A stretch of DNA of 36,645 nucleotides. It comes from a virus. The stretch lies in IMG/VR virus record IMGVR_UViG_3300006310_000998, positions 1-36,645 of that record; one strand, 5' to 3'. Below are positions 1 through 36,645 of the stretch, one piece after another; position 1 is the stretch's first letter, and every line of letters starts with the position of its first letter. The translations under genes and the position numbers were made by a program. The notes below the pieces were generated by a model. That model was not told the origin of the DNA, searched no databases, and saw only the letters and a program-made list of their open reading frames with translations.

Positions 1-1
1 G

Positions 2-538
2 CCAGCTATTCCAGATGTTAACGGTTGGTGGTACAAACCTATGTTCTTTAATCCTCACTTAGGATTTAAAGGAACAATTCTTTATATTGATTTAGACGTA
101 ATTATCTTTAAAAACATGGATAAGTTGTTTACTTACAACCCAGGCCAGTTTTGTGTTATTCGAGACTTTAATAGATGTGTACAATCAAATTGGGATCGAA
201 TGAATTCAAGTGTTGTCCGATTTGATACAGGACAACATAGTCAAGTCTATGAACGTTTTATGGAAAATCCAAAATATCATGCGGCTAGATATCACGGAGA
301 CCAAGATTGGTTGTATGCAAATGTAAAAACGGATTTTTGTTTTTGGCCAGATGAATGGATACAAAGTTATAAATGGGAAATGCGTGGTAAACCTGAAATG
401 TCCAGAATAACAGGAAAACGGAATTTTGCTACTCCAGGTGTACCAACCATATTGCGTGAAACGTGTATGGCTGTATTCCATGGGGATCCAAATCCAAAAG
501 ATTCTATAGATCCATGGTGTTCTGATAATTGGTATTAA
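2..538 (+). CDS. Glycosyltransferase, 3' part (5' truncated by window edge)
   Basis: The reading frame is open from base 2 with no start in view, so the N-terminus lies outside the window; 178 residues are visible. A GWWYKP segment is followed by GTILYIDLDVII, a hydrophobic strand carrying a DxD motif. DxD motifs bind metal and nucleotide sugar in GT-A fold glycosyltransferases, and the GWW...K...F...G..LYLDLD arrangement resembles phage and marine bacterial GT8/GT32-like proteins. Later come HGDQDWL and a C-terminal VFHGDPNP, similar to the closing His/Asp motifs of that group. The likely role is sugar transfer to DNA, virion protein or host surface glycan; the acceptor cannot be read from sequence. 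The ATG at 41 is internal to the conserved region and is not the true start. Confidence 0.7.
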   Translation, partial: PAIPDVNGWWYKPMFFNPHLGFKGTILYIDLDVIIFKNMDKLFTYNPGQFCVIRDFNRCVQSNWDRMNSSVVRFDTGQHSQVYERFMENPKYHAARYHGDQDWLYANVKTDFCFWPDEWIQSYKWEMRGKPEMSRITGKRNFATPGVPTILRETCMAVFHGDPNPKDSIDPWCSDNWY

Positions 539-544
539 ATTTGA

Positions 545-573
545 TTGACAATTGATCCAAATAATGCTATAGT
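545..573 (+). promoter_or_regulatory. Sigma70-like promoter, TTGACA-17-TATAGT
   Basis: TTGACA lies at 545-550 and TATAGT at 568-573, separated by exactly 17 bases. Transcription would start near 580, on top of the ATG at 579, and no Shine-Dalgarno sequence fits between them. The message of the next gene would then be leaderless or nearly so. It is one of three TTGACA/17-bp promoters in the window. Confidence 0.65.
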
Positions 574-578
574 ATAGT

Positions 579-1244
579 ATGAAAAGGATGAAACTAAAAG
601 ATAATAAAAAATTTAAAATTTTTATTGGAGTAGTACTAGTCATATTACTCGTTGCCTTTGCCTTTGGCTTTGGAACGTTCAAACCAAATAATTACATTAT
701 TGACAAGATAACAGAACGTGTTGAAATTGAACAATCTAAAATAGCAGTTAAACTCGGATTACACGAACCCGAATTTGTTTATACTGATCAACAAAGTTTT
801 ATTTTAGCTGTACGAAAATGCGTTAATTATATCAACTTTACAACTCCCCACAGTTTACGAATTCCATCAATGATTATAGAAGCCCAAGCAGGGCTAGAAT
901 CAGGTTGGGGTACAAGCAGATTTGCAATTGAAGGAAATGCTTTATTTGGTGTTAGAACTTGGGATCCCAAACTTCCGCAAATAAAACCTAAAGACAATCC
1001 AAAAGCAGTATGGGGTGTTAAAGTATATAAAACAAAATGTCAATCAATCCAAGACTATGTTGACTTATTAAATAATCATCCTGCATACAAAGATTTTAGA
1101 GAATTACGAGAAGAAATGGTTATAGCAGGGCTATATAACTATGATAAACTAATTGATACATTAGATTTATTTTCAACAAACCCAGAATACACAACATTGT
1201 TAAAAGCAACTGTACAAAAATTAAAAGTGATAACAGCAAACTAA
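579..1244 (+). CDS. Membrane-anchored glucosaminidase (Bax/GH73-like), putative endolysin
   Basis: The 221-residue protein has a short basic N-terminus, one strongly hydrophobic segment (about residues 14-34) and then a Bax-like N-acetylglucosaminidase domain. Key motifs are IIEAQAGLESGWGTSRFA, containing the presumed catalytic Glu of the ExxxxS/GWG signature, GNALFGVR, and a C-terminal helical part with SIQDYVDLLNNHPAY. The family cleaves peptidoglycan glycan strands. The single membrane segment suggests anchoring in the inner membrane with the domain in the periplasm, a plausible lysis enzyme. The start at 579 is only six bases after a strong -10 box, and an alternative ATG at 588 has AAGG directly abutting it. 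Small lipoprotein-like and membrane genes follow, consistent with a lysis cluster, but no holin is proven. Confidence 0.75.
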   Translation: MKRMKLKDNKKFKIFIGVVLVILLVAFAFGFGTFKPNNYIIDKITERVEIEQSKIAVKLGLHEPEFVYTDQQSFILAVRKCVNYINFTTPHSLRIPSMIIEAQAGLESGWGTSRFAIEGNALFGVRTWDPKLPQIKPKDNPKAVWGVKVYKTKCQSIQDYVDLLNNHPAYKDFRELREEMVIAGLYNYDKLIDTLDLFSTNPEYTTLLKATVQKLKVITAN

Positions 1245-1247
1245 TAT

Positions 1248-1427
1248 ATGATAAAGAATATAATAATTCTTGTATTATTATTAATGGTACTATCAGAATG
1301 TGGCGGTAATGGAACACAAGCAAAACCTACATTGGGTGGCATTGGTAAAGTTCTTAACTGTATGTTTGAACCCGATGACGAATGGTGCATAGCCGAACGA
1401 GCAAGACAAAAAGAACACTTACAATGA
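1248..1427 (+). CDS. Small putative lipoprotein
   Basis: This 59-residue protein starts 4 bases after the glucosaminidase stop and overlaps the next gene by ATGA. A Lys-containing N-terminus precedes an Ile/Leu-rich hydrophobic run and LSEC at residues 15-18, a lipobox-like site with an atypical Glu at -1. The mature part would be 42 residues, with GG near the lipidated Cys and two further Cys residues (about 38 and 47). Small lipoproteins beside endolysins can be spanin components in other phages; nothing here proves that. The ribosome-binding site is weak, so translational coupling to the upstream gene is likely. Confidence 0.55.
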   Translation: MIKNIIILVLLLMVLSECGGNGTQAKPTLGGIGKVLNCMFEPDDEWCIAERARQKEHLQ

Positions 1428-1627
1428 AAATTGATCGATCATACGGCATAGGAAGATTCATGGCAAACGTCATGAGAATTGCTGGAACGTTATCCACAGA
1501 AAAGATTAAAAAGGTAGAACCAGTAGCAAAAACAGGGCTTAAACAGAGTAGATTAAAAGAAAAAACTCAGATACCGCCCTTTTGTGACCCTAAAAGCAAG
1601 GGCAAAAACGTCAATATTACGACATAA
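1424..1627 (+). CDS. Unknown small basic protein
   Basis: The start at 1424 overlaps the lipoprotein stop by ATGA, giving a 67-residue protein. The frame is open upstream to 1382, but the overlapping ATG is the better start because it matches the coupling seen in this cluster. The product is rich in Lys and Arg, has an N-terminal RSYGIGRFMANVMRIAG segment that could form a short amphipathic helix, and ends in a flexible basic tail with one Cys. I do not recognise a family. Position within the glucosaminidase cluster is the only functional hint. Confidence 0.5.
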   Translation: MKIDRSYGIGRFMANVMRIAGTLSTEKIKKVEPVAKTGLKQSRLKEKTQIPPFCDPKSKGKNVNITT

Positions 1628-1640
1628 GACTTAAAATCAA

Positions 1641-1649
1641 CTAAATATA
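1641..1649 (+). promoter_or_regulatory. T4-type late promoter core CTAAATATA
   Basis: CTAAATATA lies about 32 bases upstream of the ATG at 1681, which itself has a GAGGAG ribosome-binding site. It matches the CTAAATA core also seen at 36122 and the NATAAATA copies before structural genes. Confidence 0.5.
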
Positions 1650-1680
1650 CAACAGACTACAATTGAGGAGACTACAAGCT

Positions 1681-1989
1681 ATGTTCAAATGGCTGATTGA
1701 CATCTTTACAGGAAACATTCACAAAGATCCAGAATGTTGCGAACCTAAATTGGAAGACCACGTTACACAAACTCACTGGTCCAAAAAGACCTTCGCGGCT
1801 GGCTGTCCAGTGGAAGCTGTCCAGGAAGTTTTCGGAAAGAAAAAAGCTAAAAAGAAACTTTATACTAAAGCACAACTTTCTAAATTTACTAAAGTTAAGT
1901 TAGAAGAGATAGGAAGAGAGCACGGTGTAGAGTTAGATCGTAGATTAGTTAAATCAAAATTAGTGAGTCAACTACACAAAGCATTGTAA
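1681..1989 (+). CDS. Small protein with C-terminal SAP/HeH-like domain
   Basis: ATG 1681 is chosen over a TTG at 1663 because GAGGAG (1665-1670) sits at suitable spacing; the product is 102 residues. The first half has a short hydrophobic start and several Cys residues (CC near residues 19-20, C42). After a Lys-rich linker, residues about 60-102 read LYTKAQLSKFTKVKLEEIG...LDRRLVKSKLVSQL. This is the helix-extended-loop-helix pattern of SAP/HeH/Rho-N-like motifs that bind nucleic acid in T4-like and other phage proteins. Its target is unknown. A late promoter core lies just upstream and a small membrane protein gene follows at 2002. Confidence 0.55.
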   Translation: MFKWLIDIFTGNIHKDPECCEPKLEDHVTQTHWSKKTFAAGCPVEAVQEVFGKKKAKKKLYTKAQLSKFTKVKLEEIGREHGVELDRRLVKSKLVSQLHKAL

Positions 1990-2001
1990 GGAGTAATTAT
2001 T

Positions 2002-2166
2002 ATGTTTGAATGGATTAAAGGACGTATTGAAGAACGCACATCATGGAACGGATTTATAATCGGTGGTGCGGCGATAATCGTTATCCTAGGCTTGATGCCC
2101 TTAACTAAAGTACTTATTTGGGGAGCTCTTGCTTGGGGAGTTTATAATATTTGGAAATCTGAGTAA
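2002..2166 (+). CDS. Small two-helix membrane protein, unknown
   Basis: A TAAGGAG ribosome-binding site (1987-1993) overlaps the end of the previous gene and precedes this ATG. The 54-residue product has a short charged N-terminus (KGRIEERT), then hydrophobic segments at about residues 17-32 and 36-50 separated by a PLTK turn, ending in KSE. This is a small hairpin membrane protein. Proteins of this size and shape are common in marine T4-like phages, usually without a known role; the nearby glucosaminidase makes a holin-like role conceivable but unproven. Confidence 0.6.
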   Translation: MFEWIKGRIEERTSWNGFIIGGAAIIVILGLMPLTKVLIWGALAWGVYNIWKSE

Positions 2167-2195
2167 TAAGAATTACTTATAAAGATAGTGTGTAT

Positions 2196-2219
2196 CGGCA
2201 TCATATTTTTGTGATGTCG
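2196..2219. terminator. Hairpin between convergent genes
   Basis: CGGCATCA (2196-2203) pairs with TGATGTCG (2212-2219) through one G-T wobble around a T-rich loop. It lies at the junction of the plus-strand gene ending at 2166 and the minus-strand gene ending at 2201. No downstream T tract is visible on either strand, so termination is uncertain. Confidence 0.35.
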
Positions 2220-2488
2220 GTCATACTGTCCACCCGCAAGTTTAATCTTTTTCGTTGTTCAACACCCCGTTTTTGAGCAAATTTTTTCGGATCACAGCTA
2301 GGGCATACGTGCGAATAATCGTCGCATAGTCTTTTAGGGTCTATACGCCCCTTATCACGTATAAATTCTTTACTACAACTATCACATTTAAAATAAACTA
2401 ACGTTTTATTACGTTTATAAGGGTGGTGTACGCCTTTTACGCCCTTACGCATAAAGTATTGTACAGTCTGTTCTGTTCTTATAAACAT
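2201..2488 (-). CDS. Zinc-ribbon protein of unknown function
   Basis: This 95-residue protein is transcribed against its neighbours. Two CxxC pairs, C35-C38 (FKCDSCSKEF) and C62-C65 (HVCPSCDPKKF), form a probable four-Cys zinc ribbon. The rest is rich in Lys and Arg, including an AQKRGVEQRKR stretch, which suits nucleic-acid binding. Similar treble-clef or HNH-like small proteins occur in marine phages, but no His/Asn catalytic motif is clear, so nuclease activity is not claimed. A perfect TATAAATA on the minus strand sits just upstream of the start. Minus-strand genes are rare here; phoH is the only other. Confidence 0.6.
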   Translation of the reverse strand: MFIRTEQTVQYFMRKGVKGVHHPYKRNKTLVYFKCDSCSKEFIRDKGRIDPKRLCDDYSHVCPSCDPKKFAQKRGVEQRKRLNLRVDSMTDITKI

Positions 2489-2493
2489 ATAGC

Positions 2494-2501
2494 TATTTAT
2501 A
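2494..2501 (-). promoter_or_regulatory. Late promoter core TATAAATA (minus strand)
   Basis: The plus strand reads TATTTATA, so the minus strand carries the exact T4 late consensus TATAAATA. Only five bases separate it from the ATG at 2488, which implies a leaderless message or a downstream start. Confidence 0.45.
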
Positions 2502-2526
2502 ATTACATTAGGATTTTAGACATATT

Positions 2527-2534
2527 GATAAATA
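2527..2534 (+). promoter_or_regulatory. Late promoter core GATAAATA
   Basis: GATAAATAC lies 19 bases before the hesB-like ATG at 2554, with AAAGGA at 2542-2547 as ribosome-binding site. It is the first of several near-identical motifs and probably drives hesB plus the giant fibre gene. Confidence 0.65.
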
Positions 2535-2553
2535 CAAGTACAAAGGAACTAAG

Positions 2554-2877
2554 ATGGCAATAGTAACATTGACAGATTCAGCAAAAGACCAGATGAATTA
2601 TATGCTGGCCGCTAAAAATAAACCGGTCGTACGCCTATCTATGAAGGGTGGCGGATGTGCAGGAATGCAATATGACTGGACTATGTCAGACGCTGTAGAA
2701 GATAAAGACGAAGTAATTGATTTAGACAAAGGTAAATTTGCAATTGACTCATTAAGTCAAATGTACTTGATAGGATCAACGATTAATTATAAAGAAGAAC
2801 TATTTGGATCATTTTTTGATATTACTAATCCAGCAACTACTTCTAGTTGCGGATGTGGTGAATCAGTAGGATTTTAA
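2554..2877 (+). CDS. HesB/IscA/ErpA-type Fe-S cluster carrier
   Basis: The 107-residue protein matches the A-type carrier family in length and motifs. A conserved Cys (C35 in GGGCAGMQY) and the C-terminal pair C99-G-C101 (SSCGCGESVGF) form the three-Cys cluster-binding site. TLTDSAKDQM at the N-terminus and the FFDITNP segment also fit the family. A-type carriers accept and deliver Fe-S clusters to apoproteins, and copies are known in marine T4-like phages. The gene lies behind a late promoter motif and ends three bases before the giant fibre gene, so both are probably on one late message. Candidate clients within the window include the ferredoxin at 33133; a structural client is speculative. 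Confidence 0.9.
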   Translation: MAIVTLTDSAKDQMNYMLAAKNKPVVRLSMKGGGCAGMQYDWTMSDAVEDKDEVIDLDKGKFAIDSLSQMYLIGSTINYKEELFGSFFDITNPATTSSCGCGESVGF

Positions 2878-2880
2878 ACA

Positions 2881-5800
2881 ATGGCTAAACAAAGTGTTAA
2901 CATTGGTGTAGAAGGTAACGACGGTACTGGTGATAGTATACGAGAATCGTTTCGTAAAGCAAATGAAAACTTTACAGAACTATATGCTGTCTTTGGACAA
3001 GGCGGACAGATATCTTTTAGATCATTAAGTGATGTTCCTGATCAACTAGGCGCATACAAAGTTCCACAATCAAACGCTGTCGGCGACGAAATACTAATGA
3101 AAAGTATTGTCGGCGGACAGGGTATTACCGTTGATTCATTACAAGCAGACGAAATTAAAATTAGTAATACTGGCACAATTATTAGTACAGATTCTACTCC
3201 AAGTCTTGGTGGTCCATTAAATGCGGCTAACCAAGGTATTGCTAACCCAGATATTTCCACAGCGGCTGTCCTTGCTCTAAACGTAGCACACGGTACATCA
3301 TTTACTTTAGATGATTTAGTTATTACACGAGGGTATAGTGATGCTCGTTATTTAAGATCAGCAGGTGGCCCAGGTGCGTCTGGACAAGTTAGACTAAGAA
3401 CTGAACCAGCTAGTGCTAATTCATATACATTTACTATTGAAGCATTTTCAGGTGGTAATGTTGTTGCTACTGGGCACGGCTTCGAAGTCAATTCAAATGG
3501 TATTGCATACAAATATAATTCAACAGGAACTGATGCTACAGGATTATCTTCAGGAACAACATATTACTTAAGATTTGTTACAGTAGACCAAGTAAGTCTT
3601 CACCCATCAGAAGAAGAAGCACAAAATAATGATGATAGTACAAGAGTAAGAATTAGTGTACCAGCAGGTAGTGGATCCGGCCTACAAACAATGTTTGATG
3701 CCGCATACGATAATGTATTAGCTGGTAACTGGATTTCAACTGAAGCACTTCCAAGAGAATCTGTTGTAAGACGCGATGGTGACACAATGACCGGAGCATT
3801 ATACTTACATGATCATCCAGGTGCTCATGCAGGTGCTACTCCACAATCGCCATATGCATATAGCCTTATAACACAAAATAAAGAATATGTAGCTGACGAA
3901 GTTATGGCTTGGTTTGATGCAAACTATCCAGGAGTTCATGATTCAACTTATAGCGTATCAGGAGCAACATATACACCTACAACAGGAGTATTGGTATTAA
4001 CTATTGGAACACACGGTTTCGAGATTGGTAACTATATTAATATTGCTACTGCTAGTTTAACATTCACTTGTGCCTTAGATAGTAATGCTACCCAGCATAG
4101 CTATCCAAGAGCAACTGGATCAACTGCACCAGGTGGGTACGACCCTGCCTTCAGTACACCAGTTGGAATTACGGCAATAGATGCAACAACGATTACTGTA
4201 AATATTGGTATATCAAGTGATACATCAGTACACTCATTTGTAAGTGCTACTGCTGATTGTATATCAACTGGTGAACATCATGTAAAATGTGAAAGAGATG
4301 TAAAATTTAATATTGATGCAATTGCACACGATATAAAATTCGGTGGTAATTCAGAATCAATTAGAGTAGCTAAACTTTATTGGGATGGCGCTAGTTCACG
4401 ACTAGGTCCAGGCGAAACAGTTTATGCTGTAGCAATTAATAATAAAGTACGAGATATTCTTAAAGACTTTATTTTAACAAATACTACATACACAGGCGTA
4501 CAATCAGTTACTTCACAAACAACAATTGCAAATAATGGTGAAACAGGATCAGGTGATAGAATAACAGAACTAGTTGCTATTATAAATTCAATCGTTGGCG
4601 TTGTAACTTATAGTGTATCAGGCGCAACATATACACCTGACGATGGAGAAATGCAGTTAACAATAGGATCACATGATTTAGAAATCGGTCACTATGTTAA
4701 TATTGCTCCATATAGTTTAACTTTTAATTGTACCTTTGATGGTGGCGCTACACCTTCCAGCTATCCAAGATCATCTGGATCAACTGCACCAGGTGGTGCT
4801 GACTATGCCTACAACACACCAGTTATAATTTCAGACGTAGGGTCAACAACAATTACTGTAAATGTCGGCCTTGGAAATATTGTAAATTATGATGTAACAA
4901 GTGCAATATACACACCGTCAACAGGATTAATGGTATTAACCATTGGGGTACACACTTTAGAAATTGGTGACCATGTTGATATTGCTACAGATAGTTTAAC
5001 TTTTACTTGTACCTTTGATAATAATGTTACGCAATCTACATATCCAAGAGCAAGTGGATCTGCGGGACCAGGTGGTGCTGACTTTGTTTATAATACACCA
5101 GTTGCAATTTCGGCAGTAGGGGCAACAACAATTACAATCGATGTTGGTGCTGGAAACATTACCTCTTATACTCCATCAGCGGCAACATACACACCAGCAA
5201 CAGGAGTAATGGAATTAACTATTGGAGCACATACTTTAGAAGTTGGTAATTTTGTTGATATTGCTACAGATAGTTTAACTTTTACTTGTGCCTTAGATAG
5301 TAATGCAACAAATCATACATATCCAAGAGCAACAGGATCGGCGGGGCCAGGTGGGTCTGACTTTGTATACGATACACCAGTAGAAATTACAAGTAAAACA
5401 GCAACAACAATTACAATGAATGTTGGTATATCAAGTGATACGTCAGCACATACATTTGTAAGTGCTCTTTCTAATAGTGTAACAAATTCAAATACACATA
5501 CATTTATAAGTGCTACATCTAGTTGTGTAACAAATTCAAATGCACATACATTTGTAAGTGCTACTGCTGATTGTATATTAAAAGCAGGACAAACTGACGC
5601 TCCAAAAATTATACCTGCTACTAATCCAGATGTACTACAAGCAGTATCAAAATATTATGTTGATAATTCTTCATTCGCATCACAACAAAATTTATACGTT
5701 AGTACTGCTGGGGACGATAGTATGCGTGGTGTACCAGTTGGTAGTGAAGGTCGATCTCATAACTATGCATACAGAACTTTAAGTGCGGCGGCACTCAAAG

Positions 5801-8800
5801 CTGAAGAAATAATTGATACAGCACCAATTGGAATTGGTCCTTATATACAAGACGTTACTTACTTTTCTGGAAATAATAAATCAATAGTAGCAACATCTGG
5901 TGTAAAAAATAGTAGTGGTTACGAAGAAGTAAAATTATTAACAGATGCAAATAGAGACTTTATTCTTGCAGAAACTGTAGCTTATATTAATCAAACATTT
6001 CCAGAACACGTATACTTAAGAGACTTATGTGAACGAGACATGGGTTATACCCTAGACGGTATTGTATTAGATATGTTAGATGGTCTAACAGCCAACTACC
6101 ACGCTATAAACACTGGTTATAGATTTTATAGTAGTGTAAGCGGACAAAAAGCAAGACAAACACAAGGTGTACAAACTCTTGCGGCAAACAATTTTGCTAA
6201 AAATTTACATAACAAAGTTATTACAAATACAGTTGAAACAACATTATATCAAACTACATACACACAAGTTATTGATACTAACCAAGTTGTTGATGCTCCA
6301 GGACAAGTATCTGTAGGTGCAAAATGGGATATCATTATAGCACTTATTACAGGTCCTAATTATAAAGACGCACCACAACTTGTTGAAGGTAGCACTTGGG
6401 AAATTACTATTACAAATGGTGGACAAGGAAATACTGATCAAGCTAATCCACTAAACAACGATCTTATTCCAGGTAAAATTATGAGAGGTAAAACCTCTGG
6501 AACACTTGGACGAATTGTAAAATACACACAAGGTGCTACTGTTGATACAGTTGAATTAGAATTATTAGAACCAAGAGGCTTTGACATAGCTGAAGAATTA
6601 GAATTTGGTTATACAGTTAAAGATCCAGAAATTACAGTTCATATAGAAAGTGGATCATACTTAGAACATTATCCAATTAGAGTTAGCGACAATGTTTCAC
6701 TTAAAGGTGACGAATTTAGACGTGTAATTATCTATCCGAAACCAGGCATATCTGAAAGCCCATGGAAAGATTTATATTTCTTTAGAGATCCGGTTTTTGA
6801 TGATATTGCAATACTACCTGAACTGAATCCTAATGCAACAAACTTAATAGCATTAAACAAAGAATATATTAAAGACGAAGTTATTGCATGGTTTAATGTT
6901 CAATTCCCAGATTTCCACACATCAAGTGAGAATCAAACGTGTGAACGAGACATGGGTTATGTTCTTGACGGAATAATATTTGATTTAAAATGGGGTGGTA
7001 ATTCAAAAACCCACTTTAATGCTGACAAATACTTTGATGAAAATACTACAATAGTTCCAGGGGCCCAAGTTGAAACTGCGGCCGCATACGGTAAGATGAA
7101 AGAAATCTTAGGCGCTATTTTAACGAATACTGTATGGACATCAGCACAAACAGTTACAACACAAGTTTTAGATTCTACAGTTGGTGAAGCTGTAGCCCAA
7201 ACTAAAGTTCCTACTTTAGTAGACTTCTTACAAGATGTAATTGAAAATGGTCTTACTGGAATGCCAGACTTTGATGATCCAAGTTATGGATATCATTACT
7301 TAACCGACCCAACAGATATCGAAAGTACAGCAAAAAATAACGAAGACATGGATGTCTTCTTAATGAATGATGCAACAATTTTAAGAAATCTAACTTGTGA
7401 AGGACACGGCGGATTTATGGCTGTTCTTGATCCAGATGGTGCGTGTTTAACTAAATCACCATACGGACAAACAAACTCAAGTTTTGCAAGAAGCCTAAAT
7501 AAAAAAGCATTTAGAGGCGGACTATATATTGACGGTTTTGCTGGAAATCTTACTACAGTAGTTAACAGCAAAGACGACAACTTTACACTAAACGTACAAA
7601 GTTTAGTTGGCCAAGGTTTACGAATAAAGAAACCACAGGTACCTTGTCCATTCTACATTGACGGACATAGATATCAAGTTGATGCTGTTACAAATTATGA
7701 TAAAGAGGCAGGTACTGCAAAAATTCTTTTAAATCCAACGTCGGGTGTTAGTAACGGCGGATTTACACAACCTATGCCATGCGATATTACTTTACAAACT
7801 TCTGGTATGAGAAGTATGTTGGCAAACGACTTTGTTCAACTTAACGATTTAGGTTATGGTACTATTTGTAACAATGGTGCAATGGCTGAACTTGTTTCAC
7901 AATTTACATATTATACTGAAGTAGCTTATTTTTCCAATAACGGTAGTGATATTCGATCATTAAACGGATCTAACTCTTACGGTACATACGGAATGGTAGC
8001 GGCAGGATCAGATCCAAACGAAGCACCAGACTTAATTACTACAGCTGAGAACATGATTCAAACTGCTAGGGTTTATGATGACGGTGCAACATATGATCAC
8101 CTAGTTGATAGTTTAAAGATTTTTGTTCGTGATGTTGAATATATTCCACAAGCAAAAAGTGAAATTGAAATTGATCACGGTGGGGTAATTGGTAGAGCAC
8201 GATATGAAGTTTCAACTGTACAATCAACACCAATTGTTGGTGTACAAACTGAAGTTACCGCAGTTGCAAATGGTAGAGCAATAGATGACTTAATCCAGAT
8301 AAGAGATATTTTAACAGATTGTTCTTTCGGAAATAAAACATATCCACACGTTACACCATCAACAACTGTTACAGTTTTAGCATCAGGACTAACAGCAGAT
8401 GAATTTGAAATCGACTTAGGTATAAGTGCAGTTGTCCATACTTACGTTAGTGGCGGTGTTGTTAGTGGCCCAAGTAGAGTAAACATTACAAATTTTGTTT
8501 ATGATGAAGCTACAGGTATTGCTACAGTTACTTGTGATGCACCTCACGGACTTGTAGCGGCTAATACTTGTGACTTGTTTAGTATTAAAATGTCTTGTAG
8601 TGAAGGCGTTAAGATTTATCCACAACCAACAGACGCAGGAATATTTGCTGTAAACACAAAACCCGATGCTGATAGATTAGGTTTCTTTTTACCACCTAGT
8701 GCCGTTGAACAGACTTATGTTAGTGGTGGTACAATAGATTTAGCCACTGCAACACCCGTAGGTGGCGGTTTTAGTATTACAGGGTTTGTTTACGACAATA

Positions 8801-11800
8801 CAACTGGATTAATTACAGTTACTACAGCATCAGCACACGGATACGGCAAACTTGACCTTGTTAAAATTGGCAACGTTACAATGAGTTGTCAGTTTGGAAC
8901 AAAAATATATCCAGACTTAGATAACTCTTCCGGAATATTCCAAATTTATGATGTTCCTACAGTAGATACATTTATATTTGCAACTTATAAAAGCGGAATA
9001 GTACATACTTACGTTAGTGGCGGTGATGCACAAAAAGTTACAATTGCTACAAGTAACCAAGTGGTTGTCACTGACTTTACATTTAAAAATTCAGTTAGAG
9101 ATGAAGCTGTTTATCAATTAAATCTTGCTACAACAGGCCAAGACAATACTACAAAAGCAGGATTACTTGATGTATTAACTGACGGGCAAAAAGTTATTAT
9201 TAGAAATAACTTAAACTTTCATGTTAGTGGTGTTGACAAACTTATTACTAAACCATTTACGGCACTTACATTTGATGAAAATGTTGATATAACATATAGA
9301 ACAATTAACTATGGTGTAACAGATAGTCTTGGTACTGCATTACCTGCCACAGACAGAGTTGTTACTTTTGATAGTACATACAGATATATTAAATTAATTA
9401 TTGACAACGGAAATGCGGCACTTAATACATTTGCTGGATCAGGTACTACAATGGGTGCTACAGCCGGCGATGTTGTTTTAGCTGTTGGACTAGTTTCTAA
9501 TGAATCAGACGTAGCTAGATTAAATGCAGGAGATATGATTTTTGCTTGGGATGGTAAAACTCATATTGTTAACAATTACATTGAAAGAACTGGATATGCT
9601 ACTGTTAGTATTTCAGATCTCCAAGATTCAGATCTTAACGTACCGCCTACATCCGCTGGAATTGTTAGTACAGTTGTAAACACAGTAACAATTGTTACTC
9701 TTAGATGCGGACTACAAAAAACTGAAGGTGGAAATATTACTATTAATATTTCAACTTGTAGAGCAACAGGACACGATTTCTTAGACATTGGTACAGGTAG
9801 CTTTAACACTACAAACTTCCCGAATGTAACATTAGGTCCTGCGGCACAAACTGCTGACCAAGAAAAAGAAGTTGTCGAACGTGATAAAGGTAGAGTGTTC
9901 TATGTAAGTACAGACCAAGATGGTATGTTTAGAGTTGGTAGATTCTTTACAGTTGACCAAGGTACTGGTACAGTTACATTCTCGGCAAGTATTGCTTTAA
10001 GTAACTTAGATGGATTAGGATTTAAACGTGGTGTTGTAGCTAGTGAGTTTAGTGCAGACGATGGCATGACTGACAACGCTAGTGATTCAGTACCAACTGA
10101 AGCGGCAGTAAGAGGTTATGTTAATAGACGTTTAGGATTTAACCATGCAGGTGTTGGTGTAAATAACCAAATAGGTCCAGGTACATTAGCTAGAAGTGGT
10201 GTATTAGCATTTACTGGTGATCAAAATGCGGGTGGAACATATACAGTTGCTAACTTAAGAGATCCATCTGGTAACCAAGATGCGGCGACTAAGAGTTACG
10301 TTGATAGTTTAATTGCGGCTGGTGATACAATCCAAGAAATGCTTGATGTTGAAACAAATACAATTGCCGCAGATCAAATAATTGTAACAACAGGAAAATA
10401 CAGAATTTATACAGAACCAGCGGCTGGTGGTAACTTCCAAGTTAACGATAATATTACTGGCAGTGGTACTAGTGCAACTGGTACAGTTGTTGATGTTGAA
10501 AACGTTTCAATTAATAGCGTAGCACATAATTTATTAACATATACAAAAACATCAGGTAATAACTTTAGTATAGCTGATATTGTTGATACTGGTGGCGGTG
10601 TTACTGCCCAACTAAAACTAGGACCATTGGATGAGTATGCACTTGCTGTAGAAGATCCAGCAACTGATGTTACACTTCACGTTGAACGAACACAAACTGG
10701 TGCAACTGTAGAATTTAGATTAGTTGCTGATAGAATTGTAAACGCTGACGTAAAATCCGATGCCGCTATAGCACAAAGTAAATTAGACTTAAATGCGGCA
10801 ACTACACGAGCAAATGCTACAGCAATTACACAAGCAGATTTAGGTGTTGCTAGTTTTGATAGTGCTAACTTTACAGCAACTGACGGTTGGATAGAAATAA
10901 CTACTGGTTCAGTTAATTATGATAAAATAATTAATATTGCTGACAAAACAGCATTAGCTAATAATTCAGGTGTTTCAGGACCAGTTACAGAAGTTACATT
11001 TGCCGACATTGTTACAGAATCCGGAATAATCGACACTACTACAACTGGTGAAGCTGACAAAATTGTTAAAACTGATGGATCAGGTAACGTAGCTTCACAA
11101 GGAATTAAAGTTGATACATACCTAATTATAGATACTACTGGTACTACTGTTAATTTAAGTACTCCAGGTGGTGCAATATTTATGAGTTCAGTTGGAGCAA
11201 GTAACCCAACTGTTAGCATGGCAGGAAGTCTTAACATTGGCAATACTGGTGTAACAGAAGGTAGCTTCCAAGCTAACTCGGCACTTGCTGGAGAATCAAG
11301 ATTAGCTGTTGACTGGATACACAGTTCATTTATTGAAGCACCAGGAGAACTTGATGCGGCGAGTACAGGTATTAGTATAGGAGCAAACACAGGATTTAGT
11401 GCCGCAGGAGAGATTGCTCTTGTAGCCGACGGAGCAAAAGTAGTTATAGCGACAGGAACAGGATTTGAACCTGCACTTGATGACACATATATTATCGGTT
11501 CGGCGACTAAGAGATATAACACTATCTACTCAACAATATTTAATGGTACAGCTACACAGGCACAATACGCTGACTTGGCGGAAAATTATACAGCAGATGC
11601 AGTATACGAACCAGGTACAGTTGTAGTCTTTGGTGGCGACGAAGAAGTAACTGTTACAAAAGTTCGTGGAGATAATAGAGTTGCTGGAATAGTTTCAGAA
11701 AATCCTGCATACTTAATGAATTCAAATCAAGAAGGTAATAATGTAACAGCAATTGCCTTACAAGGTAGAATAAAAGTTAAAGTTATTGGTATGGTTAGAA

Positions 11801-11946
11801 AAGGACAAATGCTTGTAACTAGCTCAACAGAAGGATTTGCAAGTGCAAGTACTAATCCAGAAATAGGAACAGTAATAGGTAAAGCATTAGAAACTAGAAC
11901 TAGCGGTGATCAAGGTATCATCGAAGTAGTAGTAGGACGGGTATAA
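2881..11946 (+). CDS. Giant tail-fibre/structural protein (3021 residues)
   Basis: Residues 1-40 carry the shared module VNIG..NDGTGDSIRESF.K.NENFTEL. Residues 300-320 hold MTGALYLHDHPGAHAG, a fibre motif with HxH (H310, H312). Four copies of a roughly 90-105-residue repeat span residues about 355-899. Three copies of a CERDxxxxxDxIxxD module follow the pattern xxEVxAWFxxxFP...CERD. Two degenerate repeats lie near residues 1867-2050. A later section has FYVSTDQDGMFRVGRF and AAVRGYVNRRLG. The C-terminal 130 residues begin AQYADLAENYTAD and resemble a conserved terminal domain of cyanophage fibres. The sequence is Gly/Thr/Ser/Val rich and has no signal peptide. The family forms trimeric fibres or baseplate-attached adhesins; exact placement is unknown. 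RBS AGGA overlaps the hesB end. Confidence 0.85.
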   Translation: MAKQSVNIGVEGNDGTGDSIRESFRKANENFTELYAVFGQGGQISFRSLSDVPDQLGAYKVPQSNAVGDEILMKSIVGGQGITVDSLQADEIKISNTGTIISTDSTPSLGGPLNAANQGIANPDISTAAVLALNVAHGTSFTLDDLVITRGYSDARYLRSAGGPGASGQVRLRTEPASANSYTFTIEAFSGGNVVATGHGFEVNSNGIAYKYNSTGTDATGLSSGTTYYLRFVTVDQVSLHPSEEEAQNNDDSTRVRISVPAGSGSGLQTMFDAAYDNVLAGNWISTEALPRESVVRRDGDTMTGALYLHDHPGAHAGATPQSPYAYSLITQNKEYVADEVMAWFDANYPGVHDSTYSVSGATYTPTTGVLVLTIGTHGFEIGNYINIATASLTFTCALDSNATQHSYPRATGSTAPGGYDPAFSTPVGITAIDATTITVNIGISSDTSVHSFVSATADCISTGEHHVKCERDVKFNIDAIAHDIKFGGNSESIRVAKLYWDGASSRLGPGETVYAVAINNKVRDILKDFILTNTTYTGVQSVTSQTTIANNGETGSGDRITELVAIINSIVGVVTYSVSGATYTPDDGEMQLTIGSHDLEIGHYVNIAPYSLTFNCTFDGGATPSSYPRSSGSTAPGGADYAYNTPVIISDVGSTTITVNVGLGNIVNYDVTSAIYTPSTGLMVLTIGVHTLEIGDHVDIATDSLTFTCTFDNNVTQSTYPRASGSAGPGGADFVYNTPVAISAVGATTITIDVGAGNITSYTPSAATYTPATGVMELTIGAHTLEVGNFVDIATDSLTFTCALDSNATNHTYPRATGSAGPGGSDFVYDTPVEITSKTATTITMNVGISSDTSAHTFVSALSNSVTNSNTHTFISATSSCVTNSNAHTFVSATADCILKAGQTDAPKIIPATNPDVLQAVSKYYVDNSSFASQQNLYVSTAGDDSMRGVPVGSEGRSHNYAYRTLSAAALKAEEIIDTAPIGIGPYIQDVTYFSGNNKSIVATSGVKNSSGYEEVKLLTDANRDFILAETVAYINQTFPEHVYLRDLCERDMGYTLDGIVLDMLDGLTANYHAINTGYRFYSSVSGQKARQTQGVQTLAANNFAKNLHNKVITNTVETTLYQTTYTQVIDTNQVVDAPGQVSVGAKWDIIIALITGPNYKDAPQLVEGSTWEITITNGGQGNTDQANPLNNDLIPGKIMRGKTSGTLGRIVKYTQGATVDTVELELLEPRGFDIAEELEFGYTVKDPEITVHIESGSYLEHYPIRVSDNVSLKGDEFRRVIIYPKPGISESPWKDLYFFRDPVFDDIAILPELNPNATNLIALNKEYIKDEVIAWFNVQFPDFHTSSENQTCERDMGYVLDGIIFDLKWGGNSKTHFNADKYFDENTTIVPGAQVETAAAYGKMKEILGAILTNTVWTSAQTVTTQVLDSTVGEAVAQTKVPTLVDFLQDVIENGLTGMPDFDDPSYGYHYLTDPTDIESTAKNNEDMDVFLMNDATILRNLTCEGHGGFMAVLDPDGACLTKSPYGQTNSSFARSLNKKAFRGGLYIDGFAGNLTTVVNSKDDNFTLNVQSLVGQGLRIKKPQVPCPFYIDGHRYQVDAVTNYDKEAGTAKILLNPTSGVSNGGFTQPMPCDITLQTSGMRSMLANDFVQLNDLGYGTICNNGAMAELVSQFTYYTEVAYFSNNGSDIRSLNGSNSYGTYGMVAAGSDPNEAPDLITTAENMIQTARVYDDGATYDHLVDSLKIFVRDVEYIPQAKSEIEIDHGGVIGRARYEVSTVQSTPIVGVQTEVTAVANGRAIDDLIQIRDILTDCSFGNKTYPHVTPSTTVTVLASGLTADEFEIDLGISAVVHTYVSGGVVSGPSRVNITNFVYDEATGIATVTCDAPHGLVAANTCDLFSIKMSCSEGVKIYPQPTDAGIFAVNTKPDADRLGFFLPPSAVEQTYVSGGTIDLATATPVGGGFSITGFVYDNTTGLITVTTASAHGYGKLDLVKIGNVTMSCQFGTKIYPDLDNSSGIFQIYDVPTVDTFIFATYKSGIVHTYVSGGDAQKVTIATSNQVVVTDFTFKNSVRDEAVYQLNLATTGQDNTTKAGLLDVLTDGQKVIIRNNLNFHVSGVDKLITKPFTALTFDENVDITYRTINYGVTDSLGTALPATDRVVTFDSTYRYIKLIIDNGNAALNTFAGSGTTMGATAGDVVLAVGLVSNESDVARLNAGDMIFAWDGKTHIVNNYIERTGYATVSISDLQDSDLNVPPTSAGIVSTVVNTVTIVTLRCGLQKTEGGNITINISTCRATGHDFLDIGTGSFNTTNFPNVTLGPAAQTADQEKEVVERDKGRVFYVSTDQDGMFRVGRFFTVDQGTGTVTFSASIALSNLDGLGFKRGVVASEFSADDGMTDNASDSVPTEAAVRGYVNRRLGFNHAGVGVNNQIGPGTLARSGVLAFTGDQNAGGTYTVANLRDPSGNQDAATKSYVDSLIAAGDTIQEMLDVETNTIAADQIIVTTGKYRIYTEPAAGGNFQVNDNITGSGTSATGTVVDVENVSINSVAHNLLTYTKTSGNNFSIADIVDTGGGVTAQLKLGPLDEYALAVEDPATDVTLHVERTQTGATVEFRLVADRIVNADVKSDAAIAQSKLDLNAATTRANATAITQADLGVASFDSANFTATDGWIEITTGSVNYDKIINIADKTALANNSGVSGPVTEVTFADIVTESGIIDTTTTGEADKIVKTDGSGNVASQGIKVDTYLIIDTTGTTVNLSTPGGAIFMSSVGASNPTVSMAGSLNIGNTGVTEGSFQANSALAGESRLAVDWIHSSFIEAPGELDAASTGISIGANTGFSAAGEIALVADGAKVVIATGTGFEPALDDTYIIGSATKRYNTIYSTIFNGTATQAQYADLAENYTADAVYEPGTVVVFGGDEEVTVTKVRGDNRVAGIVSENPAYLMNSNQEGNNVTAIALQGRIKVKVIGMVRKGQMLVTSSTEGFASASTNPEIGTVIGKALETRTSGDQGIIEVVVGRV
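3943..5576 (+). repeat. Four-copy internal protein repeat in the giant fibre
   Basis: Copies begin near 3943, 4603, 4882 and 5161. Each reads YxxSxAxYTPxxGxxxLTIGxHxxEIGxxVxIA, then SLTFxCxxDxxxT, YPRxxGSxxPGG, TPVxI and TTITxxxGxxxxx. Copies 2-4 are contiguous, while copy 1 is separated by about 340 bases. Copy 4 ends with a triplicated HTFxSAxSxxVTNSN element (about 5450-5575). This is coding-sequence duplication, not a mobile element. Confidence 0.85.
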
Positions 11947-11947
11947 G

Positions 11948-14900
11948 ATGGCACAACAAAATATTAATATAGGAACAAGTGCAAACAAGGGTGATGGAGA
12001 TCCTATCCGTACAGCCTTTACTAAAGTTAATGCTAACTTCACAGAACTATTTGCAACACACGATGGATCAATAGCCCAAAAGGCTGACATCCAAGGATCT
12101 GTATTTGCAGATGACTCTACAGTATTAGTAGATGCAGTTTCTAGTAAAATTAATTTAGATGGAACTGTAAAAGGAAATATTATTCCTGACACTAATGTTG
12201 CTTACGACATTGGTTCTTCTTCATTACGTTTTAAAGATTTATATCTAAGTGGAAATACTATTCATTTAGGTACTTCTTCATTAAGCGTAGATGCTAATGG
12301 TAACTTTAGTTTTAGTGGCGGACTTAAATCAAACAATCCAATAGTAGGTGATGATTCAACATTACTAGTTGATACTGCTAATAGCACTATTCCTTTTACT
12401 GTATTATCAGATAAACCAACTACACTATCAGGGTATGGAATTACAGATGGTGGTGGAACAACATTCACTGGTACTACAGATGGCATAACTGAAGGTTCAA
12501 CTAATTTATTTTTTACAGATGCTAGAGTAACAACAAAACTTGGTAGTGTATCTTCAGATATTTTACCTGACACTAATGTTGCTTATGACATAGGGTCTAG
12601 TTCATTACGTTTTAAAGATTTATATCTAAGTGGAACTACTATTCATATAGGTGAATCGCAGTTAAGCGTAGACGATGATGGTAACTTTGATTTTAGTGGC
12701 AGTATTAAAGCACAACCAATATTAGGTGACGATTCAACATTACTAGTTGATACTACTAATAGTAAATTAATATTAACTAATAATACTACAGCAGACTTAG
12801 AAGAAGACACTAATTTATATTTTACAGATGCTAGAGCAGATTCTAGAGCACAATTAAAAATTGATTCAGTAATTGCTTCGGCACCAGGTGCATTAGATAC
12901 ATTAAATGAACTAGCCGCGGCGTTAGGTGATGATGCTAATTTCTCAACTACAGTAACAAATTCAATAGCGGCAAAAGAACCAACAATTACTGCTGGAACA
13001 AGTGTACAATATTACAGAGGTGATAAAACTTTTCAAACACTTAATACAACGGCAGTAGCAGAAGGAACAAATTTATATTACACAAATGCAAGAGCTGATG
13101 CAAGAATTACAGCCGCTGATACAGATGATTTGTCAGAAGGTTCAACGAATTTATATTACACAAATGCAAGAGCTGATGCAAGAATTACAGCCGCTAATAC
13201 AGATGATTTGTCAGAAGGTGTAACTAATCTTTATTATACAAATACAAGAGCTGATGCACGTATAGCCTTAACAGGTTTAACAACACTAACAGATGTTGAT
13301 GCGGTAGTAGCCGGTGATGATGGTAAAATTTTATATTATGATCATGCTACTACTTCATTTAAATGGAAAGAAGATGCAACAGGTGGCGGTGGTGGTCCAG
13401 CAGATACAGATGCATTGGAAGAAGGTGTAACTAATCTTTATTATACAAATGCTAGAGCAGATGCACGTATTGGATTAGCAAATTTATTTGACTTAACAGA
13501 CGTTGCTTCAGTAGTAGCAGGCGATGACAATAAAGTACTGTTTTACGAGCATTCATCAACATCATTTAAATGGAAAGTAGATGCTGATACAACTTATACA
13601 GTAGGTGATGGTGGACTTACACAGAACAATCTAACAAATACTTTAAAAACTAATTACGATACAGCATATACACATTCACAGGCGGCACACGCACCTGTAG
13701 GTGCAGAAGCTAATGAATTTTCATTCAAAACAATTACAATAGCAGGACAATCAGATGTTATAGCAGATACAACTATAGATACATTATCATTAATTGACGG
13801 TAATAATATAGCAATGACTACTGCCGGTGATGCGATTCAAATATCGGCGACAGGTCTTATTGTAGAACCGGGTTCATCAGCTCAAGGAGATATTCTTTAT
13901 CATAATGGTAGCCTTTTTACAAGACTAGCAAAACCTGGAACGCCTGCGGATGAAGTATTAACTTTTGCCGCAGGTGCAACTGCACCAAGTTGGATAGTAC
14001 CTAGCGAAGGTGGTGAAACCAATGAATCTTCATTCAAAACAATAACAATAGATGGTGAAGATGATATTGTAGCAGATACAACTACAGATACATTATCATT
14101 TGAAGCTGGTAGTAATATGACAATTACTACTAATGCTACCACAGATACAGTAACATTTACAGCGGCAGGTGGCGGTGGTGGTGGAGGAGGAGATCTCCGA
14201 AACTATTTAATTGACGGTGATTTTACTCAATGGATGGAACATACATCTATTGTACTTGGAGAAGAAGGCGATCAAAAATTTACTTCTACACTTATGCGAT
14301 ATGAAAAAACTGGTGATGTAGAATATACTGCATCTCGATCTACAGACGTACCTACTGCCGCCCAGGCAGGACACCAATCTGCATATAGTTTGAAAATGCT
14401 TAATTCAGGTGATAATAGCGGCACAGTAGGAGTTAGTGATTATAGTAGATTAACATATACAATTACTGGAAGTGATTATGCATCGCTTCATGGCGGTCAA
14501 GATTTAATGTTATCTTTTTGGGTTAAATCATCTATGACAGGAACTTATGTTGTTGGATTTAGAAATGGTCAAGCACCTCCTGAACGTGCGATGCCAATGG
14601 AATATACTATTAGTGCGGCTAATACGTGGGAAAAGAAAAATATAGCTTTTACTACTGATGCCGCAGGGACTTGGTACTTTGATGAAATAAATGCAGGATT
14701 AAAAATACATTGGGGACTTTTATCAGGAGACGACTTTGATGGAACAGCTGAGACTTGGGGCGGAGATGGATATTTATGGGCAACATCTAATCAAGTCAAT
14801 CATGGCGCAACACAAGGTGGAACATTTTATCTATCACAAATAGCACTATATAAAACAGATACTGCACCAGCTAGTTACTTAGGTGATCCGATTCCTTTAG

Positions 14901-15301
14901 TTAAAGATAAAGTTGGATATTATTACCGTAAATCATACCGTGATTTTGATAATCCAGGTACAGCTACAAATATAGGAGCAGTTAGATCAGAGGGTGAATA
15001 TGACACTTCATTAGGTGGAGTTTCAAATCCAAGGACTACTTCGGTTACTTTTGGATCACGTATGCGTAACCTAGGTGATGGTGAACAACCACTTATAAGA
15101 CTTTTTGATGTGGCTGGAACAGAAGAAAAAATTACTCTTTTGGATATGGGTGAGGAAAGCCATGGTCAAACAGGAGATTACATCTACCACTGCGAATCTG
15201 GATTTCAAGTTAAAACTGACGATGAAACAGCTAGAAATGGAATGACTTTCCAGTATACTATAGATGTGAGGCACATTGGCGACAGCGGCGGAATGTTCTA
15301 A
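11948..15301 (+). CDS. Tail-fibre protein with C-terminal receptor-binding-like tip (1117 residues)
   Basis: The protein opens with the same INIG...GDGDPIRTAFTKVNANFTEL module as the giant fibre. It then has two copies of YDIGSSSLRFKDLYLSG and a run of NLYYTNARADARI repeats (residues about 289-510). Two SFKTITI..GQSDV-type modules follow. A run of eight Gly residues (near 741-748) separates the shaft from a distinct end domain, which starts DLRNYLIDGDFTQW and has a jelly-roll or carbohydrate-binding look (LMLSFWVKSSMTGTYVVGFRN). The tip probably contacts the host surface; this is inferred from architecture. The start lies one base after the previous stop, with a purine-rich GGACGGG just before it. 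Confidence 0.8.
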   Translation: MAQQNINIGTSANKGDGDPIRTAFTKVNANFTELFATHDGSIAQKADIQGSVFADDSTVLVDAVSSKINLDGTVKGNIIPDTNVAYDIGSSSLRFKDLYLSGNTIHLGTSSLSVDANGNFSFSGGLKSNNPIVGDDSTLLVDTANSTIPFTVLSDKPTTLSGYGITDGGGTTFTGTTDGITEGSTNLFFTDARVTTKLGSVSSDILPDTNVAYDIGSSSLRFKDLYLSGTTIHIGESQLSVDDDGNFDFSGSIKAQPILGDDSTLLVDTTNSKLILTNNTTADLEEDTNLYFTDARADSRAQLKIDSVIASAPGALDTLNELAAALGDDANFSTTVTNSIAAKEPTITAGTSVQYYRGDKTFQTLNTTAVAEGTNLYYTNARADARITAADTDDLSEGSTNLYYTNARADARITAANTDDLSEGVTNLYYTNTRADARIALTGLTTLTDVDAVVAGDDGKILYYDHATTSFKWKEDATGGGGGPADTDALEEGVTNLYYTNARADARIGLANLFDLTDVASVVAGDDNKVLFYEHSSTSFKWKVDADTTYTVGDGGLTQNNLTNTLKTNYDTAYTHSQAAHAPVGAEANEFSFKTITIAGQSDVIADTTIDTLSLIDGNNIAMTTAGDAIQISATGLIVEPGSSAQGDILYHNGSLFTRLAKPGTPADEVLTFAAGATAPSWIVPSEGGETNESSFKTITIDGEDDIVADTTTDTLSFEAGSNMTITTNATTDTVTFTAAGGGGGGGGDLRNYLIDGDFTQWMEHTSIVLGEEGDQKFTSTLMRYEKTGDVEYTASRSTDVPTAAQAGHQSAYSLKMLNSGDNSGTVGVSDYSRLTYTITGSDYASLHGGQDLMLSFWVKSSMTGTYVVGFRNGQAPPERAMPMEYTISAANTWEKKNIAFTTDAAGTWYFDEINAGLKIHWGLLSGDDFDGTAETWGGDGYLWATSNQVNHGATQGGTFYLSQIALYKTDTAPASYLGDPIPLVKDKVGYYYRKSYRDFDNPGTATNIGAVRSEGEYDTSLGGVSNPRTTSVTFGSRMRNLGDGEQPLIRLFDVAGTEEKITLLDMGEESHGQTGDYIYHCESGFQVKTDDETARNGMTFQYTIDVRHIGDSGGMF
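12185..12633 (+). repeat. Duplicated segment in fibre gene (two copies)
   Basis: Segments of about 68 bases at 12185-12252 and 12566-12633 are near identical and both encode PDTNVAYDIGSSSLRFKDLY. The following residues (LSVDxxGNFxFSG, then DDSTLLVDTxNS) are duplicated at protein level, so the ancestral unit was longer. Confidence 0.8.
13070..13225 (+). repeat. 78-bp tandem repeat (two near-perfect copies, degenerate flanking copies)
   Basis: 13070-13147 and 13148-13225 encode NLYYTNARADARITAA(D/N)TDDLSEG(S/V)T with only a few base differences. More diverged copies flank them (about 12505, 12812, 13226, 13433), and one occurs in the next fibre gene near 15637. Confidence 0.85.
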
Positions 15302-15311
15302 TGAAAGCGGA

Positions 15312-15319
15312 AATAAATA
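15312..15319 (+). promoter_or_regulatory. Late promoter core AATAAATA
   Basis: AATAAATA lies in the 39-base gap between fibre genes, followed by AGGA at 15330-15333 and ATG at 15341. It probably gives the 921-residue fibre its own late transcript. Confidence 0.55.
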
Positions 15320-15340
15320 TGTGTAAAATAGGAAACAACA

Positions 15341-18106
15341 ATGGCAAATAGAATACCACTTATAGTCGATGTACTAGACGACAATAAAATTAAGGAATTA
15401 CCAGTAGGTGATAACCTTGATTTAGGTGGCGCTGGGGTCACTAATGCTGGAACTATTAATGCGACAGACATTAGAATTAATAATGTTTCATTTAATAATC
15501 CATTCAGTGGTGACTATAATGACCTAACAAATAAACCTCAAATTCCTGAGGTACCAACGGCTTTAAGTGCATTTGCAAATGACGTTGGATATCTATCAGC
15601 AGGAATTACAACAGATGCAATTACTGAAGGTACAGAAAATTTATACTTTTCAAATGCTAGAGCTGATGCACGTATACAAGCGGCAAGCCTTTCAAGTTTA
15701 GCTAATGTTGCCACAGTTTTACCATCAGATGATGGTAAAGTTGTTTACTACGATCATTCAACAACATCATTTAAATTTACAAATGTAGTTACTGAACTTG
15801 ATACTCTTAATACAGTTTTAGGAAGAGGCAATACTTCAGCTTTTGATATTAAAACAACAGGTAAAGTTTTCTTTGCTAATAAATTTGATACAGAAGCAGA
15901 ATTGTTTGCTGTAGATCCAAGCATATATCATGGAATGTTTGCTCATGTTCATGCAACAGGCAAAGCCTATTTTGCACATGACACACAATGGTTTGCGTTA
16001 GTAAAAGAAGGCGACGGCTTAACAGCATTAAATGTTGCCGCTGACGATTCAACAATAAGAACAGTTAGTACTGGAGAATCAATTAAGTTTGTAGGTGGAA
16101 CTGGTATTTCAACTGCTAGTGATACAGAAGGTAACATAACATTTAATGTTGGGAACTTAGGTGACCTAGTAGATGTTGGAACAGCAGGAGCAACTAATGG
16201 ACAAGCACTAGTATTTGATTTAGGTGCTAGTACTTGGGGACCAGGTACAGTTGCAAGTAGCATAAACAATATTGACGATTTAGGTGACGTTGATACAACT
16301 ACTACAACTCCAGTTGATGATTACGTTTTAAGTTTTAAAAATTCAACATCAAAATGGGAACCAAGAGCATTAAACAATGTTGATGCGGCAACTGTTACTA
16401 CAGTAGCTAACGCAACAGCGGCGACACAATTTGTAACTTTTGTTTCTTTAAGCGATAGTAATGGTCAAGACTTAAGAACAGATGCTTCTATAACTTATAA
16501 TCCAAGTACAAATGTTCTTGGTGCAACAACTGTTACAGCAACTACAATTAATACAGATGCTTTTAATGTATCAGGTAGTATTGCAAATGGTGTAAATGAA
16601 GTACAATTTGCTGGTAATATTAAACTAGCAAGTGCTAAAGAAGTTAGATACTATGATGGTAATAATACTAACTTTATGGCGTTTAGATCACCAACCGCTG
16701 TAACATTAAACAAGACATTTATTTTACCCGATGGTGATGGTACTGTAAACCAAGTATTAACAACTGACGGGGCTGAAACTTTAAGTTGGTCAACTCCGTC
16801 AGGAACAGGTGAATTAAACGAAGATTCATTCAAAACAATATCAGTAGCAGGTCAATCAGATGTAGTAGCAGACACTACAACAGATACATTAACCTTTGTT
16901 GCTGGTGCTAATATGACAATTACTACAAGTGGTGATGCAATTACATTTGTTGCCTCAGGCGGCGGTGGAGGTGGAACACCAGGCGGTGCTGATACACAAG
17001 TACAATTTAATGATTCAGGTTCATTTGGGGGCGACGCAGGATTAATATATAACGATGCTACTGATACACTAACAACTGTTAATATAATTGCCGACTCTAT
17101 TTCAGCAGATTCTATAACAAGCTCTGGTGCAGGTATACCAACTATAACTTCAGCAAGTAATTTAATACTTGATGCGGCTAATGCCGTTGTAATACAACAA
17201 GCACCTTTACGTCTTGGTAGCTTTGACACGGCAGGTGTAGCAGGACTTACTGGACAAGCAGGCGATTTAATTTATAATAGTTCAACAAGTAAATTAATAT
17301 TCTCAGATGGTACAAATTGGTTAGAAACTGTTGGAGATGATCAAGTAACAATAGCAAAACTTAATTTAATATCTACTGTAAGTGAACCAAGTTTAGAAGC
17401 TAAAGGAACAGCAGGAGTAACAGATGGTTATATTCAATTAAACTGTGATCAAAACACACATGGTATTAAACTTAAAGCTCCACCACATTCAGCAGGAGCA
17501 AGTTATACATTAACATTTCCAGATGATGATGGAGATGCAGATCAAGTATTAAAAACAGACGGTACTGGTAATTTAGATTGGGTTGATCAGTCCGGCGGTG
17601 GCGGTGGTGGTTGGACAGAAATTGAATCTGATACTCCTACCACCCAGACGTTAACATGGTCAACTCTAAATCTTGCCGCGTATAGTGTTGTGCGACTAGA
17701 AATGGAAGATGTTGTCAGGAGCGCCAATACCAGAACTGAGTTATCAATAAGCAATGACGGGTTTTCAAGTATAGATACTTGGGCTCAACACGGTATGAAT
17801 TCATTTGACAATTCAGGAACATTTGTTGCAGACGGGAACTCGACTCTGACAGGCGGGAACGGAGAATACGTTGTTTTAACTCCTCATAATATTTGGGCAT
17901 CTCCATTAAGATGGAGCGGCTATATAGATTTTAGAGTAAACGGAAACGCAGTGGTGATGACTGGACAAGGAATTTCAACCGATGATGGTCCTTGTACAGT
18001 TCTGTGGTCAGGAATGTGTGCGGTCGCGACTTTCACTGATCTAAAATTGCATTGTTTTAACGGTACTTTTAGTTCCGGGACTTTCAGATTATTAGGTATG
18101 GCATAA
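15341..18106 (+). CDS. Tail-fibre protein with glycine-hinged tip (921 residues)
   Basis: The N-terminus (ANRIPLIVDVLDDNKIKELP) differs from the shared docking module of the neighbouring fibres and resembles another fibre start, with LPVGDNLDLGGAGVTNAGTI. Middle parts hold NLYFSNARADARI, an EDSFKTISVAGQSDVVAD module, a first Gly run near residues 540-545, and TQVQFNDSGSFGGDAGLIYND, a common fibre repeat. A second Gly run (near 752-757) precedes a C-terminal tip of about 165 residues starting WTEIESDTPTTQ. The tip-coding DNA uses more GC-rich codons than the shaft. The tip probably binds the receptor; this is inferred from position and modularity. Confidence 0.8.
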   Translation: MANRIPLIVDVLDDNKIKELPVGDNLDLGGAGVTNAGTINATDIRINNVSFNNPFSGDYNDLTNKPQIPEVPTALSAFANDVGYLSAGITTDAITEGTENLYFSNARADARIQAASLSSLANVATVLPSDDGKVVYYDHSTTSFKFTNVVTELDTLNTVLGRGNTSAFDIKTTGKVFFANKFDTEAELFAVDPSIYHGMFAHVHATGKAYFAHDTQWFALVKEGDGLTALNVAADDSTIRTVSTGESIKFVGGTGISTASDTEGNITFNVGNLGDLVDVGTAGATNGQALVFDLGASTWGPGTVASSINNIDDLGDVDTTTTTPVDDYVLSFKNSTSKWEPRALNNVDAATVTTVANATAATQFVTFVSLSDSNGQDLRTDASITYNPSTNVLGATTVTATTINTDAFNVSGSIANGVNEVQFAGNIKLASAKEVRYYDGNNTNFMAFRSPTAVTLNKTFILPDGDGTVNQVLTTDGAETLSWSTPSGTGELNEDSFKTISVAGQSDVVADTTTDTLTFVAGANMTITTSGDAITFVASGGGGGGTPGGADTQVQFNDSGSFGGDAGLIYNDATDTLTTVNIIADSISADSITSSGAGIPTITSASNLILDAANAVVIQQAPLRLGSFDTAGVAGLTGQAGDLIYNSSTSKLIFSDGTNWLETVGDDQVTIAKLNLISTVSEPSLEAKGTAGVTDGYIQLNCDQNTHGIKLKAPPHSAGASYTLTFPDDDGDADQVLKTDGTGNLDWVDQSGGGGGGWTEIESDTPTTQTLTWSTLNLAAYSVVRLEMEDVVRSANTRTELSISNDGFSSIDTWAQHGMNSFDNSGTFVADGNSTLTGGNGEYVVLTPHNIWASPLRWSGYIDFRVNGNAVVMTGQGISTDDGPCTVLWSGMCAVATFTDLKLHCFNGTFSSGTFRLLGMA

Positions 18107-18109
18107 GAT

Positions 18110-18361
18110 ATGGCAAATGAAAAGAAAATGGTAAATGGTGTAGTAATTGAGTTGACTGGTGAAGAACAAGCTACTCTAAATACTTCACGTGCAGAAGAAC
18201 AAGCTAGGATTGATGCAAATGCTTGGAAAGTTGCTAGAATGGCTGGCTACGGAAGTATAGGCGATCAATTAGATATGCAGTATAAAGACCTACTTGATGA
18301 TACTACTACTTGGAAAGATCATATAGCTAAGGTCAAGAGTGATAATCCAAAGTCTGAATAG
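18110..18361 (+). CDS. Small protein, possible tail assembly chaperone
   Basis: This 83-residue acidic-basic soluble protein follows the 921-residue fibre by three bases. Its second half reads ARMAGYGSIGDQLDMQYKDL then TTTWKDHIAKVK. This pattern (GSIGDQLDMxYxDxxxxTxxWxxHIxxVK) recurs in small proteins encoded after phage fibre genes, where several act as fibre or tail assembly chaperones. No membrane segment or signal is present. The chaperone role is inference from size and place. It ends nine bases before the first subtilisin-like gene. Confidence 0.55.
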   Translation: MANEKKMVNGVVIELTGEEQATLNTSRAEEQARIDANAWKVARMAGYGSIGDQLDMQYKDLLDDTTTWKDHIAKVKSDNPKSE

Positions 18362-18369
18362 GAGAAGCT

Positions 18370-19899
18370 ATGAGTGAAAAACATTATGTTGTTTCTTTAC
18401 ACAAAGGCTTCAACAAAGAAGAGGTCATTAACGCTCTTAATCGAGATACTACATTAGACGCTACTGTTAATAGTGATATAATTCCTGATAGACAAGTACA
18501 AAACGTAAACACTAGACCTTCTAGTAAACGTATTTTTGAAATAGCCCTTACAGACGAAGAAGCAATAAAACTTAAAAACGATCCTAGAGTTGGAGATGTT
18601 AATATTCCACTAGTATGGAGTGATGACTGGTTAGACTATACACAACCAGCTCCTGAAGGTGGGAATGGTTGGATGAGAAACTCTACTTCAACAACAAGAG
18701 GCAATTGGGGATTATTAAGACAAAGTAATACAGCAAGTGCTTGGGGATTAAATGTTGGTAGTGATCTTACAGCTGGTACAACTTATGATTATCATTTAGA
18801 TGGTACTGGTGTTGATTATGTTCATCAAGAAGGTAATTTTAGATATACACACGAACAATGGCAAGATAGAAACGGTACTAGTCGTTTAGTTGAGCTCCAA
18901 TGGAATACACTTCCTAATATGGGAGGTCTTCCAGTTCAAGATTATTCTGATGCTTCTTCAAGTTATCATGCAACCCATTGTTGTGGGACGGCTGTAGGAA
19001 AAGATTATGGCTGGGCTAAAAACTCTGCCATTTATTGTTTGGATACTGGTTTAGTAAGTCAAGATGCTTGGTTTGATGCAATTAAAGAATTTCATAAAGC
19101 TAAAACTGTTGATCCTGTTACAGGATTTAAGAGACCAACAGTAGTTGGAGCAAGTTGGGGTTATAAAGCATACTTTACTAGCATAACAGATATTCTATTT
19201 AGAGGTGTTAGTCAAGGAAGTGTTAAAAGTGCTGACTACGGAATGATTGGTGATGCTATTAGTAGATTTAATGCAAATCTTTATCAACTTAATGTTGAAG
19301 TTGAAGAAATGCAAGACGAAGGTATACATTATATTAAGAGTGCAGGCAATCAATATCAAAAACTTTGCTATGACGGAGATATAGATTATGACAATTATAT
19401 TACAAGAAGTATTGCTACAGGACCAATAGCGGCAGGCAACCCTGTATATTACAACAGAGGTGCAGGCAATATAGGACCTGACACTATTGTAGTTGGTAAC
19501 TTAGATAGTGCGTTATATAATAATGCTGAAGCGACGGCAACAGATAGTGATAAAGGTCCTAGAGTTGATATATGGGCGGCAGGTACAAATATTATGAGTG
19601 CTGATAACGTTAACGATACAAGCGTATTAAACCTTAGCGGAACATCAATGGCTACACCACAAGTTTCTGGAATGAGTTGTTTAATACTACAATTAAATCC
19701 AGGGTGGTCACCTGCACAATTACGCAAGTGGTGGCAAGATAATGCAGTTCTAAATTTAATGAATCAAGGATCAACAGATGAAGGAACACCTTCTACCTTT
19801 TTTGCAAATAACAGAAGTTTATTTAATGGTACTAATAGAATAGCTTATTTTCCATATGCCATTGATAAAGCATTAACAACAACTGTAGGGATATCTTAA
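18370..19899 (+). CDS. Subtilisin-like protein with altered catalytic Asp, likely structural
   Basis: The 509-residue protein has an N-terminal region of about 80 residues resembling an inhibitor I9-like prodomain (HYVVSLHKGF...FEIALTDEEAIKL). An S8 fold follows. The Ser motif is intact (SGTSMATPQVSG), the oxyanion Asn is present in SAGNQ, and the His motif is HATHCCG instead of HGTHVAG. Where the next paralogue has VIQDDGV, this protein has VHQEGN, so the catalytic Asp position reads Glu154. It may be inactive or weakly active. There is no signal peptide, so a virion or intracellular location is more likely than secretion. AGGAG precedes the ATG, and the stop overlaps the next start (TAATG), giving tight coupling to the paralogue. 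Confidence 0.8.
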   Translation: MSEKHYVVSLHKGFNKEEVINALNRDTTLDATVNSDIIPDRQVQNVNTRPSSKRIFEIALTDEEAIKLKNDPRVGDVNIPLVWSDDWLDYTQPAPEGGNGWMRNSTSTTRGNWGLLRQSNTASAWGLNVGSDLTAGTTYDYHLDGTGVDYVHQEGNFRYTHEQWQDRNGTSRLVELQWNTLPNMGGLPVQDYSDASSSYHATHCCGTAVGKDYGWAKNSAIYCLDTGLVSQDAWFDAIKEFHKAKTVDPVTGFKRPTVVGASWGYKAYFTSITDILFRGVSQGSVKSADYGMIGDAISRFNANLYQLNVEVEEMQDEGIHYIKSAGNQYQKLCYDGDIDYDNYITRSIATGPIAAGNPVYYNRGAGNIGPDTIVVGNLDSALYNNAEATATDSDKGPRVDIWAAGTNIMSADNVNDTSVLNLSGTSMATPQVSGMSCLILQLNPGWSPAQLRKWWQDNAVLNLMNQGSTDEGTPSTFFANNRSLFNGTNRIAYFPYAIDKALTTTVGIS

Positions 19900-21524
19900 T
19901 GGCTGATGAAAAAGAATATCTAGTTATTAGTAAAAAAGGTATTGACATTGCCGAAATAGAACACGACTTAGAAAGAGATACTTCTACTGACGATTCTGTT
20001 AGTACGAATGTTCCAACTAGAACTGTTGATGTAGTTTATGCTAAAAAAGCCAATGACAGAATTACTCACTATCTGTTAAATGATGCTGAAGCGGCAGAGT
20101 TATCAAAAGATTCAAGAATACACGCGGTACAGACTAAACCTCACCCAGACGCGGCACAAAAATATGAAACACAAACTGGTCAATTTGATAGATCAACTAC
20201 TAACGGCCAAGATGCAGTTAATTGGGGATTAAAAAGACACATTCTCGCAGAATACGATTCTGCGGCGGCGTCTAATACATATACAGGAGATTATACTTAT
20301 TCGTTAGATGGTACAGGTGTTGACGTTGTTATACAAGACGATGGTGTTGATCCTACAGGACATCCTGAATGGGAAGATGCAAATGGTCAAACAAGATTTG
20401 AACAATTCGACTGGAATACAATTATTGAAGGCTCGATGCCAGCAACCCATTATACTAATCAATCTTCAGAAGATAACGCAGGAGAACACGGAAGTCACGT
20501 TGCAGGTATTGTCGCAGGCAAAACTTACGGCTGGGCTAAAAATGCAAAAATTTATTCAGTAAGAAAATTTGGCGGGACCTCCGGTATGAATGAAGATGAC
20601 ATCTGGGATTGTATAAGACTTTGGCATAACGCTAAAACTGTTGATGCTAACACAGGATTTAAACGTCCTACAATTGTAAATCAAAGTTGGGGCTATAGTT
20701 GGTATTATAGTAACGCTAGTTTTGCCGACATACAAACTCTTTTTTACAAAGGTGTAGATCAAAGTATTGCAGTACAAGAATGGAGTAGTGCTAACTTCTT
20801 AGCATTTGGTTGTCCTAACAATAGACATCCAATGGTATATACAGCGGCAGATGTTGAACAAGAACAGTTAACAGATGCAGGAGTAATTTGTTGCAGAGCC
20901 GCAGGTAATGGATACCATCCTAGTGCAGGTGAAAATGCTCCATACTATAGTGGAATTTATGACAGCTACTATACAATGAATGAAACATGGGGTACAGTAG
21001 TTCCGGCTGGTCAGCCTATATATTATAATCGACCTAGTTCACCACATAGCGAAGATAGTATTTTTGTAGCAAACTTAGAACAGGGCTTATTTGGTACTGA
21101 AGAATATATAAGACAAGATAGTGAACGTGGACCACGAATTGATATAATAGCGGGCGGCGATGATATTACAAGTGCTACAAGTCAAGTAAGCGGCTATAGT
21201 TCAAAGCAATTATATCCGGGAAGTGCAACTCACTATATTGCACGAATAGGTGGCACATCAATGGCATCTCCACAAATTTGTGGAATAGGTGCATTATGGT
21301 TACAAATGAATCCAGGTGGAACGGCGCAACAATTTAAAGATTTCCTTTATAAAACTGGAAAATCTGGTTCATATGATACTGGAACAGCTGAAGATTTTAA
21401 TGCTTCTAACGCCATTCCAAGACGATATGGAGCACCAGATAGAATATTACATTGGCCATATTCTAGTCCTACCCCATGGGGTTGGAAAGGTAGTAGTGGA
21501 AGTAGTACTGCTGGAATAGAATAA
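19899..21524 (+). CDS. Subtilisin-like serine protease (S8), likely virion associated
   Basis: The 541-residue protein is a paralogue of the preceding one but keeps a complete catalytic set: Asp147 in GVDVVIQDDGV, His197 in EHGSHVAG, oxyanion Asn in AAGNGYH and Ser in GGTSMASPQICG. The first 80 residues again look like an I9-type prodomain (EYLVISKKGI...HYLLNDAEAAEL). The C-terminus ends in a Gly/Ser-rich tail (GWKGSSGSSTAG). Subtilases cleave proteins with broad specificity. Without a secretion signal and inside a fibre gene block, it could mature fibres or digest host surface protein during entry; both are inference. Confidence 0.85.
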   Translation: MADEKEYLVISKKGIDIAEIEHDLERDTSTDDSVSTNVPTRTVDVVYAKKANDRITHYLLNDAEAAELSKDSRIHAVQTKPHPDAAQKYETQTGQFDRSTTNGQDAVNWGLKRHILAEYDSAAASNTYTGDYTYSLDGTGVDVVIQDDGVDPTGHPEWEDANGQTRFEQFDWNTIIEGSMPATHYTNQSSEDNAGEHGSHVAGIVAGKTYGWAKNAKIYSVRKFGGTSGMNEDDIWDCIRLWHNAKTVDANTGFKRPTIVNQSWGYSWYYSNASFADIQTLFYKGVDQSIAVQEWSSANFLAFGCPNNRHPMVYTAADVEQEQLTDAGVICCRAAGNGYHPSAGENAPYYSGIYDSYYTMNETWGTVVPAGQPIYYNRPSSPHSEDSIFVANLEQGLFGTEEYIRQDSERGPRIDIIAGGDDITSATSQVSGYSSKQLYPGSATHYIARIGGTSMASPQICGIGALWLQMNPGGTAQQFKDFLYKTGKSGSYDTGTAEDFNASNAIPRRYGAPDRILHWPYSSPTPWGWKGSSGSSTAGIE

Positions 21525-21527
21525 ATA
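21520..21527 (+). promoter_or_regulatory. Late promoter core AATAAATA
   Basis: AATAAATAC overlaps the stop of the protease gene and lies 18 bases before the ATG at 21546, with GAGAG as ribosome-binding site. Confidence 0.55.
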
Positions 21528-21545
21528 CATAAGAAGAGAGATAAA

Positions 21546-22250
21546 ATGGCATTACAGAATATTAACATAGGAACACTAGCAAACGACGGCACAGGTGATG
21601 ATCTACGTGAAGCGTTTATTAAAGTTAATCAAAACTTTGAGGATTTAGATCTACGATCTCCGGAATCAACTACTGCAAGTAATTTAGGCAACGTTGGTGA
21701 AGGAGTTTTTTACCAAAAAGCTGGTTCTGATTTACAATTTAAAAAATTAGTATCTGGGGCTAATGTTACATTAACAGCTTCAACTAATGGAATTACAGTT
21801 AATGCCTTAGGCGGATTACAACAACTAAATGTTGTATCTGATTCCGGATCTAAGCAGTTAGTTGACGGTGATACATTAAATATATTTGGAGGAACAGGTG
21901 CTGATACAAGTATTAGTGGTAATGTTCTAACAGTTAATACAACTACTGAACTGTCAACTGATATTACTCCAGTATTAGGTGGAAATTTAGATGCAAACGG
22001 AAACAATCTTATTAATGGCGGCACATTAACAGCAAGTACTTTTCAAGGTACTTTTCAAGGAGATTTAGCTGGATTAGTACACGGAATAGACATTAGATTA
22101 ATTGCTCCTAATACAGCTGGTTTTAACTTTGGTTCATTTAATTTAGTAGTAACAAGTGTTATTGATTGGTTAATTGCAATTTCTGAAATAGACTTTGGTA
22201 GTTTCTTTGTGCCAGACGAAAAAGATTTTGATGCAGGAACAATAACGTAA
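21546..22250 (+). CDS. Short tail-fibre-like structural protein
   Basis: The 234-residue protein opens with QNINIGTLANDGTGDDLREAF.KVNQNFEDL, the same module found at the start of the 3021- and 1117-residue fibres. A short beta-rich shaft follows, with SGANVTLTASTNGITV, TELSTDITPVLGGNLDANGN and TLTASTFQGTFQGDLAG. The last 60 residues (GFNFGSFNLVVTSVIDWLIAISEIDFGSFFVPD) match a conserved C-terminal stretch of marine T4-like phage structural proteins as far as I recall. It probably sits at the baseplate or fibre base. A late promoter motif lies just upstream, and the YHYH gene follows 10 bases later. Confidence 0.7.
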   Translation: MALQNINIGTLANDGTGDDLREAFIKVNQNFEDLDLRSPESTTASNLGNVGEGVFYQKAGSDLQFKKLVSGANVTLTASTNGITVNALGGLQQLNVVSDSGSKQLVDGDTLNIFGGTGADTSISGNVLTVNTTTELSTDITPVLGGNLDANGNNLINGGTLTASTFQGTFQGDLAGLVHGIDIRLIAPNTAGFNFGSFNLVVTSVIDWLIAISEIDFGSFFVPDEKDFDAGTIT

Positions 22251-22260
22251 GGAAATAGAT

Positions 22261-23139
22261 ATGGCTACATTAACAATTACATCAAATGGTTTACCTAATC
22301 CGGCGGCGTTTGGAAATGCGTTCGGAAATAATGATTTTACACCAAACGTAAATACTGCAACTGCACAATCTTATAATTATTCTATTATATATCGTGGAGG
22401 CGAAAATACTATTAATGCACAGGTAACAATTCCTTTAACACCAATAGGAATTATGTCTAATGGTGTTGTATTTTTTAATCCTTCAGTAGGTCCTACAACT
22501 GTTCCACCAGGACTAGATCCAGTTACAGATGCACCTGGTGATGGTTTTGAATATAATGCAGTACAATTTAGAACAAACTTTGGTGGTGACGACGCAGGTG
22601 GTTGGCCAGAAATTAACGGACAATATCATTATATGTCTGGAATGTTTATGTTTCTTCCAACAGGCTCAGCAGAAACGGGAGCATCATGGGGTGCTACAAT
22701 GCTAACAAATTCAACCCCAACACCAACTTATTACACAGGAACTAATTACAATAGTGATCAGTTTAGACATCCAGATGGTCACAGTAAGATACTTGGATAT
22801 TGTTTCGATGGATATCCTATTTACGGACCTTATTCATATACAGATGCTAATGCAGAATTAGGAACCGCAGTTACTAGAATGACTTCATCATACCAATACT
22901 ACACAACAGAACCTTCAGGACGTGGTTACACTTACGGTGAAAAATCTGCTGGTACATTTATTAATGATCATGAATACCAAGTAGGTACTGGTCACTTAGA
23001 TGTATACAACGGTAGATATAATAAAACTCCTGATTATCCAAACGGCACATGGGCATATTACTTAACAGTAGATTCAAACCTCCAACCTGTTTATCCGTAC
23101 GTAGTTGGTAACTCAACTAAACAACAACGAAGCGTTTAA
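22261..23139 (+). CDS. YHYH domain structural protein
   Basis: The 292-residue protein has the hallmarks of the YHYH family: QYHYM at residues 121-125 (the fourth motif residue is Met, not His) and CFDGYPIYGPY at 181-191. A His-containing HPDGHSKILGY stretch leads into the second motif. The family is found in marine bacteria and phages with no settled biochemical role; in phages it is usually near tail or fibre genes. No signal peptide is seen. AAGGAAA precedes the ATG, and the gene is likely cotranscribed with the short fibre gene. The SbmA/BacA-like gene follows after 12 bases. Confidence 0.75.
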   Translation: MATLTITSNGLPNPAAFGNAFGNNDFTPNVNTATAQSYNYSIIYRGGENTINAQVTIPLTPIGIMSNGVVFFNPSVGPTTVPPGLDPVTDAPGDGFEYNAVQFRTNFGGDDAGGWPEINGQYHYMSGMFMFLPTGSAETGASWGATMLTNSTPTPTYYTGTNYNSDQFRHPDGHSKILGYCFDGYPIYGPYSYTDANAELGTAVTRMTSSYQYYTTEPSGRGYTYGEKSAGTFINDHEYQVGTGHLDVYNGRYNKTPDYPNGTWAYYLTVDSNLQPVYPYVVGNSTKQQRSV

Positions 23140-23151
23140 CGTTTTAAAATA

Positions 23152-24177
23152 ATGATAGGCGCTTTTTACAAAAGTCGAAAATGGGCTTTGTGGGCGTGGG
23201 GCGGTGGTTCCATATTAGCAATATCATTATGGATTCAAGTACAGATTACCGTTGGTATCAATAAATGGTACGGCGGCTTTTATAACTTATTACAAACAGC
23301 TGGCGAATATAAAGATAAAGCTGACATAGGTACAGCATTATTCTACGACAAATTAGTAAGCATCGCTTACTTAAAGGACGGCTTTGAAGGAGAACCTTCA
23401 TTCGCTGTACTGGCATTTCCGTATGTAATACTCGCAGTTGCTACAGGATGGTTTACCCGTTTATACGGATTGCGTTGGCGTGAAGCAATTACATTTGATT
23501 ACATTCCACGATGGCGTAATGTTAAAACTGAAATAGAAGGTGCTAGTCAGCGTATTCAAGAAGACTGTAATAGATTTGCTCGTATTGTTGAAAATTTAGG
23601 ATTACAAGTTGTACGAGCTCTAATGACGTTAGTAGCTTTTATTCCTGTATTATGGGCATTAAGTGATGCAGTTACAATTCCATTCTTTAGCGATATTGAA
23701 GGTTCGTTAGTATGGACAGCTCTAGTTGTATCATTAGGCGGCATTGTTATTTCATGGTTTGTTGGTTGGAAACTTCCAGGACTAGAATATAATAATCAAA
23801 AAGTAGAAGCCGCATTTAGAAAGGATTTAGTATTAGGTGAAGACGATAAAGCCAATTACGCACAACCGGAAACGTTATGGAGTCTATTCACTGGTATACG
23901 CTTTAACTATCACAGACTTTATATGCATTATGGCTACTTTGACACTTGGCGTATTACTTACGATCAATTTATGATTATTGTACCATACTTAATTGTTGGC
24001 CCTAGTTTATTTACAGGTGCTGTACTATTAGGTGTAGTGGTACAAGTATCAAATGCTTTCCAGAAGGTTCATGGAGGCTTTGCTTTATTCTTAGAAAACT
24101 GGACCACAATCACAGAGCTTCGCAGTATATGGAAGCGTCTACATGAGTTCGAACGTAACTTGACCAAGTATGCATAA
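23152..24177 (+). CDS. SbmA/BacA-like peptide transporter, N-terminally short
   Basis: The 341-residue membrane protein aligns from memory with E. coli SbmA and rhizobial BacA over nearly its whole length: YGGFYNLLQTA (40-50), IEGASQRIQED (128-138), KLPGLEYNNQKVEAAFRKDL (207-226), GEDD (229-232), FTGIRFNYHRLYMHYGYF (246-263) and WTTITELRSIWKRLHEFE (317-334). SbmA/BacA proteins are dimeric proton-driven inner-membrane importers of peptides and related compounds such as microcins, bleomycin and PR-rich peptides. The known proteins are about 400-420 residues; here the N-terminal 60-70 residues and first membrane segments are absent. The ribosome-binding site is weak. Lying among tail genes suggests late expression. 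Phage carriage is unusual in my knowledge. Confidence 0.85.
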   Translation: MIGAFYKSRKWALWAWGGGSILAISLWIQVQITVGINKWYGGFYNLLQTAGEYKDKADIGTALFYDKLVSIAYLKDGFEGEPSFAVLAFPYVILAVATGWFTRLYGLRWREAITFDYIPRWRNVKTEIEGASQRIQEDCNRFARIVENLGLQVVRALMTLVAFIPVLWALSDAVTIPFFSDIEGSLVWTALVVSLGGIVISWFVGWKLPGLEYNNQKVEAAFRKDLVLGEDDKANYAQPETLWSLFTGIRFNYHRLYMHYGYFDTWRITYDQFMIIVPYLIVGPSLFTGAVLLGVVVQVSNAFQKVHGGFALFLENWTTITELRSIWKRLHEFERNLTKYA

Positions 24178-24182
24178 TATCC

Positions 24183-24190
24183 GATAAATA
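24183..24190 (+). promoter_or_regulatory. Late promoter core GATAAATA
   Basis: GATAAATAC just after the transporter stop, with AGGA at 24201-24204 before ATG 24215. The flanking bases match the copies at 2527, 27723 and 29090. Confidence 0.65.
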
Positions 24191-24214
24191 CTGTAAGTAT
24201 AGGATACAAAGCAT

Positions 24215-27200
24215 ATGGCAAATTTACCGGTTTGGACACAACTATCAGGGCACATACTAGCAAGTTTAGAGGAAAGAATAACTACTACAGTTAATCTACC
24301 TTTAGATCCATCTAGTGCTGACCTTGGACAATTATTCAACCCAGAATCAACCGCGTTAAGTAGCGATCCCTTACCTACACTAATAAATTCAACAGTCATA
24401 GATATAACTAAAACTTGGTCACAAGAACCAAGCGGCTATACATATCCTATATCTATTAGAATTCCTACTATTCCTGCTCTTACAGGTAAAAAAATACCAG
24501 TAGCTATATTACTACACGGAAGTGGCGGAATAGGTAGTAATGAAATTACTATATGGGAAAACTATTTAGGTGATCATATTTTAGTTGCTCCATCAGGATA
24601 TAATAATACATGGAATCTTGCAACTGAAACATCTAAAGCACCTGATATTGATATGCTCAAAGATTTAGTTACAGCATTAAAAGGATTTAATAATGTTGAT
24701 CAAAGCAAAATAAAATTTGTTGGGTTTGATACTGGTGCAGGAATGGTGAATAGAGCATTAATTGAAATTGACGACACAGATATTCATTCATATGTAACGA
24801 TTAGTACACAATTATTTGATCCACAATACCGTAACGATACATTTTTCTTTCCAACAACACAAACTGGTCCTAATGCTTCAGATTATAATACAGCTACAGT
24901 TCCATTACAAAATAAAAGAATGTTAACAATTCATGGAGAAAATGACAATGTTATTCCATACAATGGTGGTGTTGCTAATGGCGTAACATTTTTATCTGCT
25001 CAAGAATCTGCATTTGCTTTAGCAAAAAGTCAAGGATACACAGGTGGTATAATTCCAGATGCAGGTGGTGTATTCTACGGAACAAATAATACTTACTATT
25101 ATAGCTACTTAGGTGGACGAGTAACACATTATAAAACTGGAACAGGACATACATTAGAAACATTTATGCAAGAAATTGTTCAAGCATTTATGACGTATGT
25201 AGTAACTACTGCACCTGCTATCTTTTTAGAAGCAGGCTCTATTACAACTATTGCACTTAATACAAGTATTGTAAGTTTAATAAGTGGACAATTACCTCCA
25301 GGATTAAGATTAGAAGAAAATCAAATTATAGGAACACCATTTGAAGTCCAACGTAGCACTACATTTGAATTTGTATTACGAGCTACAAACTCTGCCGGAA
25401 TTGCTGATAGAACATATAATATTATTATAAATGGTCCTGATGAACCTGTTTGGACAACTAATGAAGGTAAACTTCCACTAGGACCTAATAATTCTTTTTA
25501 TATTATAGATAGCAGTATTGTTGACTTTCAACTACAAGCAATTGATCCAGATTTACCAGCAGGTGACGAACTTGAATATTTTATTGCTGATGGAGATGGC
25601 ACATTACCTCCAGGTATAAAACTAACTGAAGAAGGAAGACTTATAGGAATAGTTGATCCTATTTTAGCATTAGATTTAAGATCTGGTAGTGGCTTTTATG
25701 ATACTACACAATTTGATAGTTTTCCATTCGACTTTGGATTAAGAAGTGCTAATGGTTATGAAAGTTTCTTTTATGATACTACAGGATATGATAAATCTAT
25801 TCCAACACAAAGTCCAAAGAAACTTAACAGATTCTTTGAATTTAGAGTAAGTGTTAGTGATGGTGATACAATTGTAAAAAGAAAATTTATAATATTCCTA
25901 GTTGGTGACGATTTCTTACGTGCAGATAATACAATTATGCAAGTTGGTACAGGAATCTTTACAGCTGATAATACATTCCTTAGAACTCCTGTTTGGTTAA
26001 CTCCTGCTAACATAGGATATAAACGAGCAAACAATTATGTAACAATTTACTTAGATGTATTTGATCCTAATACTATTGTTGGAGAACTAGGATATTATTT
26101 AGAACAATATAATGACGATGAAAGTCCTAGTGTGTTACCTCCAGGAATGGCATTAGATGTTAGTACTGGAGAAATTGCAGGACGAGTTCCATATCAACCA
26201 GCAGTTACCAAAGAATATAAATTTACAGTCGAAGCAAGACGCTTTACTAGTCAAGCAACATTATTAACGGCAAAGCAAAAAACATTTACAGTTAAAATAC
26301 TAGGTGAAGTTGAAAGTTCTATTGTATGGGTAACTATGCCAGACCTAGGAACTATTAAAGCAAACTTTATTAGTACATTTAGCGTAGGGGCAAAAATAAT
26401 TGCTCAATCAATTACTAGTAAAGTATTATATAGAATTCTTGGTGGAGAACTACCTCCAGGATTAAAATTAAATCCAAATGGAGAAATTGTTGGTAAAGTA
26501 AATCAGTTTAGAAGCCAAAATGCTGTTTCAGGTGAATGGACTAAAGGTTTAACAACTATTGATAATAATTTACTATTGCTTGATGGTTCTACAACTACTA
26601 TTGATCGAAAATTTATATTTGAAGTTGAAGCACGAGACCGTTTTGGATTTAGCGTGTTATCACAGAACTATAATATTATAGTTACTGATCCGGACAATAT
26701 AAGTTACAGTAACTTATCTGTTAAACCTTTCTTAAAACCAGAACAGCGTACAGTTTATAATAACTTTATCGGAGATCCTAATATTTTTACTCCAGCTAAA
26801 ATTTATAGACCTAATGATCCAGCATTTGGTTTACAAAAAGAAATTAAAATGCTAATTTATGCAGGAATTGAAACTAAAGAAGTTAGAGAATATGTTGCAG
26901 TATCAAGAAAGAATCATTCTAGAAAACGATTTAAATTAGGTTCAATTAAAACGGCAGTAGCTAAAAAAGCCGGAACAAATGATATTCAATATGAAGTTGT
27001 TTACTTAGAAGTAATTGACCCATATGATTCAACAACAGACACAAAAGTTAAGTCTGCTTTAAGTATTAAAACTAGACAAGAAATTACTGTAGATAGTGTT
27101 GACTATGAAGCATTCGATGATATTACTAAAGAAGGGGCCGGTATTGCAATATTTGAAATAGAAAATTCATTAGGACAAAAAATTCAAGTAGTAGCATTTG

Positions 27201-27718
27201 GAAACGATCTTGAAATTATTACTAGAAATAATGGAACAGTAATTCTTGATGCTAATGGAACTATATTTGTACAATTACAGAATGGAAATATTATACAAGC
27301 TGGAAAGATTGCTACAACAACAAGTGATCCATTTAGATTTAGACCTAGATTTACTCCAGTTAAAACTGATAGTAATGCTATAAGAATTAGTGAAGCACTT
27401 AATACTGAACGCTATATTACCAATGTAACAAATATGCGTGAAAATGTAAAAACAGTTGGACTTACTGAACGTGATTTCTTACCATTATGGATGACTACAG
27501 CTCAAGGTACTTCAGTTCAAGAATTAGGCTTTGTAACAGCTATTCCATTATGTTTTTGTAATCCCGGAGAAAGTGCCACTATAGCATTAAATATTGCTAA
27601 TAGTACCTTTGATTTTAGAATATTGGACTTTGAAATTGACAGATATATAATAGATGCAACCGAAGGAAATAGCTATGAGCAGTATATACCTTTCGGGAAC
27701 TATGCCTTTAATGTTTAA
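24215..27718 (+). CDS. Ig-like (He_PIG) structural protein with inserted alpha/beta-hydrolase domain
   Basis: The 1167-residue protein starts ANLPVWTQLSGHILASLEERI, a start I associate with marine phage structural proteins, and continues after residue 335 with repeated putative-Ig domains carrying LPPGLRL..NQIIGTP, LPPGIKL..GRLIG, LPPGMALDVSTGEIAG and LPPGLKLNPNGEIVG. Between them, residues about 60-330 form a hydrolase of the PHB-depolymerase/esterase type: oxyanion motif LLHGSGG (H101), nucleophile elbow VGFDTGAGM (Asp172 where Ser is usual), acid D244 in HGENDNVIPY and H312 in GTGHTLE. The C-terminal 300 residues lack obvious motifs and end in a segment with CFCNPGES. Likely a tail or baseplate protein whose inserted domain acts on the host surface. 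Confidence 0.75.
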   Translation: MANLPVWTQLSGHILASLEERITTTVNLPLDPSSADLGQLFNPESTALSSDPLPTLINSTVIDITKTWSQEPSGYTYPISIRIPTIPALTGKKIPVAILLHGSGGIGSNEITIWENYLGDHILVAPSGYNNTWNLATETSKAPDIDMLKDLVTALKGFNNVDQSKIKFVGFDTGAGMVNRALIEIDDTDIHSYVTISTQLFDPQYRNDTFFFPTTQTGPNASDYNTATVPLQNKRMLTIHGENDNVIPYNGGVANGVTFLSAQESAFALAKSQGYTGGIIPDAGGVFYGTNNTYYYSYLGGRVTHYKTGTGHTLETFMQEIVQAFMTYVVTTAPAIFLEAGSITTIALNTSIVSLISGQLPPGLRLEENQIIGTPFEVQRSTTFEFVLRATNSAGIADRTYNIIINGPDEPVWTTNEGKLPLGPNNSFYIIDSSIVDFQLQAIDPDLPAGDELEYFIADGDGTLPPGIKLTEEGRLIGIVDPILALDLRSGSGFYDTTQFDSFPFDFGLRSANGYESFFYDTTGYDKSIPTQSPKKLNRFFEFRVSVSDGDTIVKRKFIIFLVGDDFLRADNTIMQVGTGIFTADNTFLRTPVWLTPANIGYKRANNYVTIYLDVFDPNTIVGELGYYLEQYNDDESPSVLPPGMALDVSTGEIAGRVPYQPAVTKEYKFTVEARRFTSQATLLTAKQKTFTVKILGEVESSIVWVTMPDLGTIKANFISTFSVGAKIIAQSITSKVLYRILGGELPPGLKLNPNGEIVGKVNQFRSQNAVSGEWTKGLTTIDNNLLLLDGSTTTIDRKFIFEVEARDRFGFSVLSQNYNIIVTDPDNISYSNLSVKPFLKPEQRTVYNNFIGDPNIFTPAKIYRPNDPAFGLQKEIKMLIYAGIETKEVREYVAVSRKNHSRKRFKLGSIKTAVAKKAGTNDIQYEVVYLEVIDPYDSTTDTKVKSALSIKTRQEITVDSVDYEAFDDITKEGAGIAIFEIENSLGQKIQVVAFGNDLEIITRNNGTVILDANGTIFVQLQNGNIIQAGKIATTTSDPFRFRPRFTPVKTDSNAIRISEALNTERYITNVTNMRENVKTVGLTERDFLPLWMTTAQGTSVQELGFVTAIPLCFCNPGESATIALNIANSTFDFRILDFEIDRYIIDATEGNSYEQYIPFGNYAFNV

Positions 27719-27722
27719 AGGC
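27704..27722 (+). terminator. Perfect hairpin at gene end, abutting late promoter
   Basis: GCCTTTAA (27704-27711), loop TGT, TTAAAGGC (27715-27722): an 8-bp perfect stem covering the stop codon of the 1167-residue gene. GATAAATA follows at once. No T tract follows, so it may stabilise a 3' end instead of terminating. Confidence 0.4.
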
Positions 27723-27730
27723 GATAAATA
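27723..27730 (+). promoter_or_regulatory. Late promoter core GATAAATA
   Basis: GATAAATAATAG directly after the hairpin; GAGAGGA near 27734-27740 and ATG at 27747 follow. Confidence 0.65.
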
Positions 27731-27746
27731 ATAGAGAGGAACACAA

Positions 27747-28313
27747 ATGGCAAGTAATATTGACGATACCAGCATTGATGCTACATATCCTATAGCAGGT
27801 CAGGATAATGATAGCCAGGGCTTCCGTAACAATTTTAGCACCGTAAAGAATAACTTTACTGCGGCTAAAAGTGAAATTGAAGACCTACAAACAAATACAG
27901 CCAAACTAAACGCTACTAATGACCTTTTAGGTAATGATCTTACCGGTGGGAATTTTGTCGCTAATACAGAAAAACTGTATGCTGGCGGTACAATTGTTGC
28001 TCCTCAAAATGTTAGTTTTGCAAATGGTAATTTTCAAACATTTACTATAGGGGGCAATATAACACTAACCTTTACAGATTGGCCTGTTGCTAATAAAGTT
28101 GCTAGAATTCGTATAATGCTATTAGACACACTTGGCGACAGTACTGCCCGAACAGTTACTTGGGCAACAGAGGGCGGCGGTGCTATTAAATATGATGCAA
28201 GTTTTCCTTCACCATTTGTTGTAGCCAGTAATGAAAATCCAATGGTTATTGACGTTTGGACTGCTGACGGAGGTACTACAGTATTTGCTCATTACGTTAG
28301 TACGTTTACTTAA
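27747..28313 (+). CDS. Small structural protein (fibre/baseplate associated)
   Basis: The 188-residue protein begins SNIDDTSIDATYPIAGQDND then SQGFRNNFSTVKNNFTAAKS. This is a relative of the INIG...F.K.N.NF module of the fibres: an extended strand followed by one amphipathic helix. A short coiled-coil (IEDLQTNTAKLNAT) and a beta-rich C-terminal domain follow. The C-terminal part (FTIGGNITLTFTDWPVAN...ARIRIMLLD) is a pattern seen in marine T4-like virion proteins. The protein is probably a small fibre or baseplate decoration. It has its own late promoter motif and a strong ribosome-binding site, consistent with high expression. Confidence 0.65.
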   Translation: MASNIDDTSIDATYPIAGQDNDSQGFRNNFSTVKNNFTAAKSEIEDLQTNTAKLNATNDLLGNDLTGGNFVANTEKLYAGGTIVAPQNVSFANGNFQTFTIGGNITLTFTDWPVANKVARIRIMLLDTLGDSTARTVTWATEGGGAIKYDASFPSPFVVASNENPMVIDVWTADGGTTVFAHYVSTFT

Positions 28314-28323
28314 TAGGTAGGGT

Positions 28324-28551
28324 ATGTTACACCCATTTACTCAAAACGTTTCTGAACTCTCTGACAAAGAAATCGACGAAAAACTTTCAGATTTAACTAA
28401 AAAATTTTTCCAAACCCGCAACCCAGACGCAAAAAGCCAAATCCAATTACTGATGAATAGCTATAAGTTAGAGATCAGCGAACGCCAAATTAAAGCAAGA
28501 CTTTTAGGAAATGACAATAAAGGTCTTGACAAACTGATCGATATCAGTTAA
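28324..28551 (+). CDS. Small conserved helical protein, unknown
   Basis: The 75-residue product is predicted helical and charged: LSDKEIDEKLSDLTKKFF, then NPDAKSQIQLLMNSYKLEIS. I believe similar small proteins occur in marine T4-like phages, but I know of no function. GGTAGGG precedes the ATG, ten bases after the structural gene, so it may share the late transcript. Its 3' part contains the TTGACA box for the next gene. Confidence 0.55.
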   Translation: MLHPFTQNVSELSDKEIDEKLSDLTKKFFQTRNPDAKSQIQLLMNSYKLEISERQIKARLLGNDNKGLDKLIDIS

Positions 28552-28554
28552 AAT
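28526..28554 (+). promoter_or_regulatory. Sigma70-like promoter, TTGACA-17-TAAAAT
   Basis: TTGACA at 28526-28531, 17 bases, TAAAAT at 28549-28554. Predicted start near 28561 leaves about three bases before ATG 28564, again giving a leaderless or near-leaderless message. A TATAAATG at 28559 overlaps the start codon. Confidence 0.55.
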
Positions 28555-28563
28555 ACTTTATAA

Positions 28564-29094
28564 ATGAGAAACATGAAAGTAGATGATCTCGGTGTACCAC
28601 GATTCACCAATCAAGATATTGTAAATTTAATTTACGAAGGAAATAGTGATAAGCTCTCTAAGATCTTAGTAGAGCCAAATCGTGACGCCAATCTATACAA
28701 TAAATCTATTAAAGAACTTGGTTTTAACTTTTTACCATTAAAAGAATACCAACCACTCCCATATAACCAAAAACAATTTGATGACGCTTTACAATCACAA
28801 TGGTTTATGCCAGACAAATATAAAAATATGGATATGTATTCTTATTTAGAACAAAAGTGTACAAATACTACTGAAACAACAAGACTAAACGACGAATATG
28901 CAGAATACAAAAAACGTGATCTTGTAAACTTACTAAAATTCCTTGTGTATTTGGTAGACATTATGCGAGAAAATAACATTGTATGGGGTGTAGGACGAGG
29001 ATCAAGTGTAGCAAGTTATGTGCTATACTTAATTGGAATTCATAAAATTGACTCAATCCAGTATGGACTAGACTGGCATGAGTTCATGAGATAA
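28564..29094 (+). CDS. DNA polymerase III alpha-like partial palm protein, no catalytic Asp motif
   Basis: The 176-residue protein has an unrecognised N-terminal part (IVNLIYEGNSDKL...). Its last 60 residues mirror the family C polymerase palm: LLKFLVYLVDIMRENNIVWG, then VGRGSSVASYVLYLIGIHKI and DSIQYGLDWHEFMR. E. coli DnaE has the same order: a helix, GPGRGSGAGSLVAYALxITDLDP, then [21 protein letters not shown]. The GRGS loop (about residues 144-147) contacts the incoming nucleotide phosphates in DnaE. The phage protein stops where the PDxDxDF metal-binding aspartates would follow, so polymerase activity is not expected. It could bind nucleotide or act as a regulator or decoy; this is unknown. 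Start may be ATG 28564 or 28573. Confidence 0.65.
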   Translation: MRNMKVDDLGVPRFTNQDIVNLIYEGNSDKLSKILVEPNRDANLYNKSIKELGFNFLPLKEYQPLPYNQKQFDDALQSQWFMPDKYKNMDMYSYLEQKCTNTTETTRLNDEYAEYKKRDLVNLLKFLVYLVDIMRENNIVWGVGRGSSVASYVLYLIGIHKIDSIQYGLDWHEFMR

Positions 29095-29097
29095 ATA
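29090..29097 (+). promoter_or_regulatory. Late promoter core GATAAATA
   Basis: GATAAATAC overlaps the stop of the Pol III-like gene; AGGAG and ATG 29119 follow. Confidence 0.6.
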
Positions 29098-29118
29098 CGT
29101 ACATAATAGGAGATCACA

Positions 29119-29550
29119 ATGGCAGTTAAACAAACCGGTCGTAAACAACACGTATCAATGCAAGGTAAAGCTATTGATATGGACTTGTTACGTCAAAAAA
29201 ATGAATTAACACCAGCAGTAGGTAACGTTCGTGTTAACGCTCGCGGCGATGAATTAGGCCCAGGTGGCAAAATTGTTCGTAAGCGTGAAGAAGTTATGGC
29301 CGACTATTACAGAGACCATCCACAAGCAGTTCCAGATGAAGTACCTGGACGTGGAGTTAATATTGTTGAAAAAGAAGATACTGTAGTAAAGAAACCTACA
29401 AAATCTAAAGCTAAAGCTAAAGCGGCAACAAAAGTTAAAGAAGCAACTTCAGTAGAAGTTAAAACTGAAGCAAAACAACCAGACGAAGAATTGCTAACAG
29501 GCGATTGGGTTGAAGATGCTGATGGCAACTTTGTACAAAAAGGTGACTAA
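29119..29550 (+). CDS. Conserved T4-like marine phage protein, unknown (possible virion protein)
   Basis: The 143-residue protein begins AVKQTGRKQHVSMQGKAIDM and continues with LTPAVGNVRVNARGDELGPG, then GKIVRKREEVMADYY. This N-terminal half resembles proteins I recall from cyanophages and related T4-like phages. A low-complexity Lys/Ala linker (KSKAKAKAATKVKEA) follows, then an acidic end with GDWVEDADGNFVQKGD. The two-part form (ordered start, basic hinge, acidic tail) suits a virion or assembly protein, but function is unknown. It has its own late promoter and lies two bases upstream of the GroES-like gene. Confidence 0.6.
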   Translation: MAVKQTGRKQHVSMQGKAIDMDLLRQKNELTPAVGNVRVNARGDELGPGGKIVRKREEVMADYYRDHPQAVPDEVPGRGVNIVEKEDTVVKKPTKSKAKAKAATKVKEATSVEVKTEAKQPDEELLTGDWVEDADGNFVQKGD

Positions 29551-29552
29551 CA

Positions 29553-29954
29553 ATGGACTTAGGACTGATGGGCGGCCCCCCAAGGGCCATCACAGTTTAT
29601 AGCGGTCATATTAAACCAATACATGATCGAGTTATTGTTCGTCAAATGAACTTTGACGAAATGGTAACTAAAGGTGGAATTATACTTCCTTCCGACGACG
29701 GCAAGTCACACGGTGTTAAACCACGTTGGGGTAAAGTGTATGCTAAAGGCCACGAGAATAGAGACGAATTTGAAGTAGGTGACTGGGTTCTTGTAGAACA
29801 TGGACGTTGGACAAGAGGATTTAATATGCAACTTCCAGATGAAGAAGAAGTTGCTGTTCTGCGTACAATAGAAGCTGAAGGCATTTTAGCCTGGCAAAAA
29901 GAAGATCCAGATGATGCTTATTTAGGCGATATGGACCAAGATAGTATTATTTAA
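29553..29954 (+). CDS. GroES-like co-chaperonin (gp31-type role)
   Basis: The 133-residue protein carries the Cpn10 pattern: KPIHDRVIVRQM (21-32), KGGIILPSDDGKSHGVKPRW (40-59, with the mobile-loop position), GKVYAKG (60-66), EFEVGDWVLVEHG (72-84). It is longer than GroES (about 97) at both ends, with an acidic C-terminal tail (EDPDDAYLGDMDQDS). In T4, gp31 replaces GroES so that host GroEL can fold the major capsid protein; a similar role is likely here. Neighbours are the unknown late protein upstream and mazG downstream. Confidence 0.85.
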   Translation: MDLGLMGGPPRAITVYSGHIKPIHDRVIVRQMNFDEMVTKGGIILPSDDGKSHGVKPRWGKVYAKGHENRDEFEVGDWVLVEHGRWTRGFNMQLPDEEEVAVLRTIEAEGILAWQKEDPDDAYLGDMDQDSII

Positions 29955-29964
29955 AAAGGTGCTT

Positions 29965-30369
29965 ATGTTGGATTTAAAACGATACGAAGAATTCGTTGAA
30001 AAAGTTACATCAGTCGAAAGTAACAAGTCTGGTGCATTTTTTGGACGAGTACAAGAATTAGAAAATGCAACAGGTATTAACATTCCATTATTATTAACAG
30101 CGTCAATTGGATTATCGAGTGAAGGAGGTGAATTTAGTGAAATTGTTAAAAAATGCTTGTTCCAAGGTAAACCACTTAACGATGAAACTGTATTTCATCT
30201 CAAGCGAGAACTGGGCGATATTATGTGGTATTGGTCTAATGCTTGTAGGTCTCTTGGCCTTGATCCTAATACAGTAATTGAAGAAAATGTCAGAAAACTT
30301 GAATCAAGATACCCCGGCGGAAAATTTAACATTAACGACTCCGAAAACAGACAAGACGGAGACCTTTGA
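29965..30369 (+). CDS. mazG: MazG-like nucleotide pyrophosphohydrolase
   Basis: ATG 29965 is chosen over a GTG at 29959 because AAAAAGG (29953-29959) is correctly spaced; the product is 134 residues. The all-alpha NTP pyrophosphohydrolase motifs are visible: EGGEFSEIVKK (E53, E56), then RELGDIMWYW (E82, D85), which together form the metal site, and a closing NVRKLESRYPGGKF. These enzymes hydrolyse NTPs or dNTPs to monophosphates; phage MazG has been linked to control of nucleotide pools during infection. The gene's 3' end overlaps the next gene by 83 bases in another frame. Confidence 0.85.
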   Translation: MLDLKRYEEFVEKVTSVESNKSGAFFGRVQELENATGINIPLLLTASIGLSSEGGEFSEIVKKCLFQGKPLNDETVFHLKRELGDIMWYWSNACRSLGLDPNTVIEENVRKLESRYPGGKFNINDSENRQDGDL

Positions 30370-31180
30370 AGATATTTCAAAGGACGTTTACGTTTTAGAC
30401 AATCTTGTTCCGGATTGGCTCCACAAACAAGCTAAAGAAACAACATTAAACCATCCATTAAAATTCGGTCATAGAGGACTTGGTCCTTATCAGGGTTATC
30501 AATTCTGGAGTAAACAATGGGGATATGCTAATAATACAGACCCCAAAGATGCTCCTTGGGAATTATGGGCTATATGGTTAGTATTAAATGAAAATAGAAA
30601 ACTTATTGCTCCAACAGTTGGTAATCTTCAATTAAATCAAATTCAAATAAACTTAACAACTAAAAAACATTCAGGTGGACTACACGTTGATATTCAAGAA
30701 GATGCACCTGCGTACACAATGGTGTATTTTTTACAGGGCGATACGGGTATGGAGTTTTGGTCTAATAATCCTGAACATTTAAATCCTAAACTAGCAAAAC
30801 TATCGCACGGTGTAACTAAAGGAACAGTTACAGAAGCAGAATATGATGCTGAACTCCAACGAACAAAAGAGATGGCTAACAAAGATGGTGGGTTACGCAC
30901 AAAAGATTTAACATGGTATGAGGATGATTTTAAAAATCATCCAGGAGAGATGTCTTCATATAAATGTCATTCAGTTCCTTGGAAAGAAGGAAGAATGGTT
31001 ATATTTCCTAGCAAATATATACATCAAGGGTTACCTCCAAAAGAAGTAAGTCCACGTGTTACTATAGGTTATATTTTTAGTGGAGAAGCTACACCATTTG
31101 CAAAAGAACGTAGGATTATTCATTCTATTTTTAACCAAGATAATATAGATAATTGGGGAGTTACGAATGAACAAAAATAA
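30287..31180 (+). CDS. 2OG-Fe(II) oxygenase, larger paralogue
   Basis: The start is ATG 30287 inside mazG; no better in-frame start exists before the conserved domain, giving 297 residues with a disordered Thr/Asn-rich first 30. The double-stranded beta-helix motifs are HVD (H133, D135 in GGLHVDIQED), a distal His (H246 in YIHQGLPP) and Arg257 (SPRVTIGYIF) for 2-oxoglutarate. It aligns with the next gene through FGHRGLG, LQLNQIQINLTT and FLQGDTGMEFW. An insertion of about 65 residues (about 165-225) between the last strand pair is absent from the paralogue. The substrate is unknown; phage members may hydroxylate protein or nucleotide targets. The 3' end overlaps the next start. Confidence 0.8.
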   Translation: MSENLNQDTPAENLTLTTPKTDKTETFEDISKDVYVLDNLVPDWLHKQAKETTLNHPLKFGHRGLGPYQGYQFWSKQWGYANNTDPKDAPWELWAIWLVLNENRKLIAPTVGNLQLNQIQINLTTKKHSGGLHVDIQEDAPAYTMVYFLQGDTGMEFWSNNPEHLNPKLAKLSHGVTKGTVTEAEYDAELQRTKEMANKDGGLRTKDLTWYEDDFKNHPGEMSSYKCHSVPWKEGRMVIFPSKYIHQGLPPKEVSPRVTIGYIFSGEATPFAKERRIIHSIFNQDNIDNWGVTNEQK

Positions 31181-31763
31181 TATTTTAATTTTAGACGATT
31201 TAATACCTGCGTTTTTACAAGAACAAATAGAAGCAGTCATTCCTCATCTTCCATTACGATTTGGACATAGGGGATTAGGATACGATCAAGGACATCGAAC
31301 ATTTAGCGAACAATGGACACGCGAAATTCAACACGGAGTTTTAGTTAGTCATACTAATTTTCTAGCTGATATGCCTTGGGAACTTAAAGCTATGTGGACA
31401 GTCATTCATCATGCTAAGACAAAACTTTTTAAAAACGTTACAGAAGATTTACAATTAAACCAATGTCAAATTAACTTAACTACAGAAGAACATTTTGGTG
31501 GAAAACATACGGACGCACCTGACGATAGTGAACAAATGAAAGATCCAAATTGGAAACCGTCGCATACAATGGTATATTTTCTACAAGGGGATACAGGTAT
31601 GCAATTTTGGAATAAGGATGAAATTTTCCATTCTGTTGATTTCAAAAAAGGAAGATGTGTTATATTTCCAAGTAGTTATCTACATGAAGGTTTACCACCA
31701 AAAAAAGTAAGTCCTAGATGTACAATTGGATTTATTTTTAACGGCTTATCATTACAATCCTAA
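31167..31763 (+). CDS. 2OG-Fe(II) oxygenase, shorter paralogue
   Basis: The 198-residue protein is the compact version of the previous gene. The iron triad is H114 and D116 (GGKHTDAPDD) plus H173 (YLHEGLPPKK), and R184 (SPRCTIGFIF) should bind 2-oxoglutarate. FGHRGLG and LQLNQCQINLTT are shared with the paralogue. GGGGAG at 31155-31160 is a good ribosome-binding site inside the upstream gene's end, so the two overlap by 14 bases. Both probably arose by tandem duplication, with the larger gaining an insertion. The substrate is not readable from sequence. Confidence 0.85.
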   Translation: MNKNNILILDDLIPAFLQEQIEAVIPHLPLRFGHRGLGYDQGHRTFSEQWTREIQHGVLVSHTNFLADMPWELKAMWTVIHHAKTKLFKNVTEDLQLNQCQINLTTEEHFGGKHTDAPDDSEQMKDPNWKPSHTMVYFLQGDTGMQFWNKDEIFHSVDFKKGRCVIFPSSYLHEGLPPKKVSPRCTIGFIFNGLSLQS

Positions 31764-31771
31764 ATTAACAC

Positions 31772-31800
31772 TTGACACACAGAACATTTTGTATTATAAT
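31772..31800 (+). promoter_or_regulatory. Perfect sigma70 consensus promoter, TTGACA-17-TATAAT
   Basis: TTGACA at 31772-31777, exactly 17 bases, TATAAT at 31795-31800. Transcription would start near 31807, with GGAG at 31813-31816 and ATG at 31823. It heads the clamp loader to thyX run and looks like an early promoter read by host RNA polymerase. Confidence 0.8.
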
Positions 31801-31822
31801 AACATAAACTGTGGAGAGTTTT

Positions 31823-31984
31823 ATGAAATTACCAATGCAACATTTTAGTATAGGAACTGTTGGAGCAACAGGAATTGCACTAATGGTATTACATCTCACC
31901 GGAAATTTAATAGGTTGGGCTTGGCCAATTGCATATACGTTTATAATTTTGGTTGCGGCTGGGCAGGAGAATCGTAGGCAATGA
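31823..31984 (+). CDS. Small membrane protein, unknown
   Basis: The 53-residue product runs from ATG 31823 and overlaps the clamp loader start by ATGA. Two hydrophobic stretches (about 9-24, GTVGATGIALMVLHLTG; 26-45, LIGWAWPIAYTFIILVAAG) are linked by an Asn turn, and the end is charged (QENRRQ). It is a probable inner-membrane hairpin. It is first after the strongest promoter in the window, so it is likely expressed early and strongly. I recognise no family. Confidence 0.65.
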   Translation: MKLPMQHFSIGTVGATGIALMVLHLTGNLIGWAWPIAYTFIILVAAGQENRRQ

Positions 31985-32895
31985 AAGAACTTTGGGTAGA
32001 AAAATATAGACCGAAAACTATAGATGGTTATGTGTTTAGAGATGAACATCAAAAAGCACAAGTAAAAAATTGGATCAAAGAGAAATCAATTCCGCATTTA
32101 CTTTTTAGTGGTAATGCTGGTATTGGTAAAACAACTCTTGCAAAAATTCTTTTTAACGAATTAGAAGTCAACGAGTATGATATACTTGAAATAAATGCAA
32201 GTAGAACTAATAGTGTTGATGATGTACGAGACAAAATTATTAATTTTGTGCAGATGATACCATTTGGTGATTTTAAAGTTGTATTACTAGATGAAGCAGA
32301 TTATTTAAGTCCGAACGCACAAGCGGCATTACGTGGCGTAATGGAAGAATATCATTTAACATCACGTTTTATTTTAACGTGTAATTATCCTAACAGAGTT
32401 ATTCCAGCAATTCATAGCAGATGTCAAGGTTTTCATATTGCACGTATTGATCAAAATGAGTTTACGGCTCGTGTAGCAGAAATTCTTATTACAGAAGGTG
32501 TTACTCCAGATATAGATACACTTGACACTTATGTAAAAGCTACATATCCTGATTTACGTAAATGTATCAATATGGCACAAATGAATAGCCAAGAAGGTAT
32601 TCTTCTTAAACCAAGTGAAATGGATAAAGGAGAAGCTGACTGGAAATTAGATATGGTTGAGTTATTTAAAGCAGGTAAAATAACTGAAGCAAGAAAATTA
32701 GTTTGTGGGTCTGCAAAAGCAGAAGAAATGGAAGACGTATATCGTTGGCTATATGATAATATAGAATTATTCGGTGATAGTGATAAGCAAGACGAAGCTG
32801 TCATAATTATTAAACAAGGTTTAGTTGACCACACGTTAGTTGTTGATCCAGAAATCAACTTGGCCGCAACTATGATAAAGTTGAATCGTTTATGA
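31981..32895 (+). CDS. Sliding clamp loader subunit (T4 gp44 / RFC small subunit type)
   Basis: The 304-residue AAA+ ATPase begins LWVEKYRPKTIDGYV, the RFC box of clamp loaders. Walker A is GNAGIGKT (44-51), Walker B VVLLDEAD (100-107), sensor 1 ILTCNY (131-136) and the arginine-finger SRC motif is at 146-148. In T4, gp44 with gp62 loads the gp45 clamp for the replisome. Length matches gp44 (about 319). Neither the gp62 nor the gp45 homologue is evident in the window. The gene follows a consensus promoter and a small membrane protein, with ATGA overlaps on both sides. Confidence 0.92.
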   Translation: MKELWVEKYRPKTIDGYVFRDEHQKAQVKNWIKEKSIPHLLFSGNAGIGKTTLAKILFNELEVNEYDILEINASRTNSVDDVRDKIINFVQMIPFGDFKVVLLDEADYLSPNAQAALRGVMEEYHLTSRFILTCNYPNRVIPAIHSRCQGFHIARIDQNEFTARVAEILITEGVTPDIDTLDTYVKATYPDLRKCINMAQMNSQEGILLKPSEMDKGEADWKLDMVELFKAGKITEARKLVCGSAKAEEMEDVYRWLYDNIELFGDSDKQDEAVIIIKQGLVDHTLVVDPEINLAATMIKLNRL

Positions 32896-33152
32896 ACCTT
32901 TATACAGCAGAAAGACAAGAAGAAATTGTAAATAAGTTTAGAAACCTTTTAATGGAGGCGGACAATTTTCCAAGGGAAAAAAATCCGGACGACTATAGAA
33001 TGTTTTGGACTGGCTTACGAGGTGAAGGAGCCAGTATATTAGGTCTTACTATGCACTTGACAGAATCGCTGGCAAATGCTAAACAAGTAATTGACCAACT
33101 TGTAGAAGAAAAGGAAAAAAGTAGTAAGAAAGATGACATACCTAGTAAATGA
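32892..33152 (+). CDS. Unknown small helical protein
   Basis: The 86-residue protein overlaps the clamp loader stop by ATGA and runs 20 bases into the ferredoxin gene. It is mostly helical and charged ([20 protein letters not shown], then [20 protein letters not shown]) with a Lys/Ser-rich end. No catalytic motif is seen. It is too short for, and does not resemble, the clamp loader partner gp62, though that possibility cannot be excluded by eye. Confidence 0.55.
33057..33085 (+). promoter_or_regulatory. Possible internal sigma70-like promoter
   Basis: TTGACA at 33057-33062, 17 bases, TAAACA at 33080-33085, inside the 86-residue gene and about 48 bases before the ferredoxin ATG. The -10 is poor and chance within coding sequence is possible. 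Confidence 0.25.
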
Positions 33153-33474
33153 GGACTGTATCAAATGTAAACATATGGATTGTGTTGAAGTTTGTCCAGT
33201 CGACTGTTTTTACGAAGGCGAAAATATGCTGGTTATACATCCTGACGAATGTATTGATTGTGGTGTATGCGAACCAGAATGTCCTGTAGAAGCAATAATT
33301 CCAGATAGCATGGATGACAATGGTGAATGGTTAAAATTAAATGAAAAATATTGTAATACGTGGCCAAACATCACAAAGAAACGAGAAGAAGATGTTCCAG
33401 AAGATGTTAAGGAATGGGAAAACGTTCCTGGAAAGATGGAATTCTTTAGTGATGCGCCAGGTAAAGGAGATTAA
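33133..33474 (+). CDS. fdxA: Seven-iron ferredoxin (FdxA type)
   Basis: The 113-residue protein has Cys residues at 9, 12, 17, 21, 25, 40, 43, 46 and 50. This is the spacing of Azotobacter ferredoxin I (8, 11, 16, 20, 24, 39, 42, 45, 49) shifted by one, so one [3Fe-4S] and one [4Fe-4S] cluster are expected. [13 protein letters not shown] and [19 protein letters not shown] are near-invariant in proteobacterial FdxA. It is a soluble low-potential electron carrier. It lies between clamp loader and thyX genes, so it may supply electrons to a phage or host redox enzyme during infection; the partner is unknown. The proteobacterial type supports a non-cyanobacterial host. Confidence 0.92.
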
Positions 33475-33792
33475 GTGAAATTACGAGCTTCACATATTTT
33501 ATTAAGTCATAGACAAGCCAGCCCGCCTACACATAGCAGAGGAATTGCACAAGCAATGACTGAAGCTGAAGAATTAATAAAACAATTAAAATCTGGTGGA
33601 ATATCTTTTGCACAAGCGGCTAGAGAAAATAGTGCTTGTCCAAGTAAAGAACGAGGCGGAGATCTTAATTGGTTTGAAGAAGAGTCTATGGTGCCAGAAT
33701 TTTCTAATGCTTGTAAAAATATTCAGAAAGATGATATCGGTCCCCCGTGTATTACACCATTTGGTGTACATATTATAATGAGGACAGGATGA
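33475..33792 (+). CDS. Parvulin-type peptidyl-prolyl isomerase
   Basis: GTG start directly after the ferredoxin stop, 105 residues. The whole protein is one rotamase domain: LRASHILLSHR (active-site His7), the FAQAARENSACPSKERGGDL centre, MVPEFSNA and a closing TPFGVHIIMRTG. Parvulins isomerise Xaa-Pro bonds and aid folding. No signal peptide or membrane segment is present, so it is cytoplasmic and not SurA- or PpiD-like. The stop overlaps the thyX start (ATGA). It may assist folding of Pro-containing phage proteins. Confidence 0.88.
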   Translation: MKLRASHILLSHRQASPPTHSRGIAQAMTEAEELIKQLKSGGISFAQAARENSACPSKERGGDLNWFEEESMVPEFSNACKNIQKDDIGPPCITPFGVHIIMRTG

Positions 33793-34457
33793 GTGTAAAA
33801 TTAGTTTCGTATTCGAAACCATCAGATGATTTTTTAGAAGAAGGACTAGAAGACGCTCAAGACTTAATAGCCTTTTGTGCTAGGGTTAGCAATCCTGCTA
33901 ATCAAATGAATACTTTTACAAGTGCAAAACTTATTAAGTATTTGATTAAGCATAAACATTGGTCACCATTAGAAATGGTTAGTGCTTGTCTTGAAATTAA
34001 TACTACAAGAGATATAGCCCACCAAATAGTAAGACACAGATCATTTTCCTTTCAAGAATTTAGTCAACGTTATGCAGATCCACAAGATATGAAAGAAGCA
34101 TTTACTTTTAGAGAAGCACGTTTACAAGATCCAAAAAATAGACAAAACTCTATAGAAGTTGATGATGATGCATTACAAATAGCTTGGGGGAACAGACAAA
34201 AAGGAATAATTGAACAATGTAAAGAAGCATACAATTGGGCATTAGACCAAGGTATTGCTAAAGAACAAGCAAGAGTCGTATTGCCCGAAGGCTTAACTAA
34301 AACAAGACTATATATGAACGGCACACTTCGTTCGTGGGTTCATTATATTGAATTACGTGGCGGGCATGGTACACAGAAAGAACACATGGATATTGCTCAT
34401 GCTTGTGCCAAAGTAATAGCAGGAATCTTTCCTATAATAAACGAATTAAATGACTAA
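33789..34457 (+). CDS. thyX: Flavin-dependent thymidylate synthase
   Basis: ATG 33789 overlaps the parvulin stop, giving 222 residues; the frame is open upstream to 33747, but those residues overlap parvulin sequence. The ThyX signature RHRxxSxxExSxRY reads RHRSFSFQEFSQRY at 82-95, and ARVVLP (161-166) and LYMNGTLRSWVHYIELR (174-190) are the other conserved blocks. ThyX makes dTMP from dUMP with FAD, NADPH and methylene-tetrahydrofolate, supplying an AT-rich genome. Position 89 is Gln where Asn is common in the motif. The 3' end overlaps the next gene by 8 bases. Confidence 0.93.
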   Translation: MSVKLVSYSKPSDDFLEEGLEDAQDLIAFCARVSNPANQMNTFTSAKLIKYLIKHKHWSPLEMVSACLEINTTRDIAHQIVRHRSFSFQEFSQRYADPQDMKEAFTFREARLQDPKNRQNSIEVDDDALQIAWGNRQKGIIEQCKEAYNWALDQGIAKEQARVVLPEGLTKTRLYMNGTLRSWVHYIELRGGHGTQKEHMDIAHACAKVIAGIFPIINELND

Positions 34458-35193
34458 ACCTATATTATTTTTTGAAACAGAAAATTGGGCTGTAAGAAAA
34501 CACGCCCCTATTAAACCTGCTAAAGATTTCATGCCTGAAGCATGGAAAAATATGCCTACATATACTAAGAAGGCAAAGCATTTAATTGACAGCGATAAAA
34601 GTATAAAAGCCTGCCCAGGTATTGGTGATTTTATGTCAACAGGCTATGTTATTCCTGCTTGGTGTGATATAGAAATTACTCCAAGTGAAGACGGATTAAG
34701 TGTTACTACTAGATATTCTGAACCTAACTATAATAGTGCTTATCATCCAGTAGATCAAATAAGCAAAGATTTATTAAAAAACTTCGGCGTAAGAGCGGCC
34801 GTAAAATTAGATAACCCATGGAAGATGTGGGCGGCCAAAGGCTGGACTTTAATGTACCTACCAATGTTCTATTGGGAGGACAGAAATTACGAAGCAATTC
34901 CGGGTGTAATTGATCATGACATAGGTGCTTTAGTAAGTCCTATTAATATTATGCTAAAAGAAATTAAACCTACAACTATTAAACTAGGCGAACCTTTATG
35001 TCAAGTTATTCCTATTAAAAGAGAAACGATTGTTGCCCAAACGGGTAAATTAAGCAACACCGCCGTTGACAGACATAATGCTATTATAGGATTAAAAAAT
35101 ATTATTTTTGCCGGTTGGACACGTTGGCAACACGAAAAGAAAAATTATATCGTAGATGCTCACGATTTACATCTGCCCGGCGATACTGATTAG
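34450..35193 (+). CDS. Conserved phage protein of unknown function
   Basis: The 247-residue soluble protein starts within the thyX end. It opens KPILFFETENWAVRKHAPIK. Distinctive segments are IKACPGIGDFMSTGYVIPAW, MFYWEDRNYEAIPGVIDHDI, and GEPLCQVIPIKRETIVAQ. These patterns recur, as I recall, in uncharacterised marine phage and bacterial proteins with a beta-rich core. No cofactor motif, signal peptide or membrane segment is visible. It closes the operon that starts at 31772, convergent with phoH. Confidence 0.6.
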   Translation: MTKPILFFETENWAVRKHAPIKPAKDFMPEAWKNMPTYTKKAKHLIDSDKSIKACPGIGDFMSTGYVIPAWCDIEITPSEDGLSVTTRYSEPNYNSAYHPVDQISKDLLKNFGVRAAVKLDNPWKMWAAKGWTLMYLPMFYWEDRNYEAIPGVIDHDIGALVSPINIMLKEIKPTTIKLGEPLCQVIPIKRETIVAQTGKLSNTAVDRHNAIIGLKNIIFAGWTRWQHEKKNYIVDAHDLHLPGDTD

Positions 35194-35252
35194 ACGTAAT
35201 ATATTAATACAACAAATCCGCTAATAATTAAGATTCCTAATAATAATTGTGT

Positions 35253-35274
35253 TAATTGCTTAATCATGCAATTA
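35253..35274. terminator. Possible terminator between convergent genes
   Basis: TAATTGC (35253-35259) and GCAATTA (35268-35274) form a 7-bp stem with an 8-base loop, followed on the plus strand by TTTATT. It sits between stops at 35193 (plus) and 35276 (minus). The stem is AT-rich and weak. The remaining 35194-35252 stretch shows nothing else. Confidence 0.35.
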
Positions 35275-35275
35275 T

Positions 35276-35986
35276 TTATTCATCACCATATACTTGAAGG
35301 ACTTCTCTAACAGCATTACTCCGTTCTATATCATTTTGTCTAAACCTTACAATATCTATATGTTTAGTTGTTGGAAATCTTTCCAATTGTTTTATAAAAT
35401 CTAACAATCCGTTACTTGATATTCTATCAGATTGTCGTAAATCACCTGTTACGGCCATTTGTGATTTTGTACCTAATCTAGTTAATAGCATTTTCATTTG
35501 ACTAGCAGTAGCATTTTGCATTTCATCTGCAACAATAAATGCATTTTTAAATGTTCTACCTCTCATATATGCCAATGGAGCAATTTCTATAATATTTTCG
35601 TTTATCATATTCTGTATTTCATACTGACTATAATATTCTCTAAATACATCAAAAATTGGCATCGTCCACGGTGCCATTTTTTGTTCCATTGTTCCGGGTA
35701 AAAATCCTAAATCTTCATCAACACTAATTGCTGGTCTAGTAACCACAATTTTATCAACTATACTATTACGAAATAACTTAACAGCCACCTGTACCGCTAA
35801 TAGCGTTTTACCGGTTCCTGCAGGACCTATACCGAAGACTATGTCTTTCTGCGGATCCTGTAGTTTTAGCATATATGTTTCTTGGTTTCTATTTCGGGGT
35901 AGTATTTTAACGTCTTTTTTATGTGGTTGAAAATTAATAATATTGCTATTCTGAAAATGCCGTTTGGCCTTCTTATTACTACTCAT
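35276..35986 (-). CDS. phoH: PhoH-like ATPase
   Basis: The 236-residue protein has Walker A GPAGTGKT (54-61), a TRPAISVDEDLGFLPG stretch (83-98) and Walker B-like AFIVADEMQN (149-158), then TGDLRQSDR (180-188), as in PhoH. The N-terminus of about 40 residues is basic. PhoH proteins are P-loop ATPases, probably RNA-related, common in marine phages with no settled phage role. The start is firm: AAGGAGGA lies six bases upstream. It is transcribed towards the clamp loader operon; its promoter must lie in 35999-36148. Confidence 0.9.
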   Translation of the reverse strand: MSSNKKAKRHFQNSNIINFQPHKKDVKILPRNRNQETYMLKLQDPQKDIVFGIGPAGTGKTLLAVQVAVKLFRNSIVDKIVVTRPAISVDEDLGFLPGTMEQKMAPWTMPIFDVFREYYSQYEIQNMINENIIEIAPLAYMRGRTFKNAFIVADEMQNATASQMKMLLTRLGTKSQMAVTGDLRQSDRISSNGLLDFIKQLERFPTTKHIDIVRFRQNDIERSNAVREVLQVYGDE

Positions 35987-36067
35987 GCAGTCCTCCTTTA
36001 TGAGTCACTTTGACTATAAAGAACAACGTTATTGTGCCGTAAACACAACATTGTTGTCTCTACATAA

Positions 36068-36075
36068 GTATTTAC
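36068..36075 (-). promoter_or_regulatory. Possible late-type promoter for phoH
   Basis: The minus strand reads GTAAATAC about 80 bases upstream of the phoH start. It keeps the TAAATA core but not the full motif. No better promoter was seen in this 162-base divergent gap. Confidence 0.25.
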
Positions 36076-36121
36076 TGAGTTAGCCGAAAAACAAAACTAC
36101 TACTATATGAATACATAATAG

Positions 36122-36129
36122 CTAAATAA
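36122..36129 (+). promoter_or_regulatory. Late promoter core CTAAATAA
   Basis: CTAAATAA 20 bases before ATG 36149, with AGGAG at 36136-36140. It resembles the CTAAATATA at 1641. Confidence 0.5.
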
Positions 36130-36148
36130 GTGTACAGGAGCGACAATA

Positions 36149-36645
36149 ATGCAAGACGTAATGGACATTGTAAAAAATATCGATAATATCTATAATAGCG
36201 ATACCGCTTTTAGCGTTCTAAAAGATTTCGAAAGAGTACTAGATGAACTAGATATTTACGTATATGAAAATTGGGAAGATGGTGAATTAGCTTCTGGTCC
36301 TAATATAGAAAAACATTGGGTGGTTTGTGAATTTATGTGGCCTAGAGAAAAAATGCCAGATCCAATGGGTGGAAAAAGACTATTAGATTACGATTGCAAA
36401 GTTGCTTACGAAAAAACATACGTACTTAAACCAAGACAAATTAAAGAGCCAGATGATGTTCGCCCAGGCACTAAAAAGGGTAAACTTGATAGACATCCAA
36501 TTTGGGTAGTTAAAATAGAAATGCCTAAAGAATTAATACTTAACATTTATAGCGGTTACAGAGAGCAATTAGACATAGTTGCAGAGCCGGCTGAAATGGG
36601 AGCAGAAACGGCTGTTGATCAAGTTCCACAAGCAGGGGAAGAGGC
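36149..36645 (+). CDS. Conserved T4-like marine phage protein, unknown (3' truncated)
   Basis: The frame runs from ATG 36149, with AGGAG at good spacing, to the window edge; 165 residues are visible. The start (MQDVMDIVKNIDNIYNSDTA) is helical. The body contains EFMWPREKMPDPMGGKRLLD, VLKPRQIKEPDD, RPGTKKGK and PIWVVKIEMPKELI. These resemble a conserved protein of T4-like cyanophages and pelagiphages, as I recall, often near head genes, but function is unknown. The visible end is Ala/Glu/Gln rich and looks like a linker. The upstream late motif suggests a virion or assembly role. Confidence 0.55.
   Translation, partial: MQDVMDIVKNIDNIYNSDTAFSVLKDFERVLDELDIYVYENWEDGELASGPNIEKHWVVCEFMWPREKMPDPMGGKRLLDYDCKVAYEKTYVLKPRQIKEPDDVRPGTKKGKLDRHPIWVVKIEMPKELILNIYSGYREQLDIVAEPAEMGAETAVDQVPQAGEE

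Follow-up and report, generated by a model that had tools for sequence, protein, structure and literature searches.

Why would a T4-like phage carry, among its tail genes, a gene for a transporter of the SbmA/BacA type? SbmA and BacA are a gateway for peptide antibiotics and symbiosis peptides, and their normal physiological role is still unsettled in the field. Since phages tend to retain what pays during infection, a minimal phage version that lacks TM0 gives access to two questions, the purpose of the transporter and the need for TM0. The gene in question lies in a viral record from IMG/VR, the whole 36,645-nt stretch of which is referred to here as the window. We know of no SbmA/BacA that has been described in a phage, and a search of open-licence papers returned no phage SbmA, with two papers on SbmA evolution making no mention of phages. 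As this search covered the open-licence literature only, the phage SbmA-type gene is called undescribed provisionally.

The gene and its place in the tail block

The sbmA-like reading frame (23152-24177, + strand) encodes 341 aa, and its translation contains KLPGLEYNNQKVEAAFRKDL. The likeness to SbmA/BacA claimed in the original prediction was borne out by the profile search that it had called for: Pfam SbmA_BacA (PF05992) matched with E = 1.2e-115 and a score of 386.8 bits, above the curated membership cut-off of 24. The alignment pairs residues 9-337 of the protein with positions 2-314 of the 315 in the profile, i.e. the full domain. E. coli SbmA (7p34) matched with E = 3.7e-68, residues 5-337 of the query being paired with SbmA 77-393. 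Identity is 40% with E. coli SbmA and 26% with E. coli YddA. A single-chain AlphaFold2 model, built on an alignment of 62 sequences (mean pLDDT 84.6), has the six-helix, type IV ABC-like transmembrane core, and the best solved matches found for it with Foldseek are SbmA structures, with a TM score of 0.83 to the occluded inward-facing form 9g3g. A library of predicted viral structures gave three matches at E <= 0.001, all of them ABC transporters at 9-11% identity, and no SbmA-type protein among them. A Pfam search of the reading frame and its two neighbouring genes found no ABC ATPase or nucleotide-binding domain. The gene is thus confirmed as encoding an SbmA/BacA-type transporter inside phage DNA.

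Tail, baseplate and fibre genes lie on both sides of sbmA, followed by clamp loader, MazG, ThyX and PhoH genes, so the predicted placement within a tail gene block, here that of a T4-like phage, is correct for the window. Directly upstream is a gene for a YHYH-domain structural-like protein (22261-23139, + strand; PF14240, E = 6e-32; N-terminal half of phrog_2576, E = 6e-79), itself preceded by a gene like that of a baseplate wedge or tail-fibre connector, matching the T4 gp9/10 N-terminal region (21546-22250, + strand; phrog_677, E = 3e-10; PF07880 slightly below cut-off). On the 3' side is a hydrolase-like, Ig-domain structural gene (24215-27718, + strand; He_PIG; C-terminal half of phrog_2576, residues 299-579, E = 4e-60).

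The motif NATAAATA, which we take to be the T4 late promoter form, has six matches on the + strand (2527, 15312, 21520, 24183, 27723 and 29090). All six end 17-25 nt before a gene start; as background, the positions 10-40 nt upstream of starts make up about 2.5% of the window. The six sites can be read as a map of the probable late transcription units of this phage. The late-promoter-like match at 21520-21527 (+ strand), AATAAATA, is placed to open a unit with the gp9/10-like gene, the YHYH gene and sbmA, and the element at 24183-24193 (+ strand), GATAAATACTG, to open the next gene, and judging from these two motifs sbmA probably comes third in a late unit. The second element also forms the 3' border of the insertion discussed below, and is found both in loci with sbmA and in loci with an empty site (L168, L176, L183 and L188).

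Three other features of this region can be recorded. The genes at 22261-23139 and 24215-27718 each correspond to one half of a single PHROG family (phrog_2576). In cyanophage S-ShM2 both halves are covered by a feature with the annotation gp7, so that the window appears to have a composite baseplate protein in split form, with sbmA inserted between its parts. The tail block also contains two neighbouring genes of the subtilase family (S8; 18370-19899 and 19899-21524), which are about 34% identical and possibly encode virion proteases. At 28564-29094 there is a stand-alone 176-aa match to the Pol III alpha NTPase domain (PF07733), which is a short gene in relatives as well (phrog_11127).

The simplest account of a host-type gene in such a place is an assembly chimera or host contamination, and such errors do occur in phage collections. 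For example, the best named-phage match to the protein resembles a host contig, and the Acinetobacter records among these matches have chromosomal neighbours. One of them, 'Acinetobacter phage MD-2021a' (locus L213, CAKLQH020000002.1), has sbmA beside threonine dehydratase, patatin and pepO and in this part resembles a bacterial chromosome. Two further named-phage records, which are small unannotated contigs, are probably host DNA. Apart from such likely host contigs, no clear sbmA carrier was found in the named-phage and viral-structure collections. For the window, however, a survey of viral contigs recovered the same gene order and junctions in 12 other IMG/VR contigs from several metagenomes. 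SbmA is 88-100% identical among them, within flanks that are mostly more diverged, and one contig, of 199,810 bp, carries a T4-type Gp23 capsid gene. With the YHYH protein as query, 45 loci were collected: sbmA stands behind the YHYH gene in 12, the hydrolase gene follows directly in 32, and one locus ends inside the YHYH gene. The intervening gap is 44-67 bp in nearly all of the 32 empty sites, as against ~1,080 bp with sbmA, and the junction is clean, sbmA lying between the YHYH stop and the conserved ATCCGATAAATACTGTAAG element. Third-position GC is higher in sbmA (27.8%) than in its two neighbours (17.4% and 12.2%), but other genes of the window span a range that includes this value. Because the junctions recur in 12 other contigs and sister phages show the empty site, we rejected a chimera with host DNA, which is practically out of the question. 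What the window holds is a host-type gene flanked by viral genes, as is characteristic of auxiliary metabolic genes. Loci L002-L004 match the window at 100% identity along the tail block, but protein identity falls to about 95% at the clamp loader, a pattern suggestive of recombination among closely related strains.

The position of the gene in the window lineage, among tail and baseplate genes in a unit with a late motif, could also suit a membrane protein of the virion, packaged or tail-bound and acting at DNA entry. Sister phages with the same tail block nevertheless do without sbmA, many other carriers have it by DNA polymerase, UvsX, SbcC or ribonucleotide reductase genes, and a hydrophobic transporter with six helices would hardly be expected in a virion. 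A role in the virion is very improbable.

The short N-terminus and its cellular counterparts

In E. coli SbmA the six-helix core is accompanied by a pair of additional helices, TM0a and TM0b (PMC13316013). The first ~76 residues of SbmA have no counterpart in the window protein, in keeping with the earlier remark that the first 60-70 residues are missing, but a loss by the phage does not follow, since the cellular relatives are equally short. With only four codons of open frame 5' of the ATG, there is no hidden N-terminus. TM0a and TM0b are absent from all viral relatives with a covered 5' end and from all 80 cellular relatives, a set gathered with the phage protein as query and therefore uninformative on how common the long form is. 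The start residue is common to nearly all of the short relatives, viral and cellular. The closest cellular proteins, which are just as short, come from Rhodospirillales, SAR86, Kiloniella, SUP05 and Pelagibacteraceae, and some belong to cultured Kiloniella strains, where the gene has ordinary chromosomal surroundings on contigs 200-940 kb long.

A phage-specific N-terminal truncation was therefore rejected in favour of a TM0-less cellular subfamily. What is absent is the peripheral TM0a/TM0b, and the transport core is retained. We also considered TM0 as a separate upstream gene, and rejected this because no small TM0-like gene adjoins sbmA in the window or in the sampled relatives. A canonical SLiPT has the peripheral TM0a/TM0b, making eight helices per protomer; in their absence the window protein is filed as a TM0-less SbmA_BacA-domain protein and not as a canonical SLiPT.

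Spread among phages and cells

An alignment-based scan found relatives of the window protein encoded in 205 IMG/VR stretches. Besides the tail block, the gene is found between DNA polymerase and UvsX genes, behind an SbcC-like gene, near aldehyde dehydrogenase and by ribonucleotide reductase genes, so the tail-block location holds for the window lineage and not as a general site. Thirty-two close DNA-polymerase loci extend 2.5 kb or more downstream, and sbmA is present there in 13; the loci were chosen by their likeness to a carrier and so do not form a census. A Gp23 capsid gene scored above cut-off in 6 of the 38 carrier contigs tested.

In the tree, the window belongs to a viral set of seven rows inside a clade of 36 (31 viral, 5 cellular). 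The tree requires 11 changes between virus and cell labels, at least 5 of them forced by well-supported branches, and both this repeated exchange and the spread are counted from a quick tree and the IMG/VR viral labels, with short contigs checked in part. Among the closest cellular relatives, identity with the phage protein reaches 86-87%. Within the virus-dominated clade are the marine Rhodospirillales copies L082-L087, which are 80-87% identical to the window gene and have chromosomal surroundings; these could represent a return from phage to host or a donor lineage.

The ribonucleotide reductase contexts bear on another candidate function, the import of cobalamin or some other non-peptide micronutrient. 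A class II ribonucleotide reductase, the B12-dependent type, is encoded near sbmA in one carrier lineage (L046), but in L018 sbmA comes directly behind the gene for a class I small subunit, which needs no B12. Rv1819c, a cobalamin transporter with functional overlap with SbmA (PMC13316013), is a relative of the window protein by sequence and structure, which makes cobalamin possible as a cargo, although the identity is just 23%. On balance we consider such a function quite unlikely.

Among the loci compared, no recurrent partner gene pointed to a substrate. A methyltransferase-like gene (TSPPYF motif; cluster 1) lies directly upstream of sbmA in 19 of 80 viral loci (L013-L061, e.g. L024:7935-9188 and L043:8739-9998). 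These pairs occupy two unrelated kinds of site, DNA polymerase-UvsX and SbcC, as might be expected if the two genes use a common cargo slot or move as a pair. The DNA methyltransferase-like gene is missing from the window lineage, so it was rejected as a partner and the two share at most a cargo slot. An HtrA-like protease adjoins or lies near sbmA in some loci, yet of 69 relatives of one of these proteases just 2 have sbmA nearby, and the protease was discarded as a fixed partner. Subtilases were discarded as co-inherited partners, being present also in sister phages without sbmA. A radical-SAM gene lies two genes upstream of sbmA in L024 and directly downstream of it in L027, but a pairing with radical-SAM or peptide-modification genes did not recur widely and was rejected.

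The glutamate ladder, the likely role and known systems

Six glutamates line the cavity of SbmA, and the loss of any one of them inactivates or severely impairs the transporter (PMC13316013). All six (E193, E203, E269, E276, E287 and E378), a mark of SLiPTs, are present in the window protein. The gate or proton-switch glutamate E193 (role according to PMC13316013) corresponds to E137 (23560-23562). The other ladder positions are E147 for E203 (23590-23592), E212 for E269 (23785-23787), E219 for E276 (23806-23808), E230 for E287 (23839-23841) and E322 for E378 (24115-24117), all on the + strand. Among non-identical viral proteins the first five are found in 55 of 55 and the last in 53 of 53, two fragments stopping short of it; E193 is also kept in 77 of 77 cellular proteins. 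The gate tyrosine Y368 is replaced by L in the window protein, by L, V or F in the viral and by L, V or I in the cellular short forms. With this replacement and the absence of TM0, the substrate range may differ from that of SbmA. In the window lineage, sbmA is under purifying selection, with a dN/dS of 0.07-0.11; the structural genes beside it have values of 0.15-0.42, and the clamp loader gene 0.05-0.07. The invariant ladder and the low dN/dS indicate that the gene is kept as a working protein, which is best read as a proton-coupled importer.

Since SbmA forms dimers (PMC13316013) and likely host-type proteins are as similar as described above, mixed dimers are plausible. Phage subunits might then combine with host SbmA-type subunits and block the import of toxic compounds or the entry of competitors. 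A blocking subunit, however, need not keep six ladder glutamates in every lineage, nor need its dN/dS stay about 0.1, and such dominant-negative action is decidedly unlikely. The conserved ladder would fit equally with protective uptake, which needs an intact transporter as well: membrane-active or bacteriocin-like peptides would be cleared from the periplasm, shielding the infected cell until lysis. BacA protection with NCR peptides is a proposed precedent for this, but SbmA more often sensitises cells to the toxic peptides that it imports, and nothing points to an action of such peptides on these hosts. Although BacA-dependent protection from cationic peptides has been described (PMC12003926), we judge this role to be unlikely.

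We favour instead, with moderate confidence, a phage-carried auxiliary transporter gene whose product imports peptides or peptide-like compounds by means of protons and so supplies phage production. Taken separately, and as a matter of judgement and not of computation, the protein is quite likely to be an active transporter, and the case for peptide import for supply is evenly balanced. A marine T4-like lineage would have gained the TM0-less SbmA-type transporter as a single gene, from a pool common to marine Proteobacteria and the phages that infect them. From its place between two structural genes it would be expressed by late transcription, and the protein would enter the host inner membrane, most likely as a homodimer. 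The proton gradient, acting through the full glutamate ladder, would drive import from periplasm to cytoplasm. The cargo would be peptides or peptide-like compounds, the natural guess from the SbmA/BacA family, and their uptake may help the infected cell to supply phage production.

Many large, uncultured phages of the ocean have such an apparently intact gene, inserted singly among phage genes in the window, and this suggests that they keep infected cells importing peptide-like compounds. Peptide import would join the host functions known to be carried by marine phages. More tentatively, large T4-like phages of the sea may commonly have a TM0-less SbmA-type importer as an auxiliary gene, gained time and again, and run proton-driven peptide import with it in the infected cell. 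If so, ocean phages would practise peptide scavenging as a general strategy.

Among known systems, E. coli SbmA and Sinorhizobium BacA (SLiPT, PF05992) share with the window protein the six-helix core, the full ladder and the lack of a nucleotide-binding domain; the window protein differs from them in having no TM0a/TM0b and L for Y368, and in being phage-encoded. The YddA/BclA ABC transporters have a homologous SbmA-like membrane domain, but carry or are paired with an ATPase domain, whereas the window protein has none, either fused or in a neighbouring gene. YddA also lacks equivalents of E203 and E287 (PMC13316013), both of which the window protein has. The direct relatives are the TM0-less SbmA-like proteins of marine Proteobacteria (SAR86, Rhodospirillales, Kiloniella, SUP05 and Pelagibacteraceae), with the same length, start and full ladder; their genes are chromosomal with metabolic neighbours, whereas the window protein belongs to a virus-dominated clade. 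The auxiliary metabolic genes of marine T4-like phages are likewise host-type single inserts under apparent phage control. Phage-carried host genes are a known kind, to which a TM0-less gene of the SbmA type would be an addition.

Follow-up and report, generated by a model that had tools for sequence, protein, structure and literature searches.

Which function can be ascribed to an alpha/beta-hydrolase domain that carries aspartate at the nucleophile position of its elbow and sits within a probable structural protein of a phage? The question is raised by the window analysed here, the whole of a 36,645 nt stretch of viral DNA (IMG/VR record IMGVR_UViG_3300006310_000998, positions 1 to 36,645), in which one long open reading frame contains such a domain. 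The features of this reading frame are as follows, with aa denoting residues of its translation.

24215..27718, + strand: open reading frame of a probable tail/virion protein, 1167 aa, laid out as a split Ig repeat, the inserted hydrolase domain, He_PIG-type Ig repeats (Pfam He_PIG, E 2.8e-15) and a conserved C-terminal part
24215..24307, + strand: first part of Ig repeat 1, aa 1-31, aligning with residues 1-30 of insert-less relatives
24368..25204, + strand: inserted alpha/beta-hydrolase domain, aa 52-330, of the phrog_2576 C-terminal type
24515..24529, + strand: HGSGG oxyanion-loop motif, aa 101-105
24728..24733, + strand: Asp172-Thr173 (GAT ACT), replacing the Ser-Asn (AGT AAT) of relatives
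24944..24946, + strand: Asp244, the triad acid, retained in the alignment
25148..25150, + strand: His312, the triad base, retained in the alignment
25253..25450, + strand: Ig repeat 1 resumes, aa 347-412 (LISGQLPPGLRL...), aligning with residues 38-103 of the relative L130

The elbow motif VGFDTGAGM occupies aa 169-177, with the codon of Asp172 at 24728-24730. A preliminary description of this DNA had placed HGSGG, VGFDTGAGM, Asp172, D244 and H312 within the protein, and all of these positions are exact in the translated reading frame.

Fold and insertion of the hydrolase domain

The domain matches the C-terminal half of the phrog_2576 profile (E 4.3e-60, aa 55-326 against profile positions 299-579 of 587), and 65 cyanophage records match it at approximately 35% identity over more than 80% of its length; the family to which it belongs is one of marine phages and bacteria. 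Pfam gave no meaningful match for the domain alone and recognised only the He_PIG Ig repeats in the whole protein, while the NCBIfam model NF050058 (extracellular PHA depolymerase type 1) scored 26.6 bits, below its curated cut-off of 150. A phmmer search against solved chains led to the fungal esterase PDB 9j07, in which the elbow Ser is aligned to Asp172 and the catalytic Asp and His are in register with Asp244 and His312. The AlphaFold2 prediction, for which the preliminary description had called, yields an alpha/beta-hydrolase fold with pLDDT mostly above 90 in aa 61-330, and a strand (161-171) followed by a helix (173-184) forms a normal nucleophile elbow at residue 172. Among the matches listed, the nearest solved fold to this model is again 9j07 (AoAXEB; Z 25.3, rmsd 2.9 A, 248 residues), and the top structural matches are all serine ester hydrolases. 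The earlier characterisation as a protein of PHB-depolymerase/feruloyl-esterase type, with Asp at the elbow and the acid and His in place, is thus borne out by profile, alignment and fold. The alignment with a solved esterase (Ser-Asp-His) and the strand/helix elbow of the model lead one to expect that D172, D244 and H312 cluster.

The preliminary description had further suggested that the domain interrupts the first Ig-like repeat, and relatives of the Ig part that lack a hydrolase (L110-L114, L117-L123, L125, L127, L130, L132 and L134) indeed display an empty site. Inserted and insert-less proteins were compared by piecewise local alignments scored against shuffled sequences. Residues 1-30 of the window protein correspond to residues 1-30 of the insert-less relatives, and aa 353 onward to their residue 38 onward; the second match lies far above the shuffled scores in all comparisons and the first in most. 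For L130 the first Ig part scores 75 and the resumed part (aa 347-412) 215, against a shuffled maximum of 43 in both cases. Since the insert-less relatives match both flanks, the hydrolase is an insert, approximately 320 residues long, that occupies the loop following strand one of Ig repeat 1. A strand resembling the one before the insert recurs after it (EAGSITTIALNT, about aa 340-351, where the AlphaFold2 model is poor), and the Ig fold may therefore be completed from one side of the insert.

Elsewhere the hydrolase takes other places: it is N-terminal before YHYH and Ig in L053-L061, follows YHYH in cyanophages and follows a subtilase in L015 and L078, while in L124 YHYH alone precedes the Ig part. 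The hydrolase is a module exchanged among structural proteins. Other inserts near the second Ig repeat were observed in the Ig-protein relatives L130, L133, L134 and L135, so several loops seem to accept modules.

The elbow residue and the gene neighbourhood in relatives

Among 114 homologous phage-locus ORFs, near-copies included, the elbow is readable in 113 (unreadable in one) and holds Ser in 83, Asp in 19, Gly in six and Asn in five. Ser is also found in all four isolate cyanophages read and in 46 of the 46 bacterial-genome loci with a readable elbow. These bacterial loci belong mostly to marine Bacteroidota, and most of them carry an N-terminal hydrophobic signal-like stretch, several also a T9SS sorting tail. 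The C-terminal half of phrog_2576, which is listed without function, can be identified as a module resembling acetyl-xylan/feruloyl esterases, whose bacterial kin are probably secreted. One locus counted among the bacterial genomes, L137, is filed as a Candidatus Neomarinimicrobiota MAG and combines a hydrolase-YHYH-Ig protein with gp10-like and subtilase genes; its hydrolase is nearly identical to that of the viral contig L053, and it is probably viral DNA that was binned with the MAG.

Once duplicates are removed, three distinct Asp sequences are left (nine IMG/VR contigs and the window), which are 81-87% identical to one another, along with two Gly sequences (L011 and the L099 group) and one Asn clade (L101-L104 and L115). 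In a hydrolase tree of 96 sequences, built with the elbow column left out, non-Ser elbows are confined to the phage clade fused to Ig; from the starred branches it follows that Ser was abandoned three times at the least. A single Asp clade is neither shown nor rejected (AU p 0.41). L008, which is 83% identical to the window and has Ser172 but Ala173, groups inseparably with the Asp sequences and yet has Ser, so a reversion or a mixed state is possible. At codons 172-173 relatives read AGT AAT, the window GAT ACT, L008 AGT GCT and L011 GGC CTC. Two steps separate Ser from Asp at codon 172; they may pass through either Gly or Asn, and each of these residues occurs in relatives.

The prevalence of Ser in phage and bacterial loci, and its presence in a homologue as close as L008, argue against the new class of virion enzyme with an Asp nucleophile that the preliminary description had considered. 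In such an enzyme Asp172 would be a working covalent nucleophile, a serine esterase within a phage virion protein having newly acquired the chemistry of haloalkane dehalogenases or epoxide hydrolases. The exact elbow position of the Asp, its conservation in the three related sequences and the retention of acid and His agree with this idea, as does an engineered esterase that gained weak epoxide hydrolase activity through mutation and loop exchange (PMC3962183, PMC10138715). That precedent, however, depended on the exchanged loop, and its rate was 800-fold below that of the epoxide hydrolase used as template. The Asp occurs in just the nine contigs and the window, the elbow of close kin is occupied by Ser, Gly or Asn, the last two of which cannot act as Asp does, and a phage virion offers no obvious substrate. 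Moreover, the top sequence and fold matches among those listed are all serine esterases, and haloalkane dehalogenase and epoxide hydrolase families are absent from the Pfam, PDB-sequence and PDB-fold matches listed. A catalytic Asp nucleophile is considered quite unlikely; if true, it would represent a natural conversion of an esterase to an epoxide hydrolase in a recent lineage, with the Ser and Gly relatives as before-and-after forms.

Upstream of the reading frame lies a series of genes on the same strand:

18370..19899, + strand: second subtilase (S8) protein (PF00082, E 3.4e-20)
19899..21524, + strand: subtilase (S8) protein (PF00082, E 1.7e-24)
21546..22250, + strand: T4 gp9/gp10-N-like baseplate/fibre connector (PF07880, E 6e-5, below the gathering cut-off; phrog_677)
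22261..23139, + strand: YHYH-domain protein (PF14240, E 6e-32; N-terminal part of phrog_2576)
23152..24177, + strand: SbmA/BacA-type peptide transporter gene, directly upstream (PF05992, E 1.2e-115; NF009036, above cut-off)

Because no PHROG was assigned to the Ig part and no match for it was found in the named phages searched, the probable tail role and virion location of the 1167-residue protein are read from these neighbouring genes only. The YHYH protein has been predicted to be a tail-associated metal-dependent hydrolase (PMC7824862), and YHYH together with other host-recognition domains has been reported from the structural operons of pelagimyophages (PMC7029224). In cyanophages YHYH is fused to the Ser-type hydrolase, and in phage ACG-2014h a subtilase is fused to the hydrolase. 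The YHYH motif itself reads YHYM in the window (22261-23139, aa 122-125), and every Ig-hydrolase locus whose YHYH gene stands apart has either YHYM or YHYN; the motif is intact in most cyanophages and in most loci in which YHYH is fused to hydrolase and Ig. A pattern search of the adjacent subtilase genes recovered recognisable Asp, His and Ser motifs in 19899-21524 and the Ser motif only in 18370-19899. On the other side of the hydrolase, a 176-residue ORF at 28564-29094 matches only part of the NTPase domain of DNA polymerase III alpha (E 2.5e-10).

Among the loci compared, SbmA is limited to 12 contigs, the window being one of them, and each has an elbow of the kind seen in the Asp sequences, L008 or L011. 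In these SbmA-bearing loci residue 173 is changed from the usual Asn, and the altered groups L099 and L101 lack SbmA. The transporter gene, situated amid the phage's structural genes, is complete and conserved in the 12 contigs and is under strong purifying selection (omega 0.06-0.11); it has only four matches in named phage records and is perhaps host DNA. Its association with the altered elbow may go back to one event, and the hydrolase tree neither shows nor rejects one common SbmA clade (AU p 0.35). In the tree of the Ig backbone, Ser loci without SbmA (L087/L109) are interspersed with Asp loci, which makes an exchange of modules probable; unequal dS along the region, together with this tree, points the same way.

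Active-site state, selection and probable role

The Asp sequences retain H101, the His of the HGSGG motif that is invariant in the alignment of homologues, as well as D244 and H312. Of the 43-44 columns conserved among Ser sequences, 3-4 are altered in the Asp sequences, five in L011, six in L099 and 10-11 in the Asn clade; in Ser phage rows altered conserved columns average approximately 5%. The Asn clade is without His312, and its acid reads N or D, being ambiguous in the alignment. Nevertheless, the Asn form is predicted to keep the hydrolase fold (pLDDT 85.5; Z 22.3 to 9j07). The preservation of Asp244, His312 and most of the pocket would suit an Asp form that hydrolyses some activated ester by another route, for example through a water molecule activated by the His. 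Such residual catalysis appears unlikely, as the Gly and Asn sister branches suggest that the nucleophile is dispensable and the residue after the elbow has also changed from Asn.

Selection on the domain was compared by means of omega, which is 0.37-0.43 among the Asp sequences and 0.36-0.45 between these and L008. It is 0.07-0.26 for Ser-Ser pairs of comparable dS (11 pairs, dS 0.13-0.30), which are in part bacterial, and 0.14-0.20 for the Ig part next to the domain, measured in the Asp/L008 pairs; the pairs used throughout are non-independent. The domain of the Asp clade is constrained, but less so than that of Ser relatives at similar divergence. The roughly two- to threefold rise over Ser relatives would fit neutral decay, by which the hydrolase domain would be a leftover without a role. 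This is very improbable, considering that omega is well below 1, that the reading frames were found intact and that the fold persists even in sequences without the His.

The reading that we favour, at a probability of roughly two in three, is that of a structural module of esterase descent; its nucleophile has been lost on three or more occasions, and its retention is probably due to binding. The domain would derive from a Ser-Asp-His serine esterase like the acetyl xylan and feruloyl esterases and the extracellular PHA depolymerases, an ancestral activity that we infer from these relatives. Marine T4-like phages appear to use this esterase domain as an exchangeable module on structural proteins, beside YHYH and subtilase modules, and in the window lineage it occupies a loop of the first Ig domain. 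There Ser172 presumably changed to Asp (AGT AAT to GAT ACT), while the acid, the His and the greater part of the pocket remained. Because Ser172 is replaced by Asp, the acyl-serine route would be closed, and, judged from sequence, the Asp form has probably lost its activity. It would now most likely serve as a binding module that holds an acylated host surface ligand without cleaving it, both ligand and role being conjectural.

Homology and insertion of the domain, Ser in nearly all relatives, repeated departure from it and continued purifying selection form the ground on which this reading stands. Loss of the nucleophile on several occasions, with fold and frame kept, fits a switch from cleaving to holding a ligand and lends support to the other option of the preliminary description, a binding domain that lost its activity, as far as sequences and models can indicate. 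Several observations weigh against the binding module: the Asp clade has preserved both acid and His completely, as one would not expect of an old decay; L008 has Ser although it groups with the Asp sequences; the raised omega, which L008 shows too, may reflect host-driven adaptation instead of lost catalysis; and the Asp state is represented by three distinct sequences only. Phage structural proteins offer a series of versions of one esterase domain whose nucleophile position is filled by Ser, Asp, Gly or Asn, some pairs being more than 80% identical. With this series it can be tested at what point and for what reason an enzyme that cleaves a receptor is converted by phages into a domain that holds it.

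Comparison with known systems

Homologous hydrolase domains, at approximately 35-40% identity, occur in the phrog_2576/YHYH-hydrolase proteins of the Synechococcus phages S-SSM4, S-ShM2 and ACG-2014d. Their genes likewise adjoin baseplate/fibre genes, and the Asp and His are conserved as in the window; however, their elbow reads Ser-Asn-Gly, and the domain is fused to YHYH rather than inserted in an Ig protein. They are annotated as hypothetical in most records. The same fold is found in acetyl xylan esterase B of Aspergillus oryzae (9j07/9j08) and in related feruloyl esterases and PHB depolymerases (8jh8, 8daj), which share the order of elbow, acid and His and the HG oxyanion motif with the window domain. 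These proteins are only about 20% identical to it and are serine enzymes, whereas the window domain has Asp at the Ser position. Haloalkane dehalogenases and epoxide hydrolases have the elbow Asp, the His and acid and the general fold in common with it, but they do not occur among the best matches listed for it, and the Asp is not conserved across its family.

For pseudoenzyme tail modules of phages no precedent was found in the literature searched. In animals, the ectodomains of neuroligin, glutactin, gliotactin and neurotactin are alpha/beta-hydrolase folds without a functional triad that are used for adhesion (PMC5943944), although, unlike the window domain, they belong to the cholinesterase branch. 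Further examples are DPP6 (DPPX), with Asp in place of Ser, and DPP10, with Gly in its place; both are alpha/beta-hydrolases that are inactive and act in binding, and restoring Ser at those residues gave no activity (PMC4350108, PMC4873792). They are animal S9B proteins with no close sequence relation to the window domain, which lies in a phage structural module. As in the phage sequences, Ser is replaced by Asp or Gly while the elbow fold is kept, and by analogy DPP6 and DPP10 may be regarded as close functional parallels to the Asp and Gly phage domains.
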